From contig JAWPGT010000053.1 in the NCBI GenBank assembly GCA_034638255.1, positions 93,638 to 157,637 of the forward strand: DNA of 64,000 bases. The letters run 5' to 3'. Source of the stretch: Coprinus comatus. Lineage: Eukaryota; Basidiomycota; Agaricomycetes; Agaricales; Agaricaceae. The translations under genes and the position numbers were made by a program. Numbering within the stretch: position 1 is the first letter of the stretch; the number at the start of each line of letters is the position of its first letter. Below, one piece after another: positions 1 to 64,000 of this stretch. The notes under the pieces are model-generated. The model saw nothing but the letters and a program-made list of their open reading frames with translations. It searched no databases and was not told the DNA's origin.

Positions 1-387
1 ACTAATTGTCCGTCAAAAGACTCAATTTCCGGAGTAATATTGTTGTTGGCAATGGGAATGGAAATGCACTCTTCGATCTGCAGTACTGTACCCCAGAACA
101 GTTAAGTTAACGACAATTAATTTACATTCGGACGAGCCAAATGCGTAATGAATTTATACATACAAATTTTCTTTTTCTGTCGACGATTTTTCCAATATCC
201 CCAGGAACAATATTTTAAGATTTTGATATTAGATTGTTGATGTTTTATCTCTTGTAGTGGATAGAGAAAGAGTTTTGAGAGGGAGAGTGAACAACACTTG
301 ATCTATACCTCGTTTCTACCTCATGTTGCTATGTTAGGTTCTAAATCTGATACGATTGTACTTGTTGACCTTCCCAGAATCAAGTTC
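1..387. other. No gene recognised
   Basis: I see no open frame with family resemblance, no RNA gene and no clear repeat in this stretch. It lies just beyond the 3' end of the kinase relic that begins at 388 on the minus strand. Confidence 0.5.
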
Positions 388-1060
388 TTAATCCGTTCTC
401 GTAAGCGTAGCAAGTAGCGTACGGTATAAGTATTGTTTTAAAAAGAAAATCACGCACAGCTTTGGGATCTGAGCTAAATTTATTCGAACGAATATAGCAT
501 TTTCGAGATCACTTAATTTCCCTTGAATATTGTTGTTCCTCTGGTCTCCAGCATATAGGATGTTTCCACAGCTGATGTTACGATGTACCCAGTCAACGAG
601 CCCATGATGAGTACAGCTGAAAATACCTCCAATATCGTATGCAACCATGCAAGATTGCAACTCACCAATCCAAGTATCGTGAATAGCCTGTGTTGCTTCC
701 TCATTGAGCCTGGAGGAAGCGCGTTTAAGTGCTGTGCCAATTTCAATGTGGACCAGTCGACACTTTGAAAGCGCAGTTGACCATTTTCAGTAAGTACCTG
801 TGGTTGATGTGCTACCACTATGGAAAGAACTCGAATCGTGACTGTCAGATCGTAGAATGAGGATAATGGACAGGGAAACAGTGCCTTTATTCGTCTGGCG
901 CTGGCTGCCCCCGTTTTCGAAACCTCCCCCCCCCCCCCAATCATAAATAATTTCCAAAACCAGACCCGTCAAATACATTTCGCTCATCATACAGCGATGA
1001 ATGAGTGGTTGAACGTCTCGAGGAAAATCCTCAATCTTCTCTTTGTATATCTCTGCTAAA
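388..1060 (-). pseudogene. FunK1-type fungal kinase fragment (relic)
   Basis: A minus-strand frame at about 390-720 contains the catalytic-loop segment HRNISCGNIL followed by GKLSDLENA. This is the layout of the fungal FunK1 kinase family (normally HRDIS.GNIL and then G.L.D.E.A). The catalytic Asp of the HRD motif is Asn here. Upstream sequence (720-1060) stays open only by changing frame across a run of C's near 930, and no complete N-lobe or start codon can be built. In the same frame, residues just before the loop (NEEATQAIHDTWIGE) fit the helix that precedes the catalytic loop. I read it as a decayed, partial kinase. The family call rests on this one motif block. Confidence 0.55.
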
Positions 1061-1121
1061 GTTTCTACTGCCTTGAATTATATATCATCCTGATTGGCCT
1101 TTTCAGTACAAGCACCTAAAT

Positions 1122-1513
1122 CTTGCTCGCCAAGTTCAGGTAGGGCAACTAGTAATTAAATAATATACCTGTTTCCTGTAGAATGACACTTTGAGTGTAT
1201 GGGAGAGGTGATCACCTCGTGCAACTGGTATTGTGGTAATACTAAGGGAAGAGCACAACGTGGTCGAGCCTGGCAATGCGACGGGAGAACGACAGCGGCT
1301 CACCGGTCGTTCAGGAGTCACACCTGGTGTCAATCCGAGGGAGGTGGGAGGGTAAATAAAATGATGAAGCAACGAGATGTTGCATTCATATGGAGTGGTA
1401 TGGAGGGATCAGACAGGTAAGTACGCGTGAACAGTGACGCGTTGTTGCCAATTAGGCCACGTGAATCTCCTTTCAAGACATCGCATCTGACGCTGTGCGT
1501 CAGATCCTCCACT
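1122..1513 (-). repeat. Solo A-B repeat of a Ngaro-type retrotransposon, copy 1
   Basis: A 392-bp unit in reverse orientation relative to the copies at 11959 and 36948. It begins (plus strand) with CTTGCTCGCC and ends with a hairpin (ATCTGACGCTGTGCGTCAGAT) followed by CCTCCACT. It matches the copy at 36948-37338 almost base for base. It is more distantly alike to the A2-linker-B2 unit of the full element at 15193-15599 (shared hairpin, CACGTG, GCTCACC and terminal CTTG). Short open frames inside it are fortuitous. I infer that it is the remnant left when A1 and A2 of a full element recombined. Confidence 0.8.
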
Positions 1514-2779
1514 CCGGTCACACATACTTAAGTGCAACCCATGTTGTTCCGACCGTTTCCATGAATCCTATAGTATATAACCTCATACGCATGTTACTGT
1601 ATTATTGGTATAATGAGATACAGGAGAATAGCACACACTACAAGTAATTAAACCGGTTTATTGCCGCTCAGCTCTTCCTTGCCTTGTACACAGTGCGCTT
1701 CTGAGATCTGAACACTCGCTCCCCAATAAAAGAGCATCGTTTAGATAGCCATCTCCCCCTCAACCCTTCTCATTTCTCTTTCGTTCTCTCTTTCATCTAA
1801 ACCCAGTGTGCCATTGGCCAGGCACGGGTCGGTGCATTCTTCAAGTTAGTATCATCGTATGTGACGAAAGTGTCTGATACTAGATCACTTTTAAGTGCTT
1901 CCTTCTTATGGACCAATGGATATTGAACAGTGGCTGTACTATATTGTAATAGCAGTGCTGTTTTCCCGATATATATACATTCATGTTGACAGTCATATGT
2001 TCTTACACTGAACGATCTGTACATCTCTGTATATCGTTACTCAGAGTGCTGCAGAAGTATTAATAAGACAATATGTATTTTGTATGTCAGTTTACTTCAC
2101 TTCCGCCCTCTTGTAGTTACAGTAGTAGTAAACAATCATCGAGGCGACTACATTTCTGGCAGTTATCAGGAGTTATGGTCCACCACTGAATATTCAGGCT
2201 TGGGTCTTGTTGAATTGAAGGCTCTAACATTTGGTCACCCCTCGGAAGTAATTCACAATATATCATTTCTTATTTTTATTGTTTTTCGGAGAAGTATTTC
2301 TTACTTTCTACGGCTTGCTCTAATCAGACTATAGAAAAAGAGTGAATGAGATGAGAGACATTCTCATAAGTATGTGTACCGCGTTGGTTTTTCCAAACTA
2401 AGGATCAACGTAATGTGAAGGAACACAAACGACAAAACCCCCACATGCACACTACGTATGAGCATGTCATGTGATGTTCCTGATTAACCCTGGAGTTCGA
2501 GTCGGGATTGTTGAATATTTTATTTCTGCTCCATGGGTGATATCTCACGCAGCATGTTGATGAATGTTTCTTTATTTTTCACTAGGCATCATGCCCTCAA
2601 AACCTTCAATATTCAATAATTGCACGGATCCCTGTTCGAGCATGAGCGACCACTTCTGGAGCTTTCAGCGACCAATATGATCTCATTATGACATCATACA
2701 GTGTTTCATTTACTGTTACACATATTCACAGAAACCCCCAGACTTGGATCCGCTTCCTCCAAGCACCAAATCGACTACC
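1514..2779. other. No gene recognised
   Basis: Only short open frames without family resemblance are present. I see no RNA gene and no clear repeat. The last few hundred bases are the probable promoter of the small gene that starts at 2780. Confidence 0.5.
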
Positions 2780-3257
2780 ATGGCAATATTTGGCATTAAA
2801 GAGAACACTGGGTCTGTCCCACTTAATAAACCCGGACCGACCTACCAGGGGGATGGACGAGCCCCGCAAGATGGTACGTCAGTAGTTTAGTGGCAAATCA
2901 AGGGCATGAAAAAGTTTGTTGACAACCTCCACCTAACGGAACACTTTCATATCAGCCTCTTACTACTACGAATCAGAAGCTCAACAACAAGGAACGGGCT
3001 ATTATCAATCTCAACCTCGAATGGTTTATGTTCAGCCAAGTCGGTCGCCTAGAGATGATGATTCGTGTTGTCTTCCTTGTTGCGCCTGGTACGTCCATAC
3101 TGATATAATTAAGAAAGTTATTACTGATAGTTTCACTTCCGACGTTGTTCTGATTTCTGATTTCATGCTATCGACGATTTATCGGCCATTGACGTACAAT
3201 AGTTTGACAGGTGTTTGTACCGCATGGCTTTGTTGTCCTTGGTGCATTGTAATCTAA
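2780..3257 (+). CDS. Small Cys-rich tail membrane-associated protein (CYSTM-like)
   Basis: Three exons, 2780-2873, 2956-3088 and 3203-3257, splice in frame (GT..AG, phases 1 and 2) to about 93 residues. The N-terminal two thirds are polar and rich in Pro, Gly, Gln and Tyr (QQQGTGYYQSQPR). The C-terminus is a short, strongly Cys-rich hydrophobic block with DDDSCCLPCCACLTG and AWLCCPWCIVI, ending at the stop. This is the layout of CYSTM-type proteins: a disordered Pro/Gln/Tyr arm and a C-terminal Cys-rich membrane module, often linked to stress tolerance. The acceptor at 3202 was chosen because it alone keeps the Cys block in frame. No neighbour explains its role. The gene model is an inference from splice signals and the Cys pattern; no other family fits better. 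Confidence 0.6.
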
Positions 3258-6200
3258 TATTTCCTCCCCGTTATGTGGCCATAAGATGGTCGGCATAGAG
3301 TGTTGTATTTATTACTACTTTCAACGGCCTTGGGAAAGCGGTACTAGAGATGGGGAAACTGCTTGAGGCTCCTTTAAGTGATGGTTTCTATATTTAAGAA
3401 CCAATCTAGCAATAGATAGTTTGAGCCTCGATCCATTATACACTACTTAAATCTGAAGATAGATGCCTCACGGTCCATGAGCTATTAAGTATTCTATACC
3501 GAGGTCGCAGTAAGTTAAGCTTTGCAGGGATAGCTGTGAACGTACTCATGACGGCTACTACTTTAGCTGATTTTTCTCTAGCAGCCCAAGTGTTGAAACG
3601 TTGATACAATGAAGATGTATAATGATCTTGATTCTATGATTTGGACTAAAGAGAAGTTATTCAAAAATCTTCAAGCCAATGATATGCAGCGATTCCCTCC
3701 CGGATTTCTCAGAGGTGTTATCGGTGGCCTTGTAGTATCTAGGTTAGGTTAGGTTGGTGAAACCCTTCAGCCCATCGGTCCCTGGTAGTTGATCCACTTT
3801 AATTGTTACTTGTAATTAAAGGTAATCTTATTCAACATTGCACCCGTGATAATAATGTCCGGGATTTCACAACGATTTTATTGTTTGAATTCAGAAATAA
3901 CAAAGTTTCTTTCGCATGTTTATCATCGCCTTTTCCACGCACCCCTCGCACACCGAATGTCCTTGTCAACGGTAGTTGAATTCCAACAATCACTGTGACT
4001 ATCATTAGAATCGTTATCTCCACTATTTACGTCTAATCATTTTTTTTTTCAAACTTCGCGGTGGCGTAACCAATCATGATTCCAAAGTACAAACGTTGAT
4101 CCCAGGGAATCCTTTGGGTGTGAATCGAGTTTCCTGAAATATACTATCTATTTTCATCGTTTTCCGGAGTTAACTTTCAAAGCTTCAAGGTGGCCATTGC
4201 TATGAACGAGTCCGACATGGAATACTACTAGTTAACCATTCCAATCCAAGGGTAGGGACGCGAATTGATGATGTGAATACAGGTAGGTGTCTACTACGTA
4301 AGAGGTATACCTTGACTTATTATGTATTACTGTCGTAATTCTTACCCAAATACTTCCAAAGGACTTCTAAAGTAGTAATGCCGTCAGACGGTTACTGCGG
4401 ACTCGGAATTATACGCTAGATTGATTTCCACTTTTGATACTGCCAGTGGTGAGAACTTGGTACAGCTTTAGTTACAAGGCGTTCATCGACCTATCAGTAC
4501 TACGGTAGTAATTGTTAGAAGCGGTGTAAGTGATTGACCGGTCTTCAGGCTTCAAGCTTCATTTGGCCGCGGCCAAGAGACTTATCAGCGCCATGGGATG
4601 AAGAGTGGAAGTAACTTTGATAAAGTTTAATGATAGAACTAGCTTGCTAGTAATTATCACGGCGGACTCGGGATTCTTGGATCTAGGAGTAAGTAGTACG
4701 GCGATAACGAAATGATGATGGAATTGGACATATATGAGCTGTGGTTATAGACTGCACGTTCTTGAACACGATTCGGTGTACTACATAGCATCACGAAGGT
4801 CGATAGTATTTCCAGAAATTGAAATTAAGATTTACAAAACGTGCAACCATGTGTTTCCCAGTTTTTTCAAAACTTAATCGAGCTCTTCCGAAGAGTTCTA
4901 CCATCTATGTAACGCATCATCTGATATGACATATTTAAATATAAGTTCTGAGATAATTCTTCAAAATGACCACAAGGGTTGCCTGCCATTCATTGAGCTA
5001 CTCACGTCATGCTACTATTTATAAATTCTACCCTTAACTCGCCAATCCAATTCATTCTTTATTACGTTCTATATTTAAGTTTTCCAAGGATCGCATGGCA
5101 TGATGAAACTTTGATCAATCACACTTTAGTGGAGGGTCATAATGCATAAGTAAAGTGTAAGTATAAAGGATAAGGTTCACAAAGTACATGATGTGAAAAC
5201 CTCCGGAGATCTTAACTCTGCCATCATTGTAGAGGTAATTCAACCTCCAAGTTGTTGTGATCTGGAAGGTAGATTACCACAAGCACCTATATCAGACCTA
5301 TGTACTCACTGCCTTCGATCTTTGTCACAATTGAAACTGTATATTACTACATAATAATTGATTCGACGCCAATCGATTGAATTTGAAAATCGGCTCCCGG
5401 TGTTTACACTGCACTGCTCCTGGTCCTGAACCTGAACTTCCCTGTTGTAATGTAACTCAACCCCACAATACTAACAAATTCAGGAACTATGAAACCAACT
5501 TGGCATCGATTGATCAATTTATAACAGTTTACAACTCCAACCCCTCAAATGATTCAATTACCCACATTGAAATACACAGGATATCTTAAACAACTTTATC
5601 AACATTCAGAGAACTAAGAAATGATGAATCTGATAATAATAATAATAATGTTAATCATCTCGTCATCATTACAACAACCAACAACGATGTAATTGTAATA
5701 GCATCCGACAAACCAACTCCTCCAAGTTTTTTGTTATTGATATGTCATGCCATGTCAAATGTTGGGTAGGTAGATTGATTATCAAAGCTCAGCAAAAGTA
5801 GCAGTAACAGACTATAGTTCATTGATACCCAACCTCATGGCTCGTAAACGCCTGTCTTTCGAAGAAGCGCCAAGACTTAATACTATATATAGAGAGATAA
5901 CTCATGGTACTGACATACTGTATATCTTATTTGATCATGGAAGTGAATCCAAGTTGAAGTCATGAAGGTGATAACATGTACCTAGATGAGATGATTGACA
6001 CAGGTTTAAAGTGTTCAGATGGGGTATGTTCCTTTTCTTTCTTTTTCTCAGATCATAAGATTTACGTTATGACATAATTAATTAACTTCCTCGGTAGTTC
6101 TGCAAAACTACATTTCCAACTTTTTGTCAAATGATCATATTGACCCCCCCTGGTTTTTCTGACATAAAATGATATGAAAGAAAATGAACTACTAATATAA

Positions 6201-7510
6201 ATAGTAATTATTATCTGAAGTAAGTTTATGGAACATCGTGAAATAACAGTGATTAGTGGTAAGATGTATGTTAACGATCGATGATCCATATCTATTATCG
6301 ATATAGAAAGAATATGGATCGGAGCTCAATTACCACCGGCCAACACGGAATGTAAAATGGAAACTTGGAAAGGGAATCATTTCATATACTCAAAGTAGGA
6401 GTAGTGCTCATATATCATACTAGTTAGCTAGTAATACTGTTCAAGCTTATCTTACAGTAATCGGTTACTACTAGTAATATCACATCGGCGTAAACAAAAA
6501 GCCCCACATGAAGGAAGATTCACCAGGGTAAAATCTTTCAAAGTAAAAGGCCGGACTAAAGAAGCAAAGAAGAATATCGAAGTAATATCCATAAACGATT
6601 CATTGATGCCCACACCCACCCACACCATTTATAAAAAGGTGACCCACTGTCACGGTGACCTTACCACTGGCACTAGTAATATTAATAAGTGTTAATGATC
6701 ACTTGCCCAGACCTGTCGTCTGTTTGATACCGATATCTATCATCATCAAGCAAACATTGCTTGGCGCTAACCTGGTAGGTACTCCCACACACCCCTTTTT
6801 TAATTATCCGGAGTAATTGGATCGCAGTCCAGCCCATTCCATCCTTACCTGTCCGGAGGGGGTGGTGATTTTTGAAAGCTCATGCATCATGATTCATACA
6901 AAATGATCAAAATCGTCAATTAATCAGGATATGGTAGTGGTAGTAATCTTTTGATTTGACAGGGTCTACCCCTCTAATGAACTATTAATATTGATATCAC
7001 AGTTAAACTTGTTGCATGGTTTACACGGGTACACCAGGTGAGGCCAAGTTGGGCTTTTTGTAGATAAACGCCTAAACATAGTTATTTGGAATGTATTACT
7101 ATAAACGCCGTTGACCTGTTGTGGTATATTACGGGGCCGTTTTGGTATTCTTAACAAGTAACCCCCAACTTCATTTTGTTTCCGTCCCTCTATCTCACTC
7201 ACACTCACACACACTCCTCCCCCCCACACACACTATCGCTGCGGCGCTGCAATATTCACTCTACTCCCGTTACTCCTTCGTTCAACTCTACTGATTCCCA
7301 GTCGCGCTATCCTGCTGTCCCAGCGCCGACGTTCAAGGGTTCATTCGTTATTCGAGAAAGAAGAAGAAGCTGAAAAGCTAATCACTTATCCATTCCTTCC
7401 CCCCCTATCTCCCCACACTTTACCAATTCTAACATCATCACCCACCCATCCCATCCCATCACTGTCCACACAACTCCTCAACCCTGACCCCATAAGAGTC
7501 TCCCAACAAA
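3258..7510. other. Long gene-poor stretch
   Basis: About 4.2 kb without a supportable gene. Open frames at 3832-4023, 5377-5589, 6062-6289 and 6966-7229 are short, lack splice partners and show no family resemblance. There is a short AATAAT repeat near 5636. The last 130 bases before 7511 are pyrimidine-rich (CCTTCC, CCCATCCCATCCC), as expected of a basidiomycete core promoter and 5' leader for the 7TM gene. Confidence 0.5.
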
Positions 7511-8844
7511 ATGTCAGAAGAAGCCTTCCCAATAACCGCAGCCCAACTATCCGGCAACTTTTGTGAAACGCTGTTCTACGGAATGTATCTAATAACCTGT
7601 TGTTTCTGTGGTCACACACTGTTAATAACAGGTTCAGGAACTACTGAAAGATGGTTAAGACCAAATGAAATAAGATGGTTAATGGTTTTTGTTGCTGTTT
7701 CTTTGTTTGTGATTAATACTTTTGATGTTGGGATTGGATTGTTGCATAATTTTAATGCGTTTGTGTATGCTCCGCAGAGAGGATCTAATGCTGTGGAGGA
7801 GTTTCATAATATTGCGGATTGGATAAATATTGCTAGGGTGGGTGGTTTTCTTTTTCTTTGGCGCTTTTTTTTTGGTTGGAGATGGATTACATTTTTCGAT
7901 GAATTTTAATTTCTTTTTTATAGTCATTTAATCAAGTGATAGCTATGATTCTAGGAGATTTCGTCTTGGTAAGTTTTCTTACATAAAAAAAAAAAGCACT
8001 CCCAAACTCACCATTACGAACAGATATACCGTTGTTGGATTGTATATGGAAAAAGGTGGTTTGTAATTGGACCATCATTACTTTTATATTTGGGAGGTAT
8101 CTCTATGGCTGCGAAATTGATGGAAGTGGAAGTCAATCCAAGTACAGTGGAAACGATCACTTTGAATTCAGATCAAATTCGTCCCTGGTGGCTTTCCTTT
8201 TTCGCAATTACTGCTGTGCAGAACCTGTTGACAACCAGTACGTCTGTCGTCAAGTTGTCTCCATAGAGTTGAGACCTAGACTAATGATAATTGTAGGTAT
8301 TTTGATATGGAGGATCTGGAAGGTTGAAAGAGAGAGCGAGAAGTATATTGATAGGAGTGGATCAATTATACATCGACCCAGACATCTTCGAAAGGTGATT
8401 CGTACGATTGCAGAATCGGGTGCTGCGTATACGTTATGTGTGTTTGTTACGTTCATGGTCAGCGTTTCAAAAAGCAATGCTTTGTACCCGACTTCCGATA
8501 TGGTGAGTGTTTACATACCTATATTTATTTCGAGTAAACTGACTCTGGTTAAAAAGGCTCTGCAAGCTACTGGAATTGCATTTAATGTGATTTTAGTACG
8601 ATCTTCTGCACGTCGTGATCACCAATTTACGGTGTTTGATCATAATGAACGAACAACGATTACGGATAGGACGGGTAGGAGTAGTACGGTGAATTCCATG
8701 ATGTATAGGGAAAGGCCAGGTTCGCAAGATGTGGAGTTGGCAGTGACGGCAATTGGTAGCGGTGGCAGTGATGGTGAGAAGGATAAACAGAGTGATATTT
8801 ACCCTCGTGGTATTACAGTGACTACGTCGGTTGTAAAGTCCTAG
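7511..8844 (+). CDS. Seven-transmembrane fungal protein, GPCR-like
   Basis: Five exons (7511-7837, 7924-7968, 8024-8237, 8297-8502, 8557-8844) join in frame to about 359 residues. The protein has successive hydrophobic segments: near the start (FYGMYLITCCFCGH), IRWLMVFVAVSLFVI, a middle pair around IGDFVLIYRCWIVYGK, WFVIGPSLLLYLGG, WWLSFFAITAVQNLL, and TLCVFVTFMVSVS. A polar cytoplasmic tail follows. The YRCWIVYGKRW block after the third segment is typical of the large Agaricomycete 7TM family, whose ligands are mostly unknown. The start at 7511 gives a short extracellular N-terminus and follows CAAA at -4 to -1. It lies 117 bp upstream of the SKT5-like gene on the same strand. Receptor function is inferred from topology only. 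Confidence 0.82.
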
Positions 8845-8961
8845 CAGTTTTAAATGTGTGATGTACTTGTATATGAATTTTGAAACACGAACTATAGGGA
8901 GAGTGGCTGTGCAGTGATCTGATATAAAGAAGGAAAAGAAAAGAGAAAGTGGGATAACTCG

Positions 8962-11246
8962 ATGGCTGCTCCTCCAGTGCCTCCAAGACCCAGTTTTGAC
9001 TTTGCACCTCACAACCACTTCTCTCATCCTCCGCCTGTTCCTCCCCTCCCACCTGATCTGCTTGCACAAGAGACGCGATACAACACACCGAGTCTGTACG
9101 AGCTTCCACTTGCGGCGCCCCGACCTCAACGAATTGATCCATCGATCCCCATGAACGTGTGTGATGAGTGTTTAACGTCATTTAATGCTTACCAATCGAC
9201 TGTATGCAGATGGCCAATACTCTTGATGAGCCAGGATTTGTTGTTCCCCAGATGCCAGCCCAACAGCCCCGTCCAGATTGGTCTCCTTGGGCTCCTACCA
9301 ACACTGCCCAACACCATCCGACTCAATCTGCCCCATCCCCTCCCGCTCTAGCAGGTCCACCCTCCTTGACTGCCCCCCTGCCGACCATCTCCAATCTACA
9401 GGGCGCTGTCCATGCCGTGCAGAACGCCCAGCACGATCCCTTCCTTAAAATAGCCTGGGCGCGCGATGTTTTCTTTCTCGTAGAAAGAGCCCAGCAAAAC
9501 CCAAGTCCTTCCACTGATCCTGCAGTTGGTCCTGTCGTAATCACCGATCCCCTTCTTCATCGCCTCGCACACATTGCTGTTCCTGTCGTTCTCCAGCTTG
9601 CAAACACACAACAACTTCCTCTACCACCATATGCTTCAGAAGCCATCTACTGGAGAGCAACCTTCGCTGCTAGCGGTGCCTATCCAGAATTCCTCAAACA
9701 TAACCCCCGCATTGCTTTCAGGGATTTCGAAGCAGCTGCTAGAGGTGGTTATGCGGGCGCATGGTTCAGGTTGGGCCGTGATTATGAAAATTTCAATGAT
9801 GCACAGCACGCAAGAGAGTGTTTCGAACGTGGTGTCAAATTGGGCGTCGAGAGCTGTGCTTATGTCCGTCCCATTTCCTACCCTGTATGACTATCACTCT
9901 GACCCTTGACTTACAGCGTATGGGAATGGCTCATCTCCTCGGGCAACTTGGTTTAGCTGCAAATCCTCAACTCGCCATTCCTCTTCTCAGCCGTGCAGCT
10001 ACCCTCGCTACAATTCAAGTTCCACAACCAGCTTACGTCTACGCACTTCTTCTTCTCAACGAATTCACACAAACTTCTGTCCCTCCTGCTTATTTCACTC
10101 CCTTCATCTCTCCGGGCTCATCGCTGCTTCTAGAAGCTCGTAAACATCTTGAACGTGCTGCATACCTTCACTTTGCTCCAGCCCAATACAAACTTGGACA
10201 TGCTTACGAATACGCTCAGCCACCATTCCCATTCGATCCTCTTCTCAGCGTCCAATACTACAGTCTCGCAAGTCAGCAGGGTGAAGTAGAAGCTGATATG
10301 GCTCTTAGTAAATGGTTCCTTTGTGGTTCTGGAGAATCAGATGGTAGTGGAGGTGGCTTCGAGAAGGATGAAGTTTTAGCTCTTACGTTTGCTGAAAAGG
10401 CAGCCAAAAAAGGTCTTCCAAGCGCCGAATTTGCTATGGGTTATTATGCAGAAGTTGGAGTTGGTGGACCCAAGGACATTCAAAGTGCGATCAAGTGGTA
10501 TCAAAGTGCGAAAGAACATGGGAATACGGATGCTGCTGAAAGACTTAGTGTATTATCACAACCTGCCGCTCAGGCTTTATCGAGACAGGAACATGATACA
10601 ATCACGGAGAATAAGTTGGTTAGGAAGAGAACTCAGGCGAAACAACGTTCGGAAGCAGTTTATAATCAATCTCAATCTTCAATGCCTATGCCTATGGGAT
10701 ATCCTGGTGGTAGTGTTGGTGGTGGCGTTGGTATTGGTGCTGGTCCCGGTGCTGGTCCTAGAATGGATGGAAGAACTGTGGTGGAAGTTATTAGAAAACA
10801 GAGTTTGATGGTTCCACCCGTTCCACCTATTCCTCAACAACAACAACAGCCGCAACCGAGACCAATAAGTGGAGCTTCACAACATCATCCACAATATCAA
10901 CAACCACAACCGCAACCCCACCAACCACAACCTAGACCTCCTTATCATCCACAAAACCAATCATTCGGTGGAAATCCTGGACCTGGACCCGGTCCCGGTC
11001 CCGGTCCTTCAGTTGGTCCTGGTGGTCCTGGTGGAAGACAAGGATATTCACTTATGGATTCACCTTCTTCAACACCCCCCCCCTCCTGCTCCTGCTAATG
11101 GACCTGCGAATAGTCAGAATAAGTTACCGAATGCTAGACCTGGAAGAGTGGTTAGTTCTGGACCTAAAAAACAAGGACCAGCTACGTTTGCGGAGATGGG
11201 AATTCAAGGAGCTAGTGTACCTGAGAAGGAATGCGTTATTATGTGA
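8962..11246 (+). CDS. SKT5/CHS4-like chitin synthase activator with Sel1 repeats, frameshifted before the CAAX box
   Basis: Exons 8962-9156, 9210-9863 and 9917 onward. The N-terminus is Pro-rich. The middle carries Sel1-type repeats (GYAGAWFRLGRDYENF, HFAPAQYKLGHAYEYA, EVEADMALSKWFLCG, GLPSAEFAMGYYAEVGVG), the signature of Skt5/Chs4 proteins that recruit and activate chitin synthase at the septum or membrane. The C-terminal tail is rich in Gln, Pro and Gly. In the frame used so far, translation stops at 11098, right after a run of nine C's at 11075-11083. One base fewer in that run restores a frame running to 11246 and ending in CVIM, a perfect CAAX farnesylation box and the same ending I recall for yeast Chs4. 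So the tail is intact but out of frame. This is either an assembly indel or a real loss of the lipid anchor. Confidence 0.86.
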
Positions 11247-11958
11247 AAATGTGTATTTCTTGGTGTTGGTTTTTTTTTATGTAGATGGTTTTTTGGGGGA
11301 GGACTAAGTTGTAATTTTGTGAAGTGGATGAAGAAGAAGGAAGAGGATGGTGCGGTGAGGTTTGGATATAGACTATACCCTACTTTTTTTTTTCTTTACC
11401 TGTGTTCATAAATGTTTTTTTTTTTCGTTTTTTTTTTTTTTTTTTTTTGTATATAGTTCTTCATACATAATTAGGTTTCGGATCTCTCTCAATTTTCTTG
11501 TTTTCATATTTCGCTACTAAGTCTCTTGAGTTTTGTCTACCTCTCTCTCTTTCTCTCTCTTTCTTTTTCACGTTAGTAATTCATACTTCTATATGCTAGA
11601 TTATGCTCCATACTTCGGTAGTTAGGACGTTATACTCTCCGACTGAACTTTTTTTTATTTCATTTTCTTGTCAGTTGAATCGAATATATGTAGGTAGTAG
11701 TTTGGCAATTGGTTGAAAGAATGATTAATTGATTATCATTTCATTTTTTTTGTGAACATCATCGTTTTCCTCCTCCCAGTTTCCTCTTTTCGAATAATAA
11801 AACAGATCTATGAATCCTGTTTTGTTGTTGTTGTTGTTGTTTCGTTCCAAGAGCAGTAAGAGATTGAGGCCAGTTCAACAATTTCAACTAGTACTTTTAA
11901 CGAACGCTCAAAGAAATGATTAATGAAAAATCTTTCAAAAGTTTATATGAATAAAATG
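11247..11958. other. 3' region with poly-T and microsatellite tracts
   Basis: No gene is visible. There are several T runs (11381-11391, 11416-11448), a CT-rich tract near 11539-11568 and a (TTG)n tract near 11820-11841. It is probably the 3' untranslated region of the SKT5-like gene plus spacer. Confidence 0.6.
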
Positions 11959-12369
11959 AGTGGAGCATCTGGCGCCAGCGCCAGATGCGATTTCTTGTGA
12001 GGAATACTCACGTGCCCATGTCAACGACACACATCACAACCCTCACGTATCCATTACCACCTCGAGCCTCAACCACCTCACTAGGATATAGCTAGCGCAA
12101 CGATATACGTTGCTAAGTCTTTATCTACCTACCCACCATCCCTCGGAACGTCATTAGATGCAACTACGAACGATTGGGCGAGCTCTCGTTGTTCTTCCGT
12201 TGCATCGCCAGGCTCGTCCACGTCATTTTCCATTTCTATCTTCTAAATTAATGGACATGACGTGGTCTCCTCTCCCAACCTCGAAATGTCATTCCGGTAG
12301 ATATGTTATATAATTTCTCACACACCTTATACATCTAGATGTTCTACCTACATGAGTTTCACGAACAAG
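11959..12369 (+). repeat. Solo A-B repeat of a Ngaro-type retrotransposon, copy 2
   Basis: A 411-bp unit. It starts AGTGGAGC and then has a near-perfect hairpin (GCATCTGGCG / CGCCAGATGC), followed by TTTCTTG and CTCACGTG. It ends with CACGAACAAG. The order and ends match the solo copy at 36948-37338 (AGTGGAGG ... CGACGAGCAAG) and the A2-B2 unit of the full element read on its coding strand (AGTGAAGC ... GAACAAG). The interior is more diverged than copies 1 and 3, so it is an older insertion or a different subfamily. Confidence 0.75.
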
Positions 12370-13368
12370 AGTGGAATTTGAGACAATATTCACCTATATA
12401 TTTTAGTGATGATAAACCTTTTTGAAACTTTTATGGCTCCTTATTCGCGACAATAATAGAGGTTTAAGTCCATTCTTTCGCTGAGCCCCTGACAAGCTTC
12501 CTTCCCTGTTCCTTCCTTAGTAGAGTGGTTATGAGATCAATGATGGATACTATATAAATAGGAATAGTGAAGGCGACGATTTGTGAAGGACTATTAAAAA
12601 CAAAGACGCTGGGGAGAAAGGCTTCAGAGATATGTCACAGCATTTCGGTAGAATGGCCAGATTCAACGAGACTGCTTTCTTCTAGTGCAGCTGAGGTGGT
12701 AGGCGTTGTGGGCGTTGTGGATATGGTTTCAGAGGCGGAAGTGGACACATGGGGAAAGTACGCAGTCGAGGATTGAAATATTGAACAAAGCTACAAATGG
12801 CATTGAACACATGCACCCAAAAAAATTGGGGAGAAGTGGGCGTTTCCACAGCAGTCTTGCGTTCTTAAGTTGGATACCTCGGACACAAGATCCACACAAA
12901 GAAATCAAACTTCAGCACATCACAAACACGTATGGTAATTGTCACTAACATAATCATGGTATACCCGTTCTTGAACGTTTGAACAGGCGAACCGCTCATC
13001 CCACTTCCACCTCCACCTCTATCTCCATATACTTCATCTCAATCGAGTCACTTCAAACCTATGCAGTGAGACTCTTTGCCATTGCCAAGGCCCGAGGACC
13101 TGCGCAGTGCGAAGTTGTGAACCCGTGAGTCCACTTCCAAGTTCCCACGCGATGAATCAGAGAAGCGTTCCTCTTCTAGTCCTCTCTAACTCAGTTCTAA
13201 CTTAAGCTTTAAATGTAGACTACATCGAGCCTTCTTGAGGCTCCGAAAATCTCACAGCTGTCTCATATATGATCTTATATCTGATGATAGATTATCGCAT
13301 CGCATCCTCACTCTCTACTTCATAAAACCTGAAGTTTTCGCTATTCCAACAAAACATTATTCGTTCTG
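12370..13368. other. No gene recognised
   Basis: Short open frames at 12567-12948 show no family resemblance and no splice partners. The final 200 bases form the presumed promoter of the first RAD52-like gene. Confidence 0.5.
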
Positions 13369-14493
13369 ATGTACCCCAACGCCCCACGGCGTCGTTCACC
13401 ATCTGCTGATAAACCACGAGCTACAGAAGAAAGAACAGATGTACAAACCAAGCTGTCACAGAAGCCTGGGCCAGAATATCTAAAAATCCGAGAAAGTACA
13501 GTGAAACCTGCTGAAGGAGTCGTATATATGGAGGAATGGCAACTGATAAACTTGGCAAATGAAGTTTTTGGGTTCAACGGTTGGAGTTCAAACGTTATCA
13601 GTCTCACCACTGATTACATGGAAAGGGATGAATCATCAGGTCTTTATGATGTTGGAGTAACTGCAATCGTCAGAGTTGCGTTGGTTCAATCTCATAGTGG
13701 CACTGATGGTAATAGTAAGGATGGGGGAGTTTATCATGATGGTGATGGGTATTATACTGTGTCTGAAAAACATGATAGAGGACTTGCTTTGACGGAGGTA
13801 CGAACTAATTCTCTACAATTGCTTATGATCTCCTCACATGACATTACGCTGACGAGAATTTGAATATGTCAAATGACTAGTGTAAGAGAAGAGCTGTTTC
13901 GAATGCCCTTCGACGTGCATTAGGACGTTTTGGAAATTTGATGGGTAATTGTTTACATGATAAAACGTATACCGATGGAATTCTTGCCATGGAGAAACCT
14001 TTTGTAAGACCTACCATTTTCATATCAGGAATTCCGCTTTCTGACACAGCGGATATCTTCCTAGACGAGTTTCAATGAAAGTGAACTTTATCGAAGAAAA
14101 GATTTTGCAAGTTCTGTCACTCACCAAGGACCCTCGGATCTCACCATTCTTCGGAGTCCGAACTCCCCTGGTCCCGCCATGAAGAGGGCCGCTGCTCCTC
14201 TGACTCCACCACCTAACAGCAGGCCTGTCGTCCCACCATCCAGGGTACAGGATCGTATGATGGCTTCATCATCCGAAGGAGCGACTCGTGCCACTACAAT
14301 GGCTTCGCAATACAAAGGAGCGCCTCATACCAAAATGGCTTCACCAGAAGAAGAAACCACTCGTAACGATGGACTATTTCGTGCCATACGTCGGGCTTCA
14401 CCAGAGAGAGAAACCACTCATAACGATGGACTATTGGCCATACGTCGGGGTTCACCGCCCAGGGCACGAGAAGGGCCTGTGTTTTTCCAGTAA
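13369..14493 (+). CDS. RAD52 paralog A: N-terminal annealing domain with a short repetitive tail
   Basis: Exons 13369-13797, 13881-14003 and 14065-14493 join in frame to about 326 residues. Intron positions 1 and 2 match the full RAD52 gene at 21934 exactly, and exon 2 is 123 nt in both. The Rad52/Rad22 annealing domain is present: [55 protein letters not shown]. The segment equivalent to YHEDIGYG is altered to YHDGDGYYT, and the loop before it carries an insertion. After the conserved ESELYRRKDFA motif the Rad51-binding tail is missing. A 130-residue tail with tandem 40-50 bp repeats replaces it. In Rad52 the N-terminal half forms the annealing ring and the C-terminal half loads Rad51, so this paralog could anneal DNA without recruiting Rad51. 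That function is inference. Confidence 0.85.
14290..14465 (+). repeat. Imperfect tandem repeats in the tail of RAD52 paralog A
   Basis: The unit GGCTTCACCAGA..GAGAAACCACTC.TAACGATGGACTATT..GCCATACGTCGG occurs twice (about 14338-14396 and 14397-14452), with shorter partial units before and after. Copies differ by a few bases and by in-frame indels, so the reading frame is kept. The encoded motif is roughly ASPE.ETT.NDGL..AIRR. Confidence 0.75.
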
Positions 14494-14795
14494 CCAAGCC
14501 CAGAATTCCGAATAGGTTTATCGTGATGATGAAAAATACTCCAATTTCAATCGACAAGATGAAAAGATACCAACGTAGTATATATTCACAGTATGAAATT
14601 TGAATTCCGTGATTTTAAACCATTAGGGACGAATATCTGATCTTTGTATAGTATCAATATAGTATATTGTCTTGCTACTCAACCTAGGTGGGAGTTCAAA
14701 ACAAAGTCTCTTCACATAGGCGGCCAGGTTATGAATCTTATGATGGATAAAAATAAGATTGAGAATGCAGTCAAGTTGCACTGACCCACTCCATA
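14494..14795. other. Spacer, degenerate 5' end of RAD52 paralog B
   Basis: The first exon of paralog B should begin here, but the KL.QK.GPEY segment seen in paralogs A and C cannot be found in any frame. I see no other gene. Confidence 0.5.
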
Positions 14796-15192
14796 GTGTT
14801 TATGCTCAACAATGAGGTCTTTGGATTCGATGGTTGGAGTTCCAAAATTGTCGGCATTACTGTTAATTATTTGGAACCGAATACCAGTGGTGGTAGAGTG
14901 AAATCTTACAGCGTCGCAGTAACTGCCATTGTGAAAGTTACATTGAAATCTTATGATGGAAATGAAGGAATTTATCGTGAGGGTGCTGGTAATTTTGCAC
15001 TGGACTATGTGGCACTGTCGAAGGGTTTAGCTTTAATAGAGGTACGTTTTGAAAACTTGTATACGTTGCTGTAGGATGCTGACGCAAATATAAACTGCCA
15101 TTAGTGTAAAAACAAGGCTGTTGTGGAAGCGCGGAAAAGTGCATTGAGATCCTTTGGAAACTTGTTGGGAAATTGTTTACATGACGTAGCAT

Positions 15193-15405
15193 CTTGTTCG
15201 GCGAGTCAGATAATCAATCAAAGGGATATAATAATATTGTCTATGTGTGTAGTAATGAATGAACAACCACCTACGATGTGGGTGAGGAGAACCGAGGCCA
15301 TTACATTTTTCCGAGTGAATTTTGAGTAGGAGAAAAAGGGAGGAAAAGTATAAGGCTGTTGGTATCCGGGCGGCACGTCGATTGGATGAGCATGAAGGCT
15401 CACCC
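15193..15405 (-). repeat. Split direct repeat B2
   Basis: A 213-bp copy, apparently identical to B1 at 15600-15812. Its outer end, CTTGTTCGGCG on the plus strand, is the 3' terminus of the element. Confidence 0.93.
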
Positions 15406-15444
15406 GTCAACGTGTCTGGTGGTTGTAAGGGGAGGTGGTGGGTT

Positions 15445-15599
15445 TTAGGGATTAGTTAGCAAGAAAATGGATTTCACAGATGTGAGAACGAGGACGTATG
15501 GTAGTAGATGAATTAAATTGAAGTGAGACGCGACTGAGCTGTTTGAGGCACGTGACTCTTCTACAAGAAAGCGCATCTGACTTCGTCAGATGCTTCACT
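15445..15599 (-). repeat. Split direct repeat A2
   Basis: A 155-bp copy, apparently identical to A1 at 21001-21155. It carries the terminal hairpin (GCATCTGAC / GTCAGATGC with a 3-nt loop). It abuts B1 directly (TTCACT|CTTGTTC), the sequence expected at the circular junction used by the recombinase. Confidence 0.93.
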
Positions 15600-17062
15600 C
15601 TTGTTCGGCGAGTCAGATAATCAATCAAAGGGATATAATAATATTGTCTATGTGTGTAGTAATGAATGAACAACCACCTACGATGTGGGTGAGGAGAACC
15701 GAGGCCATTACATTTTTCCGAGTGAATTTTGAGTAGGAGAAAAAGGGAGGAAAAGTATAAGGCTGTTGGTATCCGGGCGGCACGTCGATTGGATGAGCAT
15801 GAAGGCTCACCCAGTTGGAGAGGGAGGAAGCTCCCAGCCGACATCGAATCATCGGCTGTCGGCTCGCCCAGAAGATGAGGTTCGGACCTCTGCGGATTGT
15901 GTTCGGGTTGTTTCTGGTAGTGGACCATTGCGTTTGAGGTGTTTGACGAACTTTGTGTGGTTCCAGTTTCTCCAATGGGTAGCTTTAGATTGCTAATGTG
16001 GAGGGGAACTATGTCTTCTGCCGATCTCCAGTATTTCAGGAAGGCGTCTGATGACCAGCGTCCAGTCGTTTTGACTACATCTGGGGGAACGCCAGACAAG
16101 AGGAGTTGTGTCGTGCCTCCGATTCTGAAGGAATGTCCGGTGCAATTTTTGTGGCCAGTCTTCTTCCATATCTCGTTGCACTTCTTGATGAACCTGTGCT
16201 TGGTGAGTGTTATAACCTGGTTTCCTCGCACAAATGAAAATAGGGGGGAGGATCTTGGCATATTGGCGGTTTTGTCTAGGAAATTTTTCATTGCTTGAAT
16301 CGGGTCGGTCTCTGGTGAATGGATCTGTTTTGATAAAACTACGGTTTGTCCTTTTCTGTCGGTCTTGGTTTTGGGGATGAAAAGGTTCCATGACATCTTC
16401 GAAGGTTGTGTTGATGTTTCGATGTCGTTCTTTGAAGGTCGTTCGGTTGTTGATAGGTCTTGGCCTGATGTTGGTAATAGTTCACCGAGCCTGCATTGTG
16501 CCCAGAAAGCCGTGCAGGCGCAAGCTAATATGGCTATGTCTTCAGTGTTGTTCGTGTGTAGATGTTTCGCCAAGGATCTGAGTGCATCAAATGTGACGTG
16601 TCTCTTCCGTGTGTGGCTGGTATCTCTGGGTGCGAGGTTCTTGCATCCTTTCAAAACTTGTTTTAATCTGGAACCGCCATGCCAATGCCAGTCGTTGAAG
16701 GTATGCCAGGCCTTCATGGCGGAAATCCGGCTATTGACTGCTGTTGCGGAGAGGGTGCCTAAGGATTCGGTGGCAAAGGCACATAGTAAATACTCAGATG
16801 ATGGTGTTCGTTTCTCTGGGGGGATGCCATGTGTGTCGCAGAATTGGTGAAATCTTTGAATTGAACGTCTATAACCATTAGTTGTTGAAGTCGCCCAGCT
16901 ATGTTTCAGGGCTTTGATGATGTTCATGTCGGTCTCCGAGTTGAAATCGCTGGGGCCTACTAGGGAGGATGTTCGTAATGGGATGATCGGTCTCTTCTTC
17001 TGGGTATCTACGGATTGTAGAGACTGAGTGGATGGGATGAAGCGTGGTAGGAAAGGAGGCAT
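15452..17062 (-). CDS. Tyrosine recombinase of the Ngaro-type element
   Basis: An open frame of 536 codons. The N-terminal half has the SAM-like DNA-binding fold typical of phage-integrase family proteins (WATSTTNGYRRSIQRFHQFC). The catalytic half shows the first Arg in AQCRLGEL, the His..Arg pair in GHSFRIGGTTQLLL and the Tyr in DAFLKYWR. It therefore appears catalytically complete. It would integrate the circular cDNA without target duplication. The last about 140 codons run through repeats B1 and A2 and have no family resemblance, so the functional protein probably ends near residue 375. It is the 3'-most ORF of the element. Confidence 0.94.
   Translation of the reverse strand: MPPFLPRFIPSTQSLQSVDTQKKRPIIPLRTSSLVGPSDFNSETDMNIIKALKHSWATSTTNGYRRSIQRFHQFCDTHGIPPEKRTPSSEYLLCAFATESLGTLSATAVNSRISAMKAWHTFNDWHWHGGSRLKQVLKGCKNLAPRDTSHTRKRHVTFDALRSLAKHLHTNNTEDIAILACACTAFWAQCRLGELLPTSGQDLSTTERPSKNDIETSTQPSKMSWNLFIPKTKTDRKGQTVVLSKQIHSPETDPIQAMKNFLDKTANMPRSSPLFSFVRGNQVITLTKHRFIKKCNEIWKKTGHKNCTGHSFRIGGTTQLLLSGVPPDVVKTTGRWSSDAFLKYWRSAEDIVPLHISNLKLPIGETGTTQSSSNTSNAMVHYQKQPEHNPQRSEPHLLGEPTADDSMSAGSFLPLQLGEPSCSSNRRAARIPTALYFSSLFLLLKIHSEKCNGLGSPHPHRRWLFIHYYTHRQYYYIPLIDYLTRRTRVKHLTKSDALSCRRVTCLKQLSRVSLQFNSSTTIRPRSHICEIHFLAN
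15600..15812 (-). repeat. Split direct repeat B1
   Basis: The inner B copy, next to the recombinase gene. The recombinase reading frame runs on through this repeat into A2. Confidence 0.93.
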
Positions 17063-17142
17063 TACTATTAACGATAGACTGGTATGTAGGTTAGTTTCGC
17101 TACGGTGCTACGTGTATGTCAAATACGTCGTGAGAAAAAGAA

Positions 17143-19176
17143 TTATGTAATAAAGTCGTCATCGGTGAGATATGGATTGAGGAAAGGAGTCATAATAAAG
17201 GAATCTGTGCAGTGAACAAATGAGACTGGGACTAAACCTCTGGAAGGTTTGTCTGCTAAGTTTGATTTGGATTGGACATATACTGATGTTAGCCACAGGG
17301 AGTTGACCCGGAGAAGCGTTGTGATATGTTGGAGAATGAGATTTTGCTCGTGACTCCGGGATTTTCCGTTATTGATTGCATCGATAACACCTGTGTTGTC
17401 TGATTTCAACACAAAATGAGCGTTGTTGAATTTCTTGTGTGCTGCTAGACGGAGACCGCATTCGATCGCTACGATCTCGGCCCAACCGATTGTGTGTTCT
17501 CGGTGATCGTTCCACCCTCTCTTTAATTTCCAAGATTTCCATTCACTCCCGAAGATCACGCCGATTCCCCATGATGTGGACGCATCTACCCAAAATTCTA
17601 TTGGAGATGGTGGGGGTGGTGGGAGGATCTTGGAAGGATGTGTGGTATCTTGTAAGTTGTCGATCCACCAGATAGCATCGTTCCTGACAGTCGCATTGGG
17701 GCTTCTCATAGCAAAGGGTGATGAGCTTCTGGATGAGTGCACGAATCTTGATAGTGCGGGTAGACGAGATCTCCCGTCAGGGAGTGCTAAGGAGCAGTGA
17801 ACAAGGGTGCCGAGTAGTGTTTCGGCATCGCGTTTCGTGAATTTTTTAGAGGGATCTGCCCAGGGTGACAATCTATTTAAGTATTTCATTCGTTTGTCAT
17901 TCGGAATGCTGATGGTTTTGGATTCCAGGTCCCATAGGAAGCCCAGGTAGCGGAAGACTGATGCGAATGGAACCGTTTTCGATGGCTTCCAAGGCCATCC
18001 TAGTGGTTCTGCGATTTTCTCAATGAGATCAAGATCATATGTGTACGATTTTGGTTCAGGTGAGCAGTTTTCGAGTTCTTCCATGAGGTATCTTAGAAAT
18101 AAGAAATCATCTACCCAGTTTTCACAGGGGGATTTCGTGTGTTTCCGAATAATTTCGGACATTGCGTCTGCTAATCTTCCGAACACGCCTCCAGAACTGC
18201 TTGCCCCGAAGGGAGCGCAATGGTCGATATAGAATTTATTGTCCCACGAAACAACAAAGTACTTTTGTTGGGCTGGTGAAATTGGGCAGCATCGGAAAGC
18301 TGCGTCAACATCCATTGTCGCAGCTTGGGTTCCCGGTGGGGCCGTTTCTACCAGTTTGTAGATCTTGGTGAAGGTGCCCCAGTTGCAGGTAAATTCTTCT
18401 GGGTCTATGTCTGCGTTTACTGACTTGACTTCTTTGTCATTCCTCGGGAATGAGAAGTCTTGTATGACCCTGAATTCGTCTTGGCTGTTAGCTTTCGGGA
18501 CGGTTCCGAGGGGGGAGGAGCGGAATTCCCCGATTTTTTGACGAAGTTGTGATTTTGAATATGGGCCGCTGTAGCGACTGGCGGTGAGTTCTTTTTCGAT
18601 GTATTTTTCAATGACGTTGGGGTGGTCTGTGGCTGATTTGTGGTTTTTTGGGGTGTAGGTTGATTCGATTGGGGTTTTGACTCCCATGTCGAAACCGGAT
18701 TCGATGCTGGATGGAACGTCGGGAAATTTATCTATTAGGTTGAATTGTTGTAGTATGTTTTTCCATTCTTTATGTACAAGGGGAGTGATCACTGGGAGGG
18801 TATCATACGAATTTGCAGGATTGCGCTCCGTGATCGGTTGATCGGCAAAGTGTGCATTGGTGGACTCCGTGGTCTGTGGCTGGTGGGTGTTGGCATCCCA
18901 CGACTCCGTTGAATTTATAACAGTAGAATTTTCCTTCATTGTCAAACCTGGTGCCTTTCGGATTTGGTCCTGGTGGGAGTAGGATTGGGTTGCCGTTGAC
19001 CATGAACGATGATGTGCAGATGATGGATTGGTGGTTCCGATCTCCGCAGAGAAAACACCGACCTGGTTGTTTCCAGGTATTGTTTGTGTTGCTCGAGGGT
19101 CCTTGGTTCTTTCGAAAATTGTTGGGATTTTGTCGTTGGTAAGGATTGTATCGTTGTTGTTGGCGTGAAGGTCCAA
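17143..19176 (-). CDS. Reverse transcriptase-RNase H of the Ngaro-type element
   Basis: An open frame of 677 codons. It overlaps the Gag-like ORF by 374 nt in another frame, so expression needs frameshifting, internal initiation or splicing. The reverse transcriptase core begins near residue 140. It shows the first metal-binding Asp (ATMDVDAAFRCC), the G-loop (HCAPFGASSSGG) and the catalytic pair in NWVDDFLF, where tyrosine of the usual YVDD is W. The C-terminal RNase H keeps the Asp, Glu and Asp (WVDASTSWGIGV, WAEIVAIECG, LKSDNTGVIDAI). The last residues are LTDDDFIT. No methyltransferase domain follows. The first 120 or so residues overlapping Gag may not be translated. Confidence 0.94.
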   Translation of the reverse strand: MDLHANNNDTILTNDKIPTIFERTKDPRATQTIPGNNQVGVFSAEIGTTNPSSAHHRSWSTATQSYSHQDQIRKAPGLTMKENSTVINSTESWDANTHQPQTTESTNAHFADQPITERNPANSYDTLPVITPLVHKEWKNILQQFNLIDKFPDVPSSIESGFDMGVKTPIESTYTPKNHKSATDHPNVIEKYIEKELTASRYSGPYSKSQLRQKIGEFRSSPLGTVPKANSQDEFRVIQDFSFPRNDKEVKSVNADIDPEEFTCNWGTFTKIYKLVETAPPGTQAATMDVDAAFRCCPISPAQQKYFVVSWDNKFYIDHCAPFGASSSGGVFGRLADAMSEIIRKHTKSPCENWVDDFLFLRYLMEELENCSPEPKSYTYDLDLIEKIAEPLGWPWKPSKTVPFASVFRYLGFLWDLESKTISIPNDKRMKYLNRLSPWADPSKKFTKRDAETLLGTLVHCSLALPDGRSRLPALSRFVHSSRSSSPFAMRSPNATVRNDAIWWIDNLQDTTHPSKILPPPPPSPIEFWVDASTSWGIGVIFGSEWKSWKLKRGWNDHREHTIGWAEIVAIECGLRLAAHKKFNNAHFVLKSDNTGVIDAINNGKSRSHEQNLILQHITTLLRVNSLWLTSVYVQSKSNLADKPSRGLVPVSFVHCTDSFIMTPFLNPYLTDDDFIT

Positions 19177-19879
19177 CTTGATATGGATTGTAATTGTTGT
19201 AGGACTTGTTGAATTGGTTATTTTGGAATGTGGGGTTGTTGTTCATTGGTCTCGGAATTTGAGCATGGAGTTGATTGTTGGCTTTTTCTAGACGTGCGTA
19301 TATACACTGTGACTCAGCTGTTTTCCAGATTCTTTCCTGGAGGGCAGCTGGGTCTAAGGCATGTTGACGGCTTTGCTTTCTGACAGCAATGTCGTATGTT
19401 ATCCAAATGTCCCAATTTTGGGATTTGTCGTTAGTTCTGAGTATGCGATCGAAGTGGGCAATCCACATTGTGTATAATTTGTGGGAGTTCATGGATTTGA
19501 TCATGTATAACAAACGGCTCCATGCTTGATGCCACTCTTCAAAACTCAGTTTCTCCTCTTCCGCCTCGTTGAGAGGTTTGTCCGTCAATGTGAGATTCCC
19601 ATTGTTGTCCATGCGAACGTCTTGGCTGGTGATGTGGTTGGTAGCTCTGGAAAGACATCTTCTGTCTGTGAGATATGTCAGGGGAATGTGTGTTTCCCAG
19701 CCCCGTCCTTTCCTGAATCTGGCCCAGATGCTATCAGGGATCTCCACTGGTGCATCGTTACATTGTTGTCCAGGTGTAAATTCAATGTAGCCTTTTTGTT
19801 CGTGTTGGGTGACGATATGTTCATCATTGTCGTTGACATCATGGGGAGGTATATCTATTTTGGTTTGTGAACGGTTCAT
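18803..19879 (-). CDS. Gag-like nucleocapsid ORF with zinc-binding motifs
   Basis: 358 codons. The N-terminal half is a helical domain (FEEWHQAWSRLLYMIKSMN, AHFDRILRTNDKSQNWDIW), and the middle is rich in Asn, Gln and Tyr. The C-terminus has Cys/His clusters (GRCFLCGDRNHQSIIC and HQCTLCRSTDHGAQSC), each C-x2-C-x4-H-x4-C, the retroviral-type zinc knuckle. It is the presumed RNA-binding structural protein of the retrotransposon. It sits between the SAP-like ORF and the reverse transcriptase ORF. Confidence 0.85.
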   Translation of the reverse strand: MNRSQTKIDIPPHDVNDNDEHIVTQHEQKGYIEFTPGQQCNDAPVEIPDSIWARFRKGRGWETHIPLTYLTDRRCLSRATNHITSQDVRMDNNGNLTLTDKPLNEAEEEKLSFEEWHQAWSRLLYMIKSMNSHKLYTMWIAHFDRILRTNDKSQNWDIWITYDIAVRKQSRQHALDPAALQERIWKTAESQCIYARLEKANNQLHAQIPRPMNNNPTFQNNQFNKSYNNYNPYQVGPSRQQQRYNPYQRQNPNNFRKNQGPSSNTNNTWKQPGRCFLCGDRNHQSIICTSSFMVNGNPILLPPGPNPKGTRFDNEGKFYCYKFNGVVGCQHPPATDHGVHQCTLCRSTDHGAQSCKFV

Positions 19880-20129
19880 GAGTCATTTGGTTTTGAAATT
19901 GGTGTGTATTGGGAATAAAGGGGACAACCGTGGTTGGGTTTGTTGACCTTTGTAAAGGGGTGGAGGACCTCGTAGGTCGTGTATATGTGTGCATTCGAAA
20001 ATAGTATTTTCGTATCCCTTGCTCTGGGATATAATCTGCTCGTACGCAGTACAATATATGTATGTGTGATATTATTGTGGCCCGTGGGCTGAATACATGA
20101 GGTACTGCAGACAAAATATCGCCCGTGGG

Positions 20130-20978
20130 CTAATGGTCCGTAGACATTTGGATTACCCCCGTACGGGCTCCGGTGTAATATGGGATGAACGAGAAAGGAG
20201 AATCTGACTCACGGTTCGCATCCATGGAGTTTGGAATGTCAGAGGGTTGGGTTGGACCGCCTAATGAGGTACCTGCATTCGGTGATGGTTTGTGTTGGGA
20301 TCTGTTGCTGGGGTTGCCCGGTGTTGTAAATGGGTCTCTTGGGTTGTTCTCCGAGGCTGGTGTTGTTGTGTTGGGAACGTTGGGGGGTTGTTGATATTGA
20401 TTTTGAACTTCCTGGTTCGCCGTGGATTCTCCAGTCGTCGTCTGATTCTGGGGCCGGGTAGGTATGTTGGCCCTTCTCGTCGGACGAGGTGTATTTGTTG
20501 TTTCCGGGGGTAGTTCGGTCGACGAGTTAGAATGGGTCGAAGTGGGGCTGTTGGGGATTCCTCCCCATTCGGATCCTTCGGATGAGTCGGAATGGTCGGT
20601 GGTTGGGGCTGCAGGCCCTCGTGTAATGCGGGGTGTCCGGTTTCTCGGATTAGGTTCTGTGATGTTCGCTCTCGATCCTCTTGGTCTGATGGCTGCGGGC
20701 CTGCCGGGTCTCCTGGGTCTTGGGAAGAGTCCGGTATATATTGGGTTTTCTTTGAGTTGTGGAATTTCGTTGAAATAGTTCTTGATGTTCCTTCTTAGGG
20801 TGACTACTGTGAGTCTTGGATTGTTCTCTTCTTCTGGGAGTTCGATATAATTTGCTAAGTCGAGTAGTTGTCTCTTGTTAAGCGAAGATAGTGGTCTTGT
20901 AAACCTTCGCATGTGAGTTTCTTGACTTTCTGTCTGTCTTGTTCCTACGTTGGTTGAAGTGGTGTCGTTGTCTTCCAT
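20130..20978 (-). CDS. First ORF of the Ngaro-type element, SAP-like N-terminus and disordered tail
   Basis: 282 codons, starting 23 bp inside repeat A1. Residues 30-75 (LSSLNKRQLLDLANYIELP ... TVVTLRRNIKNYF) look like a SAP-type helix-turn-helix that binds DNA or chromatin. The rest is a low-complexity Pro, Thr, Asn and Ser tail without a fold. It is encoded in the same direction as the other element ORFs and may act with the Gag-like protein. Function beyond the SAP resemblance is unknown. Confidence 0.7.
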   Translation of the reverse strand: MEDNDTTSTNVGTRQTESQETHMRRFTRPLSSLNKRQLLDLANYIELPEEENNPRLTVVTLRRNIKNYFNEIPQLKENPIYTGLFPRPRRPGRPAAIRPRGSRANITEPNPRNRTPRITRGPAAPTTDHSDSSEGSEWGGIPNSPTSTHSNSSTELPPETTNTPRPTRRANIPTRPQNQTTTGESTANQEVQNQYQQPPNVPNTTTPASENNPRDPFTTPGNPSNRSQHKPSPNAGTSLGGPTQPSDIPNSMDANRESDSPFSFIPYYTGARTGVIQMSTDH

Positions 20979-21000
20979 GGTGAATTGGTGATGCGCGTTG

Positions 21001-21155
21001 TTAGGGATTAGTTAGCAAGAAAATGGATTTCACAGATGTGAGAACGAGGACGTATGGTAGTAGATGAATTAAATTGAAGTGAGACGCGACTGAGCTGTTT
21101 GAGGCACGTGACTCTTCTACAAGAAAGCGCATCTGACTTCGTCAGATGCTTCACT
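21001..21155 (-). repeat. Split direct repeat A1
   Basis: The 5' terminus of the element on its coding strand, starting AGTGAAGC followed by the 9-bp-stem hairpin and CACGTG. It is likely to hold the promoter and the recombinase binding site. It abuts the interrupted RAD52 paralog at 21156. Confidence 0.93.
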
Positions 21156-21386
21156 ATCACAAGGGAATTCACGACACAATTCAGGGCATACCTCATGTGA
21201 GACTTAACATTTTCCGCCCGTAGGACTAACTTTCTGATGCACATTTCTACTATCTAGACTTATTTCGCTGAAAGTGAGCTCCATAGACGAAAAGGGCTTA
21301 ACGACCAAAAAGTGTGGACAGTATCCGACGGGGCTGACTCGGCCACAGGTACCAATAGTCTGCAACCTGAAGGAGAAACAGAATGA

Positions 21387-21861
21387 ATATGTAGGGTGTA
21401 CCAACATGGATACTAGTAGACACTAGTCATTCAAAACACTGAAGAAATTGTATAGTACAAGGTAGTAGTATAAATTCAATTTTTTTAGGTACTTATTTCC
21501 GGGCGTGAGTTTGAACAAGGGTTCTTGACGTGCGGCCAGGGTTGTGATTATGTATAAGAGTAAAAACGGGGCTGAGGGAGTCAAGAGATACCGTCACACG
21601 ATCTACACTCTCGACAAGTATTTCTATCCACTGATGTTAGAGGCAGGAACATATCTGGAGGAGCCATCAAAAGAATCATCCAGATGCCGACTCCTTCTTT
21701 GACTCAAAAAAGTTGTAATTAGTCTATATGGTGTGTATTTTTGGCGTGTGACCCGAAACGTGACTATGTATTTCGCACACGTGACCAGCGCGTCTGTGAG
21801 CGATTGGGCAATGATGGTTAGCCATTCTTGGATAATAACAGCCATTGACTCGGACTGGTGA
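21387..21861. other. Spacer and promoter of RAD52
   Basis: No gene is visible between the tail of paralog B and the RAD52 start. Short open frames here are antisense or unrelated. Confidence 0.5.
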
Positions 21862-21933
21862 ATGGCAGGCGCATTCAGCGGCCACCTTGTCCAGTCGCAC
21901 GAGCAACAATCGACCATCTGTACTTCAGGAGCA

Positions 21934-24174
21934 ATGTCCTTCAATACCACCATGCACGGCAGCACACCTTCCTTCTTTGCTTCTCAAACACCTGGAATTC
22001 CAATGTCAATGCCATTTACTCCAAATCCATTCGCCAATACCAATGGTTCATTATCGGAAGAAACAGCGCAGAGAATTGCTCAATTACAAGCAAAACTTAC
22101 ACAAAAACTTGGTCCCGAATATGTGTCGCAAAGACCAGGACCTGCTGGAAAGTTGACTTATGCAGAGGGTTGGAAGATTATTAATCTGGCGAATGAAGTG
22201 TTTGGGTTTAATGGTTGGAGTTCGAATGTTGTCAGTCTTACTACCGATTTTATCGAGAAGAACGATTCTTCTGGGAGGTATAATGTTGGTGTAACGGCTA
22301 TTATAAGAGTTACGCTGAGGGATGGAGTATATCACGAGGATATTGGGTACGGTATGTTGGAGAACAGTAAAAGCCAAGGTCAGGCTTTGGATAAGGTATG
22401 GTTGTTGATTCTCTTCTGGGTCAAGCGGAGTGCTGATATTACTGTAGTGTAAAAAAGAGGCGGTCACGGATGGCCTTAAACGTGCGTTGAGGAACTTTGG
22501 AAACCTCATGGGCAATTGTCTATACGATAAAGCATATGCACAAGAAATCGTGAAGATGAAGGTTCCTCCGGTATGATAAACCTTCGTGCCTTCTCTGGGT
22601 ATTTTTTCAACCTTTGTGTTTCATAGGCCAAGTTTGATAAAAGCGAACTTCATCGAAGAAAGGAATTCGCAGAACCTGAAGAGACAAAACCTACAATTCC
22701 TCCCCAACCTGCAAACAATAACAACTCTCGACCACCTGTACCGCCTTTCAATGCTTCTAATACTTCATCTACTTCATCAACTACTGCTCGTCAACCACAA
22801 TCAAATGCAAATGCTTCAACATCACGCGCACCACAAAATTCTGCTACGAATATGCGTTCATCAATCAACTCTAATCCCAATACTTCTATGAACAATTCAG
22901 ACATATTAATATCCAAACCTTCTGGTTCTACTACTTCGGTTCCCAACCAAAATGCTCGTTCAAATCAACCCCAACCCCAACCCCAACCCCAACCTCCACA
23001 AAGTCGTCATGTTTCATTCGCTCAATCATCATCTTCATCCATTTCTATCTCAGCACATACAATTCGTACAGAGACACCCGTTGCTCAGACAAAATGTACT
23101 ACATTGAAAGCAGAACAAGAAGATAGTTTTGATTTTGGTGATGACGACGCATTTTTCGCAGCTTTGGATATGGGAGAAGCAGATCTTGGAAGACCACTTG
23201 AAACGGAAACTGATACAGACCTTGGACAACCTATAGAATTTGATGAAACTTTGGACACAACTCGGAGTGGTGACAGGAGTAGTGTGATCAACGATTCACT
23301 ATCAATGGCAAATATTTCTGTTGAGGAGAAAGATAAATCGAAAGATCAAGCTGCTATTAATAAGGCTGCTAGGTTACAAAGATTACAACAACAGATTAGG
23401 AGTGCGAGTTTGACTATGGATGATGAAGATAGCATTAATGGAGAGGATCAACAATCGATTTTGCCGGATGAATTGACGATGAATAAGGGCCCATTGGGAT
23501 CGAATTCGAATAATTCTCGACTGTTTCAAATGACAACTATTGCTCAACATCAAGTAACATCCGCTTCGGGTGTGGGCGTGCTAAGGAATCAAAACCAAAA
23601 CCAAAATCAGAGACAACGACCCATAAAACTTTCGCCCGTTCAAGATAGAGATCAGAACCGGAATCCGAATACTACTCCTTCGAATTCCAATGATAAACCA
23701 AACGGCGGTATTAGTAATGGGAATGGGAATGGGAAGAGACCACTTACACCTTCTATGGGTGGATTTCATTTTCCTCCTGGGATGGTATGAATATTTTCTT
23801 TTCTTTTCTTTTCTTTTCACATTACATCTGTTACGGTTGACGAAGTTGAAACATACTTACAATTTTTCGGTTAATAGAATCCTTTACAAACGCAAAATCT
23901 TAACGCTAATGGTACTTTGAATCGGTCAAATGGAATCAAAAGAACTGCGGATGCGATGACTTGTTCTGACGGTATTACTGCTCCTGGTTCTGGTCTTGGT
24001 CTTGGTCTTGGTTCTGGTACTGGTACTGGTAACGGTACTGGTAGTGGTAATGGGTATAGAGGTTCGAGACCTGGAATGGGATTACAGCAAGGTGCTCAAC
24101 CTATTATTAGAAGAGAACCGTTTGCGCGGTTGGAAGTTGGTGAAGGTGGGGATGTGAAGAGAATTAGACGATGA
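21934..24174 (+). CDS. RAD52: RAD52 DNA recombination/annealing protein (full-length copy C)
   Basis: Exons 21934-22395, 22448-22570, 22627-23784 and 23878-24174 give about 679 residues. The N-terminal annealing domain is canonical: [108 protein letters not shown]. The long C-terminal half is disordered, rich in Asn, Gln, Pro and Ser. It has an acidic patch ([20 protein letters not shown]) where Rad51 and RPA contacts lie in the family, and a Gly/Thr dipeptide tract near the end. The protein mediates Rad51 loading on RPA-coated ssDNA and strand annealing. An in-frame ATG at 21862 would add 24 residues. The 21934 start is preferred because the family sequence normally begins close to MSF. It is the only complete copy of the array. 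Confidence 0.94.
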
Positions 24175-25169
24175 TAAATAGTGATGATGATCACTTGGAG
24201 AAGAGAGGGAGTTTTTGTTCTTGTTTTTATTATTATTAGTTATATTTATTGTTGCTCATTGCATTGTTTGTTTCATTATGTAAATGTTTTTATCATCATT
24301 ACATGAGCTTCAAGTTTGTATTTCTATTCTCTTACATTGCATTTGAAACGGGTTGAAATTAAATTGTATTATGTCTTGAAGGGACAAATATGTTCTTTTT
24401 TGGTATACCGTATTCAAAGGATGATCCTGGGTCTAAGACAGGTTCTAAGATGAAAACCGACGGAGATCGCGTGGAGGGTGAAGAGCAGATACGCGAATAG
24501 TAGTGAATTAGGTGCGAATCGACTGCATCCGTCAGTCGGACTTCGAGACCTGACAGGTTAGATTAGAAATTTAAAATTTCACTAGTTTTGAGGTAAAATA
24601 AATAGCGTGGTGAGTTCGAGAGAGAGTGAGACGTCGAGACTGAACAGACAACAAAGACTGAAATTCGTTGCCTAAACCCAGTAAGATACCGAGAGACCGT
24701 TATGTAAATTAGAAAGCAGAAATGAAAGGAAAATTAAAAGAAAGTAATTCAAACATGTTCTTGGGTAGTAATGGAACCGAATATGAAGTAAAAGAAGAAA
24801 GAAAATATAGCGTTGAAAGGGAACGAGCAGTTGAATACTCAAAGGGGTTCCGTGGTGTTGAACCACGACATTCACGAAGTCTTGGCGTGATACGTTGTAT
24901 TCGTATTGAGTTTTGAATGCCGAATACTTATGGAATTACAGGAAGATTTCAGTAACCTGTTGACAGGATAATATTGTAGATCAAAAGCCTTACTGGTGGA
25001 GGATAATCACAACCTGGGAGTAAACGAGTTAACTGGAATGTTTACGACAAGTTTGGAACTTTTGGATACGAAGTCGTGGGCGGCCCGGGGTCTGGGGTTC
25101 GGGTGGACCGTGGGGGGGAATAGTGGTAAGAAAAGGTTTTAAAAAAAGTTCATTAATATTGTCAATCAA
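24175..25169. other. No gene recognised
   Basis: Convergent 3' regions of RAD52 (plus) and the double-NACHT gene (minus), with T-rich and AT-rich tracts. Short frames at 24672-24916 have no resemblance to known families. Confidence 0.5.
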
Positions 25170-28100
25170 TCATTCCTTGTTGTACGGAATAAACACATCC
25201 CAATGAGTATAATACCGTTTTCCATCGGATATACTCAGATAATCTGGTAGATAGATATAACATGAGTTCCCTGAACCCAGAAATTTCCCAACTCGACAGT
25301 GTGTCCGACTCTTATCTTCCCACATTTGTTTAAGAATTGAGAAAAAATGTACTACCTCCTCTGAGTCAGGGTATCCACCAAGACACCATGATTTATCACA
25401 CCTTATTGAACCATACCAAGTCTGTTGTTCCAAGGTCATATCCTGCAATGACATGTCAGCCTTCCAAACAACAACCAGGATGATTGGTTTTGTACACACG
25501 TTGTATAACATTATGTTATCACCCTCATTACTGCGTCTACGATGGGTACCGTTGTGAAACAGAGCCTCTCTGAAAACATCAATTGCTTCCATTTTAATAT
25601 CCTTGGCATCCATAAATACATGGAAAAGCTCAGGATCTCGGTTGCGAAACTCCTGCACCTTTGTGAGTAAGGCAAAGAAAAATAAGTACATCAGTTTCTG
25701 CTGAACTATAAATCTACCTGAACACTCACAAAATCATAGACCATTTTCATGAAATCCATTTTCTGTCTAATTCCAACGCTCCACACAGGTACAACCGAGA
25801 AATCAAAGTTATGGATAAAATTCCTTAGAGAAAAAAAGAGTGGGTGATCTTTATCAGCAGCACGATTGTCATGCGTGTAGTCAAAACAATGGCACAGCAT
25901 ATCAAGTTTTGCCTTAAAGCACACGTCAGGCTCTTCAAATACAGTTGTTAGTTTGATGTTATCCACTTTGAATTGTCCATCTGGATCTAATGAACGCGTG
26001 AGTAAGAGAAACAATTTAAACTTCATGGTGACTTAAAATGTGATCAGTAACTCACTGTCCATGACGTCATCCAAGATCCGATGCAAACACAATTCATATT
26101 CTTTGCCTGCGCTGTCGCGTCCAATGGAAAATGGGCCAGAGCGAGATTCATCCTCTAGATAGTCAACAAAAGACTTATGTTCAACATCAGGTAAGTCGTT
26201 GGACTCGGGCTCAAACGAGTAGTGTAACACGGAATTCAACTTGTGAAGAGAACTGCGCATGTGATGCATCGGAAGTTGGATGAAGTTGCTCAGCTGGCGA
26301 TGATCTAGTCTAGAGAACGAGTGTTCATCCGATATTATAGACAGCATTCGTTTTGTGGTGGGCAACATATCGTCCGGAATGGTGGACATAACAAAGTTAT
26401 AGAGAGCATCCAGATCTGCAAAGGGGTTCCGCTTTCTTTCCGAGTCCTTTTGGTTCCTCCTCGCGTTTTCAATACCGTCAATGACTCCGTTCAAGAGTGT
26501 CACGGGGTCCCGATAGTCCACATCATCAATGAACTTCATCACTGTGGAAGCAAAAGCAAAAAGACCACCGGCATAACTGGCAATCGTCAGGAACTGAGTC
26601 TCTGTTGGCCATTGATGCGGGTTGGGAATAGAACGAGAATTCCTACAACGAATGTCTGCGAATCCAGATCGTAGGTACCAGTCAACATCAGCGCATGATT
26701 CATCCGAGTCGATCTCCATCTCATCCATGTCGTAAGTTGGTAATATCTGTGGCATCGCAAATACGTCTTCTATGTGTGATTCTGGGCGACTGCTGACAAG
26801 CCAAAGGATTGGAGCAGTTGGATGGTCAGATACATATGTGGCAATGAGTTCAATGATTTCGCATTGCGCTTCCTCCCCCTTGCACTCGTCAAGTCCATCC
26901 AAGATGATGACAATTGGCTGTGTACCGGTGTGCAACTTCATATGAATAAAGGGTTGGGTGATAAAGTAGAAGAACTGGGTTTTCATTGATCGTTCAGGAA
27001 GTTTGGGATCTTCATTGAGCTTTGACAACAAATGTTGTCGGTATGGCGGGTAACGTGCATACAGTTGATAAGCGATGGTTGTGAAGAGTCGGTTAGGGTC
27101 ACTACGGCCAGTTGAGCTAGACCTCCAGAAAAAAAATGCTGCTCCTGGCTTCACAGCTGGAGGAGAGAATATGGATTCTGCAATTGATTGTAGAACAGCA
27201 GATTTACCAACACCTGCCGGTCCTTTCACCCAAAAGAACGGTTTCTGTCCACATCCACAATTGAGAATCCATTCACGTAAATGCTGCTCCTGGCTTCACA
27301 GCTGGAGGAGAGAATATGGATTCTGCAATTGATTGTAGAACAGCAGATTTACCAACACCTGCCGGTCCTTTCACCCAAAAGAACGGTTTCTGTCCACATC
27401 CACAATTGAGAATCCATTCACGTAATCGTCCCCGAAGACGAACTCGGGTGTTGGGGTGGCATTTAGGAGGCGGGTTACGTTCTGAGGAATCCACGTCAGC
27501 ACCGAGCACGGTATATTTGAGCAGCATCTTCAAAGCTTAGGAATGTTGGGTGTCAGAACTTATGTAGTAACCGCAGTTCCGAGATTACTCACTCCTGTTA
27601 TTGACATCTGGCGTGTGTTGGCAATTATTTGATACCATTGTTGGGTTATTTATTACAAAGTCGTGAGATTGAGCAATGAATGTATTTGAAGGTGTGAGAC
27701 TGGAATTAGTCGCGTGAGATATTTGACCAGGTTCAGTGGTAGCAAGTGGGAGGCAGTCTCTTGCGTTTTGTTGGTTTCCTAGTACTGGAACTAATTATTA
27801 AAATCCTGAGCTTAATACGAAAAATCAAATTGACTTACTCGTCGAAGTAATTTCGGGCACCTCGGACTCGGGCTGCACCTCGGAAGGAGCTGTTGCCAGT
27901 TGAGTGTTGTGGTAATCGTACCGCTGACTCGTTGTGGCTTCATTGGAAGCCGCAGGTATTTCTTCCATCTCGTAACTTCGTTGGATGGTTGGTAGCGAAA
28001 ACATTGTGAGCAGATGCGGCTGTGGACGGCTGGTGATAATCCAGAGAAAGGGTGTGCTAGGGTAGCGCTGCACGAAGAACGAGACAAGTGCAATGATTGC

Positions 28101-28779
28101 GCATTGATCCCGTTCATTTTGACATTCATCTAGTCCATCAATGAGTATGATAATGGGAAATGTGGTGTCTATCAGTCCTGTGAGAAATGGTTGGACTATG
28201 ACGCGATTGAAGTGGGTTCGAATTGGCTGTTCATAGAACCTGGGATCTTTGTTCAATTCGGAAGTGAAATACGCGTGATACGAAGGGAAGTAGGTGCCCA
28301 GTTGATCAGCGATCATGATAAAAAGTCGTCGAGAGTCACTGTACTCTTCAGTTTCCCTTGAAAAGAAGAATAACGCTCCTCGGAACCATCCAGAGTGACT
28401 GATTGAGTTCGAGATATCCCGCATGATATCAGATTTCCCAACACAAGCTGGACTTTTCAGCCAAAGAAATGGCCTCCTGGAACGTGTATATGCATTGTTG
28501 ATCCAGTTTAAAGTCCACTGTAGCAGCGGTTGATTATGTTCGGACAAGTTAGAGTTCGTGCCTAGGGTCATGTAGTTGAGAGGGGTAATGCACTAGCATT
28601 AGTGTAGACAACCGATACTTACTTGAAGGGTAACTGGCGTATGAAAGAGAGGAACCATTGCTTGTTTGATGTAAAGCATTGTTTTCATTCCCTAGCTGAG
28701 TTTCACCACTAAACATGTGCGAGCTTTGAGGCATGTCATGTCTATGGGCGAGACTCTGGTCGTAGTATGGTAGAGCCAT
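25170..28779 (-). CDS. Double-NACHT STAND NTPase, one frame-breaking duplication in NACHT 2
   Basis: Six exons on the minus strand keep phase: 28779-28623, 28561-27839, 27790-27593, 27535-26056, 25986-25730, 25658-25170. Exon 2 encodes NACHT 1, with Walker A degenerated to SPACVGKS and Walker B IIILIDGLDEC. Exon 3 is a 66-residue linker. Exon 4 opens with SSERNPPPKCHPNTRV, typical of mushroom NACHT proteins, then NACHT 2 with intact GPAGVGKS and IVIILDGLDEC. A C-terminal domain of about 250 residues follows, without WD40, ankyrin or TPR repeats. A 145-bp tandem duplication (27137-27426) shifts the frame inside NACHT 2; without it every exon is open, about 1,050 residues. NLR-like fungal proteins act in non-self recognition or cell death, but no effector domain is recognised. 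Start MALPYYDQ is tentative; an extra 5' exon may lie at 28830-29022. Confidence 0.75.
27137..27426 (-). repeat. 145-bp tandem duplication over the NACHT 2 P-loop
   Basis: Two copies (27137-27281 and 27282-27426) that look identical. They cover the segment from the helix before the P-loop (REWILNCGCG) through Walker A to VKPGAAF. A length of 145 is not a multiple of 3, so the frame is lost after the first copy. No GT..AG pair with the needed spacing would splice one copy out. Confidence 0.9.
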
Positions 28780-28829
28780 CTAATAACCCCGTTAGCAGAA
28801 TGGTTAGAGCTGAGAAGTAGAAGACCGGC

Positions 28830-29022
28830 CTGTGTAGGGATCATGATGCTGTGCGGAATCTATAAATGTTTTACGTGGATACAGGGGAATTTCCCCGCCT
28901 AATCTTGACAGTGCAGTCATGTGCAAGACATGAATAGAATTAACTGCTGACGGTGCATTTACCATCGACTTGTCGATTGTTCTACAGCATTCCCTACTCA
29001 TTTTCAATATCAACATCTTCAA
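28830..29022 (-). other. Possible 5' exon of the double-NACHT gene
   Basis: An open segment from an ATG at 29022 ending with DSAQHHDPYTG. Its sequence is conserved in the decayed copy near 37820-37890, where a GT donor follows. Here the donor reads GC (ACAG|GCCGGT), and phase does not match the next exon, so this may be a leader or a broken exon. Confidence 0.35.
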
Positions 29023-29983
29023 GGCATTTGTCTGGGTCCCGATTTTTCATGATTTTTCATATATCTGTGTCCTGGAGAAGCAGACATAATAAAAGTCAGT
29101 AGTATGTAGTATAAATCGAGGAATCACCTCGTTCTTTACATCTTTTTGAACCGCAACACCACTCTCCACATTCGTACAAATCAGCCCTCCTATGATTCAT
29201 GAAATTTGCATCGAGTACCAAATGTGAATACAACTGGCATTGGTCCTTTCGAGCCACTCAGACTTGAAACTTCCACAAACAATTAGAACCCTCTAACTGT
29301 AAATCATTAGTCAAAGGTTTTACTCTTGGGATTTTAGCATAAGCTTCATGTTTTGAGGACATTATCAACAATCTCGTTGGTTTAATCCCAATTTCACCTC
29401 TGGCTTCAAAAGGGATATGGTCTGTTACACCATTAGAGAAGTATACGCGTTAGAATTTGTACTTCGAGACCACGAACACTTTTCTTGTAGGCTCAATTCT
29501 TTAAATGTTATACATCACTCTTTCAATCAACGTCGTGGTTCTGGAGGAGTCCCAGAATTGGTCAAAGGATCTGACCAGCTTCTTTGATATAAGAATTGGT
29601 GGGTGGGCATGGAGAGTACAAAGCTCCTTGTTTGGTTATGCGGGTTAGTATGAATTCTGATATGATACAGATATATTGAACGGACAATTCAGTCTTGGTT
29701 TACAGTCCAAACAGGTCCAGAGAACGCTAAGTGTGAGTATCAACAAGTATTTCTTGAACGATAAATGTGTTTCATGGAGGAGTGTCAGGTTTTTAATTAG
29801 ATATATGATGACTACTTCAACGACTTACAACCACATGAATATTCTCATGCTCATGTACATATACCCCATATCCGCCTTAAATCTTGTTAGTCGCCAATCA
29901 AGGGATCTACTTAGGTTGTCGTTGTAGTTGGGGCGACGCAGTATGAGTGCAGAACTTTAGGCCGTGTCCGAGTCTTGACCAGT
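29023..29983. other. No gene recognised
   Basis: The presumed promoters of the divergent double-NACHT gene and STN1-like locus. The frame at 29676-29927 shows no family resemblance. Confidence 0.5.
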
Positions 29984-32049
29984 ATGCGTTCTTCCACAGC
30001 GAAATGTCGCGTAGAGAATCACGTCATTAAGCACAATCATGTGAATTACAATTACGTATGGACACGTCCCATTAAGGAATGTATTAACCACAATCCAGTT
30101 GCTTTACGCGCTTTACAGTTCACACTACTCACTACCCGGTTCTCCAACCAACATCCAGAGGGGATACGATACACGAGCTCTGTAATAACAACAACGAACA
30201 ACTCAAATTCGAACGTGAATACCAAGAAAGCGCAATTTTCAAGAACCGGAAGCATATTATTGTCACCAAAGAAACGTAGACGTTTGTCTTTGGAAGACAA
30301 CCATACCCATACCTACGATAACTTCAACGTTGACAAGAACGAGAACGTAAAACTGGATATCCCTTATCAACATTCATCGAAGGAATTATGGGAATGGACG
30401 TTGAATTCTGCTTCCATTGCTAAATGTTTTGTCAGATGCTTTGGTCATGTCTGAAGCTCGAGATAGTTGGTTCAATTCTCCTCCCTCCCCATGTTTGAAT
30501 GTTTGAATTTATTTCTTTAGATTTTGATTTCTATTTTCTGGGAAGCGTACCGTGTCGTAGGGTAGAGGTATGTGCACCTGTTGGTATTCAAGTGTTTGAG
30601 AGGAAAATTATCTATACTGGTATGTCCCTTCTTATCTTGTCATTAGTAGTAAGTCTTATAAAATAATATCACTAAACATGATTCTGTAGTGGACGATGGA
30701 ACATCTGTAATTGAATGTGTATATACACCATGTCAAAAACAGCCACGAAAAACTATGACTATGATTAAGACTTTGGCACCTCAGAAAACTCCGAACCCTT
30801 TACCCCTTTTAAGACCCATCACCCGAATTGGAGGAGTTATTAAAGTTGTAGGGAGGGTTGTTAGGAAGTTGGAAATGGGAGCGGTTTTGGTTGATCAACC
30901 ATGTACGTGATTAACGGGACATTGTGCTTTATTTGTTTTACTCATTTGAGGCAGCTGCTTCAAATCTCGGCGAACAGCTGAAATATTGGAAGACTAAACC
31001 TACATGAGACGTGTTATTCAAGACCCGGACCTTTTGTTATTCCTTCTCTTGTACATCATCAAGAATCACATAGTGAAAATGAAAGGAGATCCAGAAAAGG
31101 TGGTGCTTGTCCAAGTGAACAGGCGTATGAACTGTCTGCGCTTATTCCACCAAGTCCTATCAAACCCAATCCTATCTTCCAGGTAAATCCTCTACCACAC
31201 CTTTAATTTAAAATACTGATTATTTCTTTCCTTCTTTGTTAACTACAGTCACCTCATAAACTACGACACCCTTCGCGACTACGTTCCCATAATCTAACGA
31301 CTACTGCATTTCGATTATATGTCAAACACTTCATTGATAATGCTTTTTTGGATACCGAGTAGGACATGAGCTTTCTCCCAAGTAATCAATTGGGTCGAAA
31401 TATGTCTCCGACGCCTTCGAAAGCATCAACATCAAAATTAAAACCGACATCAATGTCAAGTCAATACGGATACGGATTCGAACGCGATAACAATATGACT
31501 CCTCGACCGAAAGATAAACATTATATTCCTAAACCTACCACGAAATCTACGAAGACGAAGAATGGTCAAAAGACGTATCAAGGATTCACATTGTCGTATC
31601 TCAGTATACTTGGATTATCTCTTATGGCGAAACGAGTGGTTAAACAAAAAGCTCGAGAAATGATTAAACAACAAAAAGAGCAAGGAACTGTCGATCCGAA
31701 TTCAAGTTCGAGATCTACGAAGGCCTTGTCCTCTTTCTCGTTGGCATCTTCATCGAGATCGAAATCCCAATTATCGTCTTCCTTATTCAAAATGAGCAAA
31801 GCATCACTTGCCTCGAAGAAAAAACGATTATTCCAATATGCAATTTGTGAAATACTGAGAGATGGAAGTATTAGTTTGTGGGAAGGACGTAAAAGAAAGT
31901 GTCTTTTATGAGAGATTTTGGCATATATAAAAAGAGATGATAGGTGGACGTATATTGGAGAATGGAATGTTGGGGATGCTTTGGAGTGGATGGAAAGAGA
32001 GAAGGTGACGTGGAAAGCTGTTGGTGACAGGTGGCTTTTGACGGAGTAA
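29984..32049 (+). pseudogene. STN1-like telomere-capping OB-fold gene with several lesions
   Basis: Fragments in order match the CST-complex subunit Stn1: LWEWTLNSASIAKCFVR (about 30390), FLGSVPCRRVEV with IQVFERKIIYT|VDDGTSVIECV (about 30535-30720, split by a good intron 30620-30689), GGVIKVVGRVV (about 30830), LHETCYSRPGPFVIP (about 31000), TPRPKDKHYIP and YQGFTLSYL (about 31500-31600), KKRLFQYAICEILRDGSISLWEG (about 31830), and the C-terminal winged-helix block RWTYIGEWNVGDALEWMERE ending at 32049. The frame breaks near 30435 and near 30995. A TAG at about 31360 could lie inside an intron (31358-31461). An in-frame TGA at 31909-31911 precedes the last 45 residues. Stn1 binds telomeric ssDNA with Ten1. 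I cannot tell real decay from assembly errors. Confidence 0.66.
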
Positions 32050-33756
32050 AGGATGAAAAATTAAGTAAAGGTGGAAGGTGTGGCACTGTGTCGCGAGGAT
32101 CAGTTTGGGAATTTTGATTTCTTGGTCTGTTATTTTTTGTTGCATTTGCATTTCTTTGATATCAACATGTTTTACGCATTAATCTTATACATGTATGTAT
32201 AGTATTTATCGTATTCCCTTGCCCGTGCCCAAAGTAGTTACTGGCATAGTCCGTCAAATGAGTACATCCATTGTTCGCTGTTCAGGTTGCCTATTTTTCG
32301 TGATTCCTTCAGCTTACGAAACCACTCTTACCCCTCCTCACTTAAACCCTGAATGCACATAGCTCTCCGACTCCCGACCTCCTAGAAGCTTATTGGCGGT
32401 ACGAACTGGTATCCCTAGTATTAATACTCATTGAAGAATCTGTTTGTCTATCATCCGATCCGCCACTCCCAGCTCCATATATCACTATGTGCTCAATTCT
32501 CCTTTGGAAATGCCAAAGTGGCGGGCTAAGCGATAGCCGAGATTTTCAGAAGGAGGTTGATAATTGCCATCACCCATCCCGGTTCCGGACATATATGATT
32601 GTCGATCAGCCCTTCAAGCCCAAATTAGATGTAGTTGAGACGATGTGGTTGAGCAAGGAGTAGGGTCAGGCCATTTCCTGAAGAAATACCCTGATGGCTT
32701 CTTTGAGGGAGCAATAATAGAAGCTTGTGGATATGTTGAGGTGGGTTGTGCATGTACTGCATTGTATGTACCGATAAGTATGTTCGAACTTCGCACTTTA
32801 TCTTGTTTGCCGGTGCTGCTCACTGCTTCGATGATAGTGAATATACTGTATTGGAGTGAATTTTTATGCTCCGCTCGCGTAGGAAATGGGTGTTTGGAAG
32901 GGTTAACCGAGATTGATAAAGATAAGGATAAGGATAAGCCATTAGGTAGCTAGTGTACGATATAAAATTCCTGGGAAATATAGTGGATAATCATTGACAA
33001 GACGTCAGTGCTGAAGTCTTTCCGTAGGCAACGTCAATGATAGTTAAATGGAAAAGTGACATCATGATAGAAATAGCCTAATCGAAGTCGAGAGTACAAA
33101 GTACTAATAAGATAAAGAGAATAAATATAGCAAGTATGCAGTTGAGTTGAAGTATACCAATCGGGGTTGGGTGAGGATCGTAACCCAAAGAGACTAGTAC
33201 GGGGCAATTTGTTGAGGGTAGCTTTTCTGCTATGGCCGCCGAGCCGAGAGAATGTTTAAATATGGGTGTGTGACATGAATATCTGTATGGGCATTCGTTC
33301 CGAGTTTCCATTATATTTGTATTGCTAGAACTACTTACCATCCCATGCCCAGGTTCAATAATAAAATTACGTTGTATATATGCTCAAATTATATTTACCT
33401 TGCTCCTGCCTTGCTCCTTGTGCTATTAATAGATTGATATTACTCTTTTGATCCTTCGGGAGAATCATACGTTTTTCTCATTGTTTCAACTACACAGCAG
33501 AATCCAGTATGTTCTCCGTTGTCTTATCCTATATAGTGTTTATTAATGAAACTTATTAGATTACGGAACATGTACCATGTGTCCGGTGGTTTCTCACCGA
33601 TAGAAGCAAGTTTTCGCTGTTTTCAACGAATTAGCCGAAAGTAACATAACTCATGAACAGTCAGTGAGTATGGAGCTGAAGGGCACTCATATAGCTATAG
33701 TAACCTATATCTATCCACTGTCAAGTGCTCCCAACATCATCTAAACATTCACGAAA
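32050..33756. other. No gene recognised
   Basis: About 1.7 kb with only short frames (for example 32645-32953) lacking resemblance or splice partners. It ends in the promoter of the transporter gene. Confidence 0.5.
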
Positions 33757-35803
33757 ATGTCATCCTCTGCCACTTATGCATATACTCAGCTAAATCCTGA
33801 GCACGACCGCGATTCAATTACGACGGACGACGAACATGAGCATGAACTAAAACGACAACAATGTTTAAGGTGGTATAGGGTATCGAGAGGGTTCAGAGAG
33901 TTTCGAGAGAGGAATACTGGATTGCTGTTGATCGTCGCATCCCAGATATTCTTTACATTTATGAATCTTTCAGCAAAAACGTTGAATGGCATAGATACTC
34001 CTATATCTCCCTTACAAGTATGCTCTCTTGCTTGGCGTCTATGGGTTGACGTTAATACTAATGTATTTGTATTGCATTCACCATAGCTCGTCCTGGTCCG
34101 AATGGTATGCCAATCTTTGATCTCATATATTTCAATTTCACAGGTGGTGGCAGGGAATCACCTATATCTGTTCAATTACTTACATGTAAGTTCCGTTTAC
34201 GATTATTCGTCTTCAAAGATAGTTAATATAATGAACTTTTTTATCACACAACAAATATAGGTTAGCCACTGGTGTACCTGATCCATTCATTGGTCCTAAA
34301 GGCGTTCGTCTACTACTTGTATTTCGTGGCTCCGCCGGGTACGTTTAAACTTTCTCGTTAAAGGTGGTGTATGCAGCACTAACAATATGACTAACAGGTT
34401 CTTCGGCATGCTCGGAATCTACTTTTCACTTCAATATCTCTCACTTTCAGACGCCACTGTCCTCACTTTTCTTTCTCCTTTATGTTCCGCACTTTCTGGA
34501 GCCCTGTTTTTAGGAGAAAAGTTGAGCTATAGACAAGCTGTTGCTGGGAGTAAGTCTCTATCTCTTTCATCTGCATCATTCAAATACATGCTGACTGCGA
34601 ATTTCATTAATAGTTTTTAGTCTTTTTGGCGTTATGCTTATTGCTCGTCCACCTCTCTTATTCGGTCGTGGAGGTGATCCCGTTGTTATCCCACATTTGG
34701 GTGAAGGACTTCGACTTCTTCAAGAGGTTAATGCCGAAAAACGGATGCTTGCTGTCTTGTACGTCCACTATAACATTATTACTCTTTCAACTAAATTAAC
34801 AATTCTCTTTCAAAGTGTCGCACTTATTGGAGTGCTGGGTGCTACTGGTGCATGTAAGTCTTTCCGATGATCGATCCATCAACTTCCTCCCACCAGAAAT
34901 TGACGATTCTTGCTGTATACACAGACACTGCACTAAGAGCAATTGGTAAACGTGCACATCCTCTTCATGCACTCGTTATGTTCTCTTCACAATCCGTCGT
35001 TGTCGCAACTATCGGGTATGTAACACCACTCCGCACGCACAATTGAAAAGTCCTAGAACACTGTTCAACTACAATATTTTATAGAATGGTAATCACCAAG
35101 CAATCATTCGTTATACCCACTCAAGTCACTTGGATAGCTGTGTTATTTATGTTTGGTATATTCGGTTTTGCAGCTCAGGTATTGTACTGTACATTCAAGG
35201 TGTCATCCCAACTCCTTCCTTTATATTCAAACACACGTACTACGTTTATTCGAGGAGTCGGTATGATTCTAGAAAAAAAAACACAACTAAACTCTTTTTT
35301 TTTTTTTTTTTGCAAAAAAAACTTACAGGTTTTACTCACGATGGGTCTTGCACGAGAAGCTGTTGGTAGAGGTTCAATGGCTATTTACACTCAAGTAAGT
35401 ATAAGCTGCTCCTTCTACATTGCCCATACTTCGACACAAGCAATAAAACGAACCTGATAAACTTATTTTTATTAGATCGTATTCGCAACAATTTTTGAAC
35501 GGATATTCTTCCATACAAGCCCCACTCTATCATCAATGTTTGGCACTTCCCTGATTATTTTTTCTGCATTATTTGTTGCAGTACGTACCTTGTCTCCCTC
35601 CCTTTTCCCTGATATACATGTTAATTGATCACTCTCTCAAGCTTATGAAAGGAGATTCTGGCAAGGGAGCAGAATTGAAGGATCATCAGGATCAGGATTC
35701 CTCTTTCTCGGCTACTGCACCATCGAGAGTAGATATTGAAGAAGGGATGGGGAGAGGGTTACTAAGTGAGAGTAAGCACCGTAAATATGGGGTTTCCGTT
35801 TAG
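33757..35803 (+). CDS. EamA/DMT-superfamily membrane transporter (SLC35G-like)
   Basis: Many short exons, the first at 33757-34017, then 34087-34104, 34154-34185, 34261-34338 and onward to a stop at 35803. They join in frame to a polytopic membrane protein. Characteristic blocks are LLIVASQIFFTFMNLSAKTL, LVLVRMGITYICSITYM, LATGVPDPFIGPKGVRLLL, FFGMLGIYFSLQYLSLSDAT, VLTFLSPLCSALSGALFLGE and LFSLFGVMLIARPPLLFG. These are typical of fungal EamA transporters of the plasma or vacuolar membrane. About ten hydrophobic segments are visible before a polar cytoplasmic C-terminus. The substrate is unknown. The 18-nt second exon (LVLVRM) and the 32-nt third exon were needed to keep frame and family sequence; both have GT..AG borders. 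Confidence 0.87.
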
Positions 35804-35979
35804 ACTCTGGTCTAACCGGTTGATATTTCTTTGTTAATGGGAATTTTCCCTCGGTGTACTTTTTTTCCATTTATGTACCACCATGCACACATATTCGTAC
35901 TAATATTAAGAAAATTATACTTGTATAAATGAGGAAGTTTGATTAGTGAATTCAATGCTTTCGCTCTGTGCTTTTCTTC

Positions 35980-36165
35980 TCCTTGGACTTGTCAAGCTCC
36001 CATCCAAGATGATGACAGTGTGACAGTGCGACTTCATATGAACAATGGTTGGGTGATAAAGTAGAAGATTTCATTGATCGTTTAGGAAGCTTTCATGAGC
36101 TTCGACAACAGATATTGTCGGTGTGGCAGGTAACGCACATGTAGCTGGTAAGCGATGGTGATGAA
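35980..36165 (-). pseudogene. NACHT 2 fragment
   Basis: A decayed copy of the stretch at about 26895-27075 of the double-NACHT gene (the Walker B region back to the following helices). It has several small deletions and no open frame. It sits downstream, in gene order, of the NACHT 1 fragment, as in the intact gene. Confidence 0.75.
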
Positions 36166-36399
36166 TACATTGTTTGGACCACATAAGTTCTATATACTCA
36201 CCCGCTCGGGTGCATTAAAAAACCCAGTTGGAAAAAGCTACCGGCGGGCACAAATGATTGTAAACTACAAGTGACTACTAGTATACGATGCCCTCCTACT
36301 TATAAATCTGGAAGATGCCATCAGTCACCGATAAGATACAATGAACTGTGCCTCGGAAGGAGCTATTACTGGCTGACTGTTTGATATTAAATATCCAGA

Positions 36400-37890
36400 A
36401 TTTCCTACTGATGTTGAACCATAGCATTGGAGGAAAAATAATTGACAGTGGTTGTGAGTATGTATAAGCCAATGTAAGATGGACCAGACTCACTATATTG
36501 TGTGCTCACACTCGCGACTGAACCCAAGTGACCAAAGTAATAATCGTACCGCCGAGTCGTCGTGGCTTCATCGGAACCCGTGGGTATTTCTTCTGTCTTG
36601 TAACTTGGTTGGATGATTGGTAGCGAAAACGTTCTAAGCAGATGCGGCTGCGGATGGCTGTTGATAATCCAGAGGATGGGTGAGATAGGGTAGCACACTG
36701 CACCAAAAACGAAATAAGTCCAATGATCCGGCACTGATCCTGTTCATTTCGACATTCATCTAGTCTATCAATGAGTATGATAATGGGAAATGTGGTGTCT
36801 ATCCGTCCTGTAACAAATGGTTGGACTACGACGCGATTGAATCGAGTTTGAATTGGTTGTTGAGAGAACCTGGGATTTTTGTTCAATTCGGAAGTGAAAT
36901 ACGTGTGATACGAAGGGAAATAGGTGCCCAGTTGGTCAGCGATTGTGAGTGGAGGATCTGACGCACAGCGTCAGATGCGATGTCTTGAAAGGAGATTCAC
37001 GTGATCTAATTGCAACAGCGCGTCACTGTTCACGCGTACTTACCTGTCTGATCCCTCCATACCACTCCATATGAATGCAACATCTCGTTGCTTCATCATT
37101 TTATTTACCCTCCCACCTCCCTCGGATTGACACTAGGTGCGACTCCTGAACGACCAGTGAGCCGCTGTCGTTCTCCCGTCGCATCGCCAGGCTCGACCAC
37201 GTTGTGCTCTTCCCTTAGTATTACCACAATACCAGTTGCACGACGTGGTCACCTCTCCCATACACTCAAAGTGTCAGTCTACAGGAAGCCAATATATTAT
37301 TTATTTACTAGTTGCCCTACCTGAACTCGACGAGCAAGACAAAAAGTTGTCGAGAGTCACTGTGCTCTTCAGTTTCCCTTGAAAAGAAGAATGACGCTCC
37401 TCGAAACCTTCCAGAGTGACTGATTGAGTTCGAAATAGCCCGGATAGTATCAGATTTCCCCACACCGGCTGGGCCTTTCAGCCAAAGGAATGGCCTCCTC
37501 TCAAGTGTGAAGGCATGGGTAATCCAGTTTAAAGTCCACTGTAGCAGCGGTTGATTATGTTCGGACAAGTTAGAGTTGGTGCTTGTGGTACGTAGTTGAG
37601 AGGGGGAAATATACTACCATTGGTGTAGACAAACGATACTTACTTGAAGGGTAGCTGGCGTATAAATTTTCATTCCCTAGCAGAGGTTCACAGCTAAACA
37701 TGTGCGAACTTTAGGCGTGTCATGGCCATGAGCGAGACTCTGGTCGTAGTATGGTAGAGGCATCTAAGAATCCCGTTAACAGAGCAGTGGTCAGAGCTGA
37801 GAAGTAGAAGACTGACCTGTGAAGGGATCATGATGCTGTGCGGGATCTATAAATATTTTACGTGGATACACAGGAAAATTTCCCCGTCTC
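36400..37890 (-). pseudogene. NACHT 1 copy split by a solo repeat and frameshifted
   Basis: Read on the minus strand. Leader-like exons (about 37890-37630) are followed by WTLNWITHAFTLERRPFLW and LKGPAGVGKSD up to SRQLFV. The solo element 36948-37338 comes next, and the domain continues with TIADQLGTYFPSYH, then IIILIDRLDEC. Removing the insert rebuilds the codons exactly. A frameshift follows after FLVQC, and the rest stays open only in another frame (SPILWIINSHPQPHLL ...). Walker A is canonical here (GPAGVGKS), unlike the degenerate SPACVGKS of the apparently functional gene at 28.5 kb. The central G of Walker B has become R (LIDRLDEC). Confidence 0.86.
36948..37338 (+). repeat. Solo A-B repeat of a Ngaro-type retrotransposon, copy 3
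   Basis: A 391-bp unit from AGTGGAGG with hairpin ATCTGACGCACAGCGTCAGAT to CGACGAGCAAG. It is near-identical to copy 1 (1122-1513) in the opposite orientation. Its borders are exact because it interrupts a NACHT sequence. The flanks GCGATTGTG | ACAAAAAGTT join to match the intact copy (GCGATCATGATAAAAAGTC), with no target-site duplication. Confidence 0.88.
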
Positions 37891-38084
37891 CAATCTTGCT
37901 CAGCCAGGATATCCCTAGTAAGTTGTTTAACAATCGGGAAATAACACACAGTATAACTCATGTGCCGGCTTTATTGCCTTAGATGCATTCGGAAGTATTT
38001 TAATACTGAGCAGTAATATTTCTATCTTACATCTGACTTAGAGAGGGAATGTGGAGGACGTGATGCTGTTCAACAGTGTTCATC

Positions 38085-38285
38085 AGTAAAGCATCTGCGA
38101 ATGTGGATGCGCCAGATCCATACCAACTCCTTCACATACCTTGACCTCTATCGTCATCCCGCTCTTACCCTTGTTCTTCAAAATCTTCAAATTGCCCTCC
38201 CTCCAACCCCTAGTACCTACATTCACCCAGATGCACAATGGGTGAGCACTCACGTTCTCCCATCGTCGCATTGCCCGGTACTCGA
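38085..38285 (+). repeat. Degenerate, truncated A-B-like repeat
   Basis: It starts AGTAAAGCATCTGCG...GATGCGCC, like the hairpin end of the solo repeats. It later has CGTTCTCCCATCGTCGCATTGCC, like CGTTCTCCCGTCGCATCGCC of copy 3. It is about half length and abuts a NACHT fragment. The resemblance is partial, so this is tentative. Confidence 0.4.
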
Positions 38286-38669
38286 CTCTAATGAACGCGT
38301 GAGTAAGAGAAACAATTTAAACTTCATGGTGACTTGAGATTTGATCAGTAACTCACTGTCCATGACTTCATGCAGGATCCGATGAAAACATGAGTCATAT
38401 TCTTTCCTTGCACTGTCGCGTGCAATAAAAAATGGGCCAGAGCGAGATTCATCCTCTAGATAGTTCACAAAAGAGTCATGTTCAACTTCAGATAAGTCGT
38501 TGGACTCAGACTTATACGAGTAGCATAGCACGGAATTCAACCTATGAATAGAACTGCGTTTTTTCAACACGGCTATGGTAAAGTTAGCATACCCATTAAC
38601 TTTCCAATTCTCACACCGTAAAATATATGAATATTCCTCAAATAAAATTCTATGACTTGAAACAAACAA
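38286..38669 (-). pseudogene. NACHT 2 C-terminal fragment
   Basis: Minus-strand sequence encoding RLNSVLCYSYKSESNDLSEV and SFVNYLEDESRSGPFF. It parallels the end of exon 4 and intron 4 of the double-NACHT gene (25985-26250), including the donor site. Homology stops at 38286 on the intron side and near 38570 on the other, so it is an isolated fragment. Confidence 0.8.
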
Positions 38670-38697
38670 TGTAGCAGTGTAGACAAAAAAAAAATCA

Positions 38698-39435
38698 TTA
38701 AAAAATAGGCATTGAACGATATTCCAAAGGGAAATCTATAACCGGCCAAGATTCCCTCACCAACGCTCTTTCCGGAACAACCAACTCTGGAGGCCTAATT
38801 CCTCCAAAGTGCGAAACCGGAGGTTGGTCGTCCAATGTCTTGAGTTTGGCAAGAATTCCTGCCCTGTACATACGACCCCAATCCTTCAAAAAAACAAAAA
38901 CAAAAACAAAAAACAATTAATCAGCGAATACTATTAGTTTCGAGTATGAAACATACCTGTGATTGGAGAATCAATGAAGATGTGGGATCAGGTATATATT
39001 TAACATCTCCCCAAAACTCTTTCTCTCTAATCTCATCATTCTCCCTCCTTTGTCTACCCTCCAATTTCTGTAGAGCATCCACTAATTTCTCTCTACGTCC
39101 TTCCTCTACTCCCTTCCACATTGACAACTCCTTTCTCCTCCTCCAAGAAGTCTCCACCGTGGTCCGAATTGTACGCCAATATTTGAAGATAACAAAAACA
39201 AATATCATGATGAAAAGGAAGAAGAGCGCAATGAGGACATACACCCATGTGGGTATGGCCTTTAGAACCGGTACTGCTTGTGTGACTTCTGCTGTAAAAG
39301 TCGGAATGGATTCTAAGGGAATGGGATTAACATTTAGACAATGGAATATTAATAGCAGAACGTACCTGTTGGTATAGTTGAGGTAAGTGTTGCTGACGTC
39401 GTGGTCGAGTTTTCGTAGTTGAAAACAGGTGCCAT
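38698..39435 (-). CDS. Hypothetical single-pass membrane protein
   Basis: Exons 39435-39366, 39291-38957 and 38883-38698 join in frame to about 196 residues. A short Ser/Thr-rich N-terminus (STTTSATLTSTIPT) precedes one strongly hydrophobic segment (TWVYVLIALFFLFIMIFVFV, residues about 41-60). A highly charged, probably coiled-coil stretch (RRRKELSMWKGVEEGRREKL and QKLEGRQRRENDEIREKEFW) and a Pro-containing C-terminus follow. The layout suggests a type I/III membrane protein with a cytoplasmic coil. I do not recognise a family. The start at 39435 was chosen because only this frame enters exon 2 in phase. Confidence 0.65.
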
Positions 39436-40631
39436 AATAAATGAGATATAGAATTACGTTGGGTGTTGGCGGCGTGAAGAAAGTCTGGATGTAGAATAAA
39501 GATATTCTGGGGGAAATCACTTGAAGGAACTCTCAGCCTTTTATCGACCAAGGAAAGGCCAGTTGAAAATTAGACCGAGACATATACTTTCCTAGATGTT
39601 GGAGTATTCAAGGCCAAATCAGAAGGATTTCTCCCGAAAAAGTCTATCAAACGAAAGGGGAAACCGAATAACGGTTGGGTGTTTCACTGGGGAAAGGGGC
39701 CACAGCATCCTCAACGAGTACATTCAGACGGTGTGGGTGGTTTAGTATTTGCTTTTGAGAAATATATCACGCAGTTTATTAAATGTTGGAGTACTCGTGA
39801 TATTACCCAACTCCCAGCTTCAAAACTTCACTTGATCAAGTGATCTAAAATGCGGTTACAACTCCTCCAACTCGATATTCAAAAGCCTATCTGGTTTATC
39901 ATCCACAGCACACATCAGAGAAATAAAACATATATGTACAGATGTCGTTCTCTTGACCGGGGAGCACCACAAAGCCATATGATACCTGAGGCTGCCAGTT
40001 CAATGACTGAAGTTGCGGATATGAGAGGCTGCGAGAGTAAGTATGACATAAGGGCATTCATAATCTCATCAGTGCCTGACACTACCAGTCCATCAACCAC
40101 AGGAGTGCCCAGCCTCGATCTTCTTCCCGACGGTTAAGCAAGAAATTCCTACGAATCCGGTGATGTCTTCAATGACGAGGTAAACGAATGAACCTCAATT
40201 GATGAGCGAGATGGCGAGAGTTGAGCAAACAAAGGCTGAAGCTCCAAATGTTCTCGACTGGGCGGCCATCAGGAAAATGGGAGATGGCGAATTATGTATA
40301 ATGAACATAGAATGTACTGACAAAATGTGTTAATTCTTGATAATTATGACTCTTCTATTACTTTGCCTAAATTATCATAATTATCCAATTTTTAAACAGT
40401 GCGTGTGTCCCCGAAGATAATTATCATGACATTTTATGTAATTATGATATAAATTTTCTATCAAGTACTTCATTTTTTCCATCAGGTTATTGAAAACTGT
40501 GAGGTAAAATAGGTTCAAGGTGGTTTACTTGGGTGTAAGATATACCACACAAACATCTTATCAAAATGTAATTTCATTGATATGTATGTGTATATTCTAT
40601 AGATTGTAGAATCTAGATACTAGATTTTCAT
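39436..40631. other. No gene recognised
   Basis: The frame at 39850-40137 has no family resemblance. The stretch 40280-40500 is AT-rich with repeated AATTAT(G/C)ATAATT motifs, and could hold one end of the Plavaka-type transposon. Confidence 0.45.
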
Positions 40632-41672
40632 CAGGCTCCTTCCCATCCCCTCGCTGCACGTGCTCGGGAGGGGACAAATAAACCAAAGCAAAGGCATCTA
40701 AGGAGGTCCCGAGCGCAGCGAGGGGCTGGCACATTATGTCCTTCGGCCATTCCCGAGTGGCAGTGAGGGTCTGCATACGTAAGAGAATAAGGGTTAGCGA
40801 GGTTTTCCACGACTTAACAGATGTCCTAAAACAGTAGGACTACTACGTTCGCCATTATATTCATCAATTAGAGTAGTTCCACAGACTTAAAGCAGCACAT
40901 GTATTCTTCTACGAAAAAATCTTGTAACATAGCTTTGCACTTAAATACATTGATCCTGGGGACATGTGGTGAAAATCTTCAAAGGAGGCCGACTCACACT
41001 GCAAGCTTTCATTCAGAGGATAATTAGAAATCAAGGGAGAGCATCCTGAGAGGTTTCCGAAGAGCTTGCGAGGCGTCTTCCGGTCTTATTGCTTTCTTGT
41101 ATCTCGAGAGGGCACCTGAAATGTTGTTTAGGCTTGGGAAGTTGGGAAAAAAACTTCAAAGTCAGTTTTGGAACGTTCAACCAGATGTCTACCATTCTAT
41201 TGCAAAGAGGACACCAGAGCACTCAGCAGATAAACGAGTACATTTCCAAGCTATCTAACTTATAGAAAGAGGGAGTAGACAAGACTCACAAGTGAGTGCC
41301 AACTTCCAAGTGGTGACTCGTTTACTATATTTTAGAAAATTAAGATGATTATTGGAAAAAAATAGAAGAGAGAATAAAAGAGATTCGTCGTCATAAAATA
41401 AACTTTTCTTTGATTTTGAACATCCACCACCTGAGTACCTATGACTAGGCTACTAGGAATGACTCCGAGTCGCCATTCAGGGTATGGAGGTAATTTCAAA
41501 AATATATGATATTTTCCATAATTACTAATATGTTTTTGATGACATAAGACTCTCGGCAGTGGCCGAAGGACATAATGTGCCAGCCCCTCGCTGCGCGAGG
41601 TTCGTCCTTAGATGCCCAAACTTTGTCCTTGTTTACCTCGCACGTGCAGCGAGAGGGCTGGGAAGGAGCCTG
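40632..41672. repeat. Inverted-repeat element, MITE or foldback type
   Basis: Arms of about 130 bp (40632-40765 and 41551-41672) are imperfect inverted copies. Shared blocks are CAGGCTCCTTCCC, TCGCTGCACGTG, GGCATCTAAGGA, and a 34-base stretch from GCGCAGCGAGGGGCTGG through CACATTATGTCCTTCGGCC. About 785 bp without a coding gene lie between. The arms are GC-rich in AT-rich surroundings. It may be a non-autonomous DNA transposon or two copies of a short element in opposite orientation. I found no clear flanking duplication. Confidence 0.6.
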
Positions 41673-41741
41673 GATTTTCATACGAGAATAAGGATGATTA
41701 AATTTGAAATAACGTTTGCATTATAAATTTATAATATGTGA

Positions 41742-43530
41742 CTACTCTGTAGCTAATTCATCAGCTCCAATGTTCTCCAAGTCAATAATGTTTTCAAGGT
41801 CGTTTGCAACCGTTTGAGCAGATGTAAGATCTATGGGACTAAACTAGATCTCAGTACTATTCACATTTTGCAATGGAGTTATAGACTTACCTGCATTTCA
41901 TGTAGATTTGATGTAGAATAGCATGTCGTTTTAATGGAGCTTTCATTCCAAGGTCATTAAGATACTTGAGATGACCTTGGTACACATCTTCGACATGGTC
42001 AGCAACAAACTCAGATTGGCGATACATTCCTGAAGACCAATCTTTGATAGAGGCCTGGACCTGATAAAGATGAATTGAGATATATAATATATGTAATAGA
42101 ATGTGGTACGTACAGCAGTAGCCATGAGAGCAACAAGAGCTGCAGGTATTTCGGGTTCATCGGGATAGTTGGAAGATTTGAAGATGGATGGGAATCTGTC
42201 TGCCTTTGATCCACGCGATCCTGAAAATAAAAACGATTTGAGGCCCATAATTATACTTTGACTTTGGTATGGCTTTGTAAGCATAAACGATTGTGAATTA
42301 TGTGTCTATTTCCACATTTAGTTTAAATTGAAAAGAGCCCAATAAGAATAGAATACCTGGGGGAAAATATAGAAATAGTTCTTGCCAAGTAATTTCTCAG
42401 CATGGGCTTGTCGTTCTTTAGGAGTTGCTAATTGGTGAAACCCATAACAGGCACCAACCAGATTTGCAACTGCAGTTTTTGCTTTGCCTCGCTGTAATGC
42501 AATACGATGATGAATCTGTGTATTTCGGTTAATTGAGTAACAAAAGAGTCAAGACCATAGAGCTTACCAATTGGGCTATGTTTTTAGAAAATTTGGAATC
42601 CTGTTCGAGTTGTTGTACAATGTCTGAATGGCCTTGTTCACGGGCAATCTCTATCACCATGCTACGAAGTCTGGAATAGGATACATTATCAACAACAAAA
42701 AATCCTTTCACCAAGGCGGTTTCCATTGCGGAGTGGATACCAGCCTTGATTACTTCTTGTAATGGCATTGACAAGTCCAGGAGCTTGAGCACTGTCACTG
42801 TATCACCTGCCTTCTCAGACTTGATGTGTGGGTTTGGTGAGGGGGGGGCTGACTGGGATGGTTTTGATATTTATTAGTCACATTTCATATAATAGAGTGG
42901 AATATATAGTACGTACCATGTGCTCGGAATCGTCAAGTGGTGTAACTGGAGACCATTGTGGCATCTATCTCCACTATCAGAGATATATCATTTTATAAAA
43001 TATATACAAACTCACTTCATATTGGGATCGAGCCTCTTTCGAGTGGATTTTCTTCTTATTCACTTTCTTTTGCTGATCCTTGATCTGAACCATCTAGTGC
43101 AACTATCAGTATAAGTTGAAACATTGACCAAGGAATAGCGTACCTCAGCAGCCAGGGTAGAATGAACCTGGTTAGAATCCATCCCGTCCAAATCATTTAA
43201 ACCATCCGACTCAGACTCTGCCTCAGATCTAGAACCCTCAACTGAACTTTCTTCATCATCAGAATATTTTGAGGACCTTTTCTTCAATGCATTTTTGTCC
43301 AAAACAGTGTCCAAGTCTGAGTCTTCACTGTCTTCGATAATAACTGGAGCTGGCTTTCTACTTGATTTTCCTTTCTTGAGGCGTTTGGATTGACTGTTGT
43401 TGGAGCCAGATGATGCACGTTTACGTGTGCTAGTCTTTTGGCTCGCTGGCAATGTATTTTGAGTGGTTGGGATTTCAGTGGGTGTATCATCTTTTGCGTG
43501 GGAGTTTTGTGAAGACTTCTTACAAGCCAT
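41742..43530 (-). CDS. DUF6532-type protein, divergent from the transposase
   Basis: At least seven exons splice in frame from MACKKSSQ at 43530 to a stop at 41742. Residues 1-130 are a Lys/Ser-rich, then acidic, nuclear-type leader (KRLKKGKSSRKP, EDSEDSDLD). The core matches the layout of the Agaricomycete DUF6532 family: VIKAGIHSAMETALVKGFF, MVIEIAREQGHSDIVQQLEQ, the segment HHRIALQRGKAKTAVANLV, DEPEIPAALVALMATAV, and a closing helix with GMKAPLKRHAILHQIYMKC. The function of DUF6532 is unknown; it is frequent near transposons. The gene shares a 287-bp divergent spacer with the Plavaka-type transposase, and both appear intact. It may be a passenger or accessory gene of that element. The function is not known. 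Confidence 0.72.
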
Positions 43531-43817
43531 GGTGTATGAACTGTGTAGAATGTAGTTTGGGAGTTTAGGAGGTGATATGAGAGACCAGAGGTGCAGGAAG
43601 AATGATAATTGGAATACTCACCCATAGTATTTATATCTCATAGTATAACGATATCCCTTCCCTTTGAGAATCTTCTCTTTTGTCCACCCATACTTTCTCT
43701 CTTTGAAAGAATAACATTCATTGTCCACCATCACGTTTCATCCACCCTTTCATCCTTTGTCCACATTCGTACCTGTTCCAACTTCCACCTTATTATTTCT
43801 CTTCCGCTTTCACTACC

Positions 43818-46800
43818 ATGCCGCGATGCCCAGCATGCAACAGACTAATGTCACATCGTGGTTTACCAAGACACATTAAGGCAAACGAGGCATGCAGTAG
43901 ATGGTGGAAGTTGAATGAAAATTCCATTGATACCTATGCTCAAGATAATCAAAACGAAAGTGAGTAAAGTTACTGAACCAAAGGATATGATAACTTACAT
44001 TAGATCTGATAGATCATTATTTGGATGATCCTATAGTAGTCGATAATGAAGGCGATTACTTTGGAACCTTTGATGGGAATGATTTTCATAGGAATGATGA
44101 TTTAATGCATGAAGTTGATAAGGAAAACACAGAGCAGCCAGGGGCCAACACCTTGGATAGTGATCATGACAAGGATGAGGGTAGTGAAGGAGAGAGCAGT
44201 GATAATGAGAGTATGGATGCATCAGATGAGGTTCCTGGTTCCGAAAATATACTCGAGCCACTGAGAGATGATACCGAAAACAGCAGAGTAATGGATGCCA
44301 TAGACAATGATAACGATGAACAAGATAGCACACAATTACCACCTAGAGCCACCAGTATCCCCCCACAACCTATTCCTTCTCGACCACACTTTGTTATCAA
44401 ATTTCCGGGACATGCAGGTGAGGTGCTTGAGGCTGTTTTGAACAAAAATTCCGAGGAAGAATATAAGCAAACAATATCAATGACAACCAACAATCCATAT
44501 GCACCATTTATTTCGAAAATAGATTGGGAAGTTGCTCGTTGGGCCAAATTACGTGGTCCAAGTTCAACTGCATTTTCAGACCTAATGAAGATCAATGGTG
44601 TGAGGCTTTGTTTCAATTGCACTTATAGTTAGTAACTTACCAGCTGGTTATACCATATAGATTCCTCAACGACTTGGGTTGTCCTACCGAACGACACAAG
44701 AAATGAACAAAATAATTGATGAAAAACTACCAGGACGTCCCAAGTTCACAAGGCGAGAGATGTTGATTGGCACTGAAGTGTGCGAGGTATATTATCGGGA
44801 TGTTGTGACATGTATCAAAGCTCTGGTTAGCGATTCCAGGCTTAGTCCATATATGAAGTTTGCACCAGAAAAGCACTATACCAACGAGACATGCGAAGAG
44901 CGCATATACCATGATATGTACACTGGAAAGTGGTGGTGGGCCACACAGGTATGCACTAGTTGACATCTTCTCTAGAAATATATTAATTAACAAATTATTA
45001 GAAAGAATTAAATAAGGACACACCCGGAGGAAGCATTCTACCTGTGATTATCTCAACAGACAAAACACAGTTGACACTATTTAGGAATAAGTCAGCATAT
45101 CCGGTATACCTGACAATAGGGAATATACCTAAAGAAATCCGAAGAAAACCTTCGGCACATGCTTATGTCCTACTCGGCTATCTCCCTACAACCCGTCTTG
45201 AAGGTATTACCAATAAGGCTGCACGTCGGAGGATGTTGGCAAATCTGTATCATTCATGTATGAATGAAATCCTCAAACCTTTGATAGAGCTTGGTGCAAA
45301 GGGAATAGAGATGACGACTGGAGATGGAAGATGCAGACGGATGCACCCTATTCTTGCATCATTTGTAGGTGATTATCCTGAGCAGGTCCTAACAGCCTGT
45401 ATATATACGGGGGACTGCCCAACGTGTCCTAAGCCAGAAGATGACGAAGCAGATGAGGAGGATGGCATGGTACCGGGCTATAGTGGCAGTGGTGAAAACC
45501 AACAGACGCGTAATACACTACGTGACTTGGATCACGTGCTCGACATTCTGGATGGATTTGACGAAAATCCAGTTGGATTTCTCAAGAGATGTAAACAAGA
45601 AAGAGTCAAGCCAGTTTTGCAACCCTTTTGGAAGCATCTACCATATGTGAACATATACCAATCAATCACACCAGATGTTCTGCACCAAATGTATCAAGGT
45701 TTAATTAAGCACATCACAGGATGGCTTATCAAAGCATTTGGCCCCTTGGAAATTGATGCAAGGTGTCGTCGTCTTCCTCTTAACCACAACATACGCCATT
45801 TCTCTAAAGGTATCACCTCTCTATCACACATATCTGGCAAAGAACATGATCAGATATCAAGAATCTTGTTGGGTTTGGTAGTAGATCTACCATTACCTGG
45901 AGTATCAATGCCATCTGCGAAGGCAATCGTCAATTGTCTTAGGGCTTTGCTGGACTTTCTCTTTCTAGCACAATATCCAACTCACACCAAAAGCTCGCTT
46001 CATCAACTCGAACTCTCACTGGACACTTTCCACCAATACAAACACATTTTCGTTGATCTTGGTATCCGGACTGGATTTGATCGCCTTCCGAAACTTCATT
46101 TTCTACAACACTATGCCAACAAAATCCTGCTTTTTGGGACAACAGACAATTTTAATACTGAATATACTGAACGGCTACACATTGACCTTACGAAGGATGC
46201 TTATCGTGCCACCAATCGCAAAGACGAGTTCATTCAAATGACAATATGGATTGAAAGGAAGGAAAAAATCATTCGCCATGACCAATTCATCGAGTCACAA
46301 CAAAATGTTCCACCACCATTACTCTACTGCCCCCAAGATCCATTGTCTCTATATCCCAAAGAGCCTCGACTGCACCTGGCTCATCGTCCCAGCATTCGAC
46401 GGGTCACAATGAGTGATTTCGTAACGAAGTATCATGCTACATTCTTCCAAGAGGCATTCTCCCGTTTTGTTATATCTGCACGCTACCCGAACTACACTGC
46501 CGCTGAGGTCGAACGTTCTATTTGGGGTGTTCAAATGCCCAAAAGTAAATTTTGGACATGGAACTGCCTTAAATTACAAACAACGGACCCTTTCACTCTT
46601 GTTACATCTACAATGGATTCAATACACGCAAATCCTCAAACTGGCCGCTTCGATACCGTACTTGTGAAGGTTGATAATGATAATATTGGAATACAAGGTG
46701 CGTGACTTTCTTTTTTCATTTATGTGAATTTATAATGACTTATTCTATTTACCACTAGGATACAGAGCTGCGCGTGTTCGTACCATCTTTTCAATGCCCC

Positions 46801-47126
46801 CCTCAATCCGATCTGAGGTGTTTCCAGCTGGTAAAGATATGCCAGAACATCTTGCTTATGTCGAATGGTACACACCCTTTTCACGTCAACCCGAACAACA
46901 CCATGCCATGTACAAAATTGCTCCTCAGTATGACCGGGGAAGTACGTCATTGATAATAGGGAGTATTGTCCCTGTTATGTCTATCATGCGTAGCATCCAC
47001 CTCTTCCCTCGATTCGGTCCTCATACTCCAAGTGACTGGACCAGCCATAATGTACTGGATAATGCAAAATCTTTCTATCTTAATACATTTACTGATCGAC
47101 GTTTGTACCAATTGCTGCTAGAATAA
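43818..47126 (+). CDS. Plavaka-type (CACTA-like) DDE transposase
   Basis: Exons from 43818 (MPRCPACNRLMSHRGLPRHI, a C2H2/BED-like zinc finger) to 47126, with introns near 43960, 44600, 44950 and 46700, all keep frame. An acidic linker precedes the conserved core, which includes KLRGPSSTAFSDLM, IISTDKTQLTLFRNKSAYPV, YLTIGNIPKEIRRKPSAHAY, VLLGYLPTTRL, FVGDYPEQVLTACIYTGDCP (with TCPKP next) and TTDNFNTEYTERLHIDLTKD. I assign the catalytic acids to D in STDKTQ, D in VGDYPEQ and E in TEYTERLH. This is the Plavaka transposase common in mushroom genomes. It appears complete, without stops. It faces the divergent DUF6532 gene. Element ends are not established. Confidence 0.9.
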
Positions 47127-47853
47127 TAGTAAATGTTGATTTGAATGTTTGATGCTCAATGTCAGAAGTACAAGACACCCAGATTTGTAGTCGTATCATT
47201 ACTGCTGAATTGAAATCAACTTCATCGTATATCATATTGCGCGTGAATATAACTGAGTTATATAATATCAATAAATTGACCTAATCCCTATGGGGGATTT
47301 TGGATTATATCTAATTATGCCAGGGTGTACCAAATTATACTCTATTATTCATAATTCATTCATTTTATCTAAATTTCATACAATTGGTATCTAATTCGCA
47401 ATGTCCGGTTTTCCTGATGGCCAGCCTAGTAGCAATGCAAATGTAGTCCTCAGTTCTCGTCTTCGAGTATCTGAGGTTAGTTATACATTCTTCTCTCATT
47501 TCGTTCACTTTACTGACTACCATTATTATGTAGTCTTACGTTGTACTCTTATCAAATCTCCGGGCATAATGAGGACTTCAAATATTTAATACTTGCACAG
47601 CGCTCGGAAGCAACACTTTTTATGGTGAAAATCATGTGTATTCCGGCTTAACTCGTCCTATTTCAATTTGGACTGGACAAGGCTCTCAGTTTTCTTTGGG
47701 ATCGGAGGCTGACTAGAGCTTATGATATGATCGCAAGAGGCTAGCTAGCTAGGACGTATTGAAATGGGTACTATATATTCAAATGCAGCCCTAACTTCCA
47801 AAGCAGAATATCATCCACATTTTACACATACGTCTACAAATCTCCTTGATATT
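47127..47853. other. No gene recognised
   Basis: AT-rich downstream region of the transposase. It may contain the right end of the element (near 47320-47370 there is GGTGTACCAAATTATACTC followed by ATAATTCATTC). The frame at 47401-47589 shows no resemblance. Confidence 0.45.
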
Positions 47854-50800
47854 ATGGCCAAGAGGAACGCGAGAAGGTTCAAGAAAGTCAAGAAGATCAA
47901 GACCCCATCCAACGTTGTGTCTAGACCCCCCCGTAGCGTTAACGTTGACCTCAATGTTGTTGATGCCCCTGATACTGATGTTGGGGTTTCCGATGATGAA
48001 CCTATGGAAGCGGTCCATGATATTGAAGATGGCGTCGAGACCTCAATTGCAGTCAAGGATGTCATGGAGGCTGACATTGAGGACAACAAGGATGGGGTCG
48101 GTGAGATGAAAGATGAGGTGATTATTGCATTCGAAGAGGACAATGTAAATGGTAATGTTGGTATTACTGAGAAAGAGGCCGAGATTGATGTGAAGGAGAA
48201 AACGGATGTCAATGATGAAGACGATGGTGCCGATGTGAAGAACATCATTGAGAAGAAAGAATCGCCTAAGAAGGTGAAGGCTAGGAAGAAGATTCAGAGC
48301 TGCTTTGGTATGTTCAAGTCGATATTTCTTTGTATGTGAATTTGACGACATCCACAACAGCCACCAAGTTCTGGAAGGGAAGAAATTACTCTGCTTTCGC
48401 CCTGAAGCGAAGGAAATCCCATGACCTCAACTTGATTAAACGGGAAGACAAGGAGATGGATCTTCCTTCGACATCTTCAACATCTGACCCATCTTTGGAA
48501 GACGTCGAGAATAGCAACATCAAGCTTCCTATCTCTGTGGAGGCCACTGGCGTCTCTGAAGATTTTCATCAAGAAATCCCCTCGGAACATGAAGAGTCTT
48601 GTGTTAAACCCGACGATCCCATCTCTAACCCCTACAAATTTCATGACGCTTATTTTCCTATTCTAAACATTCGGATCTACGTGACCAAGTACGATGAAGA
48701 TAATGTTGGCACTGACACCGTCAACACTAAGGAGGGATATGCCAACCCTGCAGATGTAGGCGTTGGCAATGAGGAATCGAAAATTATATCGGACTCCAAG
48801 TCGACTGATGACCCACGATTTACAACTGATATTGTTCACGATGGCCCTTTCTCTTGTGAGGGAATCGAAAACGGGGAGTCTGTTTTCAAAGATGTTGCGA
48901 CTGACTTAGATTCTTCAATCTACAACCCATGCACCCCGTTATTAAGGGTGTCCAAGTACAACCAGTATTGCTATAAGAAGCCCGGTATGCAATTCGAACA
49001 GTTCTCAGATTCAGAGTCGGAGTACAGCCAGCCTTCTGCTTCACCGAGCTTTTGTGATCGCTTCTTTGCTCCTGTCGACACGCCAATAGATTCCGGGGAA
49101 GGGGGTGGTCAAATGCCTGATACATCTGGGAGGGAGATGGAGGTACAAGATGTCTCTGATTCAAAAGATAAAATGATTGGTACCGAGGTTTTGGAGTGTG
49201 GGATGGAGACGAAGAGTGCATCAGAACAGGGAGGAGATGGATCCATGCCATCATCACCAGTATCAATTATATTTGACTCGCCACCCCTGGCGATGCATGA
49301 ACTGGTTAACTGTAGTGGGAGGGATTGGGTTGAGGAGAATGATTATGAAGATTGTTGTGATGTTGAAGGATCAATGTATGTTTATCATCTTTTTATTTTT
49401 CGTGAATGTACTCACTGTCATGAATAACAGAGATACCATGTCCTTGTTGTTACAGAAGCCTGAGGACCATGGTATCAAGATTGAATGTGGAGGACGTTCT
49501 CCCCTTCCTAACCCGTCCTTCGCTATATTCGAGGAGTTAGGTGCACATTACCCATTCCTTGACATCTGCAACGAGATTATCAATGTTCGCGAGTTACGAA
49601 CCTCACAAGACAAATTAGGAGCATTGAGTACCGAGAGGCAGGTTACAAGCTACCGAGGTGATACCTTCTGTAGCTCTCTGGGAAGCGTTTTGCCATACCC
49701 TGATGGTGTCGTCCACCTCGACTGGTTTGGAGTACTTGGACCTTGGGAGTACGTATATGCTCTTTAATTTTTACAATATTGTTATGCTGATGCTTCTTGA
49801 CTTGTAGTATTCGCTTGGACATTCCTGATTTTTTGGAATGTCAAGAATTCAAGGTCCTCGAGGATCACACGTTCACTTCAAATCTGGCTCATTACAAGGC
49901 CGTCCTCGTTCATAAGGATTTCAATCATGGACGCCGCGAAATCATTTCTGGTACTGTTCCAATTGTGGATGATCAACTCTTGCAAGACTCGATGGATGGC
50001 AGCGCTGACTCGAACAACAATCTCCCTACCTGCAAGGACGTTGTTCTTTGCCGCGCACCAATCCAATCCTGGGCAACCCTGGTCAGCCCTCCGGACCTCA
50101 AGGACATTGTTGTTCATAATGTTCCACTTCAATCCTTGGATATCACCATTCACGAGATTCCAATCTGTAAGGACCTCGTCGTATACACGCCATCCAAAAT
50201 CCCTGGACGGTCAAGCACCGCTCGTCCTTCCTTCGCGAATGCTGCTTTCGGGCAACACGACCATATGGTGACTCGTCCCACCCAATACTTGGAGGTCATC
50301 GTTAGCAATTCTTCATTTTGCAAGGGCATTGTCGTTTATCAATCGGCTCCAGCTTCATTGTTGTCCCCCTTCCCTTCACCGTTGATTTTGCGTTCGAGCA
50401 AAACAATATTCTTTGTGAAAATTCTGTCTGCACGGATATTGTTCTTTACCAGCCTCTCATGCAACCCTTGGAGCTGAGTATTACTGGAGATGTCCTAGCT
50501 TGCAGGGATATTGTCATGTATACTGGTTCAGTTGCAAGCACTGGAGGACCAATCATTGTTCGTCCTTGTTGTTCAATCACAAATGTTGCTTTCGAGCCTG
50601 GGCAGCATCTTCAGATAGAGGGAATTCCTCAATTTGGTTCATCTCACATATCTAGGTGAGTTTTACATTTCTTCTTCTTTATCATACATTTAATCGAATC
50701 TTGCATTTTCAGGTCACGTCAAGCTCCTCGTTTAATTACTCACCCTTCAAACGTTGAAGAGCTCAATAGTGCAACATGTGAACATCCGATCTCCCCGTTC

Positions 50801-51316
50801 CTGCACGAAATCCTCAAAATGCTTGAACCTCAATACCACCCCGATAACAACTACACAGAAACAATTGTAATCAAAGAGGTGTGGTCACCAAGAATAGTTC
50901 ATCAAGGCCAAACGGTCGAGGTATTAATGGGTTTGGAGGCTGAGAGGAAGGTATTGAACGAGGTTGGTGATGTTCTGACCAATCCTTTGGGACAATTTTC
51001 GAGCTTGGCAAGTGGCAGGGTGGCTGTGGAGTGGTACAGTTTAACAGGACCACGCAAGTGAGTACCACCTACATTCTCAAACTCCCTTGCGACTCGGATG
51101 TTTACTGGTTACAATAGGATTGACATGGCACTCCCTGAGGCTTGGGAATGTGTACACCTCACACGACGAGAAGATCATACTCAGACAAGCAACGTAGTCC
51201 ATTATGAAGCGATCCTGGCACCTCGTATTAACCAGATAGGAGTATTGGACTTGGTGGCTGATTGTTGGTTCGTCCTCATTGTTGTGCTAGTCTTGTTGGA
51301 TGCGATGTTTGGTTAG
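47854..51316 (+). CDS. Large acidic orphan protein with internal repeats, one frameshift
   Basis: Multi-exon (47854-48307, 48361-49375, about 49430-49749, about 49808 onward, with later introns near 50660, 51060). The N-terminus is basic (KRNARRFKKVKKIK), and the next about 450 residues are acidic and disordered. A globular-looking region follows (PNPSFAIFEELGAHYPFLDI). Then a short motif of the form C(K/R)D(I/V)V(V/L)Y..P.Q.L.I.I recurs about six times (CKDVVLCRAPIQSW, LKDIVVHNVPLQSLDITI, CKDLVVYTP, CKGIVVYQS, CTDIVLYQPLMQPLELSI, CRDIVMYTG). Two segments of the form W.G..GPWE.IRLDIP / W..LTGPRK.IDMALPE, before and after the repeats, resemble each other. Near 50355-50372 the frame must shift by one base to keep the repeats. 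I recognise no family. The start at 47764 is possible too. Confidence 0.6.
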
Positions 51317-53463
51317 TGGAGAGGGGGAATCGGGTGATTGTGGTATGTTTGACCTCTTTTATTTCGCTTAAACATGAGTTCAATCTGACAAAACAACCAA
51401 TAGGTCCCTCGTTTGAGATGTATTTGTTAGACAATAAAATCAAAAAGCTAAAAAAAAAAATCGTTTTCGCATTGTTCTCAAGTGAGTAATACGCCTTTGG
51501 CTCTGATTGAGCTAGTTTGATATTTACATCTTCCAGGTTTTTGGGTGCCCTCTACCACTAGTCGTTCATTACCCACAGTCGTTTCCCCAGCATAGATTTG
51601 TATCCCCATCCAGAAAAATCAAGAAAAAACTACAAAAGACGAAAAAAGAAACACAAAAGGTGACGATTTGGATTTTGTTTTATTATTGCTTTCATATGAG
51701 TAAGTGGTTTCTCTTCCCCTTGGATCTTACGTTAACTTCCTCCTAGATTATTCTCTTATGCGCAAACTTCAAGCTTGACGTTCATTCTATCCTTCTCGCT
51801 CTCTCTCTCTGTCACCACAATCGAAAAGAAGAAAAAATCCAACAACAAATATCGGGAAATGGAAAAAGAAAAGGATTAGATCTACTTAGATAATGATGTA
51901 CCTTCATGTTACCTTCAGGTGAGTAACTCTCCCATTTGTTCCATCCTCCATCTAACGTATGACATTTCCCAGATTGCTACCTTCGCAATGCATTCCGCGT
52001 TTTACTGTTATCAACTTAATCGTTATATCAATTATTTGCACTGTTGTGTTTGAGGTATGTGTTATTTATGTTGCAAGACAAATCTGTTGCTCATACGTTG
52101 TCCCCTAGTGCCCACCTCCGTTACTCCGAGATGAAATTTTGTTTCTATCTACTGGAAATGGGATATATTGGATTTACCAGATATTGTAAGACATAGCTTC
52201 TCATCTTGTACGCTGTTCAATTAACGCATATTTTTACCCTGTAGCGGTATAGTAGTATACTGAACTCTGTCCTAGTACTTGTTAGGAGTTCTAGTACGGT
52301 ACACGAATCTTATTGTGAGACCTCGGGCCGTAGTTATCAATGACTGATAGTGATATGATATGTATTCTTTATGCAGATTCTAGAAATCTATGTTTTTGTA
52401 ACATTACGCTCATTTAGAAATCACTGGAAAGGTTCGAGAACTTAGACGTTTCGCAATCAAGTTACCCATTGCCACATGAGGATATGATTGCTTGTTCTCT
52501 TTTCAACAGTTACAGTTGTTCTATGCGTCGGACGTTTGGTAAGTACTTTGGGGGGCCATACCAATAACAAAGGTTGTGCATCCCTGTCAATGTTGCTCGA
52601 GGAGTCACTTCAAGAGTACAAAGGCTGTAAAATAGAGATTTCCGTCAGGATACAAAATTCTAAGTGATATTTACCTAAACCGGGCCATTTCGCTGCCGGA
52701 AGCATATCATCCGTCGTTGTAGAGCCGATTCTGTACGTTATTTATTTTTAGCCTCTACCTTCCCATTCTTGTTCTCACCCTTTGAATTATTCGAGACCAT
52801 CACGTTGCCCAAAAACTGCTCAGTAGGTATTGGGGCTATCATCACACATATATCGACATGGTGTTCGTAATTTAGTTGGCAAGATTCGCGAATAAAACAA
52901 CGAATCAAGAAATAAAAGCCCTCTTCAGACTTGGGAGAGATGAGGATGGCAGTTGCCTGGTGGTGTATGTAAGCGCTGTACTTTTCTCGAATTTCTTTCT
53001 ACATTGTGGGGAAGCTCAAAATTGTTTATAGTGAGATATAATCTCAACGATTTATTGGCAGTTTCATCATCCAGATTGTGTAATAGTATCCTCGCCGCCC
53101 CAAAAAGAACATCATTATCTTGGATCACAGGTTGGTTGTCATCATGGAAGTCAACCAAGGCCGAGATATTGTAGGGTTCGAACTTTTTCATGACCGTTCA
53201 TATATATATATATACATAATGGAAAGACTGAGTTTATACTCGTTACTGTTTGCTTTACCTATATATGTAGTAAGATCCTTTTTCTTTAGCTAGATTTTAT
53301 CTGTTGTACATTATACATGTAATACTTGAATGACTACTAAATTCAAAGGAAATTGAAGAGACTTTGTTTCACCAGTGACCATACTACTTATAGAACTAAT
53401 AAAATATGAAGATCAAAAAACAAACACCTTTCCAAAATCTCACCATGTCATTAGTGCATTACT
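51317..53463. other. No gene recognised
   Basis: About 2.1 kb with only short frames. The minus frame at 52925-53191 has 88 codons but no family resemblance or obvious splice partners. A (TA)n tract lies near 53200. Confidence 0.45.
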
Positions 53464-53534
53464 AGCAGCAACTCGTTTCGATCGAGTGACCTCGGGGTTA
53501 TGGGCCCCGCGCGCTACCACTGCGCCATGCTGCT
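53464..53534 (-). tRNA. Initiator tRNA-Met (CAU)
   Basis: A 71-nt cloverleaf on the minus strand without intron: acceptor stem AGCAGCA/TGCTGCT (7 pairs), D arm GCGC-AGTGGTA-GCGC, anticodon stem CGGGG/CCCCG with loop CCCATAA (anticodon CAT), and T arm ACTCG-ATCGAAA-CGAGT. The initiator hallmarks are all present: A1:U72 pair, three consecutive G:C pairs at the anticodon-loop end, and A54 and A60 in the T loop (AUCGAAA instead of TTC). Position 33 is C rather than U. CCA is not encoded. Confidence 0.95.
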
Positions 53535-53765
53535 GATAATAAATGACCTATACAAGCACTATAAATAATTCAGTTACGTGGACGGCAATACAACACGCTT
53601 TTGCAAGGAGTTGAACTTGTGGAAAACACGATGGGTCCAATAGGGTTAATATAGAACTTAGATATGAATGCCTCCAGTTCTTAACCAGTACCTTCCCTCT
53701 TACATCCTCGATTCTTCTCTCTCTGCGTAACTCTTTAAACTCTTTATCTCGCTACCTTATCAGTA

Positions 53766-54974
53766 ATGGCTTCTGCTAGTACGAACTACGACTTCTACAG
53801 AGCTACGTTGTCTGGCTCGAGTTCCCGCTACTCTACCATTGGTACCAGTAGTGATTCTGACTCGAAATCCATTGGCAACCCCCTTCTTCCTGTCCGTGCT
53901 CAATCCATCTTCCAATTATCAACAAATACAACACCATTGCCACACGAGTATGTACTCCCTGGCGTTGACCACGACGCATATATCATCTTCGCCATCGCCT
54001 GCTCTGTACGTATCTACCATAGTGGTGCTCAACATCACGGGAATGCATTGAGCGGTTTAGGGTTCTCAGGTAAAGGTAAATTCAAGAGTACAGATGATGG
54101 AGATCAATGGAGTTATTCGCATTTGAAGGGGACTTTGGTATTTGGAAAAGACAAAGGATCTACTACCACTAAGACCAAGTATGATGATACTTGGCTAGGC
54201 GAGACTGGTAGTGTTGTTGCTGAAGAGTGGTGGTTTCAATTGGTTGATGAAAATACGAACAAGACTGTGTGGAAATTCAAAATTCCTCTATCCAACTCCG
54301 AAAAATCCACGTCGTTCCAGTACGAATTGGATAGACCTTTCTTCCATGTTTTTCGGGGGAGTGTGAGTTCTTCTTTTCTCGCTAACAACAATAATTGAAG
54401 GTTGATTGGTTTCAATCCATTAGAGCCGTAAGTATGGCTTCCTATTCAACGACGACAAGGAATCGTCCACATTTTCTTCCCAAGTTCACTCAAATCTTCT
54501 TGCTGCTCAACAATGTAAGCGCATATAGTCACTAAGAAACATACTAATCAATTTCTATCCTTCTTAGCAAAATCGAGTAAATCTCAATCCCATACCCGCG
54601 TGTTAAGCGTGAGGTCCAAGAAATCGAAATCGAAATCCTCTCCCAAAGAATCATCCTCCTCTTCATCAGGCTCACTCCACCGTGACACCACCCACACCCG
54701 TATCTCACTATCACTCATTTCTTCACCTACACCATCTTCATTTAAGCACGTTGCACACATCGGGATAAACCCGACTAATGGAGTTCTTGAAACTTCCAAA
54801 GATCTTGATCCGTCTTATCGTGAAATTCTAGCAGACCTCTACACTGGTTCCAATGCGAATATGTCGGAAAGCGTGGTCCTGGAACATCTTGATTTTATTC
54901 AGGGATTTTGGAAGGATATTGATACTATGCAGATGCAAAGGAGTGGTAACCATCGTCCGATTCCTGCAAATTAA
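53766..54974 (+). CDS. Short WH1-CRIB protein, WASP-related without a VCA tail
   Basis: Exons 53766-54362, 54424-54514 and 54568-54974 join in frame to 364 residues. The N-terminal half looks like a WH1/EVH1 domain (TWLGETGSVVAEEWWFQLV, FHVFRGSSRKYGFLFNDDKE), the domain of WASP family proteins that binds WIP-type proline-rich partners. A Ser/Lys-rich linker is followed by a CRIB motif, ISSPTPSSFKHVAHIG, which fits I-S-x-P-x-F-x-H-x-x-H-x-G with two extra residues before F and binds GTP-loaded Cdc42/Rac. A short helical C-terminus ends at 54974. There is no polyproline region and no WH2/acidic tail, so it should not activate Arp2/3 directly. It may link Cdc42 to a WIP-like partner or modulate WASP. 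That role is inference. Confidence 0.8.
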
Positions 54975-55245
54975 CCACTACTACTTCGTTTCGTTTTAGT
55001 TTTCGTTTCAATTTTTGTTTCGTGATTATTGATTCTTGTGGATACTTATGTGCAGGCCCATTTGTAGACAGTAGCATTATAAATAGGAAGAATACGACCA
55101 CAGAAAATGACAATGCCATTGATGTAGAAAGCTGTTCAAGTCCGATATGATAAAATTTGAGGAATAATTAGTAATAAATCTCGGTAGGAGGTTAAGGAAG
55201 GCCACGTTATCACAGCAATAGAAAATGAAAGTGTGATTGCAAAGT

Positions 55246-57754
55246 CTAGAATCGAGTTAAATCCCTTCCGAAAATCCCTAAGAAAACCATTTAATCCTTA
55301 TCGAATAGAAGAGACTAGATAATACTCACAATTGAGGAACCAATATGTTGGCACCAAGATTCTGAAAATCCACAGTTATTAGCATTCACAAACATATTAA
55401 ATGCCTGGGAAAGGCCAACTGACTTATTCTTCCAACTCAATGTCATTGTGAAATATGCCGAACGCCAAAGTAACCAAGCCACACGACCAGTTTCTTGGGA
55501 TATAAATTTATCTTCTCCTTTATTATCATAAATCGCTTTCCTGTTAAAGAAAAAAAAAAAGTATCATCAAAATATAATTCTTGTTCGAAATAATTGAAAA
55601 AAATAAATAAATTGAAAATTACGAACCAATTTCCTATATATGCTAAACTTCCTTGATTGTGGAATTGGAAAGGTTCTTCATGTTTTTTATCCTTAATCAT
55701 CTTATTAAGTTTCTTGACTAGATATTTTGCTTTTTGACTCGCAACTATACGTATAGGAATAAAACACGTAAATAAATAAAAAAGAAATATCAGGAAGAAA
55801 CGAACCTTGAGCAGTAGCTGGTAACTGAGCATCTTCCATCATTGCTACATCACCAATAGCCCATATATCTGGATTTGGTTCATTCGTATCTTTCATGATA
55901 ACATTTAATTGGTCGTTTGTTATTAGACTTTAAAAGAAATGAGTTTCAGAGATTCTTAGTAGGGTAAAAAAAAAAAAAAAAAATCTGTGTGTATGAAACT
56001 TACGCTGCTCCTTTAGGATGTTTCTTGAGTGTCTTGATATTAGAAATGAGTGGATTCGGTGCTAATCCTGTAGCCCAAACAAGAAGACCAAAAGGAACTT
56101 CAAACAATTTTAAGCAATTAATCAATTGAACGAGTTGGTCGATGGGTGAAAAAGAAAATGTACCTTCTCCTTTCTCTCGCACGAACATTTTACCCTGAGA
56201 TCCTCATTAGCAAGATGAATAAATATATCAAGTTAAATGTAAACAATAAACGTACAGCTTCAACCTTATCAACATGATGTCTTGTCAAGATACTAACTCC
56301 TTCACGAGAAAACATCTTTTCTGTATATCTAAGTATCTACGCAAGTCAGAACACGACGTTAAATATTTCTCGAAGAAAGGATGAAGGAACGACTTACTGG
56401 ACCAAGGATTGATCAAAGGTGCCCAAAATACTATCTGCAACATCATAGACCGTGATTTTTGATAGTTGTTCAAGATGAGGATAATGAATGCGGGCTTCAG
56501 TAGAAAGTAAATCATGCAATTCTGCAGCGAATTCGACACCAGTAGGTCCACCACCTAATTGTATCATACGTTCTTAAGATCCCGAATGGAATATTGATAA
56601 ATGAAACAACGAACCAACAATACAGAAGTTTAAGAGATTACGACGTTCAATATCACTTAACGTTGGCTGGTTTGCCTGTTCAAGACCTTAATCAATTGGT
56701 TAATATTTGTACCTTTTTCTTTCTTCCATGGGGATGGATAAAAAAGATGTACATACATTCAAAGATCCTACCACGTATCTTTCGTGCATCCTTAATATCC
56801 TTCAAAAAGTGTGCATGTTCCTTAACTCCAGGAATATTGAAAGCTGAATAAGTGAAATTACAGGGTCAGATAATAATAAAAAACAAGAGACATCAACTTG
56901 AGAGAGGGATTTTGTTACTCACTTTGAGAATAAGCTCCAACAGCTATGATAAGTTTATCGAAACGTAGAGTGAAGGGTTCGTTTTTCGAAGTACCATGCT
57001 CCATTTCATGAGATGACGTTGGATCAGCAGAATCACCAGTAGGTGGACGTGTTGCAGGCATCTAAATTCTTAACCATCAATGATATCGCTCGAAATTGTA
57101 CTCGAAATTCAAGAGACGAACGCAGATTAGGCGTTTTCGTTCAAAATCTAAAATCATTGGTATGTTAAAATCAAAATCAAAAGTGGAATCAAATGACATA
57201 CCAATTTCATCACACCATGCCTGATAGTACGTCTATATCTCATGTTAGTAAACGGAAGATTCGAGAGATCAGTTATACCGATATAACTCACAACCGCAGG
57301 AACGTATCTCCGAACCTAAGTAAAACATTGATCAATCCGTGATGTGTTATCGAAAACGACGGAAGCAGGGTATACATACCGGTTCAAGCGCTGTTCTGAA
57401 TTCCAATGTTCCAACAGCTGTACTCGCTAACAACGGTGTAAAGTTGAAATATGTATTTGGTGATAAAACCGTCACATCTAAGTACATTACATATACAGGG
57501 TCAGGACACACAACTTCAAAGCGTGTAAGAATAATTGACGTACCATATTTTTCTTTATCAATACCTCTCAAAAGTCCATAACCACCCCATCCTGATCCTA
57601 GTATAACAACTCGTTGCTTATTTCTTGTTGCAGTTGAACTGAAATTGCGACCCTGTCTGTACAAACGTACAACATCAGTTGCGCGCCGTCCTCCAATTGA
57701 TGACGGTGTAGATCCAAAAGCCTTCCTCAACACTGAGGACGTAGAGGTATACAT
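55246..57754 (-). CDS. Alternative (type II) NADH:ubiquinone oxidoreductase, mitochondrial
   Basis: About a dozen short exons on the minus strand, from [14 protein letters not shown] at 57754 to a stop at 55246. The N-terminus is basic and hydroxylated, a likely mitochondrial presequence. The first dinucleotide fold follows, [18 protein letters not shown] (GxGxxG). Then come [56 protein letters not shown], the substrate-side FAD motif [11 protein letters not shown] and the conserved C-terminus [39 protein letters not shown] with the last exon spliced from 55336 and 55280 regions. This single-subunit flavoenzyme oxidises NADH at the inner membrane without proton pumping. No EF-hand insert is seen, so it is of the NDE/NDI type without calcium regulation. 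Exons near 56000-57200 were read only in part. Confidence 0.92.
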
Positions 57755-57780
57755 AAAGTAAGAGGAAGCTTTTAGTGTTG

Positions 57781-58298
57781 GTCACCATGTACTAACCATT
57801 TATAAGTATTTATATAAAAATAGCTTCCTCCGATGACGTCATCGGATTTCTCTCAACACCATTAGTAGTCTTGCGTTCGTCGCATTCGTAATAAACCTAG
57901 TCTTTCCATTCGGGTCTAACCCTTGACCCGGCCCCCTCCGTACCCAATCATATATATCCCGTTCTTCTTCTCATCATCTTGATTCCATCGATTCTCTAAC
58001 CTGGAGTTACGCAAATACCGCCTTGCCGATAGCTCCCTTCTGTGGGATTTGCCCTGGATTTAATAATCTGCCTTTTTCTATGGTATCTTCCTCCAATCAG
58101 AGAGAAGTTCTTATCTACCTCCCTCCTGGATCATCAAGCTAGTAGTGTTCATATCTTACGAACTTCAACTACCAATTTCCCAAGTTCATGGTAATGTCGT
58201 CCAACAATAATAATAATAGTAACTATAATACATCCAACTACGGGTAAAATGCGAACGAAGACATAGTATGTAACTTACAATCCATTTCTCTACATTTA
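57781..58298. other. Spacer with a decayed duplicate of the kinase tail
   Basis: Between 57880 and 58030, sequence such as CGTCGCATTCGTAATAAACCTAGTCTTTCCA and AACCTGGAGTTACGCAAATACCG resembles the coding DNA of the pseudokinase C-terminus (about 58340-58480). The frame is not kept. The rest shows nothing recognisable. A palindrome CCGATGACGTCATCGG lies at about 57829-57844. Confidence 0.45.
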
Positions 58299-60493
58299 TC
58301 AACGACACCTAACTGTCTCATAGATATGTTGTTTCGCAACCTTAATAGCCTGTTTTGTCGCATTTACGATAAAGCGAGCCTTTCCAACTCTGACCCTACC
58401 TTCTACATCCATCCCATCCTCTTCTCTTGCCTGGAGTAACGAAAGCGCCACCATTTCATCCATAGTTAATTTCCTATGCGGCAGCACCTGGGTCTTTACA
58501 TCATCTTGAACACTGGAAATCTTCTGAATTACATCAGCCCCGGATTGCCCAAGTCGAACAGTATCCGGAGTTGCCACAATTTCCAGCTTGTTATCTGGCT
58601 GTACAGAGAGGTATGATGAATCTTCCACCCCACTCTCTGTAGGAATTGGTGGAATTTTGGATGTATATGTATCAGTTTCTTGCCACGGTGCACCTTCTAC
58701 TAATAGGAGCGGGGGTTCTTGTAGGACCACTCCCGAATCATTGAAACCATCGCTGGCCAAAATCTTGACTTTAGATGTCTCTTCCACATCAATTCTGCTT
58801 TGGTTTTGCAGATCATTGACCCACAGAGACACTGTTGAAGGAAAGGGTTGGGTTACTTGGGTATGATTATCAGGATCTTCTTCTTCCATCGAAGATGCAG
58901 AGTCAGCATATTGTGTAGGAGTCGAATCTCCCGACGTTTGTGGACTTTCGGTTATTTCCGCTGATGTCGGACAGGGCCGATATCGCAATCCAAGGATTTC
59001 CAACCAGTTTTCTTCTGAAAGGTCAAGAAAGGTATGTTCTTTGACCGCGAGCCCGCTTAAACGTTGATCAGGATCACAAGCAAGTAACTTAACAACATAT
59101 GTTAGTAGGTTCCCCTTCTGATTGTAGAACAAAACGCACCCCATGCACAAAGTCACGGAAATGATCTTCCTCTTCCGATATAGAGTGTGATGTCAGAACA
59201 ATATCTGTATCGTAAGCCAACTCTCCCAATAATACTCCCAGACACCACCAATCTAGTCGTTTATCATACACAATTGAACCATCGACATCAGGGTTCAACA
59301 GCTCCGGGGCGACATGTTTTGGATTGAAGGTTATAGAATGTCCATCTGCTAACTTCAAGCTGCCAAATGTCATCTCTTGTGCAGAGAGGGTATCATTACT
59401 CCCCAAATCTACAGAAATTAAGTCTGAGATACCAGGAGTGACGGATTGTAACTTTGGCAGTAAATTTGCGCCTTCAAATTTGCTGATCTCGATATGACCT
59501 GAAGAAGTAACCATGATGTTTTTAGGCTCCAAATTGTAGTGAACAATCCCTCGTTTATGAAGGAACAAAAGCCCAAGGGTAACTTCGCACGCCAAAACTT
59601 TGAGGGAGTGGAGGGTATCGTAGTAGGGGCGTGCCCAGGTATTTTTTGATACTGTAAAGGTACCATCTGGATCCAGTTGAGTAATGTTCTGGCCAGTGTA
59701 ACCTTCATTGTAAGGTAGTTTAAACCAAGCTCTAAGTCTTTCGTCTTCCAATGACCGCTCGTAGTAACTCTGAATGCATAAAGGTTTATAATTGAATATG
59801 GATGTAAAAAGCTAGGACACTTACCTGAATAATATACACTTTATCGTCCATATCGCTCATAAAAATGTCGAAAATCTTCTGTACAAATACACTGCCATCC
59901 CTAGCTTCACGAAAGGAAGTAAAAGCAACGTCTCTATGTTCCTGCTGGTCCGAAGGAAATTGGGGTTCTGATTCTTCGACATCCACTTCATCCAACATTT
60001 GAAGTTCCTGACCATCAATTATACTTTCTAGGATCGCCAGCTCCTTATCCACCTTTTCACCATACCCACGAATTGTTTGTCCTCCGCGGTCCTGTTCTTC
60101 ACACCCACACAGAACTCTAACAACACATAACCCACCCTCTCCTCGTCTTCTCACTAAAAAAGACTCTTCTTCCTCCTCTCCATCTTCTCCATGTGGAGCG
60201 ACAAATTTTCTTCCTTCAATCACATATCTTTCCCAAAACTTAGAAGGAAAGAACGACGGCCGGCTGCTAGATCGTGATCTCTCATATTCACAGACTTCCA
60301 AATATCCTTCCGTAATTTCCCTGGCATTATAGTCTTCCGAAACTTCTAATGGTCTTCTTTCCATTAAACGAGTTCCATAATCCTCTTCAGAATCAATATC
60401 CGATCCATCCTCTTGCTCTTGTTCAGATTCTTCAAAAAGCGTGTCCAACACTTTTATATCACTAAGTCCAACCCAACGAAACTTTGAACTCAT
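58299..60493 (-). CDS. Pseudokinase with long N- and C-terminal extensions
   Basis: Three exons, start MSSKFRWVGL at 60493. The N-terminal 200 residues are acidic and disordered (SEQEQEDGSDIDSEEDYG). A divergent kinase N-lobe leads to FVQKIFDIFMSDMDDKVYII, then LHSLKVLACEVTLGLLFLHK. The catalytic loop reads VHYNLEPKNIM, with Asn in place of the HRD Asp. The DFG position reads SKFEGA, so the metal-binding Asp is also lost. In contrast the APE motif (HVAPELLNP) and the F-helix (RLDWWCLGVLLGELAYD) are intact, as is the late AGC/CAMK-like DPDQRLSG. The fold is kept but phosphotransfer is unlikely. The C-terminus of 250 residues is disordered and ends with a basic helix. It may be a scaffold or allosteric regulator; partners are unknown. 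Confidence 0.82.
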
Positions 60494-61129
60494 TTCCAAA
60501 TAGTGATAATATCAAAAAAAGGATGGGAAGAAGAAGAAGAAGAAAAGAAGAAGCGGTAGAATGAGTTTGGCAGGAGATTTGAAGTTGAGCGATGTATCTG
60601 TATTTACCCGATCCCTATGAATGTGGAGAGAGAAATTGAAATGGATGATTGGTTATGAATTTGACGGAGCGTTTCGGAAGTAATTTGTAGTAATCGATGT
60701 ATTAGGGTGTGTTTTGATGAATATATGAATGCTGGATTTACAGAATATGATAGAGTTGATCCTGCCAGAGGAATGAAAATGGTGGATTGTTGTTGAAAAG
60801 AAGGAAGTTTCAACATGGACCCTGGTCAGCCGCGGATGTGTAATCGTATTCCGATCAATTGTTGATCCGTTGATATGATTGGCAAGAAATGTCATTGTTT
60901 ACTCTTGGAAAAAAGGGTCTCGTCACTAATGACTTCATGCACAATTCTAGCGTAATAATTGGGATTTTTTTTAAAACTTTTTTTTAACTCCAAAGTTTCT
61001 CGGCGAGATTACACCGAGATATTATCCAAATCACGCGAAAAGGTTCCCAGCGTTGACATCAGTGATTCGGATCGTCGTAGCATAATTATCCTAAATAATA
61101 CAAAGAAACTAGTAATATTTTCAATCACT
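60494..61129. other. No gene recognised
   Basis: Upstream region of the pseudokinase gene with a (GAA)n-type tract near 60530-60560, followed by the 3' flank of the CBM1 gene. Antisense short frames at 60604-60895 have no resemblance. Confidence 0.5.
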
Positions 61130-62034
61130 TTAAGCGTTTGCGTAAGGGCCGGTATACGCATGAATGGTCTGATCAGCACACCCAGCAGGTGTCTGATATG
61201 AATAAGGACCAAGATTAACATACACATCCTTATTTCCTGCAGCATCCGGGCAAACCAACCAAGCCTAAAATAGTTGCGCTGCATAAGACCACGTTTGTGC
61301 CTAAGAATATCACTATTGGAACTCACGTTATTTTGTGGTCTCGAGATACTAGGATTACTCCATTCAAGGGTATCCCCACTGAATACGAAGGTTCCACTAG
61401 TAGCCGGAGTTGTAGACCAACTCAACTTCAACTTCTTCACAGTACTATCTGCTCTTGGTTCAACAACAGCATAAAGTTTTGAACCACTTCCAGAAGTAGG
61501 TTGTTGAATAAGTTGACCACCTTCAACCGTAAATTGAGCAGCAGTAGCAGGTTCTCCTAAAACTCCATCGGATGCAGTTCGAGTAACTTCTGAGCGAAGA
61601 TATTTGTGGAAATTAGGATCTGCCTAAAGTAGACCGTGAATTTGTTGCTCTCCATGGTGCGAATACCATACATAAAGTACGTACCACTGCTCGAATGAAA
61701 GAGTATCCAGGAACAAGAGTCGCAGATCCATCACCAGCCGTAGTAGTTGAAGTAGGTCCACCACCACCTGTAGTTGTGCTAACGGTGGAACTTGGGCCTC
61801 CAGGAAGACATTGCGAGTACCACTCATGGTTCGATACTGTACAAGTCCATCCACTTGGGCAAGTTGTAGCTCCAGTCCACCCATTACCACCACACTACAG
61901 CGATTATCATTTAGTCTTCTAATATTCAGATATTTAAAATAGAACTAGTACCTGTCCATATTGAGGGGCGTTTGTGCGTTTGCAACACTAGCGAGAGCAA
62001 AGGCAGAAGAAATTAACAAAATACGTTTCGCCAT
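61130..62034 (-). CDS. Secreted CBM1 (cellulose-binding) protein with unknown C-terminal domain, frameshift at the signal-peptide end
   Basis: Exon 1 starts at 62034 with a clear signal peptide ([20 protein letters not shown]). Exon 2 (61894-61685) encodes a fungal CBM1 module, [19 protein letters not shown] and [10 protein letters not shown], with the spaced cysteines and aromatic residues that pack on cellulose. A Gly/Thr/Pro linker, exon 3 (61623-61327) and exon 4 (61264-61130) follow. They form a C-terminal domain with [16 protein letters not shown] and [19 protein letters not shown] that I know only as a frequent CBM1 partner in mushrooms. The signal-peptide frame and the QYGQ|CGG frame differ by two bases at a C-run (ACGCCCCTCAATATG). 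With ACGCCTCAATATG the join would be perfect. Intron signals are otherwise good. Confidence 0.8.
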
Positions 62035-62365
62035 GGTAAGAATGGTATCCGAGTCAGATATTAAAAAGAACGTTGTGTCCTTTTATAACTTTTCAATGAA
62101 TGTATAAATGCCGCAACCGAAGATCTGAGTCTTATACCGAACTTTGTCCTTTACTTCGGCCACGTATGTTAAGGGCGGACCTATATAATTTACGCGAAGT
62201 CGGTGTTCGGTGCAATTTCGGAAAATCGCTAATTGAGTTTCCACAATGCTTAGAGGCATCGAGACTCTCACATGATGCACAACTGATGTTGTTTTCTCCG
62301 CTGTGGGGAAATTCTAGTTGCGAGTTGCAAATTCTATTTTTATGTGAGAAGTAAAATTAGTATGT
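62035..62365. other. No gene recognised
   Basis: The presumed promoter of the CBM1 gene and spacer. Short frames on both strands have no resemblance. Confidence 0.5.
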
Positions 62366-62718
62366 CATGGCTGACTCTAATTCTCCCAATATTGTCCATT
62401 CCGCAAACTTCTCCGAGCTAACCGACTCAGGTTCCAACCAGGCGCCCCTAATAGCACCATATATCACAACACACGGTCACTGCTGGCAGTGATTTCAACA
62501 AAGGAATAGGTTTCTTGGCCAACATTATCGGATACTACCAGACAGGTGAACCTGGTCCACTTAGAGGTCACGCACATGACGTTCTCACTGACTTGTCTGA
62601 TGAGGAAGAGGAAGAGGAAGAGGAAGAGGAAGAGGAAGTTGTACAACGTCCAAGGAGAGGTGGAGCAGGGAGAAGGGTTACTAGAGCAGCCACATATTCG
62701 AGTGATGAAGAAAGTTGA
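62366..62718 (+). pseudogene. Small acidic protein ORF, possibly frameshifted
   Basis: An ATG at about 62366 opens MADSNSPNIVHSANFSELTD, which stops at about 62490. A second frame carries TVTAGSDFNKGIGFLANIIG and a run of about twelve Glu from a (GAGGAA)n tract. It ends at 62718 with a basic RRPRRGG-like patch and YSSDEES. The second frame has no ATG of its own near its start. So the two may be parts of one gene with a missed intron or an indel around GGCGCCCCTAATAG. I recognise no family. Confidence 0.35.
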
Positions 62719-62905
62719 AAAGTTTTGAGTTCTTTTTATGTATGGTGTATATTAGGCTTTTATTCCACATTCTCTCAAACAATCTCGTGGTGGCAAGCTC
62801 ATGCGATTCGAGACACGCAGCACAAACATTTTCTGAGACACCTTTATTCAACGAACAATGTTATAGTACAACATGGTACTGTACACTACGAAAGAGTTGA
62901 TACAA

Positions 62906-63373
62906 TCACGGTATTGGCAGAAGAGTAACATTGACATCCCAAACATTGTCTTCACCACCAACAACTGCAATTTGAATGATTCGCTCATTGGCGAGCTGCC
63001 TAGCGAAAACACCCCCCTCAGCCCACTCTATACCTTCGTGATTAAATTCCCCATCTCCATAAAACGCAGCAAGAGCAACAGAAGCAACGCCTACTGGCCC
63101 AAGGTCATTGGAAATACCAAACCAACGATTGTTGTCAGCGATCCAGTAGCCGAATGCAAGGAGGATATTAGTGTTGTCCACAGGATTGAAGAGACGAAGG
63201 CCGCCAGAAGAGCCTATGTCGCTCATGTTGAGGCTGTAGATGATTGCGTCTCCATCGACAACGAACCCCCAGTTTCCTTGAACTCCAGGCACCGCATTGT
63301 GGATGACAGCCTCGGTTACGTTCAAAGGCACGTCAGGAGGGATATCGATCGTGATGTTGAGAATTTGGACCAT
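62906..63373 (-). CDS. Hypothetical 155-residue protein, weakly fruit-body-lectin-like
   Basis: A single open frame with ATG at 63373. It has alternating beta-strand character (LNITIDIPPDVPLNV, NWGFVVDGDAIIYSLNM) and a central GGLRLFNPVDNT, then LLAFGYWIADNNRWFGI. The GxLR.......VA.G....RW..I spacing recalls the fungal fruit-body lectin fold of cytosolic mushroom defence lectins, but the match is loose and key sugar-binding residues cannot be assigned. There is no signal peptide and no intron. It lies downstream of, and on the same strand as, the CBM1 gene. The ORF is likely real; the lectin label is a guess. Confidence 0.5.
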   Translation of the reverse strand: MVQILNITIDIPPDVPLNVTEAVIHNAVPGVQGNWGFVVDGDAIIYSLNMSDIGSSGGLRLFNPVDNTNILLAFGYWIADNNRWFGISNDLGPVGVASVALAAFYGDGEFNHEGIEWAEGGVFARQLANERIIQIAVVGGEDNVWDVNVTLLPIP

Positions 63374-64000
63374 TCTAATAGGTGTGCAAGGTGAATATAA
63401 CGTCCGAGAGTTTTATGAGAAAGATTGGTGAAAACACACCTGTGTGCGCAGTAATACAAAGTGTACTGGAGAAAGAGAAGGAGAAAATGGTAGGGCTTTT
63501 ATATGCGGTTGGGTTTCGTTATCTGTTTCGAATTTCAAGTATGTTGGTTAGTAAATATCTTACAAATTGTGATTTTTGCTGAGTTCCGATAATAGTAGTA
63601 GAGTATTGGAGATATTCGATACTTGCTGTCCGTTATCGCTGGGTCTGCTCGGTTCAAACGATAGACACTTCTTCCAAATTATGGAGTCTGTGTCAGGAGT
63701 TGACGAATAGTTAATATGACAACTCTCATGACTCTGATCTTCATCGCACATATACATTTCCCCTCCTTTCTTGAGTATCAAGAATTATATACAGAAGATG
63801 TCCTGAGCTTAATGCCAACGTAATACCTAAATTGTCCGTTTTTCCTGATACCGAATGACCCACCTGTCAAACCCATCTCATGGTATTGGCCCAGTACCAG
63901 ACCTAATTAAGCCCTTTCAGACGCTTTCCCTCGCAGATAGTTAATGGGACATTAAACGCCCAACACGTAAATTAATATACTGCGGTTCAGAACCACCACC
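63374..64000. other. No gene recognised
   Basis: The upstream flank of the lectin-like ORF. Short frames on either strand have no family resemblance. Confidence 0.5.

What the first reader, a model, noticed from the sequence alone, without database searches (positions are those of the whole stretch)
25170..28779. One gene splices in frame through two NACHT domains
NACHT 1 and NACHT 2 look like two neighbouring genes. However, a 66-codon open exon (27790-27593) with a correct acceptor (AATTAG) and donor (GTGAGT) links them, and all phases match (phase 1 in and out). The predicted product would be a STAND protein with tandem NACHT modules and an unfamiliar C-terminal domain instead of WD40, ankyrin or TPR repeats. 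Fungal NLR-like proteins normally carry one NOD module. The decayed copy at 36-38.6 kb has fragments of both domains, which suggests the double form is an established local family.
Basis: partly seen in the sequence, partly recalled or inferred. Interest (0 to 1): 0.8.

Follow-up and report, generated by a model that had tools for sequence, protein, structure and literature searches.

The report
Mushroom immune-type gene with doubled NACHT

Summary
Partly confirmed. The linker exon, its splice sites and phases are real. Fifteen other loci of the same fungal genome carry the linker, with E1-NACHT1-linker-NACHT2 in the same order as far as contigs reach. In the 12 copies whose joints I modelled, E1, E2 and linker join in one frame (4 of the 12 need an extra intron that I inferred), and the linker shows coding constraint upstream of its internal Met. 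Six loci give complete tandem-NACHT frames (1046-1059 aa); three give 856-863 aa forms with NACHT1 cut in frame to its P-loop end. So one gene is likelier than two. But the window's copy does not read through: an exact 145-nt tandem duplication over Walker A of NACHT2 (27134-27423) shifts the frame; the allelic contig and the other 14 loci lack it. NACHT1 lacks the part that follows the NTPase in NACHT2, and its catalytic motifs are lost in 3 of 6 complete copies; NACHT2 is constrained; the C-terminus has the highest dN/dS (0.93) and is weakly shared with some single-NACHT genes here. Best reading: a lineage-specific NLR-like family with an integrated, often degenerate NACHT. New variant of a known kind. 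No transcript evidence.

The parts
28623..28779 (-). Exon 1 (ATG at 28779; 52 codons + 1 nt), polar N-terminus
   Evidence: ATG present in 12 of the 14 copies where exon 1 lies on the contig (lost in L015, not found in L023)
28562..28622 (-). Intron 1, 61 nt, GTAAGT..CCCTAG
27839..28561 (-). Exon 2, NACHT1: truncated NACHT/NPHP3_N domain without the region that follows the NTPase in NACHT2; low-complexity tail
   Evidence: Pfam PF24883 4.5e-18; dN/dS 0.39 over 7 rows; for the family
28431..28454 (-). Walker A of NACHT1, SPACVGKS (first Gly replaced)
27791..27838 (-). Intron 2, 48 nt (54 nt, to 27785, if the second in-frame AG is used)
27593..27790 (-). Exon 3, linker exon (66 codons); its 3' half matches the N-terminal exon of other NACHT genes of this genome
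27536..27592 (-). Intron 3, 57 nt, GTGAGT..CCTAAG
26056..27535 (-). Exon 4, NACHT2 NTPase and following region; frame broken in this copy by the 145-nt duplication
   Evidence: Pfam PF24883 8.4e-26
27134..27278 (-). 145-nt duplicated unit, downstream copy; Walker A at 27223-27200
   Evidence: 100% identical to 27279-27423
27279..27423 (-). 145-nt duplicated unit, upstream copy; Walker A GPAGVGKS at 27368-27345
   Evidence: only one copy in allele L010 and in the 14 other loci
25987..26055 (-). Intron 4, 69 nt
25730..25986 (-). Exon 5, start of C-terminal region
25659..25729 (-). Intron 5, 71 nt
25500..25658 (-). Exon 6, C-terminal region
25443..25499 (-). Last intron, 57 nt here (62-64 nt in the 12 other copies aligned), GTGTGT..TTGCAG
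25170..25442 (-). Exon 7 and stop codon TGA
35947..38563 (-). Remnants of decayed family copies (E4 3' end 38563-38357; E1 37763-37667; NACHT1 37582-37342 and 36948-36496; E2 tail 36404-36347; NACHT2 fragment 36175-35947)

Best explanation
The locus is one member of a family of fungal NLR-like STAND genes (16 loci found; L009/L010 are alleles by collinearity, L022/L023 are near-identical). SUPPORTED by comparison of copies, not by RNA: each gene joins E1, a truncated NACHT1, a linker exon, a full NACHT2 and a C-terminus with high dN/dS into one reading frame. SUPPORTED: NACHT1s form one clade and NACHT2s another, so the tandem arrangement most simply arose once, before the copies multiplied. 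SHOWN in the assembly: the window's own copy is interrupted by a 145-nt tandem duplication that its allele lacks. INFERRED: NACHT2 is the nucleotide-dependent oligomerisation switch, as in Apaf-1 and NLR proteins; the C-terminus is the ligand-sensing part; NACHT1 is no longer a full switch but an integrated NTPase core that docks to or regulates NACHT2 in cis or in the oligomer, and has lost catalytic motif residues in 3 of 6 complete copies. INFERRED: the 3' half of the linker, which is the N-terminal segment of other NACHT genes here, is a signalling segment now placed between the two domains. INFERRED: the window copy is a damaged allele.
Confidence: 0.6

Rival explanations
1. Two neighbouring genes: a NACHT1-only gene ending a few codons into intron 2 (..STSKSI*) and a single-NACHT gene starting at the Met in E3 or E4.
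For: Reading into intron 2 meets a stop after 4 codons in 11 of 12 copies; a Met near E3 codon 50 is present in 9 of 9 aligned rows; other NACHT genes of this genome begin with an exon like the 3' half of E3.
Against: E3 codons 1-48 upstream of that Met keep frame, length (multiples of 3) and dN/dS 0.51 in 10 rows; the complete copy L013 has no such stop; the joint is in phase in 12 of 12 modelled copies despite large E2 deletions (with the circularity noted); a 46-54 nt intron leaves no room for another first exon.
Confidence: 0.15
2. The 145-nt duplication carries an AG|GT inside Walker A, so the duplicated unit is itself spliced out as a newborn intron and the window copy stays functional.
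For: The unit contains GCAGGT; intron birth by tandem duplication of an AGGT-containing exon segment is a published model (PMC4974935, abstract and outline read).
Against: The donor it would offer, GTGTTG, is not among the 81 modelled donors of the family, 79 of which have G at the fifth base (these are about seven homologous introns in 14 copies and some were found by patterns that presuppose such donors). Nothing shows that it is used.
Confidence: 0.08
3. The 145-nt duplication is an assembly error in contig C53 and the window copy is intact in reality.
For: Exact repeat, absent from the allelic contig C106, which itself ends in this gene; other family copies lie at contig ends (L014, L022).
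Against: No reads to test it. The allele has its own 47-nt deletion at the exon 4 donor, which suggests that the locus is decaying in both haplotypes, although that lies close to the end of C106.
Confidence: 0.2
4. NACHT1 is a dying leftover of an upstream NACHT gene, without function, carried along passively.
For: NACHT1 is cut to its P-loop end in 4 of 16 loci, has lost Walker A/B residues in several, and its dN/dS is higher than that of NACHT2.
Against: dN/dS 0.39 with upper bootstrap limit 0.50 over 7 rows; 6 copies keep a full open NACHT1.
Confidence: 0.25

Closest known systems
Single-NACHT NLR-like proteins (Pfam PF24883 NPHP3_N / PF05729 NACHT) of Leucocoprinus, Leucoagaricus, Macrolepiota, Agaricus
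   Same: NACHT2 with the region after it and a GA.FDSS.R.PPP.CHP.TR-type motif before it; 28-42% identity among the 120 listed hits; a segment like the linker in 22 of those 120
   Different: One NACHT in most; no match to E1 or to the C-terminus in the 120; here a truncated NACHT1 is added in front
Predicted double-NACHT proteins of Leucocoprinus, Macrolepiota, Agaricus, Leucoagaricus and one unnamed record (P0001-P0005, P0007, P0051, P0072, P0079, P0086)
   Same: Two NACHT domains in one predicted protein (Pfam gives two NPHP3_N stretches in the 6 that I scanned)
   Different: All 10 have the post-NTPase region between the two NACHTs, i.e. two whole modules in a row, possibly fused neighbouring gene models; here NACHT1 has none
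Fungal NLRs with N-terminal amyloid-like motifs NLR05/08/22/29/44 (PMC9815663; passages and section 28 read)
   Same: Short N-terminal segment before NACHT in Agaricomycetes; a few are internal
   Different: Here such a segment would sit between two NACHTs; whether E3 holds such a motif was not testable here
Apaf-1 / CED-4 / plant NLR (NRC2) STAND switches
   Same: Fold of the NACHT2 module
   Different: One NOD module each (recalled); no repeat sensor recognised here
Plant tandem kinase proteins with putative kinase-pseudokinase domains (PMC6997164, start of abstract seen in a listing)
   Same: Idea of one active and one degenerate copy of an enzyme domain in one immune protein
   Different: Different domain and kingdom; analogy only

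Membership tests
Fungal NLR-like / STAND protein | NACHT or NB-ARC NTPase with Walker A and B | tested here: met
   NACHT2:
Fungal NLR-like / STAND protein | STAND fold: NTPase followed by helical and winged-helix domains | tested here: met
   NACHT2 only and at the level of a predicted model: NRC2 aligned over residues 23-430, Apaf-1 over 11-562; Cdc6/ORC score equally for the NTPase part
Fungal NLR-like / STAND protein | C-terminal superstructure-forming repeats (WD40, ANK, TPR) | tested here: not met
   No Pfam family at E<=1 in the window's two C-terminal ORFs or in the spliced C-terminus of L012. So not a classical tripartite NLR; NLR-like only
Fungal NLR-like / STAND protein | N-terminal effector domain | tested here: inconclusive
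   E1 matched 0 of the 120 proteins scanned; the 826-aa L019 scan showed only NTPase families at E<=0.01; an amyloid-type motif was not testable
Fungal NLR-like / STAND protein | Role in non-self recognition or cell death | not testable with these tools
   needs expression or genetics
Tandem NACHT in one polypeptide | Both NACHTs in one open frame after splicing | tested here: met
   6 of 16 loci; not met in the window copy itself
Tandem NACHT in one polypeptide | Transcript spanning both | not testable with these tools
   no RNA data
AGGT tandem-duplication intron | Duplicated unit spliced at duplicated AG|GT | tested here: inconclusive
   AG|GT present, donor unlike the family's donors

The most novel reading that the evidence does not exclude
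A new NLR-like architecture: an active NACHT switch with an integrated, repeatedly pseudo-enzymatic NACHT core in front of it, and the signalling segment moved between the two, amplified to about 14 distinct loci with a diversifying C-terminus; a NACHT-pseudoNACHT receptor, comparable in logic to kinase-pseudokinase immune proteins.
Probability: 0.33. Interest if true: 0.7.

Novelty: new variant of a known kind. Interest (0 to 1): 0.5.

Why it matters
Mushroom genomes hold dozens of NACHT genes (this one gives 79 NPHP3_N matches) whose function is mostly unknown. A family in which the number and catalytic state of the NACHT modules vary between paralogues, with complete, shortened and broken forms side by side in one genome, makes the role of a second NACHT directly testable. 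It is also a warning that single-copy reading of such loci can miss a disabling duplication.

Tried and rejected
C-terminal structure: folding the window's C-terminal ORF with nine paralogue rows gave pLDDT 33.6; no fold search was made with it. A first alignment that mixed exon 6 and exon 7 rows misplaced exon 6 and was replaced. Search of solved structures by sequence with the NACHT2 alignment gave one weak hit, a Rab5 chain at 0.0073. That the frame break in E2 of L013, L017, L019 and L020 was decay was dropped in favour of a further intron (GTGAGTC..TAG, 56-82 nt there, 87 nt in L012 and L018); this is inference. That the C-terminus is private to the tandem genes was dropped. That NACHT1 is a recent internal copy of NACHT2 was dropped: two separate clades, NACHT1 stem 0.76; the sister of NACHT1 is unresolved. 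Literature: the listings showed no title or abstract start about a fungal protein with two NACHT domains (20 of 1,354, 15 of 44, 12 of 17 and 7 of 7 papers listed); ('two NACHT domains', 'double NACHT', 'dual NACHT', 'tandem NACHT', 'NACHT-NACHT') found 9 papers, all for the last term, none opened. Only open-licence PMC papers are covered. Read: passages of PMC4986451, PMC12258605 and PMC9815663 and section 28 of the last; abstract and outline of PMC4974935; the rest are listings. Limits: one search scored only the 7995 candidates sharing most words and listed 120 of 286 hits; the hits new (P0121-P0139) were not scanned for a second NACHT. could not find a relative of the C-terminus in a protein much shorter or longer than the query. 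That P0064 and P0091 hold one interrupted domain is my reading. The Walker B 'None' for NACHT2 of L013, L019, L020 is a miss of my pattern; the D is. The E-values are for a small hand-picked set of ORFs.

Full report
What the window holds. The window lies on contig C53 (93638-157637) of a 35.7-Mb, 134-contig genome. The best protein relatives of the gene are from Leucocoprinus, Macrolepiota, Leucoagaricus and Agaricus (28-42% identity among the 120 listed; up to 43% for the NACHT1 region); the two of these looked up are Agaricaceae. So the organism is probably a mushroom of or near that family; it is not named here. On the minus strand, 28779-25170, there are two NACHT/NPHP3_N domains (Pfam PF24883: 4.5e-18 for NACHT1, 8.4e-26 for NACHT2).

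The window copy is broken. Exon 4 carries two identical, adjoining 145-nt units (27279-27423 and 27134-27278) over the Walker A motif. Since 145 is 1 mod 3, the spliced frame ends at residue 446. Contig C106 is collinear with the window over about 14 kb at 97.8-99.4% identity and is most likely the other haplotype. It lacks the duplication, as do the other 14 loci; it has instead a 47-nt deletion at the exon 4 donor, close to its own end. Whether the duplication is real or an assembly error cannot be told without reads.

The family. A search of the own genome with the 65-aa linker gave 21 matches: 16 over nearly its full length (E 1.6e-39 to 2.1e-24, window included) and 5 weaker partial ones beside other NACHT genes. 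I fetched all 16. In all 16 the order E1, NACHT1, linker, NACHT2 holds as far as the contig reaches; L014 and L022 begin inside NACHT1 at contig ends, L015 has an insertion between NACHT1 and linker. Complete ATG-to-stop models with two NACHTs exist in 6 of 16: L012, L013, L017, L018, L019, L020 (1046-1059 aa). In L011, L016 and L024 (856-863 aa) NACHT1 is cut in frame to its P-loop end. The other 7 are broken or cut: L009 (window), L010 (allele), L014, L015, L021 (also shortened), L022, L023. L009/L010 and L022/L023 are near-identical pairs.

One gene or two. In the 12 copies that I could model at E1, E2 and E3, E1 is 1 mod 3 and E2 and E3 are 0 mod 3, with seven E2 lengths from 183 to 789 nt and three large in-frame shortenings. 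Four of the 12 (L013, L017, L019, L020) need an extra intron in the NACHT1 tail that I inferred partly because it restores the frame; it has a GTGAGT donor in the six copies modelled with it and its length (56, 82 or 87 nt) is not held to multiples of 3. L015 and L023, which are decayed, and L014 and L022, which are cut, are not in the 12. Two AGs 6 nt apart can accept the linker; the first is lost in L012, L018 and L021, the second in L019 and L020 (nearly identical there), never both. The first 48 codons of the linker, before its conserved Met, have dN/dS 0.51 (codon bootstrap 0.28-0.96; 10 rows); they can be translated only from an upstream exon. Against this: in 11 of 12 copies a stop lies 4 codons into intron 2, so retention of that intron would give a NACHT1-only product; L013 has no such stop.

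What the parts look like. NACHT1 is a bare NTPase core: the family profile of the region after the NTPase (which I call winged-helix region from the fold match alone) matches only after NACHT2 in 9 of 9 complete models. Walker A of NACHT1 is canonical in L017, L019, L020 and has Pro for Ser in L012, L013, L018, which also lose the Walker B aspartate. NACHT2 keeps GPAGVGKS in 16 of 16 loci. dN/dS: E1 0.54 (10 rows), NACHT1 0.39 (7), NACHT1 tail 0.83 (6), NACHT2 0.24, region after it 0.47, C-terminus 0.93 (9 each), the last with bootstrap 0.71-1.22 and 30-codon windows up to 1.79. A model of L020 exon 4 and 5 (mean pLDDT 79.5, low in stretches beyond residue 449) matches Apaf-1, CED-4 and plant NLRs, with Cdc6/ORC proteins scoring alike. 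The C-terminus found no relative at E<=10 among candidates of similar total length and no Pfam family. Inside this genome its profiles match, weakly (best E per locus 5.8e-5 to 1.1e-7 in a small set), 3 of 9 other NACHT loci scanned (L002, L026, L028) and L032-L034, which had been fetched because they matched. The 3' half of the linker matches the exon before NACHT in 6 of those 9 loci. So the tandem gene looks like a local single-NACHT gene with E1 and NACHT1 added in front.

Origin. In a tree of 122 NACHT domains the 8 NACHT1 rows form one clade and the 9 NACHT2 rows another, each 100/100, both inside a clade with five other NACHT genes of this genome (100/97). Most simply the arrangement arose once, before the copies multiplied. 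L019 and L020 are 96-100% identical from E1 to shortly after the NACHT2 NTPase and 64-89% beyond, which suggests exchange between copies that homogenises the front and leaves the C-terminus different.

Comparison. Of the 120 hits scanned (of 286) 10 have two NACHTs, and in all 10 the post-NTPase region lies between them; Pfam gives two NPHP3_N stretches in the 6 that I scanned. None of the 10 has a truncated NACHT1 of this kind. Three studies of fungal NLRs (PMC4986451, PMC9815663, PMC12258605; passages) do not hold the phrases 'two NACHT', 'two NOD' or 'multiple NACHT', and the phrase search gave no such fungal protein by title. PMC9815663 notes amyloid-like motifs at the N-terminus of many Agaricomycete NLRs and a few internal ones; whether the linker holds one could not be tested.

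Verdict. The architecture is real as a family, inferred from conservation and not from RNA; the window's example is a damaged copy. It is a new variant of a known kind.

Noticed in passing
window 30095-30097 against C106 (L025/L010): The allelic contig has about 280 extra bases here, a polymorphic insertion upstream of the gene.
   Followed up: no
L019 and L020: 96-100% alike from E1 to shortly after the NACHT2 NTPase, then only 64-89%: a sign of gene conversion or ectopic exchange.
   Followed up: partly
L015, between NACHT1 and the linker: About 2.2 kb of other sequence between exon 2 and exon 3, perhaps a mobile element.
   Followed up: no
window 1121-1514: About 390 bases match, at 95%, a place on contig C106 outside the collinear stretch: a dispersed repeat.
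   Followed up: no
window 21862-23790 (+): ORFs that look like a RAD52-type recombination protein (recalled from the sequence, no search made; ORFs).
   Followed up: no
G000 C24:137000-365136: Ten of the 16 loci lie on one contig, and copies sit at the ends of contigs C24, C52 and C106, so the array probably breaks the assembly.
   Followed up: partly
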